From contig JAMONX010000100.1 of NCBI GenBank assembly GCA_027066435.1, positions 1-33,211 of the forward strand: DNA of 33,211 nt, written 5' to 3'. Of the stretch, positions 1 to 33,211 are shown one piece after another. Position 1 is the stretch's first letter; every line of letters begins with the position of its first letter. Source of the DNA: Campylobacterales bacterium. Lineage in GTDB: Bacteria > Campylobacterota > Campylobacteria > Campylobacterales > QNZT01. The notes under the pieces are model-generated. The model made no database searches and was not told the origin of the DNA. It saw only the letters and a list, made by a program, of their open reading frames with translations. The position numbers and the translations under genes are program-made.

Positions 1-330
1 TGGAGCCCATTTGTTGTAATAGCCTGTTTGATTATTTTTATCAGTATCAAGATAGTATGCTTTTTTACCTTTATAATTTCCTCTATAATTTAGAGCCCAA
101 GCTTTATTGACTCTTTGAAACCTAAATAAGAGGCTATTTAAATTATAAATCTTCATATAGTTCAAATACTCTTCACTTTCAGGATCAGAAAATGCTCTTG
201 AAGTTTTTGGTTTTAACTCTACTTGGTGAGGTTCGTCTTTGATTTGTAACTCCCCTTTTTGGGTATTAGTTCCGCAACCTATAAGAAGTAGGCTTGATAT
301 TAAATATAGTATTATGAGTTTTATAGACAT
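1..330 (-). CDS. Putative lipoprotein, N-terminal part (runs off the window)
   Basis: The reading frame opens with ATG at 330 on the minus strand, 8 nt after a clear AAAGGAG ribosome binding site, and stays open for 110 codons to the window edge, so the C-terminus is missing. The N-terminus is a short hydrophobic signal ending in LLIGCG, a good lipobox, so the mature protein should be a lipid-anchored envelope protein. After a charged linker there is a segment with DTDKNNQTGYYN near residues 95-106. This resembles the Asp-rich turn (D-T-D-x-N-x-x-T-G) seen in some calcium- or carbohydrate-binding beta-sandwich domains, but that is only a motif resemblance. The function is unknown. A TATACT at 371-376 (minus strand) could be its -10 element. 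Confidence 0.75.
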   Translation of the reverse strand, partial: MSIKLIILYLISSLLLIGCGTNTQKGELQIKDEPHQVELKPKTSRAFSDPESEEYLNYMKIYNLNSLLFRFQRVNKAWALNYRGNYKGKKAYYLDTDKNNQTGYYNKWAP

Positions 331-501
331 TTATTTAGTCTCCTTTGGGATTTTATATATCATTGATTTTAGTATAATTTTGCTGGCTTAAACTAAAAAT
401 AGGTAAAAAATTTATATAAAAAATAATATTTAATTTATAAAAATAAATATATTATTAGGTTTAAAGGTGTGAACTTTAGTCATAGTTTAAAAAAAGATTT
501 T

Positions 502-687
502 TTAGAGTTTGCTAAGTCTTCTAATAACGATGACAGGTCTAGCAAAGTGTTTTCCCTTTCCATTTTGTTCATATCCAATATTTTGACCTATCTTGACTCA
601 AAATATTTCTCGTGGTTTTACACCTAAAGTAAAGTCTTTGGTATGTGTCTCTTTTTTGATTTCATTCCACCCATTGAATCTATCCAA
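502..687 (-). pseudogene. Remnant of a PemK/MazF-family toxin gene
   Basis: Reading the minus strand from a TTG at 687 (behind GAGGGA) gives a frame starting LDRFNGWNEIKKET. It continues through VKPREIF, an in-frame TGA at 598-600, then VKIGQNIGYEQNGKGKHFAR and PVIVIRR, and stops at 502-504. The signature around IGQNIGYEQNGKG..FARPVIV is that of PemK/MazF-like endoribonuclease toxins, where the residue at the TGA is normally Trp, so a single TGG-to-TGA change explains the stop. The C-terminal half is also missing: about 61 codons remain where I expect roughly 110-120 for the family. No antitoxin frame was recognised beside it. The rest of the 331-772 gap (331-501, 688-772) is AT-rich with no other gene seen. 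Confidence 0.7.
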
Positions 688-772
688 AAACTTTCCCTCT
701 CTATTTATAACTCAATTGATGAATTGGCATTTTTATATTTTCACAGATTGTAACTAAACAAGATATATCAAG

Positions 773-2257
773 TCAATCATCTACAACCCTTTTTAACGCT
801 CCAAGTATTTTCACCATAGCCAAAGTATCAAGTTTACAATACTCTAAAAGTGCTTTTCTCATCTTCTGTTTTTCATCTGTATCAAGAGAAGAAAGTGTTG
901 CAAAAGCACTCATCGCATCTGTTCCATTTTGTACACCATCCAAACTTTCATAAGCATCTTTCATATCTGGCACAAGTGCAGGTAATACATACTTTATAGA
1001 GTAGCTACCCATCATCGAAGGGGTAACATACTGTTTTTTCTGAAAAGGAGCCATCAAGTCTTTGATATTGTCACTTATATCAAGTAGCTGTGAACTGTAC
1101 TCTTTATACTCTGATGCAAGTTTTTTTATAACACCTTTTTCAAAGTGCATGTTGTAAGTAAGCACGGTAACATCTCTTGGTATATCGTTACACAGTTTTT
1201 TTGCTAACTCTTCTCGTGGGTCTACACCATCATCTGCCAAAAACTCATGATGTTCAAGCTTTCCATCCTTCTGTTCTATATGTAGTGAGTACTGAAACGG
1301 TATCTGCATAAATGGGCTAATCCCTTTAAACTCAGGTATAGCTTGTTGAAATGTTTCAAAGTCTAAGTGATATATAGGATACGATAAAGCATCAACAAAG
1401 GCCCTTATAGACTCTTTATCTATATAACTCTTCCTTGATTTGTAGTTTGATACTGCTTCGAATTGTTTGTCTGTCATATCAAAATCATCAAGTATATCTT
1501 TGATATCAACAATACCCTGCTTATACAAAGCCACTTGCTTTTTACTACCTAAGTTAAAAATGTTAAATACCGAATACTCAGGAATCTCTCGTTGAACCCT
1601 CCAACAATACTCCTTGGCATCACACTCATAAGGCTTGTTACAATGAGCTCCTATATCTATATCAGGTTCATCTGTTTTATCTGATAAAACATCTTCAAAC
1701 TCTTCTAGTCTGTAAGGGATAGCATCTTGTAACTCTACTACTTCATGAGTAACATCCACGATAGCAAAAAGAGCCTCTATATCTAGCTCATCACCTCTTA
1801 CATAAGTATTGTCTATATGCACCACATTTGCACTCTTTATGCTAAATCCAAGTTGGCTCAATACATAATACTGGATAGAAACATCATGAAGATATATCTC
1901 TTTAACAGAAGTAGAGCTTTTCACCTCATAGATAGATATACCATCTTCATCGATTTGCAATATATCAACTATCACCAAGATACCATCATAAACAAAAGTA
2001 GCTTCATAGATATACTTGACACCCGCATCTATAAGTTTGGATGTAGTCTCTATCATCTTATCATACTCTCTGGTAAATGCTACCTCCACACCATCAGGAA
2101 AAAGTTTACAAGCTAACTCTCCTACTATGTTTCCAGTTTCAAATACTGCTGAAGTAGAAGCATCAGCAGAGCTTAAAACTTCAAGTTTGTACTTTTTTAG
2201 CCATAGGGATTTGGGGCATTGGATGGCTTGAGTGTATAGGAATTTGGAGATGGTCAT
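773..2257 (-). CDS. DUF2779 family nuclease (Cas4/RecB-like plus DnaQ-like domains)
   Basis: This 494-residue protein has two nuclease-like halves. The N-terminal half resembles Cas4/RecB PD-(D/E)XK nucleases: Cys14 in a CPKSLWLKK start, Asp98, and Glu111-x-Lys113 (YEVKSS). A later Cys206/Cys212/Cys218 cluster, with Cys14, would make the four ligands of an iron-sulphur cluster. The C-terminal half opens with YHLDFET (Asp299, Glu301), the first motif of DnaQ/RNase-H-fold exonucleases, consistent with the DUF2779 family. Its exact substrate is not known. It starts directly after the stop of the OLD-like gene with no visible ribosome binding site, so translation is probably coupled. It is the last gene of the sbcD-sbcC operon. 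Hand counts of four lines give about 39% G+C, higher than the OLD gene upstream. Confidence 0.85.
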   Translation of the reverse strand: MTISKFLYTQAIQCPKSLWLKKYKLEVLSSADASTSAVFETGNIVGELACKLFPDGVEVAFTREYDKMIETTSKLIDAGVKYIYEATFVYDGILVIVDILQIDEDGISIYEVKSSTSVKEIYLHDVSIQYYVLSQLGFSIKSANVVHIDNTYVRGDELDIEALFAIVDVTHEVVELQDAIPYRLEEFEDVLSDKTDEPDIDIGAHCNKPYECDAKEYCWRVQREIPEYSVFNIFNLGSKKQVALYKQGIVDIKDILDDFDMTDKQFEAVSNYKSRKSYIDKESIRAFVDALSYPIYHLDFETFQQAIPEFKGISPFMQIPFQYSLHIEQKDGKLEHHEFLADDGVDPREELAKKLCNDIPRDVTVLTYNMHFEKGVIKKLASEYKEYSSQLLDISDNIKDLMAPFQKKQYVTPSMMGSYSIKYVLPALVPDMKDAYESLDGVQNGTDAMSAFATLSSLDTDEKQKMRKALLEYCKLDTLAMVKILGALKRVVDD

Positions 2258-4075
2258 TTATATAATAATTTCTTGAATTTTATCAAAAATATTTTTTATA
2301 GGTTCAATACTTTCTATATTTTCCTTATTTAAATAATTAGCTAATTGAAGTGATATCTCAGGTTTACCTATTCTTTTTTTACATTCTCTACTCAATAGAT
2401 TTTTCAAACTTTCAGAAAATTTATCTTCTTCACGTATATTCAAAAAATCTGTCTCATTCCAACTTCCATCCTCCTTTTGAAATTTATCATTACATAATTG
2501 ACAATATTGAACATCACTAAAAACATCTTCAAATTCTTTGGTACCAATAAAAAAACAATGATTTTCTAAATATTCTTCATCAAACCCTATCTCTTCTAAT
2601 TTTTCTTTGGTTACTCTACTTTTAGATGTATCATATTGAGTATCAGAATCTAAAAATAAAACTGTACAATCTTTTTTATTTGCATTCAAAAATTTTAATG
2701 CATTACTCCATTGTCCATTTGTTTGCAAATTGATTAAAATAACTCCATCCTCAATTAGACTTTTTCCTGTATATTTTTTATACATGATAGGTAAGGCATT
2801 TTCTTCACCTTCACCTTCTACCAACAAAAAGCATTTTTCATAAAAAATATTACTATTTTTAAAGCCACTTACTTCTGATATTTGATTTAAAAAATCCAAA
2901 ATATCTTCATCTTCTTCTGTACTTAAAAAATGTACTCTTGATTTATCATCCTCTTTTACAACATGATTTATAGATTTTGCAGGTGCTCTATCAATCATTG
3001 TTAGAGCATGTGTACAAATTATAGACTGTATACAAGATTCATCTTCTTCTGCTAAATCTCTAATTATATAAAACATTTCTCTTTGTGCATAATAATGAAG
3101 GTGAGCATCAGGCTCATCATATGCTCTTATGATATTACGTGCTGTTTCGGCATCCATACTAATTTCAGAATCCCATTCTAAAATTGATAAAAATATCTTC
3201 TTCTTAGAGCCATCGCCCATTTGATCAAGTGTGACATTTCTTCCTATCTCATCTTTGACACTTAAACCTGAAAAACTTAATCCTCTTGAAAAATCGATAT
3301 CGTAGTTTCCACTTATAGTATTAATGTCTGGTTTGTATTTTTGTATATGCTCTAATAACTGTGTCTCTAATTTTGTATTCAAAGATAGTTCTATCTCTTC
3401 TTGTAAAGTACTAAAGTTATTTTTTAGTTTCTCATTTCCTTCTGCATCCTTCTCATAAAAAGATTCTCTATAAACCAAATCTAGTGTTTTCCTAATTAAT
3501 GATGTAGGATTACCATAGTCACTAGATGCATATCTTTGAAAAATAGGTAAATAATTTGAAATTATTCTCCAGTTTACTTCTAAAAATCTATTTTCTGTTT
3601 CAATATCATATTCTTCTAGATGTATTTTAATAGCCTCTTTTCTTAAATCCTGATTACTTTTGGGTTCAATCTCAAGTCTTGATAATAATGCTTTTAATTC
3701 TCCTGCACTCATATCATCGTAGATATTAAAATCATTATCTACAAATACTTCAGCAAGTATCTCCACTTTAAATGTAGCATTTTTAAGAAAAGTTTTTTTT
3801 ATTTTAATCATTCCATTACTAATATACTTTTCAAAGCCTTCTATTTCGGTATAAACATTAAAGGTACAAATTATTTTAATAGTATCAATATTATCTCTAT
3901 ATAATTCTAATGGTATATTTTTATTTTCTAAAAAATATTCTAATGCATCAAAAATGGTTGATTTTCCTGCATCATTTTCTCCAATAAATACCGTTAAATT
4001 ATGGAATGGTATAATTCCTGAATCTTCGTAACATTTCAACCCTTTAATTTCTAAATCTTTTAATTTAAGACTCAT
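2258..4075 (-). CDS. OLD-family ATP-dependent endonuclease (AAA/ABC ATPase plus TOPRIM)
   Basis: This 605-residue protein has the OLD (overcoming lysogenization defect) architecture. An ABC-type ATPase half carries Walker A GENDAGKST (residues 32-40), a degenerate signature near 286-292, Walker B AYDEPDAHLH (about 318-327) and a switch His in CTHAL (354-358). A TOPRIM half carries Glu420 in LLVEGEGEEN and Asp476/Asp478 in LFLDSDT. OLD nucleases act in phage defence and DNA processing. No UvrD-like helicase (GajB) gene lies next to it, so a Gabija pair is not supported. The start is ATG after GGGAG. Hand counts of five 60-base lines give about 23% G+C, much lower than sbcC or the DUF2779 gene, which suggests that it and the WYL-like gene were acquired together. 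Confidence 0.85.
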   Translation of the reverse strand: MSLKLKDLEIKGLKCYEDSGIIPFHNLTVFIGENDAGKSTIFDALEYFLENKNIPLELYRDNIDTIKIICTFNVYTEIEGFEKYISNGMIKIKKTFLKNATFKVEILAEVFVDNDFNIYDDMSAGELKALLSRLEIEPKSNQDLRKEAIKIHLEEYDIETENRFLEVNWRIISNYLPIFQRYASSDYGNPTSLIRKTLDLVYRESFYEKDAEGNEKLKNNFSTLQEEIELSLNTKLETQLLEHIQKYKPDINTISGNYDIDFSRGLSFSGLSVKDEIGRNVTLDQMGDGSKKKIFLSILEWDSEISMDAETARNIIRAYDEPDAHLHYYAQREMFYIIRDLAEEDESCIQSIICTHALTMIDRAPAKSINHVVKEDDKSRVHFLSTEEDEDILDFLNQISEVSGFKNSNIFYEKCFLLVEGEGEENALPIMYKKYTGKSLIEDGVILINLQTNGQWSNALKFLNANKKDCTVLFLDSDTQYDTSKSRVTKEKLEEIGFDEEYLENHCFFIGTKEFEDVFSDVQYCQLCNDKFQKEDGSWNETDFLNIREEDKFSESLKNLLSRECKKRIGKPEISLQLANYLNKENIESIEPIKNIFDKIQEIII

Positions 4076-4090
4076 TTTTTTCTCCCAATT

Positions 4091-4402
4091 TTAAGAATAT
4101 ATACCCCAATCTCGTTCAATTGACCAATCAGTATCCCATTTAATATAATCTGCTGGTTCAAAAACTTCATCAAGTTTTACAAGACTAATAATTTGTGCTT
4201 CTTCCAAGGGAAGATTATGTCTACCATTTGGACTATCAAGATCAAATAATTGAAATTTTTTGACTGGAATTTTATCCCTTTTCCCAGCAGCATAATCAAA
4301 TGGTACACATCTTCTAGTCCTATTGGTATTATCTTTTTTTGAATAAAAAGTAACCTCTACAAGTCTTTTTTCTTTGATTGCTTCTATGAATTTATTTAAC
4401 AT
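4091..4402 (-). CDS. Small WYL-like domain protein
   Basis: This is a 103-residue soluble protein with an ATG start behind AAAGGA. The pattern FIEAIKEKRLVEVTFYSK...RTRRCVPFDY...KKFQLFDLDSPNGRHNLPL..AQIISL resembles a stand-alone WYL fold: a helix, a short beta strand, an Arg-rich strand followed by a Pro, then a strand ending in a loop of conserved polar residues. WYL domains bind nucleic acids or nucleotide ligands and often regulate or assist defence ATPases and nucleases. The assignment is by pattern and not certain. It sits 15 nt before the OLD gene and shares its low G+C (about 27% in the one line counted). That suggests a two-gene unit in which this protein serves the OLD nuclease. Confidence 0.6.
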   Translation of the reverse strand: MLNKFIEAIKEKRLVEVTFYSKKDNTNRTRRCVPFDYAAGKRDKIPVKKFQLFDLDSPNGRHNLPLEEAQIISLVKLDEVFEPADYIKWDTDWSIERDWGIYS

Positions 4403-4439
4403 ATAATTTTCCTTTCATTATGTTTTATTTAGAGTTATA

Positions 4440-6806
4440 TCACAACTCCACCACCCTCTCAAACATCTCCTTTATCTCACTCTCATGAGATATCAAAAAT
4501 ATCTGTCTATACTGCTCTTTTATCGTATGAAATGCTTCCATGATTTCAAATCGTCGCTCTTCATCTTGGCTTCCAAACACTTCATCAAATGCCAAGAACC
4601 CTACTCCACCACTACCACTAAGCTCACTCAAAGTTTTAGATATAGCGATACGAAGTACCAAGTTTGCCAAGTCTACCTCTCCACCACTAAATCGCTCTAT
4701 CGGGTACTTCACACCATCGTCATAGATAAAGAAGTCAAACTCGTTGTTTACTTCTATGTGTTGGTATTTTCCTCTTGTTATACTCGCATACATCCCACTT
4801 GCTAACTGGCTGATTCTTGGGGCTATTTGGGAGTTTATTTTGTTTTTGAACTCTGACATGAAAGCTTTTAGTTTTTCATAGTCATTTTTATCATCTATCT
4901 TGGATTGAAGCTTTTTTTTCTGCTCTTTATCTCTTGTAAGTTCACTTTTTATGGTGTTTATCTCACCCTCTATCTTTTGAGCTTCTACTTTTTTCTCTGA
5001 TAGTTTTGATTGGATTACATCTTTATCTTTTAAAACACTCTCATAAATAAGTTCTTGTTTTTGGTGAGCCTTTGCATCATAGCTATGCTCTTTTATAGAT
5101 TTTTCATATGTTGTTATACCCTCTTTGGTTTTTTGTATCTGTGTATCTATCTCTTTTAGTTCATTTTCTAGTGTTGGTATCTGTGATATAACACTCTCTA
5201 GTTTTAGTAACTCTTCATACTTTGGTTTTAACTGCTCTGTTTTTTGGATTGTCTCTTGATGAGCTTTTTCATCATATTTGAGATCTTTTAAAGCTTCTAA
5301 CTCTTTTTTATTTGCCATGCCTTTTTGTGTGATATTTTTAAACTCTATCTCTTTTGATTGTAGTGTTTTTTCATCTTGTAGTAAGACACTTAAACTCTCT
5401 CCTACTTTTTTTAATCGTCCCTCTATCTCTATTTTGTTTTGTTGCTCTTTACTTTTTATAGGTGTTATATTTTGAAGCTGTTTTTCTCTTTGAACTATCT
5501 CATTTAGATGGAGTTTATCAATTTCGCTTTTTAGAGAGTTTATAACATTGTCATACTCATCAAGTAGTGGTCTTGTACATGTTGGGCAGTTTGAGCCTTT
5601 ACCGATTGCCTCTATCTTTGATATCTGTTTGTTAGAGTTTTCTATCAAGCCGTTGTATTTGGCTATCTCTTGTTTTAGTTTGGACTCTTGTTGTTCAATC
5701 TTTTGTATCTCTGATAAAGAGTGTTCTAGTAACTTTTGTTGCTTCTCTTTTTCTTGCATGAGTTGTGGTTTTGTCTCTAGTTTTGTATTAAATTCACCAA
5801 TCTCTTTTTCTGCATTTGTATACTGGCTTCTTAGTACAACCTGCTCTTTTTCTAAACCCTCTTTTTTGAGTTGTTGCTCTTTTTGAGATTGCAGAGTAAG
5901 GAGAGTTTTTTCTAACTCTTTGTACTCATTCATAATAAGTTTATCTTTGATATAGAGTTTTTCTTGCTCTTTTAGAGTTTGAAGTTTTTGATGTTTCTCT
6001 TTTTGATTTTTAATAAAATTTTCAAGGTTTGTCTTTGTTACTGTGAGATTAGTTTCAAGCTTTGAGTAGTCATCTTTTAGAAGTTGAAATGCTTTTAATG
6101 CTTTGGCGACATTTTTAACCTCTAGAGTTTTCTCATCAAACTCTTTTTTAACCTTTTTTATCTCCTCCTGCAAGGAGGAAAATATATTGGTATGTGACTC
6201 TTTGGCTTTGTTTAACTCTTCTATTTTTGCATCTGAGAGTAAAATCTCTGAAAAACTTTTTATATCTCTATTTAGATCAGTTAGTTTTATCCGTATCTCT
6301 TTTTCTATACTGTCTATCTTTTCAAGTCCCAAAAGTTTTCGAATGATTTTCTTTCTATCTTCATTTTTAAGACCACTTAGTGCTGTTAGCTCTTTTTGTG
6401 AAGCAAAGACGGTGTGAGAAAAAGCTTCTTTGTTCATACCTATAAGTTTTACAATCTCAGAAGTTACACCTTTGGCACTCTCAGCAATCAAAGCATCATC
6501 TCCATCATATAGATATGCTTTTGCGACAAGTGTTTTTCCTCGCATCTGCCTTGTAACTTTATAGTTTTTACCATCTATCTCAAACATCAAGCTAACAGCT
6601 ACTATCTCTTTTTCACTAGCTTTAGAGTGGCGAATAGTCTCTTTCTCACCTCGTACATCACCGTACAGGGCAAATGTTATAGCATCAAAGATAGTAGACT
6701 TACCTGCTCCATTTCGTCCGATGATACCTGTGAGTCCTTCGTTAAACTCTATGGTGTAATCTTTATACTTTTTATAGTTTTGCATATGAAGGTTAGTTAG
6801 TATCAT
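4440..6806 (-). CDS. sbcC: Rad50/SbcC-type DNA repair ATPase
   Basis: This is the ATPase subunit of the SbcCD (Rad50-Mre11) complex, which opens hairpins and trims protein-blocked or broken DNA ends. The N-terminus has Walker A GRNGAGKST (residues 30-38). Long Lys/Glu/Gln-rich coiled coils flank a zinc hook CPTC (Cys407, Cys410). The C-terminus has the ABC signature FSGGE and Walker B FLAFDEVFGSQD, followed by an H-loop region (LISHESE). At 788 residues it is shorter than E. coli SbcC and closer to archaeal and other bacterial Rad50 proteins. ATG at 6806 lies inside the end of sbcD, after GAGG, giving a 14-base overlap and likely translational coupling. G+C in the globular parts reaches well above 40% in places. 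Confidence 0.95.
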   Translation of the reverse strand: MILTNLHMQNYKKYKDYTIEFNEGLTGIIGRNGAGKSTIFDAITFALYGDVRGEKETIRHSKASEKEIVAVSLMFEIDGKNYKVTRQMRGKTLVAKAYLYDGDDALIAESAKGVTSEIVKLIGMNKEAFSHTVFASQKELTALSGLKNEDRKKIIRKLLGLEKIDSIEKEIRIKLTDLNRDIKSFSEILLSDAKIEELNKAKESHTNIFSSLQEEIKKVKKEFDEKTLEVKNVAKALKAFQLLKDDYSKLETNLTVTKTNLENFIKNQKEKHQKLQTLKEQEKLYIKDKLIMNEYKELEKTLLTLQSQKEQQLKKEGLEKEQVVLRSQYTNAEKEIGEFNTKLETKPQLMQEKEKQQKLLEHSLSEIQKIEQQESKLKQEIAKYNGLIENSNKQISKIEAIGKGSNCPTCTRPLLDEYDNVINSLKSEIDKLHLNEIVQREKQLQNITPIKSKEQQNKIEIEGRLKKVGESLSVLLQDEKTLQSKEIEFKNITQKGMANKKELEALKDLKYDEKAHQETIQKTEQLKPKYEELLKLESVISQIPTLENELKEIDTQIQKTKEGITTYEKSIKEHSYDAKAHQKQELIYESVLKDKDVIQSKLSEKKVEAQKIEGEINTIKSELTRDKEQKKKLQSKIDDKNDYEKLKAFMSEFKNKINSQIAPRISQLASGMYASITRGKYQHIEVNNEFDFFIYDDGVKYPIERFSGGEVDLANLVLRIAISKTLSELSGSGGVGFLAFDEVFGSQDEERRFEIMEAFHTIKEQYRQIFLISHESEIKEMFERVVEL

Positions 6807-7914
6807 CAGCTACCTCCTCATAGAGTGCAAAAAGCTCTTTTGCCTTTGATGTAAGTCTTTTCTGCTCTACATCATCACTCACACTCTCTTTTATGTGAGA
6901 TATGAAATAACTCTCTAAAGATATAGACTCTATGTTTCCATCTATCTTGCTACCTTCAACCTCTTTAAACTCTCTTTTGACTTTTACATGAAGGGCTTTG
7001 TCAAATATCTCAGTTATCTCTTTATTCGTTATGTCTATGGAAGTTGCAGATGTGAGATTAAAAAGTTTGACTTCAACTAAGGCATCTTTACTCTCTGATA
7101 AATCAAGAGATGCTATCTGCTCTTCATACTTATCTGCATCTATACTAAACTCTAAAGATTTACGAAGAGCTATTGTGTGATGAGTTATAGTTACTTTATC
7201 TTCTAACTCTACTATGACATAACCCTTATCATCTCTTTTATCGCTACTACTTGTTCTCTCTGTTGAGCCTGAATAGTAGACATTTTTATGTTTCCCTACA
7301 TTTCCAAAACCATGCCAATGCCCCAAAGCTACATAGTCCATCTTTTCAAATATATCTTCTCTTGTTTTAGGATAAACCCACTCACCAAACTCATGCATCA
7401 AGTAAGATGCACCAACTGAACAGTGCATCATGAAGATATTTTTCTTTTTAGGATTTATGTTTTTATCTATGGAGTCTAATTCACCATCGATGATTCTCTC
7501 ATCATTTATATGTGGGAGTGCATGAAAGATTATATCTTCAAACTCTACCGTTTCATACTGCTGAGAAAAAACTGCTTTTACATTGTCCAGAGTGCTTAGC
7601 GCCTCTAGTATAGGAGATGAAGATGAAGTTCTAGGAGTTGAGTGGTTTCCTGCGATGATGATAAAAGGGATATTTAGCTTTTCTACTCTTTTAAGCTGTG
7701 TCAATGCAAAAGTGATAGCACGATTTGAAGGAGATGCACGATGAAAAAGATCTCCAGTATGGATGATAAAATCAGGTTTTATCTTTATGATGGCATCACA
7801 AACATCTGAAAATGCCTGATAAAAGTCTGCTTCTCTTTGGTTGATACCCTCTTTGTTTATGATATCCAAATCACTAAACCCAAGATGAGTATCTGAAAAA
7901 TGTATGATTTTCAA
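6793..7914 (-). CDS. sbcD: Mre11/SbcD-type exonuclease subunit
   Basis: This is the nuclease partner of SbcC. All metallophosphoesterase motifs are visible in order: FSDTHLG (residues 6-12), HTGDLFHR, IAGNHSTP, MMHCSVG and LGHWHGFG, which together bind the two catalytic metal ions. The C-terminal third is the capping and Rad50-binding region. The length of 373 residues suits the family. The start is TTG at 7914, six bases after AAGGA; no ATG fits the motif-bearing N-terminus. It is the first gene of the five-gene minus-strand operon, and a near-consensus sigma-70 promoter lies at 7993-8020. Confidence 0.93.
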   Translation of the reverse strand: MKIIHFSDTHLGFSDLDIINKEGINQREADFYQAFSDVCDAIIKIKPDFIIHTGDLFHRASPSNRAITFALTQLKRVEKLNIPFIIIAGNHSTPRTSSSSPILEALSTLDNVKAVFSQQYETVEFEDIIFHALPHINDERIIDGELDSIDKNINPKKKNIFMMHCSVGASYLMHEFGEWVYPKTREDIFEKMDYVALGHWHGFGNVGKHKNVYYSGSTERTSSSDKRDDKGYVIVELEDKVTITHHTIALRKSLEFSIDADKYEEQIASLDLSESKDALVEVKLFNLTSATSIDITNKEITEIFDKALHVKVKREFKEVEGSKIDGNIESISLESYFISHIKESVSDDVEQKRLTSKAKELFALYEEVADDTN

Positions 7915-7992
7915 ATAAATTCCTTAACTATATATCGATATTCTTACTCCCCAAGCAATAAAAAAATTTAATTATCTTAAATTAATATTGAT

Positions 7993-8020
7993 ATTATACA
8001 TTAATCTTATTTTTTGTCAA
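7993..8020 (-). promoter_or_regulatory. Sigma-70 type promoter for the sbcD operon
   Basis: On the minus strand TTGACA (8015-8020) is followed after 16 bases by TATAAT (7993-7998), both exact consensus hexamers. The expected transcript start is near 7986, leaving about 70 nt of leader before the sbcD start at 7914. A second, weaker TATAAT lies further upstream (minus strand, near 8063). The rest of the 7915-8178 gap shows no gene. Confidence 0.75.
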
Positions 8021-8178
8021 ACTATTCCCCGATATTGTTTTGTATGAACAATTTGAAGATATTATAATGATTTTTGCGATTTTTTATACAAGTTAAGAGA
8101 TAACAAAACTTTCAGACTGTCAACTTTAGCTAAGAATTGTTTTATATCCTTTGTATAAATTAGTGTTGCCAGATTATT

Positions 8179-8919
8179 TCACACCCCATACAGTGTCTCA
8201 AACACTTGAGCAAAAAATCCATCAAACATATAAACTATAAAAAGAGCAAATGCCAAAAATGGTATAAAAGGAACTTCTAAATCTTTATCTTTTATGATGA
8301 TAAAGACAGGGAGTGCGATGATAGCTGATAAAAATATAACTAAAGCTCCAAGTTTTAAGCCAACCAATGCACCGATTGTTGCAGCTATCATGATATCAGC
8401 TTCACCAAGTGCTTCTTTTTTTACGATGTATGATACATAAAAACGAAGAAGTGCAAAACCACCTGCATAAAGAAGTGCATTTGTTAAGTTTTCTAGTATA
8501 AAAGGAGATGCAAATATAGCCAAAGTTAGAGCTGCTAAATTTAGACTATCAGGAACCGCTTTATAACGAAGGTCTATTAGAGAGAGTCCAAGAAGAAGAG
8601 CAAAAACAAGTCCTGTTATAAAACTATATGTGATATCTCCAAGTTTATAATATACAAGTCCAAATATCAGTGCAGTTAAAAACTCTATAATTGGGTATTG
8701 GATAGATATTTTATCTTTACAAAAGCTACATTTTCCACCTAAAAGAAGCCAAGAAAAGATTGGTATATTGTGCCACCATTTTAGCTTTGTGTTGCATTTT
8801 GTACAGTGAGAACCAGGAAATACTATGCTTTCTTCTTTGGGAATTCGTAAAATCAAAACATTTAAAAAAGAGCCAAACAAAAGCCCAAAAAGAATTAAAA
8901 TACCACCTTCTAACATCAT
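8179..8919 (-). CDS. Type IV prepilin peptidase (A24 family), PilD-like
   Basis: This is an inner-membrane aspartic peptidase that cleaves the leader of type IV pilin-like proteins and, in full-length enzymes, N-methylates them. The N-terminal FGSFLNVLILRIP motif is followed by a cytoplasmic zinc-binding loop with two CxxC pairs (CTKC and CSFC) and then several hydrophobic helices. The two catalytic Asp are expected in LIDLRYKAVPD and in LGEADIM; the second departs from the common GxGD (here GEAD), but the Asp is kept. I chose ATG at 8919, nine bases after GGAG and one base past the uppS stop. A TTG at 8949 would add ten residues and overlap uppS. It is the last gene of the glmU operon. Confidence 0.88.
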   Translation of the reverse strand: MMLEGGILILFGLLFGSFLNVLILRIPKEESIVFPGSHCTKCNTKLKWWHNIPIFSWLLLGGKCSFCKDKISIQYPIIEFLTALIFGLVYYKLGDITYSFITGLVFALLLGLSLIDLRYKAVPDSLNLAALTLAIFASPFILENLTNALLYAGGFALLRFYVSYIVKKEALGEADIMIAATIGALVGLKLGALVIFLSAIIALPVFIIIKDKDLEVPFIPFLAFALFIVYMFDGFFAQVFETLYGV

Positions 8920-8920
8920 A

Positions 8921-9604
8921 TTATTTAACTCCACCAAATCTTCTATCAATATTTTGAAATTTATCTATAACACTTTGTAATTTTTCAGCTGTAAAATCTG
9001 GCCAAAGTGTATCTGTAAAAAAAAGCTCGCTATAAGCTATTTGCCATAAAAGATAGTTTGAAACTCTTTTATCGCCACCTGTACGAATTAGTATATCGAC
9101 AGGATCTATATTTTTTGTATCTAAAAATTGTCCAAAACTCTTTTCATCTACCTCTTTACCTTCTTTTATGGCTTTGTTTACTGCTCTTATTATCTCATCT
9201 TTTGAGCCATAATTTACAGCTAATACTTGTGTAAGACCATCAAAATGTGCAGTTTTTTCTTTTGTATAAGAGATTCTCTCTTGTAAATTTTTTGGTAATT
9301 TACTCAAATCTCCAATCGTATCAAAACGGACATTGTTATCTAAAAATAGTTTGAGTTCATTTTTGAGATACTTGTCCATTAGTTTCATCAAAAAACTGAC
9401 CTCAGCATCTGATCGTTTCCAGTTTTCTGTGCTAAATGCATAGAGAGTAAGGTATTTTAAACCCATATTTGAAGCATGGATTGTAAGTTCTCTAACTCTT
9501 TTTGCACCCTCTTCATGTCCTACAATTCGCTTTAAAAATCCCTGTTTTTTTGCCCATCTACCATTTCCATCCATGATAATTGCGATATGTTTTAAGTTAT
9601 TCAT
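8921..9604 (-). CDS. uppS: Isoprenyl (undecaprenyl) diphosphate synthase
   Basis: This cis-prenyltransferase extends farnesyl diphosphate with isopentenyl diphosphate to make the C55 lipid carrier for peptidoglycan and surface glycans. The diagnostic N-terminus IIMDGNGRWAKK carries the catalytic Asp12. GHEEGAKRVRE, LTLYAFSTENWKR and the C-terminal DILIRTGGDKRVSNYLLWQ with YSELFFTDTLWPDF complete the family motifs. In the last of these, the Ser of the usual RxSNFLLW is kept. The length of 227 residues is normal. It lies between a FliK-like hypothetical gene and the prepilin peptidase gene on the minus strand, with gaps of a few bases. Confidence 0.95.
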   Translation of the reverse strand: MNNLKHIAIIMDGNGRWAKKQGFLKRIVGHEEGAKRVRELTIHASNMGLKYLTLYAFSTENWKRSDAEVSFLMKLMDKYLKNELKLFLDNNVRFDTIGDLSKLPKNLQERISYTKEKTAHFDGLTQVLAVNYGSKDEIIRAVNKAIKEGKEVDEKSFGQFLDTKNIDPVDILIRTGGDKRVSNYLLWQIAYSELFFTDTLWPDFTAEKLQSVIDKFQNIDRRFGGVK

Positions 9605-9607
9605 TTT

Positions 9608-10375
9608 TTATCCTCTAACATCTAAAAGTGAAGGGGTAAGTTCATATATAGGCTCAATCTTTTTATCTTTATGATAGAGCAAACCTTCCAAATCTAAAAA
9701 TTCTAACTCATTTTTCAAAAACTCCAAAGAATTCTCATAAAAAAGAGATAGTGATACCCTTCTCTCATCTTTTACAACTGAAATCAAACCCTCAACCGGT
9801 CCTAAATTTTCAAATGCTGCGTAAAAGTCAACTTGTGCATCTTCTTTTGCATCTGGAGTTGCTTTTTTTCTTTTTTTAAATTGAAACATCGTATTTTGAT
9901 TACCCTCTTTTAAAACCATTGTAAATACATTTTCATTTAAAGCTGCTATCATGTTTGTTAGTGTCATAAACTCATTTTTTGTAGAAGCTTGTGACAACTT
10001 ATCTAATAATACCATTTTTAATTCAGTTTTTGGATTCTCTTTTGAAAAAAGCTCTTCTAATTTTGTCTGGGTAAATTGTGGTAAAAAATTATCTCTTTGG
10101 GCTTGTAGAAGTTTTGGCTTTTTTAAAAGTTGTGAAAGGCTAAGAGAGTTTAAAGATACATCCTCCTTCATAAGTCCCCAGTATTTACTTCCTACTTCTA
10201 AATCAATTGTGCTTTTTGTACTTAACTCTTTAGTTCCTATTTTTAACATATAAAGATTTTCTTTGCTTTTATCCAGGACATCAATTGTCATTGGAAGTAG
10301 TGAGTTAAATCTTGCAGTTTTTAAATTTGAAAGGAGTGAGTCGATTTTTGCAATATTTAAAATCTGTGAAATCAT
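9608..10375 (-). CDS. Hypothetical protein, possible FliK-like C-terminal domain
   Basis: This is a soluble 255-residue protein between coaBC and uppS with no signal peptide or membrane segment. Its last hundred residues contain VDFYAAFENLGPVEGLISVV followed by RRVSLSLFYENSLEFLKNEL. This resembles the 'L-x-LG-x-V-x-V-x-x...f-x-x-x..l' pattern of the flagellar hook-length control (FliK/Flg_hook) C-terminal domain. That is a pattern-level guess, and the FliK function itself is not implied. The start is ATG at 10375, overlapping the coaBC stop as TGATG; a GTG at 10378 is in the same frame and equally possible. No strong ribosome binding site is present, so coupling to coaBC is likely. Confidence 0.7.
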   Translation of the reverse strand: MISQILNIAKIDSLLSNLKTARFNSLLPMTIDVLDKSKENLYMLKIGTKELSTKSTIDLEVGSKYWGLMKEDVSLNSLSLSQLLKKPKLLQAQRDNFLPQFTQTKLEELFSKENPKTELKMVLLDKLSQASTKNEFMTLTNMIAALNENVFTMVLKEGNQNTMFQFKKRKKATPDAKEDAQVDFYAAFENLGPVEGLISVVKDERRVSLSLFYENSLEFLKNELEFLDLEGLLYHKDKKIEPIYELTPSLLDVRG

Positions 10376-11628
10376 CACTTGCCGTTCTTACTCAAAGTTT
10401 CCAATAACTCCAAAGAGATATCAAGTTTCAAAGCCTCTTTTAAATCTACCTCTAAATCTTTTGTAAAAAGTGTTATAGCATTTTTATCACTTCCAAAAGA
10501 GTGTTCACTGACATAGTTTAGTGCAACTGCATCTAAACTCTTATTTTGAAGCATACTTTTTGCACTCTCTTTGCCACTATTTTTATCCATCTCTGCTTTA
10601 AAACCTACTGTAAATATATCCTCTTTATTTATCGAAGATAAGATATCTACATTTTTTTCAAGCTCCAAATTCCAAACATCACCTATCATCTCTTTTTTAA
10701 GTTTTCCAGATTGCGGATATCTTGGCTTATAATCACTAACAGCTGCTGCCATAAATAGATAAGGTTTTTTCTGTATAAGCTCTGGAATTGAATCATCTGT
10801 TAGAGTAGCTTTTGTCATGATGCCTTTTTTAGAAACTCTTATTGCATCTACAAGATACTCGTGTAGCTGAGTTGTACTCTCTACATCTATCTGATAAATC
10901 CCCTCTACCAAATCATCAAGTTTCTTAGTTGTTATCAAACATACATCTGCCCCTTTTAGATAAAGAGCTGTTGAGAGTGCTTTTGCCATTTTCCCACTCG
11001 AAAAGTTTGAGATATACCTAACATCATCAATCTTCTCAATCGTCCCACCACCAGTAACAATCACACGACGGTTTATCCAAAATGCATCTCTATTTAAAAC
11101 CTGTGCAGTTTTATAAAAAATATTTTCAACTTCAGCTAAAGCACCCTCCCCTTCATCTCCACAAGCTAAAAGTTTAGTTGAGGGTTTTATAACTTCATAA
11201 TTTATAAGTTGTAACATCTTTAGAGATGCTTGAGTGGTTGGGTTTTTATACATAGCTGTATTTGCAGCTGGAGCTATGAGTTTTACATCTTTATATGCTA
11301 AGGCAGTTTGGGTTAAAAGATTGTCAGCTATTCCATTGCTTAGTTTATTTATCGTGTTTGCGGTTGCTGGGGCTATGACAAATATATCTGCCCATTTACC
11401 TATGTCGATATGATTGTTATCGTTTGCCCAACTCTCTGTTTTGCTCGTTAATACTTCATTTGAGCTTATCGCTTCAAAAGTTAAAGGGGAGATAAATTTT
11501 GAGGCAGCCCCTGTCAAGATAACTCTAACCTCCGCCCCTGCTTTTTTGTACAATCTTATAAGCTCTAATGCTTTGTAGATTGCAATAGAGCCTGTAACTC
11601 CAAGGAGAATTTTTTTATTTTGTAAAAT
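10375..11628 (-). CDS. coaBC: Bifunctional phosphopantothenoylcysteine decarboxylase/synthetase, ATT start
   Basis: CoaBC (Dfp) makes 4'-phosphopantetheine for coenzyme A: the CoaB half ligates cysteine to 4'-phosphopantothenate using CTP, and the CoaC half then decarboxylates the product with FMN. The N-terminal half must begin upstream of the only NTG start (TTG at 11553), because the frame above it reads KKILLGVTGSIAIYKALELI, the FMN-binding HFCD motif. No ATG, GTG or TTG exists between the glmU stop and 11553. The best start is ATT at 11628, six bases after AAGGA, giving 417 residues. CoaC motifs include PATANTINK and ACGDEGEG; the CoaB half has VTGGGTIEKIDDVRYISN and AAVSDY. It is separated from glmU by two bases. 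A start error in the assembly cannot be excluded. Confidence 0.9.
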   Translation of the reverse strand: MLQNKKILLGVTGSIAIYKALELIRLYKKAGAEVRVILTGAASKFISPLTFEAISSNEVLTSKTESWANDNNHIDIGKWADIFVIAPATANTINKLSNGIADNLLTQTALAYKDVKLIAPAANTAMYKNPTTQASLKMLQLINYEVIKPSTKLLACGDEGEGALAEVENIFYKTAQVLNRDAFWINRRVIVTGGGTIEKIDDVRYISNFSSGKMAKALSTALYLKGADVCLITTKKLDDLVEGIYQIDVESTTQLHEYLVDAIRVSKKGIMTKATLTDDSIPELIQKKPYLFMAAAVSDYKPRYPQSGKLKKEMIGDVWNLELEKNVDILSSINKEDIFTVGFKAEMDKNSGKESAKSMLQNKSLDAVALNYVSEHSFGSDKNAITLFTKDLEVDLKEALKLDISLELLETLSKNGK

Positions 11629-11630
11629 TG

Positions 11631-12923
11631 CTATTCCTTAAAAAACTTATCGAAAAAACCTTCCACTGTTTTCATATCCGTTCTACTTATCGCTAAAGAA
11701 CCTTTTTTAACATCTTGGTTTACTGTAGTTCCTGCGGCTATTAAAACATTATCTTCTATGACAACTGGTGCTACTATCTGAGTATCACTTCCTATGAAAA
11801 CATTTTTTCCTATTATTGTTTTATATTTATTTTTACCATCATAGTTGCAAGTTATTGTTCCTGCTCCTATATTTGTACCTTCATCTATCTCACTATCTCC
11901 AAGATAGCTTAAATGTCCAGCTTTGACACCTTTTAATGTAGATTTTTTAATTTCTACAAAATTTCCTATATGAGTATCTATTAAAACACTCTTAGGTCTG
12001 ACTCTTGAAATTGGACCAATGCTTGAATTTTCGATTATACTATCTTCTATTACAGAATTAGCTTTTATGTGACTATTTATGATTTTAGCTCCATTTAGTA
12101 AACATACTCCATTTTCAATGATACTCTCACCTTCAATCTGAACATCTGAATCTATAAAAATTGTATCAGGAAGACGCATTATAACACCAGCGTTCATAAA
12201 CTCTTTTTTAATTCTCTTTTGCATAATCTCTTCTGCAACTGATAAATCATACTTTGAATTTACACCCTTAAAATTCTCTTCACTTACATATAATGGTGCT
12301 ATCTTTTTATTGTCATTTTTGGCAAATTCTACGATATCTGTTATGTAATACTCTTCTTGGGCATTGTCATTGCTTAATTTTGGTAGATAAGTTTGAAGTA
12401 TATTGTTTGAGTATAGGTAGATTCCTGCATTTACTGTTTTTATCTCTTTTTCACTCTCACTTGCATCTTTCTCTTCTACAATTTTAACTACTTCACCATT
12501 TTCTACAACAACTCTACCATATCCGCAGGAGTCATCCATATCTATTACACTCATAACTATATCTGCATCTATAAGAGAGAACTTTTTAAGTTCATCTGAT
12601 TTGATTAGTGGCATATCTCCATTTAAGACAAGAACTTTGTCATGTTTTGTATCTATATTCATAACTGCACCTCCAGTTCCTGGATAGTTTTTATGATCTT
12701 GTATAACAAATTTTATATCATTATAATACTTTTGCATCTCTAACTCTACAAGCTGGGCTTGATGATATAAAACAACAGTGATATCATCACTTAACTTTTT
12801 AGCCTCTTTTATAGAGTAATAAAGCATCTCATATCCTGAAATTTTGTGAAGAACTTTTGGTTTTGTAGATTTCATTCGTGAACCTTTGCCAGCAGCTAAT
12901 ATAATAATTGATATATTTGACAT
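11631..12923 (-). CDS. glmU: Bifunctional GlcN-1-P acetyltransferase / GlcNAc-1-P uridyltransferase
   Basis: GlmU makes UDP-N-acetylglucosamine for peptidoglycan and lipopolysaccharide. The N-terminal uridyltransferase half shows [40 protein letters not shown] and the metal-binding Asn near GVNSKYDLS. From about residue 245 the repeated hexapeptides of a left-handed beta helix make up the acetyltransferase half, with [27 protein letters not shown] and [10 protein letters not shown]. At 430 residues it is slightly shorter than the E. coli enzyme, as is usual for campylobacterial GlmU. ATG follows AAGGA at a longer distance (11 bases). It is the first gene of the minus-strand operon glmU-coaBC-hypothetical-uppS-prepilin peptidase. 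Confidence 0.95.
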
Positions 12924-12959
12924 ATTTTGTTTTTCCTTGAATTTATTTAAATAATTTTA

Positions 12960-13009
12960 TTAATTTATATTAATTTTAGTACTATACGAACTTTAATAAT
13001 ATAAATTAA
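12960..13009. repeat. AT-rich 13-bp inverted repeat between glmU and motA
   Basis: TTAATTTATATTA (12960-12972) and its exact reverse complement (12997-13009) are separated by 24 bases in the space between the divergent glmU and motA genes. It may be an operator or a hairpin, but in such AT-rich DNA chance is a real alternative. Confidence 0.45.
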
Positions 13010-13040
13010 TTCATATTATTTACTATATCGTACAAATAGC

Positions 13041-13067
13041 TAAATTTTTTATAGATATTACCGATAT
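13041..13067 (+). promoter_or_regulatory. Sigma-28 (FliA) type promoter for motAB
   Basis: TAAATTTT (13041-13048), 11 bases, then ACCGATAT (13060-13067) matches the flagellar sigma-28 consensus TAAAGTTT-N11-GCCGATAA and the campylobacterial CGATWT -10 box. The expected transcript start near 13075 leaves a short leader before the motA ATG at 13099. Motor genes are classic sigma-28 or late flagellar targets, so function and motif agree. Confidence 0.75.
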
Positions 13068-13098
13068 TTAATGAAATTAACCTAATAAGAGAGAGAAA

Positions 13099-13866
13099 AT
13101 GGATTTAGGAAGTGTAATTGGATTGGTTTTAACCCTCCTACTTTTAGCTGGTGCTATGGCTATGGGTGTTGGAATTGGTCCATATATTGATATACCTTCT
13201 TTACTTATTGTATTTGGTGGAACTGCTGGAACTATTCTAATTGGTTTTAAAATGGATCAGGTGAAATCATTTGGAAAAGTTTTCATGGTTGCTATCAAAC
13301 CTGTAACAGATGATCCAAAAGAGTTGATTTCAAAACTTGTAGAATTTTCAACAAAAGCTAGGAAAGATGGGATACTAGCGTTAGAAGGTGATGCAAATAA
13401 TGAAGAAAATAACTTTTTAAAACGAGGTCTTGGCATGGCAATTGATGGAAATGAGCCTGATATCATCAGAGATTTACTTGAAATTGATATGGAACAGACT
13501 GATAGTAGACATAAAACAAATGCTTCAATGTTTGGGCAACTTGCAGGATTTGCTGGAGCTATGGGAATGATAGGTACGCTTATAGGTTTAGTTGCTATGC
13601 TTTTAAATATGGCAGATCCAGCAGCAATTGGTCCTGCTATGGCGGTTGCTCTTCTTACTACCATGTATGGTGCAATGCTTGGAAATATCATCGGAGGTCC
13701 TGTTGAAAATATTTTAACTCTTAGAAATGCAGATGAGATGGTAGTTAAACAACTAATTATTGAAGGGATTATGTCAATTCAAGCAGGAGACAACCCAAGA
13801 ACTTTAGAAGCAAAATTACTGGCATTTCTAGCTCCAAGCGAGCGAGAAAGCCAATTTGACAAATAG
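13099..13866 (+). CDS. motA: Flagellar motor stator protein MotA/PomA
   Basis: This is the ion-channel subunit of the flagellar stator, an inner-membrane protein that pairs with MotB and drives the rotor. Four membrane segments are visible: residues about 5-28 and 32-50, then, after a cytoplasmic loop with the rotor-contacting charged residues, about 150-172 and 182-203. FGQLAGFAGAMGMIGTLIGLV and GPAMAVALLTTMYGAMLGN are the conserved pore-side helices. The 255-residue length and sequence style are closer to PomA (sodium-driven) than to the longer proton-type E. coli MotA. ATG follows GAGAGAG. Nine bases separate it from motB, and a sigma-28 promoter lies upstream. Confidence 0.93.
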   Translation: MDLGSVIGLVLTLLLLAGAMAMGVGIGPYIDIPSLLIVFGGTAGTILIGFKMDQVKSFGKVFMVAIKPVTDDPKELISKLVEFSTKARKDGILALEGDANNEENNFLKRGLGMAIDGNEPDIIRDLLEIDMEQTDSRHKTNASMFGQLAGFAGAMGMIGTLIGLVAMLLNMADPAAIGPAMAVALLTTMYGAMLGNIIGGPVENILTLRNADEMVVKQLIIEGIMSIQAGDNPRTLEAKLLAFLAPSERESQFDK

Positions 13867-13874
13867 GTAAACAG

Positions 13875-14663
13875 ATGGCTAAAAAGAAAAAGTGTCCCAA
13901 AGCTGACTGTCCCAAATGTATGCCAGGATGGCTTGCTGCATTTGGTGATCTTATGTCACTTCTTTTATGTTTTTTTGTACTACTTCTATCTATGTCCACA
14001 ATGGATGCAAAAAAAGTTGAAGAAGCAGTTGGTTCACTTGCTGGAGCTCTAAGTGTACTAGAAGGTGGTACAAAAACAGAAATTAGTCAAGAGAGACAAC
14101 AAGAGACAACTCCAATAGACCAACAAGACGAAACAGCTCAAAAAATAAAAACTATGAAAAGAACTATTATAGAGATAAATGAGATGATGAAAGAGGGTTC
14201 AGCTGAGGCTTCAGAGGTAACACTACAAGAGAGTGAAGATGGTTTTATGATAAGGCTTCCTGCAAAACTTCTCTTTGGAGCTGGAGAAGCAGAGATAAAA
14301 AATGAAGATGGACTTCTATTTTTAAAAAGAATTGCACTTATAATCGATAAACTTCCTAAAAATCTACATATAAATATTGTAGGTCATACAGATGATTCAG
14401 CAATGGAATCTATAGGACTATATAGAGGAAATTGGTCCCTCTCAGCTGAGAGAGCAATATCTGTTGCACAAGAACTTATAAAAGATGGAGTAGAGCCAAA
14501 ACTCATAACCGCAGGTGGTAAGGCAGAGTTTGAACCAATAGCTTCAAATTTAACAAAAGAGGGTAAGGAAAAAAATAGGAGAGTTGAGTTATACTTTTTT
14601 TCTAAAGATAAGGATGATAAAGAGGGTGCAAAAAAGAGCATTCTTGATGCCACGGGAGGATAA
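13875..14663 (+). CDS. motB: Flagellar motor stator protein MotB/PomB
   Basis: This is the peptidoglycan-anchored half of the stator. A short Lys/Cys-rich cytoplasmic start is followed by one membrane helix, GWLAAFGDLMSLLLCFFVLL, with the ion-binding Asp25. A plug and linker of about 100 residues follow, then an OmpA-like domain with VGHTDDSAM and NRRVELYF for peptidoglycan binding. The run LLLCFFVLLLSMS.MD closely resembles PomB, so sodium coupling is likely, though this is inferred. The stop TAA at 14661-14663 lies two bases before the proposed fliP start. The Shine-Dalgarno sequence of fliP (GGGAGGA) is formed by the last motB codons, so the two genes are coupled. Confidence 0.92.
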   Translation: MAKKKKCPKADCPKCMPGWLAAFGDLMSLLLCFFVLLLSMSTMDAKKVEEAVGSLAGALSVLEGGTKTEISQERQQETTPIDQQDETAQKIKTMKRTIIEINEMMKEGSAEASEVTLQESEDGFMIRLPAKLLFGAGEAEIKNEDGLLFLKRIALIIDKLPKNLHINIVGHTDDSAMESIGLYRGNWSLSAERAISVAQELIKDGVEPKLITAGGKAEFEPIASNLTKEGKEKNRRVELYFFSKDKDDKEGAKKSILDATGG

Positions 14664-14665
14664 TC

Positions 14666-15403
14666 ATTTTCAAACCAATTTGGTTCATATTTTTTATAAC
14701 CTCTTTTGCCTTTGGTGCAGACCCCGTAACTGTTCCAAATATAGATATCTCACTATCAGCCCCAAGCGAGCCACAAGATTTAGTAAACTCTCTAAATGTT
14801 TTAATCATCTTAACACTCTTAGTTTTAGCCCCTTCACTTCTTTTAGTGATGACAAGTTTCGTTCGTCTTATAGTTGTATTTTCATTTCTTAGACAAGCTC
14901 TTGGAACACAACAAATGCCACCAAATCAAATCTTAGTCTCCCTTGCTATGATTTTAACTTTTTTCATAATGGAACCTGTTGGGAAACATGCATATGAAAA
15001 TGCAGTTAAGCCTTATATCGATAAAGAGATTACCTATGATGTGGCTTTTGAAAAGGGAGTTGAACCCTTTAAAGATTTTATGATTAGAAATACAAGAGAG
15101 AAAGATTTAGCACTATTTTTAAGAATTAGAGATGTTCCAAATCCACAAAGTTACAAAGATGTTCCTTTAAGTGTTGTTATACCTGCATTTATGATAAGTG
15201 AACTCAAAACTGCTTTTGAGATAGGATTTTTACTCTACCTCCCTTTTTTGGTGATTGATATGGTTGTAAGTTCAGTCCTTATGGCTATGGGTATGATGAT
15301 GTTACCTCCTGTTATGATATCTATGCCTTTTAAGTTGCTCATCTTTGTGTTAGTAGATGGGTGGAATCTACTCATAGGCAACTTGATAGAGAGTTTTAAA
15401 TGA
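14666..15403 (+). CDS. fliP: Flagellar type III export gate protein FliP, ATT start
   Basis: FliP is a core subunit of the flagellar export gate (with FliQ and FliR) in the inner membrane. The frame from 14666 gives a signal-like IIFKPIWFIFFITSFAFGA, a helix ending LLVMTSFVRLIVVFSFLRQA, then FIMEPV, FMIRNTREKDLALF, ISELKTAFEIGFLLYLPF and MLPPVMISMPFKLLIFVLVDGW, the full FliP signature. The first ATG in frame (14846) lies inside helix 2 and would remove the signal peptide and most of helix 1. No ATG/GTG/TTG occurs from the upstream stop to 14843. ATT at 14666, six bases after GGAGG, yields exactly 245 residues, the length of E. coli FliP; ATC at 14663 is the alternative. It overlaps trmA by ATGA. 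Confidence 0.9.
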   Translation: MFKPIWFIFFITSFAFGADPVTVPNIDISLSAPSEPQDLVNSLNVLIILTLLVLAPSLLLVMTSFVRLIVVFSFLRQALGTQQMPPNQILVSLAMILTFFIMEPVGKHAYENAVKPYIDKEITYDVAFEKGVEPFKDFMIRNTREKDLALFLRIRDVPNPQSYKDVPLSVVIPAFMISELKTAFEIGFLLYLPFLVIDMVVSSVLMAMGMMMLPPVMISMPFKLLIFVLVDGWNLLIGNLIESFK

Positions 15404-16518
15404 CTTGTGATTATTTTGGAGTATGTGGGAGTTGCACACTATTTGATAAAAGTTATGAAGAGCAACTTACTCTTAAAGTTGATAAAGTTAAAGAAGAGTT
15501 TGAGTTAGATGATATTGATATCATAACTTCAAAAAGTTCTCACTTTAGAGACCGTGCAGAGTTTCGCATATATCACGATGGGGATAAAATCTCCTATGCG
15601 ATGAATACTTTAGAAAAAAGAGGACTTTTACAGATACAAAGTTGTTCAATTGTGAATCAAACAATTGCAGATATGATGCAAAACTTGATAGAAGAGATTG
15701 CACCAATTCCTATTTTAAAAGAGAGAATCTTTGCAGTTGAGTTTCTTTCATCAAACACTAAAGAGCTTTTAGTAACTCTAATTTATCATAAAAAAATTGA
15801 TACTATTTGGGAAGATGAAGCTAAAAAACTTGCATCTAAATTAAAAATCGACTTAATTGGAAGATCAAGGGGTATTAAAAAAATAGTAACAAAAGAATAC
15901 ATCAATGAGACACTAACCATACTTGAGAAAAAATACCATTACAGACTCTATGATACAGGATTTACTCAGCCAAATAGCGGTGTAAATGAGAAGATGATAG
16001 GCTGGGTTAAAGATAAAATTGGAAAAAGCGACAGAGACCTTTTAGAGCTATATTGTGGTCATGGTAATTTCACACTTCCTTTAAGTTCTAAATTTAGACA
16101 AGTTTTAGCAACTGAAATATCAAAACGCTCAATCAAAAGTGCAAAAGAGAATTGTGAATTAAATAATATAGAAAATATAGATTTTGTAAGACTAAGTAGC
16201 GAGGAGTTAACAGAAGCTTTAAATAAAAAAAGAGAGTTTAATCGTCTAAAAGATATCGATTTAGATAAATTCTCTTTTTGTACAGTTTTTGTAGATCCTC
16301 CTCGTGCAGGGTTAGATGCAAAGAGTCTTGATTTTATTAAAAAGTTTGAAAGAATCATCTATATATCTTGCAATCCGCAAACACTAAAAAGAGACTTAAC
16401 AATTTTAAAAAAAAGCCGATATAAAATTACAGAATTTGCCGTCTTTGATCAATTTAGCTACACAGAACATTTAGAGTGTGGAGTGATTTTATCTGGAAGT
16501 GTGGCAGGGTATCTATAA
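15400..16518 (+). CDS. trmA: tRNA (uracil-54-C5)-methyltransferase
   Basis: TrmA makes 5-methyluridine (ribothymidine) at position 54 of the tRNA T loop using S-adenosylmethionine. The N-terminal CDYFGVCGSC motif, FRDRAEFRI, the SAM-binding ELYCGHGNFTLPL and the catalytic pair FVDPPRAGLD and IYISCNPQTLKRDL (nucleophilic Cys) are all present. A C-terminal FDQFSYTEHLECGVIL gives the base-active Glu. At 372 residues it fits TrmA rather than the longer RumA/RlmD, which carry a TRAM domain and an iron-sulphur cluster. ATG overlaps the fliP stop by four bases, so it is co-transcribed with the stator and export-gate genes. Confidence 0.92.
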   Translation: MTCDYFGVCGSCTLFDKSYEEQLTLKVDKVKEEFELDDIDIITSKSSHFRDRAEFRIYHDGDKISYAMNTLEKRGLLQIQSCSIVNQTIADMMQNLIEEIAPIPILKERIFAVEFLSSNTKELLVTLIYHKKIDTIWEDEAKKLASKLKIDLIGRSRGIKKIVTKEYINETLTILEKKYHYRLYDTGFTQPNSGVNEKMIGWVKDKIGKSDRDLLELYCGHGNFTLPLSSKFRQVLATEISKRSIKSAKENCELNNIENIDFVRLSSEELTEALNKKREFNRLKDIDLDKFSFCTVFVDPPRAGLDAKSLDFIKKFERIIYISCNPQTLKRDLTILKKSRYKITEFAVFDQFSYTEHLECGVILSGSVAGYL

Positions 16519-16533
16519 TTTAGAAGGATTTTT

Positions 16534-17703
16534 TTGAAAAAGCTAGCATTTGTGGCAACTGGTTATATAAAAAAATATGATGGTGTTAGTGTTTATACTG
16601 AAAATCTTTTGATTGAGTTATTAAATCACAAGGATATTAAAAAAAACAGTATAAAAACTGATATCTATATTGGTGAAAGTGTTTTAGAACTCTTAAAAAG
16701 CAGAGTCTTATCTCCTAATGTTAAAGAGTTGGAAAATATTACATTTATACCAGTTAATGATAAGAATTTTTATTTAAAAATCTTAGATTTAACAAGAAAA
16801 ATGTTTATAAAAGGTAAATATGACTTAGTTTTAATGACTAATTTAATGCCTGTTCTATTTGCTCCTGGCAAAAAAATAAAAGTTATCCATGATTTTTCCA
16901 AAAGACGGTTTCCAGAACTATATACAAAATTTGGTTTAATCTATAATCTATTTTTAGTTAAAAGTGCAAAAAAATTTGATTTTGCCATAGGTTATATTTC
17001 ACAAACTACACAAGAAGATATGAGCAGATATTTTAATATTGATAAAAATAATAAAAGACTACTTTTTGTTCCAAATGGTATCCCTTTTAAGGTAAAAAAT
17101 TTCAAAAGAGTTGATAATGAGGTTGCATTTGAGAAATTTAAACAAAAAGATTTACATTTATGTGTAGTTGGACGGATTAACAAACATAAAGGGTTTGATA
17201 GATTATTAAAGTTTTGCACCTATTTTGAAAACTCTTTAAAAATGGGTGAAAAATTTGATTCAGTAACCCTTCATATCGTAGGGAAACAGACAAAAGAGAC
17301 AGAAAATATTTTTAAAAATTTAAAATTTAAAAATATTAATCTAATTTTCCATGGGTTTTTAGATGATAATGAATTAAATAAAATATATCAAAAATCACAC
17401 TTCTCTTTTTTCTTATCACGAAATGAAGGATATGGTTTACCACTTATAGAGGCGATGTGGTTTAAATCTGTTCCAATTATCTCTAATATTCCTATTTTTA
17501 ATGAGATAATGGGTGCAAATTTTCCTAAATTTGACGATATAACAGGATATGAAGAGGAAATTGAAGATTTTATTAACTCTATTTTTGATGATAAAAAAAC
17601 TCTTCAATCTACTTATAGACAGATGGAAGTTGTAATTGAAAAAGAGATGAAAGGCTATAATAAAGCCGCCAATAATTTAGTAGATTTTCTAGAGTCTATA
17701 TAA
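16534..17703 (+). CDS. Glycosyltransferase, GT4-like (GT-B fold)
   Basis: This 389-residue protein transfers a sugar from a nucleotide donor; donor and acceptor cannot be read from sequence. The N-terminal half begins KKLAFVATGYIKKYDGVSVY, typical of a GT-B acceptor domain. The C-terminal half has LCVVGRINKHKGFDRLLK, LIFHGFLDDNELNKIY and SRNEGYGLPLIEAMWF, the donor-binding E-x7-E of family GT4. No signal peptide or membrane helix is present, so it works on the cytoplasmic side. The start is TTG at 16534, five bases after AAGGA, in a stretch repeated before the next gene. It follows trmA by 15 bases and leads a four-gene glycan-type cluster. Confidence 0.85.
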   Translation: MKKLAFVATGYIKKYDGVSVYTENLLIELLNHKDIKKNSIKTDIYIGESVLELLKSRVLSPNVKELENITFIPVNDKNFYLKILDLTRKMFIKGKYDLVLMTNLMPVLFAPGKKIKVIHDFSKRRFPELYTKFGLIYNLFLVKSAKKFDFAIGYISQTTQEDMSRYFNIDKNNKRLLFVPNGIPFKVKNFKRVDNEVAFEKFKQKDLHLCVVGRINKHKGFDRLLKFCTYFENSLKMGEKFDSVTLHIVGKQTKETENIFKNLKFKNINLIFHGFLDDNELNKIYQKSHFSFFLSRNEGYGLPLIEAMWFKSVPIISNIPIFNEIMGANFPKFDDITGYEEEIEDFINSIFDDKKTLQSTYRQMEVVIEKEMKGYNKAANNLVDFLESI

Positions 17704-17713
17704 AAGGATTTTT

Positions 17714-18493
17714 TTGAAAAAAGATGTATATATAGCAATTGTTTCCCATAATCATCAAGATTTGATAATAGATGCATTTGCATCCTTTCCTAAAAATATT
17801 GGTAATTATACTTTGCATCTATCAATTATTGATAATATCAATTCTCAAAAGTTAAAAACATTTTCTAAGGAGGAAGATATTGTTTATTATGCTGATAATA
17901 AACAAAGAGGATATGGAGCAAATTTAAACAAGCTATTTGATTTACTCTCACCAAAAGATGAAGATATTTTCATAGTTTGTAATCCAGATATCATACTTAA
18001 TCCAATCCAACTAGAGAAGATTTTAGATAAAACAATAGAAGAAGATGCAGATATCTATGGAGTTAAAGTTTACACAAGACGAGATTTTAGCAAGGTAAGC
18101 TCATCAAATAGGAGTTTTCCTTGTATTTTTGATTTTTTTTCTTCTATTGTTTTAAAGAAAAGACCATATATACATAATCCTGAAGTTTACGCTAATCCTG
18201 ATTGGATTTCTGGAGCATTCATGGTTATAAAATCTAGCTCATACAAAAAGCTAAAAGGCTTTGATGAGAGATATTTTTTATATTGTGAAGATATTGATAT
18301 CTGCTATAGAGCTAAAAAAGAGAAAATGAAAATAGTCTATAATCCTGAATTTTATATTATTCATGAATCACAGTTGGCAAGTAGAACAATCTTTTCAAAA
18401 ACATTTTTGGTGCATCTGCGATCAATATTTAGGTATCTAATCACACATAGAATAACTTGTATCTTAGGAACTGGTGGTAACTATGCTAAATAG
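17714..18493 (+). CDS. Glycosyltransferase, GT2 family (rhamnosyltransferase-like)
   Basis: This 259-residue GT-A enzyme has VYIAIVSHNHQDLIIDAFAS at the start, FIVCNPDIILNP as its metal-binding region (NPD in place of DXD, as in rhamnosyl- and galactofuranosyl-transferase relatives), and WISGAFMVIKSSSYKKLKGF followed by DERYFLYCEDIDICYR. The last motif is the GT2 'F-D-E-x-F-F-x-Y-x-E-D-x-D-L' motif. The exact sugar is unknown. The start is TTG at 17714 after AAGGA. The stop is five bases before the ATP-grasp gene. Its position suggests that it builds the same glycan as the GT4 enzyme. Confidence 0.87.
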   Translation: MKKDVYIAIVSHNHQDLIIDAFASFPKNIGNYTLHLSIIDNINSQKLKTFSKEEDIVYYADNKQRGYGANLNKLFDLLSPKDEDIFIVCNPDIILNPIQLEKILDKTIEEDADIYGVKVYTRRDFSKVSSSNRSFPCIFDFFSSIVLKKRPYIHNPEVYANPDWISGAFMVIKSSSYKKLKGFDERYFLYCEDIDICYRAKKEKMKIVYNPEFYIIHESQLASRTIFSKTFLVHLRSIFRYLITHRITCILGTGGNYAK

Positions 18494-18498
18494 AAAAT

Positions 18499-19659
18499 AT
18501 GCTTAAGAATATAAAAGTTATTTTTTTAGGGGCAGGTCCAACTGCATTGGCAGGAATTAGAGAAGTTTCAAGGGAAAAATTAGATGTATTTGCAATTGGG
18601 TTAAACAGGTTTGAAGCTGGATTATTTTCAAAACATTGTACTTCACTTGGAGTTTGTGATCCTTTTAAAGATAGCAAAGGATTAGTAAAACTTCTTGAAA
18701 ATTTTGCACAAAAAGAGAGTGGTAAACTTATTCTCATACCAACTGGTGATGAATTTATAGAGTTTTTGTCACAATATAAAGAAGAGTTAGCCTATTTTGG
18801 ATATAAATTTTCTCTACTTAACAATGACCTATCTGAACTTTTTTTAAATAAAGAGAAGTTTTATAACCTATGCCAACAAACAAAGACACCAGCTCCTAAA
18901 ACTTGGACTATAAATCAAGACTCATCACTAGAAAAATGGAGTCAAGATGCACTATATCCATGTTTTATAAAACCTATCTACTACCATAAGTGGGCTAAAG
19001 TTTATGGACTTAAAAAAGGTTTTTTAGTATTTGATAAAGATGAACTCTTAAGAACTTATGATAAAGTTTCAAAAAATATAGATGAGTTGATAGTTCAAGA
19101 GGTAATTGAGGGAGCTGATGACAAAATAGTCATCTATACCGCTAACTTTTCTAAAAACTTAAAACCTAAACAGATTTTTACAGGAAGAAAAAAGAGACAA
19201 TACCCAAAAGGATTTGGAACAACGACAGCTGCAATTTCTGAAGATATAAAAGAGATAAAAAATTATGCAGAAAATATATTGTCAGAAGTAGGATTTGAAG
19301 GTGTTTGTGATGTTGAATTTAAGTTTGATAAGAGAGATGGCTTATATAAAATCATAGAGATAAACCCTAGAATTGGAAGATGGTATAGACTTGTTACAAA
19401 ATCTGGGAAAAAACCACTAACATCTTCTATTTTAGATTTAGCCAAAAGCGAAAAAACTCTTCAAGAGAGTGAGCAAGAAAATGGAAAGCTTTGGCTCTTT
19501 CCTATTCGAGATTTGCCTTCGATTATGAAAACAGATGCGATAAAAGACTATTTTAAGAGAGCAAAAGTATGGTGTATATTTGAGTTAAAAGATCCTATAC
19601 CATTTTTTGTATATTTTTTAGAGATGGCATCTAAACTTATAAAGAGAAAAAATGTATAG
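18499..19659 (+). CDS. ATP-grasp family carboxylate-amine ligase
   Basis: This is a 386-residue ATP-grasp protein. The N-terminus (KVIFLGAGPTALAGIREVSR) is a pre-ATP-grasp Rossmann-like domain. LNKEKFYNLCQQTKTPAPKTW and CFIKPIYYH lead into the nucleotide-binding part, and VCDVEFKFD with YKIIEINPRIGRWYRL supplies the metal-binding Glu and Asn. Enzymes of this kind join a carboxylate, through an acyl phosphate, to an amine or thiol; similar ones act in D-aspartate ligation, carbamoyl phosphate-like chemistry and cell-surface modification. The substrate is unknown. The protein appears soluble. It overlaps the next gene by eight bases, so the ligase and the PLP protein are probably made together. 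Confidence 0.85.
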   Translation: MLKNIKVIFLGAGPTALAGIREVSREKLDVFAIGLNRFEAGLFSKHCTSLGVCDPFKDSKGLVKLLENFAQKESGKLILIPTGDEFIEFLSQYKEELAYFGYKFSLLNNDLSELFLNKEKFYNLCQQTKTPAPKTWTINQDSSLEKWSQDALYPCFIKPIYYHKWAKVYGLKKGFLVFDKDELLRTYDKVSKNIDELIVQEVIEGADDKIVIYTANFSKNLKPKQIFTGRKKRQYPKGFGTTTAAISEDIKEIKNYAENILSEVGFEGVCDVEFKFDKRDGLYKIIEINPRIGRWYRLVTKSGKKPLTSSILDLAKSEKTLQESEQENGKLWLFPIRDLPSIMKTDAIKDYFKRAKVWCIFELKDPIPFFVYFLEMASKLIKRKNV

Positions 19660-20662
19660 AAAATTTCAAGACTCTCCAAATGTTAATTGGTTTAAAACAA
19701 AAACTAAAAAAGAAAAAAATTTTCCATCTGTTATAAAAACTTTTATGGGTAGAGATGCGATAAATCTGCTACTCTTCAATAAAAAGAAAGAGAGTAAAAA
19801 AGCCCTGCTCCCAGCCTATACTTGCACTGAAGTAACTGATCAGTTTGAAAAACATGGATATAAAATAGTATATTATGATTTAAACTTTTTTGAGATAGAA
19901 GAGTTACCCCAAACTACTGATATCGATATATTTTACTTTATCCGATATTTTGGAATAGAAGTTAAAAATATAAAATCAGCGATAAAAAAAGTAAAAAAAC
20001 AAAATCCAAATATATTTATAGTTGAAGATAGAGCCCACTATCTAAGCGATAAACCTCTTCTTAAAGATGTAGATGCATATATATTTAGCTTTAGAAAACT
20101 TTTGCCAACTCCAGAGGGCGGTGGATTGCTTACTGATATAAAGATTGATTATCGTTATAAGAGTAAATTCATCTCAAATCTTCTCTCTCTTGCAATGGTT
20201 TTAAAAAAGAGATTTATAGGTCATAATCCAAAATTTTCAAGATCAAAAATAGCATCTGAAAACAGTCTCTCAAATGCTATTTTTGCCCCCTCTTTTTTTA
20301 CAAATAGAGTTATAGAAAATTTTGATATAGATAAAAATATAAAACTTAGACGAGAGCTTTTTTATCTATGGCTTGAAAAAAGTAAAAAATACTCCATAAA
20401 ACCTCTTTTTACAAAACTACAAGAAGATGATATCCCTCAAGGATTCCCGATAATAGTCTCAGATGCAAATAAGCTTTTTGTCAAGATGCGAAAAGAGGGA
20501 GTTTATCTAAAAAGACATTGGATTCTTGATGAAAAATTCAAAACTATCGCTCCAAAATCATATAAACTATCCAATGAGATAATAACTTTGCCAATTTATG
20601 AAGAGATTAATGAAAAAGATATAGATATGATTATTGACAAAATCCATCTTTATACTATCTAA
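19652..20662 (+). CDS. PLP-dependent aminotransferase-fold protein (DegT/DnrJ-like)
   Basis: This 336-residue protein has the fold-type I pattern of DegT/DnrJ/EryC1/StrS sugar aminotransferases in diverged form. ALLPAYTCTEVTDQFEKHGY is the substrate-side segment, FIVEDRAHYL holds the Asp126 expected to contact the pyridine nitrogen, and YIFSFRKLLPTPEGGGLL carries the likely Schiff-base Lys149. The C-terminal domain is shorter and less typical than in standard DegT proteins, so the reaction (transamination or something else) is uncertain. The start ATG lies inside the end of the ATP-grasp gene. It is the last gene of the run starting at motA, and a hairpin at 20700-20726 follows. Confidence 0.75.
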   Translation: MYRKFQDSPNVNWFKTKTKKEKNFPSVIKTFMGRDAINLLLFNKKKESKKALLPAYTCTEVTDQFEKHGYKIVYYDLNFFEIEELPQTTDIDIFYFIRYFGIEVKNIKSAIKKVKKQNPNIFIVEDRAHYLSDKPLLKDVDAYIFSFRKLLPTPEGGGLLTDIKIDYRYKSKFISNLLSLAMVLKKRFIGHNPKFSRSKIASENSLSNAIFAPSFFTNRVIENFDIDKNIKLRRELFYLWLEKSKKYSIKPLFTKLQEDDIPQGFPIIVSDANKLFVKMRKEGVYLKRHWILDEKFKTIAPKSYKLSNEIITLPIYEEINEKDIDMIIDKIHLYTI

Positions 20663-20699
20663 AAATTAAATCAAATAATAATTTGAACCTTTTATAATA

Positions 20700-20726
20700 G
20701 ATGCAATACGAAATAAGTATTGCATC
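20700..20726. terminator. Hairpin between convergent genes (possible terminator)
   Basis: GATGCAATAC (20700-20709) and its exact reverse complement (20717-20726) form a 10-bp stem with a 7-base loop in the 72-bp space between the PLP gene and metE. Neither side has a proper U-tract, so it may instead be an mRNA 3'-end structure. A smaller 6-bp hairpin sits at 20671-20686. Confidence 0.45.
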
Positions 20727-20734
20727 AAAAACTA

Positions 20735-22999
20735 TCAGATTTTTTCTCTAACTATCTTTACCGCTTTTACCATATTTTCTAAACTTGGTTTTACCTCTTC
20801 CCACTTTCTTGTTTTTAAACCACAATCTGGATTTATCCACAGCTGTTTTTTAGGTAAAACTTCTAACAGCATCTCTATCTGTTTTACTATCTCCTCTACA
20901 GTTGGAACTCTTGGAGAGTGGATATCATAAACTCCAGGTCCCACCTCTTGTTTGTAGCCTGTTTGTTTAAATATCTTTAAGAGTTCATTTCCACTTCTTG
21001 CTGTCTCTATTGAGATCACATCTGCATCCATATTTTCAATAGTATCTATGATGTCATTGAACTCGCTGTAACACATATGTGTGTGGATTTGAGTCTCTTT
21101 TTTTGCTTTGCTTACTGATATTTTAAAGTCTCTAACTGCCCATTTTTCATAAACTTCTATCTTTGCATCTCTTAGTGGATATCCCTCTTTAAAAGCTGCT
21201 TCATCTACTTGTATAATCTTTATTCCTGCATTTTGAAGATCATCTATCTCATCACTCAAAGATACTGCAATCTGTTTTGAGACCTCATCTTTTGGCTTAT
21301 CATCTCTTATAAATGACCAGTTTAAAATCGTTACAGGACCTGTTAACATTCCTTTCATTATTTTATCACTTTTACTTGCTGCGTAAATCATCCAATCTAC
21401 AGTCATAGGTTTAGGTCTGCTTATATCTCCGTAGATAAATGGTGGCTTTACACATCTACTACCATAACTTTGAACCCAGCCATTTTGAGTAAATCCATAC
21501 CCTTTTAACTGTTCACCAAAATACTCAACCATATCATTTCTCTCAGGCTCGCCATGAACTAACACCTCGATGCCACATTTCTCTTGAAACTTTATACACT
21601 CATCTATATAGTTTTTCATCTGCTTTTCATACTCTAATTTACTTATGTCACCACTTTTAAAATCTCTTCTAGCTTTTCTAACTTCAGGAGTTTGAGGAAA
21701 TGAACCTATAGTTGTAGTGGCAAGGTCATTATATGATAAAATCTCTTTTTGCAATTTTATTCTATCTTCATATTTTCCATCTCTTTGTAGTTTTGTGATA
21801 TTTTCTACTCTATTTTGAACCTCTTTATCATGAATGAGTGCTGATGTTTTTCTACTTTTGTTTGCTTTTTTATTTAGCTCTATTTTCTCTTTATCATCTT
21901 CATTTAGCTCATCTAAAAAGAGTTTTGAGATTAAAGATATTTCATCAAGTTTTTCTACTGCAAAGCTTAACCAGTTTTTTATATCTGAATCTAAGTTTTT
22001 TTCATATTTTAGAGTAAAAGGGGCGTGAAGAAGTGAGCAAGATGAACTTACTATGATATTTTTTTTATCTACTTTTTTAGAGATTGAATCTAATAAAGAT
22101 ATAGTTTTTGATATATCATTTTTCCAAATATTTCTACCATCAACTACTCCAGCTATCAGTTTTTTGCCACTTTTGCCTATCAAAGGGAGTGATTTTATGT
22201 TTTCATCTCCATACAAAAAATCAAGCCCAATTGCCCAAATAGGAGTATCAACTAAAATCTCAGTTGCTTCAGTTGAGTGTTCAAAATATGTACAGACAAC
22301 TATCTTTATATTTTCACTCACATCTGCTAGAGTGTCATATGTATTTTTTATAAACTTTAAAACTCTAAGTTCACTATCTTTTACAAATATCGGCTCATCA
22401 ATTTGTAGAGTTATCTTAGCATCTAGCTTGGAGAGCTCTTTTAAAAGCTCTTTATAAATTGGCAAAATCTTATCTAATAACGCATAAGTATCTTTAGCAT
22501 CTACCCTCTTTGAAAGCCCTAAAAATGTTAAAGGTCCTATGATATTTATCTTTGTTTTGATACCCAAAGCTTTTGCTTCATTGTACTCATCAATAATCTT
22601 TGAAGCATCAAGTTTATACTCATCTTCCAAAGATAATTCAGGCACGATGTAGTGATAATTTGTGTTAAACCACTTGGTCATCTCTAAAGCAACTGCATTT
22701 TTATCTCCTCTAGCCATTGCAAAATAGAGCTCTTCATTTTCAAGATTTTTAAATCTTTTAGCAGTTGCACCAAGTGTTACAATCATATCAAGCATATTGT
22801 CATAAAGTGAAAAATCATTTGAACTTATATACTCAATGCCTGCATTTTTTTGGTAGAGCCAGTGGTGTTTTTTAAGTTCACTTGCTACTTTTTTAACTTC
22901 ATTAAATGAGCTATTTTTAGCCCAAAAACTCTCTAATGCTTTTTTAAGCTCTCTTTTTTCTCCAACTCTTGGAAATCCTACTATATAATTTTTCGACAT
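20735..22999 (-). CDS. metE: Cobalamin-independent methionine synthase
   Basis: MetE transfers the methyl group of 5-methyltetrahydropteroyltri-L-glutamate to homocysteine. The protein starts SKNYIVGFPRVGEKRELKKA (family N-terminus, one of two barrel halves). The catalytic half has TTIGSFPQT, LVHGEPERNDMVEYFGE, the zinc ligands in HTHMCYSEF, ETARSGNE and NPDCGLKTR (His, Cys, Glu, Cys). I chose ATG at 22999, eight bases after GGGAT; an ATG at 23116 in the same frame would add 39 residues without family similarity. The 754-residue product matches the usual length (E. coli 753). It is monocistronic apart from a possible leader ORF, with a convergent neighbour. Confidence 0.96.
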   Translation of the reverse strand: MSKNYIVGFPRVGEKRELKKALESFWAKNSSFNEVKKVASELKKHHWLYQKNAGIEYISSNDFSLYDNMLDMIVTLGATAKRFKNLENEELYFAMARGDKNAVALEMTKWFNTNYHYIVPELSLEDEYKLDASKIIDEYNEAKALGIKTKINIIGPLTFLGLSKRVDAKDTYALLDKILPIYKELLKELSKLDAKITLQIDEPIFVKDSELRVLKFIKNTYDTLADVSENIKIVVCTYFEHSTEATEILVDTPIWAIGLDFLYGDENIKSLPLIGKSGKKLIAGVVDGRNIWKNDISKTISLLDSISKKVDKKNIIVSSSCSLLHAPFTLKYEKNLDSDIKNWLSFAVEKLDEISLISKLFLDELNEDDKEKIELNKKANKSRKTSALIHDKEVQNRVENITKLQRDGKYEDRIKLQKEILSYNDLATTTIGSFPQTPEVRKARRDFKSGDISKLEYEKQMKNYIDECIKFQEKCGIEVLVHGEPERNDMVEYFGEQLKGYGFTQNGWVQSYGSRCVKPPFIYGDISRPKPMTVDWMIYAASKSDKIMKGMLTGPVTILNWSFIRDDKPKDEVSKQIAVSLSDEIDDLQNAGIKIIQVDEAAFKEGYPLRDAKIEVYEKWAVRDFKISVSKAKKETQIHTHMCYSEFNDIIDTIENMDADVISIETARSGNELLKIFKQTGYKQEVGPGVYDIHSPRVPTVEEIVKQIEMLLEVLPKKQLWINPDCGLKTRKWEEVKPSLENMVKAVKIVREKI

Positions 23000-23052
23000 T
23001 ACTATCCCTTTATAATTTTTATATTTTTTTGTGAAATTATGATTAAAAAAGT

Positions 23053-23274
23053 TTAGGGGAGAGGAGGATGAATACCAGATCTTCGAAATGCAAAGCAGAC
23101 TGTATAGTATGTGCATCTAGGTATGAATATGTTTGATAAAAGTGTTAATCTTGTTTTTAAGATATAAAATTTTTTACAAGAGCTTAAACTTTTTTGTAAA
23201 AGAGCCAGCTCTAAAAGATTAGGAGAGATTGAGAGTGTAAAATAATTTTTTAAAGACTCTTTAGTATCTTGCAT
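23053..23274 (-). CDS. Possible leader ORF upstream of metE (73 aa, unrecognised)
   Basis: The ATG at 23274 is preceded by AAGGAGGA at ideal distance, and an extended -10 (TGTTATACT, 23302-23310) lies just upstream. The frame therefore has better expression signals than most genes here. The product is a 73-residue Leu/Ser/Lys-rich protein with no family I recognise; its end (FAFRRSGIHPPLP) looks arbitrary. It ends 53 bases before the metE start. It could be a true small protein, a regulatory leader for metE, or a chance frame in the metE 5' region. Confidence 0.35.
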   Translation of the reverse strand: MQDTKESLKNYFTLSISPNLLELALLQKSLSSCKKFYILKTRLTLLSNIFIPRCTYYTVCFAFRRSGIHPPLP

Positions 23275-23301
23275 CTCTCCTCCTTATAAAAAATTTTGCA
23301 A

Positions 23302-23310
23302 AGTATAACA
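23302..23310 (-). promoter_or_regulatory. Extended -10 promoter element for the metE transcript
   Basis: The minus strand reads TGTTATACT, a TG-n extended -10 box, with T-rich runs upstream as is usual for campylobacterial promoters, which lack a firm -35. The predicted start near 23295 lies about 20 bases before the leader ORF ATG and about 300 bases before metE. No clear B12 or SAM riboswitch signature was found in this leader. Confidence 0.5.
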
Positions 23311-23351
23311 TGAGTCAATTTAAAATATTTGAAAATACCAAATAAGAAAAG

Positions 23352-23369
23352 GAGTGTACTAGTACACTC
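23352..23369. promoter_or_regulatory. 18-bp perfect palindrome upstream of metE promoter
   Basis: GAGTGTACTAGTACACTC is an exact palindrome, more G+C-rich than its surroundings. It sits about 45 bases upstream of the metE-side -10 box and about 135 bases upstream of the GGDEF/EAL start. It could be a dimeric regulator site or a small hairpin (7-bp stem, CTAG loop). No regulator gene is adjacent. Confidence 0.5.
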
Positions 23370-23419
23370 AAAAAAGATTCTTTAAAATCTTAATTGTGTC
23401 GATATAGCATATAGGGTAC

Positions 23420-23463
23420 CTCTAAAAACCTCACAAAGCTATAAATATCAATAGTTTTTAGAG
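23420..23463. repeat. 10-bp inverted repeat before the GGDEF/EAL gene
   Basis: CTCTAAAAAC (23420-23429) and GTTTTTAGAG (23454-23463) are exact complements around a 24-base loop. A TATAAT at 23470-23475 follows directly and is the likely -10 of the GGDEF/EAL gene (start 23504), so the repeat overlaps its promoter and could be an operator. Confidence 0.4.
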
Positions 23464-23503
23464 ATGTTCTATAATTAAACTTAATGAAAGTATAACAAAA
23501 GAT

Positions 23504-25387
23504 ATGAGCCCTAAAAATATTTTAAATAATCTTCTTACAAGTGGTTTCAGATTTAATGAGAATGAAGAGTTATTAAAAAATAGATTTATTCAATTAAACT
23601 CTATATTTATTTCTGGTGCTTTAGTTGCACTCTTTGCTGGCATGCTCAGGCTTTTTATGGGACCGCATGTCTTGGGTATTGTAGATATTGGTTGTGCTAT
23701 AGCATTTACTAGTTTAATGGTTTTTTTAAGGCGAGATAAAAAATATTTTGATATCACATCTACTGCTGTTTTAAGTATAGGATTTATAGTATTTACTGCT
23801 ATTATACTTATCTTAGAAAATAGTCAAAGTAAGTTGCTATGGTATGCTCTTTTTATAGTCTCTTCATTTTTGATAAAAGGGTATCGATTTGGTCTTATAG
23901 CAACTTTAACAACTATCGCTACTACCTATATATTGGAAATTTTACCATTTGTAAATTTACATGTTGAAAATAAAGATTTAATACTCGCAACATCAACTTA
24001 CATATGTATAGCTCTCTTTAGTGCATATACAGCAATAGCACATGAAAGAAATATAGAAAACTTAAAAGAATCAAATCAAAAGATAGAAAAACAAAAACTC
24101 AAACTCCATTCACAACTTAGAACAAATCCTTTAACAAATCTTCCAAATCAATATGCTTTAGAAGAGCATCTAACAAAGTTCAAAAATAATATATCTTTAA
24201 TTATTTTAGAAATTGACTCATTTGACACTATAACAAGTGAGTTCGGTAAACCATTTTCAAATGAGATTATTAAAAAAGTTTATCAAAGACTAGATAAAAT
24301 TGCATCAAAAGATTTTTTGTTATACCATCTATTTGCAAACCATTTTGCATTTATTATAAAAGATTATACCCGCGACAAAGACATAAATTTTATGCACTCT
24401 ATCAAAAATCTTTTTGAACTTGAAAGTATAAAATATCAAGAAATTGATATATCTATCACCTTCTCAGCAGGTATCGCAAGGAAAAACAGCGAAAAGATAA
24501 TCATACAGGCGAATGCAGCCCTTTCAGATATAAAAAAGAGAGGAGAAAATGGGTATAAACTCTTTGAAAATAGTGAGAAATATGATAAACAACAGAAAAA
24601 TAATTTATACTGGGCAAAGCGTATTAAAGAGATAATATTAGAGGATGATTTGGTAGTCTATTATCAACCAATTATCAACAATAAAACTGAAAAAATTGAA
24701 AAGTATGAGTCTCTTGTAAGAGCTAGAGACAAAGATACGATAGTCCCACCTCATATCTTTTTGGAAATTGCACAAAAGACTGGATATATGCAAATTATAA
24801 CAAAAACTGTTATAGAAAAAAGTTTTCAACTATTTGAAAAATCACAAATTGATTTCTCTATCAATATCACAAATGATGATTTAGAAGATACTAGTATTAT
24901 AAAATTTTTAAAACAAAAAATTAGACAATATAATATAGATCCTAAAAATGTATACTTTGAAGTACTTGAAAATATAAATACCTCAAATAAAAATAAAAAT
25001 ATTCTTAAAGAGTTAAAAGAGATGGGTTTTAAAATCTCAATAGATGATTTTGGAACAGAGTCTTCTAACTTTAGCCGAATACTCACAATAGATGCGGATA
25101 TTATCAAAATAGATGGCTCTTTTGTAAAAAATTTAGATACAGATAAAAGTAGCATAAAGATAGTTGAGACAATAGTAGTATTTGCCAAAAAGATTGGAGC
25201 AAAGACAGTGGCTGAGTTTGTACACAATGAAGATATATTTAATATAGTAAAAAATCTAGGAGTAGATTATTCACAAGGATACTACTTTTCTCCACCACTT
25301 CCACAAATAGAAGAGTTACCACTAAAAGATAAAGGCAAAGTAGCAAAACCTCAGACTAATAACACTCTAAACCATCTATATATTTAG
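23504..25387 (+). CDS. Membrane GGDEF/EAL protein, likely c-di-GMP phosphodiesterase
   Basis: The N-terminal 180 residues form about five to six membrane helices, followed by a short coiled coil (residues about 185-200). The GGDEF domain starts NPLTNLPNQYALEEHL but its catalytic loop reads LFANHFAFI (about 278-284) instead of GGDEF, so cyclase activity is not expected. The EAL domain is well kept: YESLVR with Glu402 for EAL, Asn in FSINITNDDL, Glu in YFEVLEN, DDFGT, KIDGSFVK, VAEFVH and SQGYYFSPPLP. Hydrolysis of cyclic di-GMP to pGpG is therefore likely, perhaps with the dead GGDEF as a GTP-sensing regulator. The start context (AAAAGAT) is weak. The 627-residue protein is monocistronic. Confidence 0.88.
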   Translation: MSPKNILNNLLTSGFRFNENEELLKNRFIQLNSIFISGALVALFAGMLRLFMGPHVLGIVDIGCAIAFTSLMVFLRRDKKYFDITSTAVLSIGFIVFTAIILILENSQSKLLWYALFIVSSFLIKGYRFGLIATLTTIATTYILEILPFVNLHVENKDLILATSTYICIALFSAYTAIAHERNIENLKESNQKIEKQKLKLHSQLRTNPLTNLPNQYALEEHLTKFKNNISLIILEIDSFDTITSEFGKPFSNEIIKKVYQRLDKIASKDFLLYHLFANHFAFIIKDYTRDKDINFMHSIKNLFELESIKYQEIDISITFSAGIARKNSEKIIIQANAALSDIKKRGENGYKLFENSEKYDKQQKNNLYWAKRIKEIILEDDLVVYYQPIINNKTEKIEKYESLVRARDKDTIVPPHIFLEIAQKTGYMQIITKTVIEKSFQLFEKSQIDFSINITNDDLEDTSIIKFLKQKIRQYNIDPKNVYFEVLENINTSNKNKNILKELKEMGFKISIDDFGTESSNFSRILTIDADIIKIDGSFVKNLDTDKSSIKIVETIVVFAKKIGAKTVAEFVHNEDIFNIVKNLGVDYSQGYYFSPPLPQIEELPLKDKGKVAKPQTNNTLNHLYI

Positions 25388-25428
25388 AATCTTTTACTTT
25401 AAACTTCAGCCTTATCATCTCTAATTTT

Positions 25429-25548
25429 TTAATTTGTAGAAAAAACTCTTTTCAAAATAGAAAAAAATTTTGAAAATATTGAATTATTTGGCAATAGCAC
25501 AAACAAATCCTCTAGTGCAGCTCTCTCAACTTCGCTTAACCTTGTCAT
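25429..25548 (-). CDS. 39-residue small protein overlapping the HTH gene
   Basis: The minus-strand ATG at 25548 lies inside the last codons of the HTH gene in another frame. GGGGG sits at usable spacing upstream, and translation runs to TAA at 25429-25431. The product begins MTRLSEVERAALEDLF, an amphipathic helix with a clear acidic/hydrophobic pattern, and ends in a basic segment (KFFSILKRVFSTN) that could be membrane-associated. I do not recognise the family. The overlap and helix character suggest a real, coupled partner of the HTH regulator. The alternative is a frameshifted C-terminal extension of that protein. Confidence 0.5.
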   Translation of the reverse strand: MTRLSEVERAALEDLFVLLPNNSIFSKFFSILKRVFSTN

Positions 25549-25822
25549 CACCCAACCCCCTTGAAATCTTTTTAATTATTCTCACCACATCACCCTCATC
25601 TAACTCTCCAAGCATGCGGAAAATCGCTTGTGCTGCTTGAGGTTTTGAGTTACCAAGACGCCAATCTTGATAAGTTCTCATTGATATGCCAAGTTTTTTA
25701 GCCATATCTTTTTGGCTAATTTTTTTTCCATAATATTGTGCTTCCACTGCATTATGCAAAATGTTGTATATGTCCTTAGATTCCATGTATAAATCATACC
25801 GAAGCTTTGATAAATCACACAT
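25526..25822 (-). CDS. Helix-turn-helix regulator (XRE-like)
   Basis: This 98-residue protein is mostly a helical DNA-binding domain. KKISQKDMAKKLGISMRTYQ (about residues 33-52) followed by DWRLGNSKPQ is a clear helix-turn-helix with the Q-x-x-A-x-x-x-G-I-S core of the XRE/Cro family. MCDLSKLRYDL precedes it, and Met13 could be an alternative start, but ATG at 25822 has the better upstream region. Upstream, three copies of an ATAAAAC(A/G)(T/A)AC half-site (25872-25964) lie between this gene and the divergent 26092 gene, so self-regulation is likely. It is neighboured by a 39-residue overlapping ORF. The target genes are unknown. Confidence 0.8.
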   Translation of the reverse strand: MCDLSKLRYDLYMESKDIYNILHNAVEAQYYGKKISQKDMAKKLGISMRTYQDWRLGNSKPQAAQAIFRMLGELDEGDVVRIIKKISRGLGDDKVKRS

Positions 25823-25871
25823 AAAAACTATCTCTTTATACGGTAGCTAATCTCTATGTAATTTAATCAAC

Positions 25872-25964
25872 ATAAAACATACTGCAATTATATATTTTTA
25901 TGTTTAATATATTATAAAACGAACACTTTTTTTATCTTTTTATACACTTTTTCGTATGTTTTAT
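25872..25964. promoter_or_regulatory. Repeated operator-like half-sites in the HTH/26092 intergenic region
   Basis: ATAAAACATAC (25872-25882), ATAAAACGAAC (25913-25923) and, inverted, GTATGTTTTAT (25954-25964) lie in the 269-bp gap between divergent genes. The outer two are exact 11-bp complements. ACACTTTTT also occurs twice between them. This is typical of a multi-site operator for the adjacent HTH protein; the binding itself is inferred. Confidence 0.5.
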
Positions 25965-26033
25965 AAAAAAATTATTACATTCTTAAGAAGAAAAAGTAAT
26001 TCTATCATAAATTAAATTATTTTTATAAAAATC

Positions 26034-26060
26034 TAAAGTTTTAAAAGTAATTGTCGATTT
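26034..26060 (+). promoter_or_regulatory. Sigma-28 (FliA) type promoter for the 26092 gene
   Basis: TAAAGTTT (26034-26041), 11 bases, then GTCGATTT (26053-26060) is an exact -35 match to the FliA consensus, with ideal spacing and a campylobacterial CGATWT -10. The expected start near 26068 leaves about 24 nt of leader before the ATG at 26092. Confidence 0.75.
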
Positions 26061-26091
26061 ATTGCTATCTATAATAATAGGAGTTTTTTTT

Positions 26092-26751
26092 ATGTTTAAC
26101 CCAATTTCATTGCATCAAGATGATTATCTGCAGCTAAAAGGTAACAATCTTAAAGAAAAAGAGTCTTATGTCTGCAAAAATATATTAAATTTTAGTGATG
26201 CACAAAAATCACTAGCTTGTAGATATCTGCTTCAGCGTTTAAATGACAAAAAAGAGATTTGGCTTGAGGTCAAAAAAGATAGAGCACAAAACTATCAACT
26301 CTTTTATTATGAAGAAATTCAACAGCTTGAACATAGTTCATCTTTCCTATCATTAGCAGGAGTTGAGACAATCGCTTTCAAAAAGCCAGATAAAAGTGAA
26401 AATGAGCAAACCATATATAGCAGAGTCAAAAAAAAGGGTGAAGAGGTTATGTCTATAAAACATATAACAAGCAAAGATGAACTTCCAAAAAACCCATATG
26501 AAAATGGATACAATAAAGATGGTAATGGTAACTGGTACTTTATGACAAGAAAATCTAAAGGAACACTCAAAAGCTTTGATAATAACCAAAAAAGAAGATC
26601 TTGGGAATACAAACACAATGATAGTAGACTACTTATAGAGATGGAAGATATCAATAATACTTTATCAAATATAACGATATATGAGGGCAAAGAGATAAAA
26701 AGAAGAGATATTAAAAAAGTAATTTTCACTGATATTAAAGTATTGACATAA
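26092..26751 (+). CDS. Unknown protein with a flagellar-type promoter
   Basis: This is a 219-residue soluble protein with no signal peptide, membrane helix or recognised domain. It begins FNPISLHQDDYLQLKG, contains a Cys pair (VCKNIL and LACRYLLQ), a Gly/Asn/Trp-rich turn NGYNKDGNGNWYFMTRK, and ends in a basic tail (KRRDIKKVIFTDI). ATG at 26092 follows GGAG by nine bases; an in-frame TTG at 26062 would overlap the promoter and is rejected. A near-perfect sigma-28 promoter directly upstream places it in the late flagellar regulon, so a motility- or chemotaxis-related role is inferred. It lies opposite the HTH regulator. Confidence 0.75.
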   Translation: MFNPISLHQDDYLQLKGNNLKEKESYVCKNILNFSDAQKSLACRYLLQRLNDKKEIWLEVKKDRAQNYQLFYYEEIQQLEHSSSFLSLAGVETIAFKKPDKSENEQTIYSRVKKKGEEVMSIKHITSKDELPKNPYENGYNKDGNGNWYFMTRKSKGTLKSFDNNQKRRSWEYKHNDSRLLIEMEDINNTLSNITIYEGKEIKRRDIKKVIFTDIKVLT

Positions 26752-26849
26752 ATTATTAAGCTCAATTAAATCATTTTATTTTTTTTTAAGCAAAATTAAA
26801 TATACTTAATAAGTAGCAATACTAAAATATGCTCAAGAAAGGATTTATT

Positions 26850-27047
26850 ATGAGTAAAAATTCAAAAATATCACTTGTACCTTATCTATTTGTGGTGCTA
26901 TTTATGGTATCTGTCGGTGCTATCGTAGAGTTTGTACGGGCGGGTTACCCAATTATCAAAGATAGAGTTGTATCTTTTGCACATAAAATGCAAAAGTTCT
27001 ACAGTAAGCAACTTCATGATTTTAATAAAAAGTTAACTGTAGCATAG
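26850..27047 (+). CDS. Small single-pass membrane protein, unknown
   Basis: The 65-residue product begins SKNSKISLVPYLFVVLFMVS, with one hydrophobic helix (about residues 8-30) and a basic amphipathic tail (HKMQKFYSKQLHDFNKKL). ATG at 26850 follows AAAGGA at good spacing; an earlier in-frame ATG at 26829 has no such site. A TATACT at 26801-26806 is a likely -10 element, in an AT-rich spacer with an 8-bp inverted repeat (26753-26760 and 26805-26812). I recognise no family. Hairpins follow the stop. Confidence 0.65.
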   Translation: MSKNSKISLVPYLFVVLFMVSVGAIVEFVRAGYPIIKDRVVSFAHKMQKFYSKQLHDFNKKLTVA

Positions 27048-27049
27048 AG

Positions 27050-27075
27050 ACAATCTGTAAAAATTTGCAGATTGT
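27050..27075 (+). terminator. Hairpin after the small membrane protein gene
   Basis: ACAATCTG (27050-27057) pairs exactly with CAGATTGT (27068-27075), three bases after the stop codon at 27045-27047. No U-tract follows. It may be a weak terminator or a 3'-end stabiliser. Confidence 0.4.
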
Positions 27076-27111
27076 TCAAATACATTTGCTATCATAGCAA
27101 ATGTATTTGAA
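27075..27111 (+). promoter_or_regulatory. 17-bp perfect hairpin covering the DUF2459 start codon
   Basis: TTCAAATACATTTGCTA (27075-27091) pairs with its exact complement at 27095-27111 around a 3-base loop, TCA. The ATG of the next gene (27101) is in the 3' arm and no Shine-Dalgarno is present, so in a transcript reading through from upstream the start codon would be buried. A TATCAT at 27090-27095 could alternatively be a -10 box giving a leaderless mRNA. Confidence 0.55.
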
Positions 27112-27748
27112 AAAATTATTAAAACTTCTTCTAGTCGCATTAGCCGCATTGATATTTTATATTTCACTATCCTTTTTATCTCTTCTATTTCCAACTCCGA
27201 CACAAGACGCGAAGCATACTAAAGAGATATACCTGTATCAAGACAAGATGCATACAGAGATTATCATAAAAATAACTGATTTTAAAGATGAGTTTTTAAA
27301 AGCTTTTCCAAATCTATTAAAAACTAACACTAGAGGCTACCTATCTTTTAGTTATGGAGACGAAGAGTTTATGATGAAAGTACCTTCTTGGGATAAAATA
27401 GAGATTAAAGTTACACTAAGATCACTCTTTTTAAATACCCCTGCACTTATCCGTGTAGGTTATTATCAAAATATCAATACTAAAAATCTAATAAAAGTAA
27501 CTCTTTCAGATGCATCTCTATTTAAATTGAGAAAAAGCATTTTTGATGGGTTTTTAGTAGAAAATAAGGAATTTATTAGATATAAAGATACTTATAAAAA
27601 TCGAAATATATTTTACTTCAAAGCTAAAAAATCATACAATCTCTTTCATACTTGCAACAATTGGACGAGCAAAAGATTAATAGATGCAGGAGTTAAGTCC
27701 TCATATCTAACTCCTTTTGCTGGGCAAGTTGTATATCATCTAAAATAG
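27101..27748 (+). CDS. DUF2459 family envelope protein
   Basis: This 215-residue protein has an N-terminal hydrophobic helix (residues about 7-30) acting as signal or anchor. The features of the DUF2459/TIGR02117 family follow: HTEIIIKI, LSFSYGDEEFMMKVPSWDKI, ALIRVGYYQ, and a final FHTCNNWTSKRLIDAGVKSS in which His, Cys and Asn of TCN-W are conserved. The family has no defined biochemical role. The start is ATG at 27101 (in-frame TAG at 27095) or TTG at 27107; no ribosome binding site is visible and the codon lies in a hairpin. The stop at 27746-27748 is close to the start of the CopD-like gene. Confidence 0.8.
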   Translation: MYLKKLLKLLLVALAALIFYISLSFLSLLFPTPTQDAKHTKEIYLYQDKMHTEIIIKITDFKDEFLKAFPNLLKTNTRGYLSFSYGDEEFMMKVPSWDKIEIKVTLRSLFLNTPALIRVGYYQNINTKNLIKVTLSDASLFKLRKSIFDGFLVENKEFIRYKDTYKNRNIFYFKAKKSYNLFHTCNNWTSKRLIDAGVKSSYLTPFAGQVVYHLK

Positions 27749-27759
27749 AGGAGTTATTC

Positions 27760-28176
27760 ATCACTTATACACTATTTCACTTAATTCATATTTTTGCTGT
27801 TTTTATCTATGGTGGATTTTTATTTGTAGACAACCTATTTCTCTCAAAGATGAAAAAGACTCTCTCACCTGATGAGAGCACAAAGGCTAGAGAAGCTATT
27901 ATGGTAGAGGTTAGAAAAGTAGTACCTTATGCTCTTTTGGTAGCAGTTGCATCTGGATTATATCTCATAAGGGAAGTTTTTGGGGAAATAAGTACAGATG
28001 GTCTTAGTTCATTTCAAACTCTTCTTCTAATCAAAGCCTTTCTAGGATTGTGGTTAGGTATTAGAGGATTTAACCAACTCTTTTTTAAAATTAATCCTTG
28101 GCTTTTTAAGAGTCATATATTTCCATTTGTACTAGTTATCATCATTATATTTCTATCACAACTAATGTGGGTATAA
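27760..28176 (+). CDS. CopD-like small membrane protein, ATC start
   Basis: Four hydrophobic helices are visible: YTLFHLIHIFAVFIYGGFLF at the very start, VVPYALLVAVASGLYLI, LIKAFLGLWLGIRGFN and PFVLVIIIIFLSQLMW. The pattern resembles small CopD-like proteins of copper or haem-related families; His residues of the first helix fit such a role, but the assignment is tentative. The only NTG start (ATG at 27850) lies after helix 1. The frame upstream is open and helix 1 begins directly after ATC at 27760, which sits six bases behind GAGGAG. I therefore take ATC as the start (138 residues). It follows the DUF2459 gene by 11 bases and converges on the chemoreceptor gene. Confidence 0.7.
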   Translation: MTYTLFHLIHIFAVFIYGGFLFVDNLFLSKMKKTLSPDESTKAREAIMVEVRKVVPYALLVAVASGLYLIREVFGEISTDGLSSFQTLLLIKAFLGLWLGIRGFNQLFFKINPWLFKSHIFPFVLVIIIIFLSQLMWV

Positions 28177-28177
28177 A

Positions 28178-29269
28178 CTATTTCTTCTCATGTAAAATTT
28201 GATCTAATATCTCAAATACTTGATCACTCCCCTCTTCCATCTCTCTAAATCCTACACACAGCTTTTCGATATCTAAATCTCTCTCCTTTATAACATCAAA
28301 AACTTTATGTGTAGCATTGTGTACCATAGCATGAGGGACTGGAAGCTTTTTGTAACTTGGTGTATTACTAAATGTTTCAAATCCATCACCCTTTTCATAC
28401 CACTGCCCCAAACGACAATCATGATGACTAACAAAAGCAAATTGCTCTTTTTGAGTAATGCCCGATAGATATGTATTAATCTTCCAAATTATATGATCTA
28501 CTTTTGCCAATGTCATAAATATTCGATCATTTGTAAATTTATTAAAATTCAGCGTATCTCGCATATGAGTAGTATTCCCAGATAATACACTATCTAACTT
28601 CCTAACACACTCATTTGAACCCTTTACCCCCTCTAACACTTGTGAAAACTGCTCTATCACTGTTGTAACATCTTGCTTCATCGACTTAAGAGAGATATTT
28701 ATCTCAGAAACCGCCTTATCTGTCTGATCAGCCAATTTTCTAACCTCATCAGCAACAACAGCAAAACCTCTCCCATGCTCCCCTGCCCTTGCAGCTTCAA
28801 TAGCAGCATTTAGTGCCAAAAGATTAGTTTGATCTGAAATATCTTTTATCATAGAAAGTACACTTCCAACATCATCAGTTCTATTTGAAAGAAGCTCTAT
28901 TGTTGACATTGATTCACTTGAACCGATAGAAAGCTCTTCGAGTTTAGTCGAAATACTCTGAATTTGTTCATCTGTTTGTACAATCGTTCCAAGTAAACAG
29001 GTAAGTTTTTCATTTCCCGCTTTTGATTTATCAACTGATTCAGCCATGTTTTTTTGAATATCTAACAAATTTTTCTTTAATTGTTCATTTTGATATTTCA
29101 TAAGAGCCAACTCGTTATTTGACTCTTTTTTCTCATCATTTTTAAGGTTTTGGCTCCATAAGTTCTCTAACTCCCTTTTAAGTGACTCGTTTTCATTTAA
29201 TAGTGATAAATTCTCTTTTTCTAACTTTTCCAATTTCTCTGTTTCCATACGGCTTTTAAACAGTGTCAT
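28178..29269 (-). CDS. Cytoplasmic methyl-accepting chemoreceptor with CZB domain
   Basis: This is a soluble chemoreceptor-type signalling protein of 363 residues without membrane helices. The N-terminal 85 residues are a charged coiled coil. A signalling hairpin follows, with the hallmark DISDQTNLLALNAAIEAARA followed by GEHGRGFAVVADEVRKLADQ, which contacts CheA and CheW. The C-terminus is a chemoreceptor zinc-binding (CZB) domain with HIIWKINTYL, HHDCRLGQWYEKG and VPHAMVHNATH, the His/Cys ligand set. Campylobacterial receptors of this kind sense redox or metal-linked signals. ATG at 29269 is preferred: GAGGG lies six bases upstream, while an ATG at 29275 and a TTG at 29290 lack spacing. A sigma-28 promoter lies at 29301-29327. 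Confidence 0.9.
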   Translation of the reverse strand: MTLFKSRMETEKLEKLEKENLSLLNENESLKRELENLWSQNLKNDEKKESNNELALMKYQNEQLKKNLLDIQKNMAESVDKSKAGNEKLTCLLGTIVQTDEQIQSISTKLEELSIGSSESMSTIELLSNRTDDVGSVLSMIKDISDQTNLLALNAAIEAARAGEHGRGFAVVADEVRKLADQTDKAVSEINISLKSMKQDVTTVIEQFSQVLEGVKGSNECVRKLDSVLSGNTTHMRDTLNFNKFTNDRIFMTLAKVDHIIWKINTYLSGITQKEQFAFVSHHDCRLGQWYEKGDGFETFSNTPSYKKLPVPHAMVHNATHKVFDVIKERDLDIEKLCVGFREMEEGSDQVFEILDQILHEKK

Positions 29270-29300
29270 CTCCATCCCTCTTTTAGACAAATTTTATAAA

Positions 29301-29327
29301 ATATCGACATTTATTAAACTTATTTTA
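29301..29327 (-). promoter_or_regulatory. Sigma-28 (FliA) type promoter for the CZB chemoreceptor
   Basis: On the minus strand TAAAATAA (29320-29327), 11 bases, then GTCGATAT (29301-29308) fits the FliA consensus in spacing and in the CGATAT core. The start should be near 29294, about 25 bases before the chosen ATG. This agrees with chemotaxis genes being late flagellar targets. Confidence 0.65.
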
Positions 29328-29379
29328 TAGCTATAAGCAAATTTTGAGTAAGATAAATTAAAAAGACGGTGGATAGAAA

Positions 29380-31302
29380 ATGCCAAAAGATTGCAAAAAA
29401 GCTTATATAACTACCCCAATTTATTATGTCAATGATGTACCTCATATAGGTCATGCTTATACGACCATCATAGCAGATACATTAGCTAGATACTCTCGCC
29501 TTATCGGGCTCGATACAATGTTTTTAACAGGTACAGATGAACACGGTCAAAAGATTGAAGAGGCTGCAAAAAGTAGAGACAGAAGTCCACAAGAGTATGC
29601 AGACGAGATAAGTGGCAAGTTTAAAACACTTTGGGATGCATTTGATATATCCTATGATAAGTTTATAAGAACAACAGACAAAGAGCATATGATAGGTGTG
29701 CAAAAAGCTTTTGAAGTTATGAGTGAAAATGGCGATATTTACAAAGATATGTATGAGGGTTTTTACTGTGTTAGTTGTGAAACTTTTTTTACAAAGATTC
29801 AACTTTATGATGATGAGTGTTGTCCTGATTGTGGTAAAACCACAAGCATTGTCAAAGAGGAGAGTTATTTTTTTCGTCTCTCAAAATATGAAGATAGATT
29901 GCTAAAATGGTACAGTGACGATGAGAGATGTGTACTTCCAAAAGCTAAAAAAAATGAAGTTATAAGTTTTGTAAAACAGGGCTTAAATGACCTCTCCATA
30001 ACAAGAACTAGTTTTGATTGGGGTGTAAAACTACCCGCCTCTGCAAATGACCCAAAACATGTCATGTATGTTTGGATGGATGCATTGATGAACTATATAA
30101 CCGCTTTAGGGTATGGAAAAGATGAAAAAGATATGGATTACTGGAGTGGTACAACTGTACAACTTGTTGGAAAAGATATATTAAGATTTCACGCAATCTA
30201 CTGGCCTGCTTTTTTGATGAGTCTCAACTTGCCACTTCCTAAACATATAGGAGCTCATGGCTGGTGGACAAGAAATGGCGAAAAAATGAGTAAATCAAAA
30301 GGAAATGTAGTTGACCCAAAAGAGGTAGCAGATGCATATGGTTTAGAAAACTTTAGATACTTTTTGCTTCGTGAAGTACCATTTGGACAAGATGGTGATT
30401 TTAGCCAAAAAGCACTCATAGATAGGATAAACTCCGACCTAGGAAATGACCTTGGAAACCTAATGAATAGAATTATCGGAATGAGTGGAAAATACAGTTC
30501 ATTTGAAATAGACTCTTCTAATGTTTTGAAATACCATAAAAAAGAGATTGATGAAGCAGATGCAATCATCGACAAACTTGAAAGTTATATATTTGAACTA
30601 CAACTAAACCGTTTTCTTGAAGATCTTTGGAAAATTTTAACAATCGCTAACCAATCCATAACTTCATATGAACCTTGGACAAAAATGAAAGAGGGTAAAG
30701 AAGATGAAGCAATGGCACTTGTGGCACTTGTGGCAAACCTCTTGGCAAAGGTTTCTATCATGCTTAATTCTGTTATGCCAAAAACCTGCAAAAATATCGC
30801 AGATGCACTTGGATTTGAGATAGATAACAAAAACTTTATCTCATTTATAAAAGAGAAAAAGCTACTAGATACTTTTACTATCAAAAAACTCCCTCCACTC
30901 TTTCCAAGAATTGAAGAAGAGGTTTTAAAAGCACCAGAACCTAAAACTTCACAAAATAAAAAGATAGCAACAGAGGGTATAATTACTATCGACAAATTTT
31001 TTGAAACAAAAATCAAAATTGTAACTATTTTAGATGCTAAGGAAGTTCCAAAAAGTGACCGACTCCTAAAACTAAAAGTAGATGCAGGAGAAGAAAATCC
31101 AAGACAAGTAATAGCAGGAATAAAAGAGTTTTACACACCCTCTAGCCTTATAGGGACACAAGCATGTTTAGTAGCAAACTTAAAACCTGCAAAAATCATG
31201 GGGTTATTATCTGAAGGTATGCTTTTGGCAGCCAAAGATAAAGAGGGATTAAGCCTCATACGACCAGAATCACCAAAGAGAAGTGGCACTGCTGTTGGAT
31301 GA
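29380..31302 (+). CDS. metG: Methionyl-tRNA synthetase
   Basis: MetRS charges tRNA-Met and initiator tRNA. The N-terminal ITTPIYYVNDVPHIGHAYTT carries the HIGH motif. The connective domain has CVSCETFF and CCPDCGK zinc sites, and MSKSKGN is the KMSKS motif. A helical anticodon domain follows, and the last ~110 residues form an EMAP/Arc1p-type tRNA-binding domain (FFETKIKIVTILDAKEVPKS and KIMGLLSEGMLLAAKD). The 640-residue length fits the class that carries this C-terminal domain. ATG at 29380 follows GGTGGA. It overlaps the next gene by ATGA and lies divergent to the chemoreceptor. Confidence 0.95.
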   Translation: MPKDCKKAYITTPIYYVNDVPHIGHAYTTIIADTLARYSRLIGLDTMFLTGTDEHGQKIEEAAKSRDRSPQEYADEISGKFKTLWDAFDISYDKFIRTTDKEHMIGVQKAFEVMSENGDIYKDMYEGFYCVSCETFFTKIQLYDDECCPDCGKTTSIVKEESYFFRLSKYEDRLLKWYSDDERCVLPKAKKNEVISFVKQGLNDLSITRTSFDWGVKLPASANDPKHVMYVWMDALMNYITALGYGKDEKDMDYWSGTTVQLVGKDILRFHAIYWPAFLMSLNLPLPKHIGAHGWWTRNGEKMSKSKGNVVDPKEVADAYGLENFRYFLLREVPFGQDGDFSQKALIDRINSDLGNDLGNLMNRIIGMSGKYSSFEIDSSNVLKYHKKEIDEADAIIDKLESYIFELQLNRFLEDLWKILTIANQSITSYEPWTKMKEGKEDEAMALVALVANLLAKVSIMLNSVMPKTCKNIADALGFEIDNKNFISFIKEKKLLDTFTIKKLPPLFPRIEEEVLKAPEPKTSQNKKIATEGIITIDKFFETKIKIVTILDAKEVPKSDRLLKLKVDAGEENPRQVIAGIKEFYTPSSLIGTQACLVANLKPAKIMGLLSEGMLLAAKDKEGLSLIRPESPKRSGTAVG

Positions 31303-32237
31303 CATTTGAAAACTTTGCAAGGCTTACAGGAGCCACACTTTTAAACACTCCGACAATAAGTTCATTTGAAGATATACAAATTGATGTAAAAAAGGTAAAA
31401 AGAGGTGATCTTTTTATCTCAAATTTAAAAGAAGATATAGAGTTAGCGTTGCATCTTGAAGCTTATGCGATAGTGAGTGTGGATAATTTTCCAATTATCG
31501 ATGAAGAGATTGCTTGGATGAGAGTTAATTCACTTGATGAAGTTTTGATTCGTCTTATGAAATTTACTCTTTTAGAGAAAAAGTTTCGTTTTATTTATCT
31601 TACACATGTAGAGCTAGAACTTATTGAGAAAATAGCAGATAGAGAGTTTTTAGTTTTTTTAACAGATAATGAAAAAGATAATTTTAAAAAGATTATAAAT
31701 GCAAAAGAAAAAAGTATCTTCTTCTCAGCCAACGAGCTCTTTTTAAAACAGATTTATCCAAATTTTGAAACCTTAACACAAATAAAATCAAAACTCTTTA
31801 AAACAATTAAAAACTCACTATTTTTAAGTAGCTTCATATATAACGATACAACATACAACAATGTCAAACTACCCCCTCTTTTTCAAGAAAATTTAGAAAA
31901 TGTCATAAACTTTCTAAGAGAAAACCATATATCATTTCAGATAGAAAAGTGTACCTTCACTTCACATTTTCACCCAATTTTTATAGACCATAAACTACAA
32001 ATCAAACCTTTTGGAAAGAGTGATCGTGTCATTATCTGTGAGAGAGACAAAAATCTTATAAAAATTGAACTAAAGTATCTTAGGGAAAATGCACCTTGGG
32101 CAAAAAAGATAATTCAAGTTTTAGATGCAGATGAGCTAAAAAGTATTGAATTTAATTTTGCTATAATCAATACAACTACAAATATACTTCAAGAGAAACT
32201 AGAAAAAATTCAAAAAAAAGAGCAAGCTTTATTTTAG
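31299..32237 (+). CDS. Orphan Mur-ligase N-terminal-like protein
   Basis: This is a 312-residue soluble protein. The beginning, FENFARLTGATLLNTPTI then IQIDVKKVKRGDLFISNLKE, closely follows the N-terminal domain of MurE/MurF ligases (D-S-R-x-V-x-x-G-D-L-F-x-A). The central ATP-binding GxxGKT motif is absent, so it is not a working ligase. The remaining sequence is Lys/Phe-rich and unrecognised. Possible roles are a peptidoglycan-related scaffold or a diverged enzyme; these are guesses. It overlaps metG by four bases and ends eight bases before the TRAP protein gene. Confidence 0.65.
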   Translation: MTFENFARLTGATLLNTPTISSFEDIQIDVKKVKRGDLFISNLKEDIELALHLEAYAIVSVDNFPIIDEEIAWMRVNSLDEVLIRLMKFTLLEKKFRFIYLTHVELELIEKIADREFLVFLTDNEKDNFKKIINAKEKSIFFSANELFLKQIYPNFETLTQIKSKLFKTIKNSLFLSSFIYNDTTYNNVKLPPLFQENLENVINFLRENHISFQIEKCTFTSHFHPIFIDHKLQIKPFGKSDRVIICERDKNLIKIELKYLRENAPWAKKIIQVLDADELKSIEFNFAIINTTTNILQEKLEKIQKKEQALF

Positions 32238-32245
32238 GAGAAAAG

Positions 32246-33211
32246 ATGGATAATAGAAGAGATTTTATAAAAAAATCACTAATTTTAGGAGCGGGAACTG
32301 CACTTTTAGGTTCTGGATGCACCAAAGAAAAAGAGAGTGAAGAAAAATCAATAAATATAAACAAAAATAGAAAAACAAGAATCAAATTAGCCACAAGTTG
32401 GCCTGCAAACTTTCCTATCATGGGAGAGGGAGTTGAGAGATTTGCAAAGAGAGTTGAGATTATCAGCAGTGGAAGTATCAAAATCAAAGTACATCCAAAA
32501 AATGTTTTAGTACCGGCTCTTGGGGTATTTGATGCAGCTAGTATGGGAGCTATAGATGCTTATCACTCAGCCTCTTATTTTTATAAAGGAAAAAATGAAG
32601 CCTTTAATCTTTTTACAGGTTTTCCTTTTGGTTTAACAGAGATTGAGATGAATGCTTGGATGGATTTTGGAGGAGGAATGGAGCTTTGGCGAGAACTCTA
32701 TGCAAAACACAACCTTGTTCCATTTAAAGGTGGAAATACAGGAGTTCAGATGGGAGGCTGGTTTAAAAAAGAGATAAACACTCTAAAAGATCTTCAAGGG
32801 TTAAAGATGCGAATTCCAGGGCTTGGAGGTGAGGTGTTTTCTAAACTTGGAGTTAAACCTACCTTACTTCCTCCAGGAGAGATTTTTGTAGCATTAGAGC
32901 GAAATATGTTAGATGCAACAGAGTGGCTTGGTCCCTCACTCGATATAAAGATGGGATTTCACAAAGCTTGTAAAAACTACTATACAGGTTGGCATGAACC
33001 AGGAAGTATGCTAAGTCTAGTTTTTAGTAAAAAGAAGTTTGACAAATTAGCAGATGAGCAAAAGATGATGATTGAGATGGCAAGTGAAGAGATGAATGCC
33101 CACATGGCAAGTGAATTTCAGTACCAAAATGCAAAACAATTAAAAAAACTAGAAGATTTAGGAGTAAAAATCCATAATTTTCCAGAACCTATAATGAAAG
33201 CTGCAAAAGAT
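32246..33211 (+). CDS. TRAP transporter substrate-binding protein, DctP/TakP-like (C-terminus cut off)
   Basis: The frame from ATG at 32246 (after TAGGAG) reads for 322 codons to the window end. NRRDFIKKSLILGAGTALLG followed by SGC combines a twin-arginine export signal with a lipobox Cys, so the folded protein should be exported and lipid-anchored. The mature part has RIKLATSWPANFPIMGEGVE, DLQGLKMRIPGLGGEVFSKL and MLDATEWLGPSLDIKMGFHK, which match periplasmic binding proteins of TRAP transporters for organic acids (TakP-like, alpha-keto acids). The ligand is inferred from the subfamily, not shown. The membrane subunits (DctQM) would lie beyond the window. Confidence 0.88.
   Translation, partial: MDNRRDFIKKSLILGAGTALLGSGCTKEKESEEKSININKNRKTRIKLATSWPANFPIMGEGVERFAKRVEIISSGSIKIKVHPKNVLVPALGVFDAASMGAIDAYHSASYFYKGKNEAFNLFTGFPFGLTEIEMNAWMDFGGGMELWRELYAKHNLVPFKGGNTGVQMGGWFKKEINTLKDLQGLKMRIPGLGGEVFSKLGVKPTLLPPGEIFVALERNMLDATEWLGPSLDIKMGFHKACKNYYTGWHEPGSMLSLVFSKKKFDKLADEQKMMIEMASEEMNAHMASEFQYQNAKQLKKLEDLGVKIHNFPEPIMKAAKD

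Follow-up and report, generated by a model that had tools for sequence, protein, structure and literature searches.

Does an operon that joins the repair nuclease SbcCD to an OLD-family nuclease encode a single dedicated complex, or a stable frame around a part that can be exchanged? The question is raised by a locus in the window, i.e., the whole 33,211-nucleotide stretch of Campylobacterales DNA analysed here (contig JAMONX010000100.1). The window is chromosomal, with relatives of uppS, coaBC, and glmU upstream of the operon; several other genomes likewise have glmU upstream of their sbcCD genes. Five genes, all on the minus strand, were identified from the list of open reading frames, domain searches, and motifs. 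The first is sbcD (positions 6793–7914), encoding an Mre11-like nuclease, followed by a type-1 sbcC (4440–6806), encoding a 788-residue Rad50-like ATPase with a CPTC zinc hook. Next are the genes for a WYL-like protein of 103 residues (4091–4402) and an OLD-family ATPase/TOPRIM nuclease (2258–4075). The last gene (773–2257) encodes a DUF2779 protein that combines a Cas4-like PD-(D/E)XK domain with a DnaQ/RNase H-like exonuclease domain. sbcD and sbcC overlap by 14 bp, and the gaps that follow are 37 bp (sbcC to WYL-like), 15 bp (WYL-like to OLD), and 0 bp (OLD to DUF2779). These coordinates bear out the first-pass annotation, which described five co-directional genes with gaps of 37 bp or less. 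It missed the deviating base composition of the middle pair, described below, and a sigma-70 promoter-like site (TTGACA-16-TATAAT, 8020–7993, minus strand) that lies 78 bp before the sbcD start. Judged by consensus match, the region has 33 promoter-like sites versus 40 in shuffled sequence, and the match at 12 of 12 positions is unique to the 8020–7993 site, which probably drives the whole operon. Just downstream of the DUF2779 gene (500–720, minus strand), a remnant resembling a PemK/MazF toxin (GQNIGYEQNGKGKHFARPVIVIRRL), with an in-frame TGA, was noticed by eye.

The catalytic motifs of SbcD, SbcC, OLD, and DUF2779 are intact. SbcD matches PF00149 and Mre11 models and has all phosphoesterase motifs; SbcC matches PRK03918 (E = 4e-48), with Walker A and B, the signature motif, and the zinc hook CxxC present. 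OLD matches AAA_15 (E = 2.5e-33), OLD-like_TOPRIM (E = 4e-8), and the PADLOC Old model (E = 6e-33); it has the ABC-type ATPase and the TOPRIM domain, with VEGE and DSD motifs, expected of its family. The DUF2779 protein matches PF11074 (E = 3e-46) and PADLOC Cas4 (E = 2.5e-5), and its N-terminal domain is assigned to the DUF83/Cas4-like nucleases with predicted Fe-S cysteines. The make-up described for the family, DUF83 plus RNase H-like (PMC3985635), agrees with the window protein. Thus four of the family assignments made at first reading stand, as does the view of the set as real DNA-end enzymes with a tie to phage defence, while the WYL-like assignment is weak: Pfam WYL is matched at E = 0.054, with 13.9 bits, below the cut-off of 21.8.

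Conservation of the order beyond this strain, on which the first-pass annotation had staked its proposal, was found by gene-neighbourhood comparison. We define the frame as sbcD-sbcC-slot 1-DUF2779, continued in some loci by slot 2 and dgt; the left edge of slot 1 is the sbcC 3′ end. Across Campylobacterales, 39 frames were found on chromosomes and plasmids, 24 with type-1 and 15 with type-2 sbcC, i.e., the same place between conserved flanking genes is occupied in different genomes. The exact window order recurs on an Arcobacter plasmid, as sbcD, a type-2 sbcC much longer than type 1, a WYL-like gene (50% identical), a gene for a 707-residue protein, and DUF2779; the type-2 frame is found with other payloads on Aliarcobacter plasmids and other chromosomes. 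One such plasmid has been described with sbcCD, DUF2779, and dGTPase listed among its genes, without the idea of a slot (PMC6690266). Of the 399 genomes of the order, 67 encode a type-1 SbcC. In these genomes, DUF2779 was found downstream of sbcC, on its strand and at most 10.5 kb away, for 24 of the 30 copies whose contig allows the distance test; the two genes co-occur (Fisher P = 2e-6, odds ratio 3.8). About a dozen of the frames end in dgt, and several of these have the second variable slot between DUF2779 and dgt. The view of DUF2779 as an ordinary downstream neighbour of sbcC was rejected on account of L081, in which dgt directly follows sbcC with neither cassette nor DUF2779, and by DUF2779 genes behind unrelated systems.

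The genes in slot 1 follow the direction of sbcC. In the 39 frames, 93 slot-1 genes are co-directional with sbcC and 3 are opposite; most loci come from draft genomes and small genes were partly missed by ORF calling, so that such gene counts are approximate. The first family clustering, for example, missed the 103-residue WYL-like gene. When the 3–6 kb downstream of sbcC were read in about 60 loci, the next genes mostly differed between loci; they lay within 130 bp on the same strand in 41 of 62 cases, whereas upstream of sbcD this held for 19 of 60 (Fisher P = 1.6e-4). In many of the loci, DUF2779 came after them.

The content of slot 1 is variable and, judged from family models, dominated by anti-phage families. 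Payloads were named by Pfam and PADLOC, by record annotation, or by homology to a scanned member; by raw count, at least 32 of the 38 filled slots contain members or homologues of defence families, known or candidate, and the systems are complete in some loci and decayed in others. Gabija is found in L121/L222 and L154/L220, and is also a payload in L126. OLD occurs alone or with other nucleases in the window, L124, L140, and L181. ABC-3C or Lamassu-like sets occupy L170, L123/L221, L223, and L225; Ppl-like PHP-SMC proteins are encoded in L120, L139, L147, L215, and L217; PDC-S06/PrrC-like ATPases in L137, L143, L174, L180, L204, and L213; and NACHT proteins in L116, L148, and L201. Less frequent payloads are SIR2-HerA (L202, with HerA alone in L058), a kinase-helicase plus PLD pair (L202, L217), Hachiman (L149), a DRT-UG6 reverse transcriptase (L218), Qat (L203), PDC-S53 (L194), a PARIS-like AAA plus DUF4435 set (L144), RnlA (L214), HNH with a nucleotidyltransferase (L142), and a KAP NTPase split by a transposase (L155). 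Other or unclear genes are found in L183, L164, L219, and L127; the slot of L127 includes a guanylate-cyclase-like gene (7145–8299), for which a role in cyclic-nucleotide defence is possible. Slot 1 of L184 is empty (75 bp). Some sbcCD loci have no defence cassette: four or five are followed by housekeeping genes, and L167 by an Mrp antiporter. In the genus of the window, an sbcC with 52% identity has a Roc-COR GTPase gene immediately behind it (L117, G001:C163, 54–2570). Phage antirepressor-like genes recur at slot edges, encoding ORF6N (L131, L134, L136, L137, L141), Bro-N (L124, L136), and RhuM (L144, L218) proteins.

One explanation for such a frame is a modular immune complex, in which SbcCD and DUF2779 form a shared sensing and DNA-processing platform and the cassettes are dependent plug-in effectors, as in Lamassu. 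The co-directional (93:3), tightly spaced operon would suit it, as would a frame that travels on plasmids with varying payload. The same DUF2779 frame is built around two families of SbcCD with only 27% identity over part of the length for SbcC and 23% for SbcD. DUF2779 also adjoins McrBC, GmrSD, OLD-Mrr-HNH, and AAA operons and, elsewhere, WYL genes. SbcC scores against LmuB models as well; however, it scores higher with Rad50 models. Many of the payloads, such as Gabija, Qat, Hachiman, and DRT, are known elsewhere as autonomous systems; 31 of the 67 genomes with type-1 sbcCD lack DUF2779, and defence genes lie directly behind sbcC with no DUF2779 close by in L075, L114, and L160. We therefore consider the modular complex unlikely. 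Its broadest form is equally doubtful. That is, SbcCD and DUF2779, with dGTPase, would be a universal immune chassis that senses or prepares phage DNA ends for any plugged-in effector, cassettes being swapped between chromosome and plasmid by recombination in the chassis genes. The chassis proposal is kept alive by the two divergent SbcCD families with the same DUF2779 frame and by DUF2779 beside restriction-type operons; if true, it would describe a recombination-driven, promoter-supplied counterpart of the integron for immunity.

The DUF2779 protein itself is well conserved in its active sites. In all 31 frame copies compared, no change is seen at Cys 14, 206, 212, and 218, at the PD-(D/E)XK residues D98, E111, and K113, or in the DnaQ DxE motif. 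Outside Campylobacterota, the order ATP-binding protein, DUF2779, WYL recurs on Diaphorobacter and Rhodoferax plasmids (L210, L211), which suggests that DUF2779 is a defence accessory more widely. In L164, a DUF676 esterase-like domain is fused to DUF2779 (3649–5955). A second, decayed DUF2779 gene, about 91–93% identical to that of the window, lies in the same genome (L069, G000:C145, 4515–5605), beside a TIR-like 696-residue ORF and an HNH-like 511-residue ORF, both recognized by eye; it is probably the ruin of another defence locus.

The borders of the slot are sharp. In pairwise DNA comparisons of five Arcobacteraceae plasmids, 90–95% identity extends through sbcD and sbcC to between −16 and +15 bp of the sbcC stop, and high identity is regained between −14 and +7 bp relative to the start codon of DUF2779. 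Slot 1 between these points is without homology among the five, except in the related pair L174/L204, which carry the same effector family. Identity drops again near the DUF2779 stop in most pairs and is back at dgt where that gene is retained. The comparison shows exchange at defined borders and refutes, for the plasmid set, the notion of an ordinary defence island, i.e., a chance gathering of unrelated genes with undefined exchange edges. Defence genes do cluster in bacterial genomes generally; however, borders within about 16 bp of the same two codons in five plasmids, fragments of frame genes beside cassettes, and the orientation bias of 93:3 make a chance gathering very improbable.

Those fragments are scars. 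The movement of cassettes from one frame to another, and their stacking, has left behind truncated copies of frame genes, taken from the 3′ end of sbcC or the 5′ end of DUF2779. The initial 77 bp of DUF2779 precede the kinase-helicase cassette in both L202, a type-2 plasmid frame, and L217, a type-1 chromosomal frame; the two loci have in common a 6.2 kb segment of scar, cassette, and DUF2779 with 89.7% DNA identity. Because both scars lie in this one shared segment, they count as one event. In L218, the scar consists of bases 44–121 of DUF2779. In L221, a type-1 sbcC is followed immediately after its stop codon by the 3′-terminal 98 bp of a type-2 sbcC, and then by an ABC-3C cassette. Resident sbcC 3′ ends are duplicated in L134, L136, L141, and L165. 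In 7 of 31 frames, the DUF2779 gene has its nearest neighbour in a frame with the other type of sbcC. After correction for amino-acid composition, synonymous codons are most conserved at the gene ends facing the slot: the final block of sbcC ranks first of 79 (z = 4.6), and the two opening blocks of DUF2779 rank highest among 49 (z = 2.6 and 2.5). Such peaks would be expected of recombination arms; gene overlap or translation signals can contribute to them as well. Two details of the scars are recorded here. The type-2 sbcC scars at L221 744–841 and L217 1469–1493 both begin with GTGTGATTTyyCATGTGGAAGCAC, and this common start could be a preferred crossover point or reflect one shared ancestral event. 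In L134 and L141, an antirepressor-like gene lies directly between sbcC and the duplicated sbcC 3′ end. The locus does not qualify as an integron or other site-specific cassette system, the marks of which would be an integrase and att/attC sites: the ORFs of the window's slot include no recombinase, and the scars are fragments of frame genes.

In the window, the WYL-like and OLD genes have the properties of an insert. The pair is AT-rich, with 24–29% GC over most of its length versus 33–37% in the flanking gene ends, and this was the first hint. No close relative of OLD was found in the other 398 genomes of the order searched (399 with the window's own). The deviating composition and this absence suggest a foreign cassette. 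A scan of genome contigs with OLD found one close relative, 69% identical, in a Helicobacteraceae metagenome-assembled genome (L075), where it lies 23 bp behind sbcC, with no WYL-like gene and no DUF2779 close by. SbcC and SbcD of the two loci are 47% and 57% identical, respectively. OLD is thus more alike than the frame, which is the pattern to be expected if the gene was transferred laterally to the same position. Scans of viral contigs with OLD and with the WYL-like protein gave no relatives. The window's own slot has no frame-gene scar and no recombinase among its ORFs, and the contig of the nearest same-genus relative, G003 (SbcC 82% identical), ends inside sbcC; insertion in the window is therefore deduced from composition, distribution, and relatives.

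The WYL-like gene is itself a reusable part, as it precedes OLD in the window but a PDC-S06 ATPase in two type-2 frames (L174, L180), where homologues with 50% identity hold the same position. The WYL protein of L204 gives no alignment with that of the window. The structure model has a mean pLDDT of 54, i.e., low confidence, and its order of helix then strands is compatible with a WYL/SH3-like barrel. On Deinococcus plasmid pDrdII, a short annotated WYL gene adjoins a distant OLD gene; the two WYL proteins match with a marginal pairwise E of 0.01, and the arrangement is a faint parallel to the window pair. Orphan relatives of 106 residues (about 38–40% identity) are encoded on five small E. 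coli plasmids of 2.8–4.3 kb, one of which is CP056848.1 (L175, 3024–3344).

The distribution of the pair decides against the remaining proposal, that of the first-pass annotation: a fixed repair and defence complex specific to this five-gene combination, for which the order sbcD-sbcC-WYL-like-effector-DUF2779 is repeated on the Arcobacter plasmid and in G098, can scarcely be maintained, as the effector there is PDC-S06 rather than OLD and SbcC is of another type, the sole close OLD relative lacks both companions, and the absence of an OLD orthologue from the other 398 genomes of the order searched, together with other cassettes in the slot, speaks against a dedicated complex. The WYL-like and OLD genes are replaceable, and other genomes mostly have other known defence systems in their place.

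To summarize, the locus is very probably a defence-cassette exchange site, with an sbcCD/DUF2779 frame, a swappable slot, and the WYL-like and OLD genes as its current cassette. We suggest that exchange proceeds by homologous recombination, with sbcCD and DUF2779 as arms, and dgt for slot 2. A new cassette would then come to lie downstream of the sbcD promoter and be transcribed at once. In the window cassette, OLD would be the effector, acting as an ATP-gated TOPRIM nuclease on phage DNA, and the WYL-like protein may regulate it. SbcCD and DUF2779 would process DNA ends and probably help to clear or repair cut DNA, without necessarily belonging to every defence system. With this locus, it can be tested whether repair nucleases next to defence genes act in immunity or lend no more than homology and a promoter. 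Its fixed arms and gene-edge borders, together with the scars and the stacking of cassettes, form a clean natural record of immune-system exchange on chromosomes and plasmids alike. The slot is also a discovery tool, strong anti-phage candidates being the WYL-like partner, PDC-S06, PDC-S53, the kinase-helicase-PLD pair, and the cyclase-like gene.

Comparison with known systems places the locus as follows. No description of an sbcCD/DUF2779 hotspot was found in the literature covered, the scope of which leaves out subscription-journal papers and some preprints. The kind is known, i.e., defence hotspots between conserved genes; the frame, the two SbcCD types, the gene-edge borders, and the scars are undescribed as far as searched. 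The window OLD resembles single-gene OLD proteins such as P2 Old in its AAA_15 and TOPRIM domains, its length of about 600 residues, and the lack of a helicase partner, but it has a small WYL-like partner gene. It shares the OLD ATPase/TOPRIM nuclease with Gabija (GajAB), itself a payload of the slot; in contrast to Gabija, it has no adjacent UvrD-like GajB, its neighbours being the WYL-like and DUF2779 genes. Lamassu (LmuA/B/C) likewise combines a Rad50/SMC-like ATPase with changing effectors in one operon, and a true LmuB is encoded in the slot of L225. However, the window has a full Mre11-Rad50 pair, and LmuA and LmuC were not found there. The closest likeness in organization is to the defence hotspots of E. 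coli and Pseudomonas, i.e., islands flanked by core genes and the hotspots of P2 and P4 phages, in which conserved flanks enclose changing anti-phage systems (PMC10121019, PMC10250203, PMC9122126). As in those, one place between conserved flanks has variable anti-phage content. In contrast to them, the flanks here are co-directional genes for DNA-end enzymes (SbcCD, the DUF2779 nuclease, and often dGTPase), the slot mostly holds one to few co-directional systems, and the frame is found on both chromosomes and plasmids, with two types of SbcCD.
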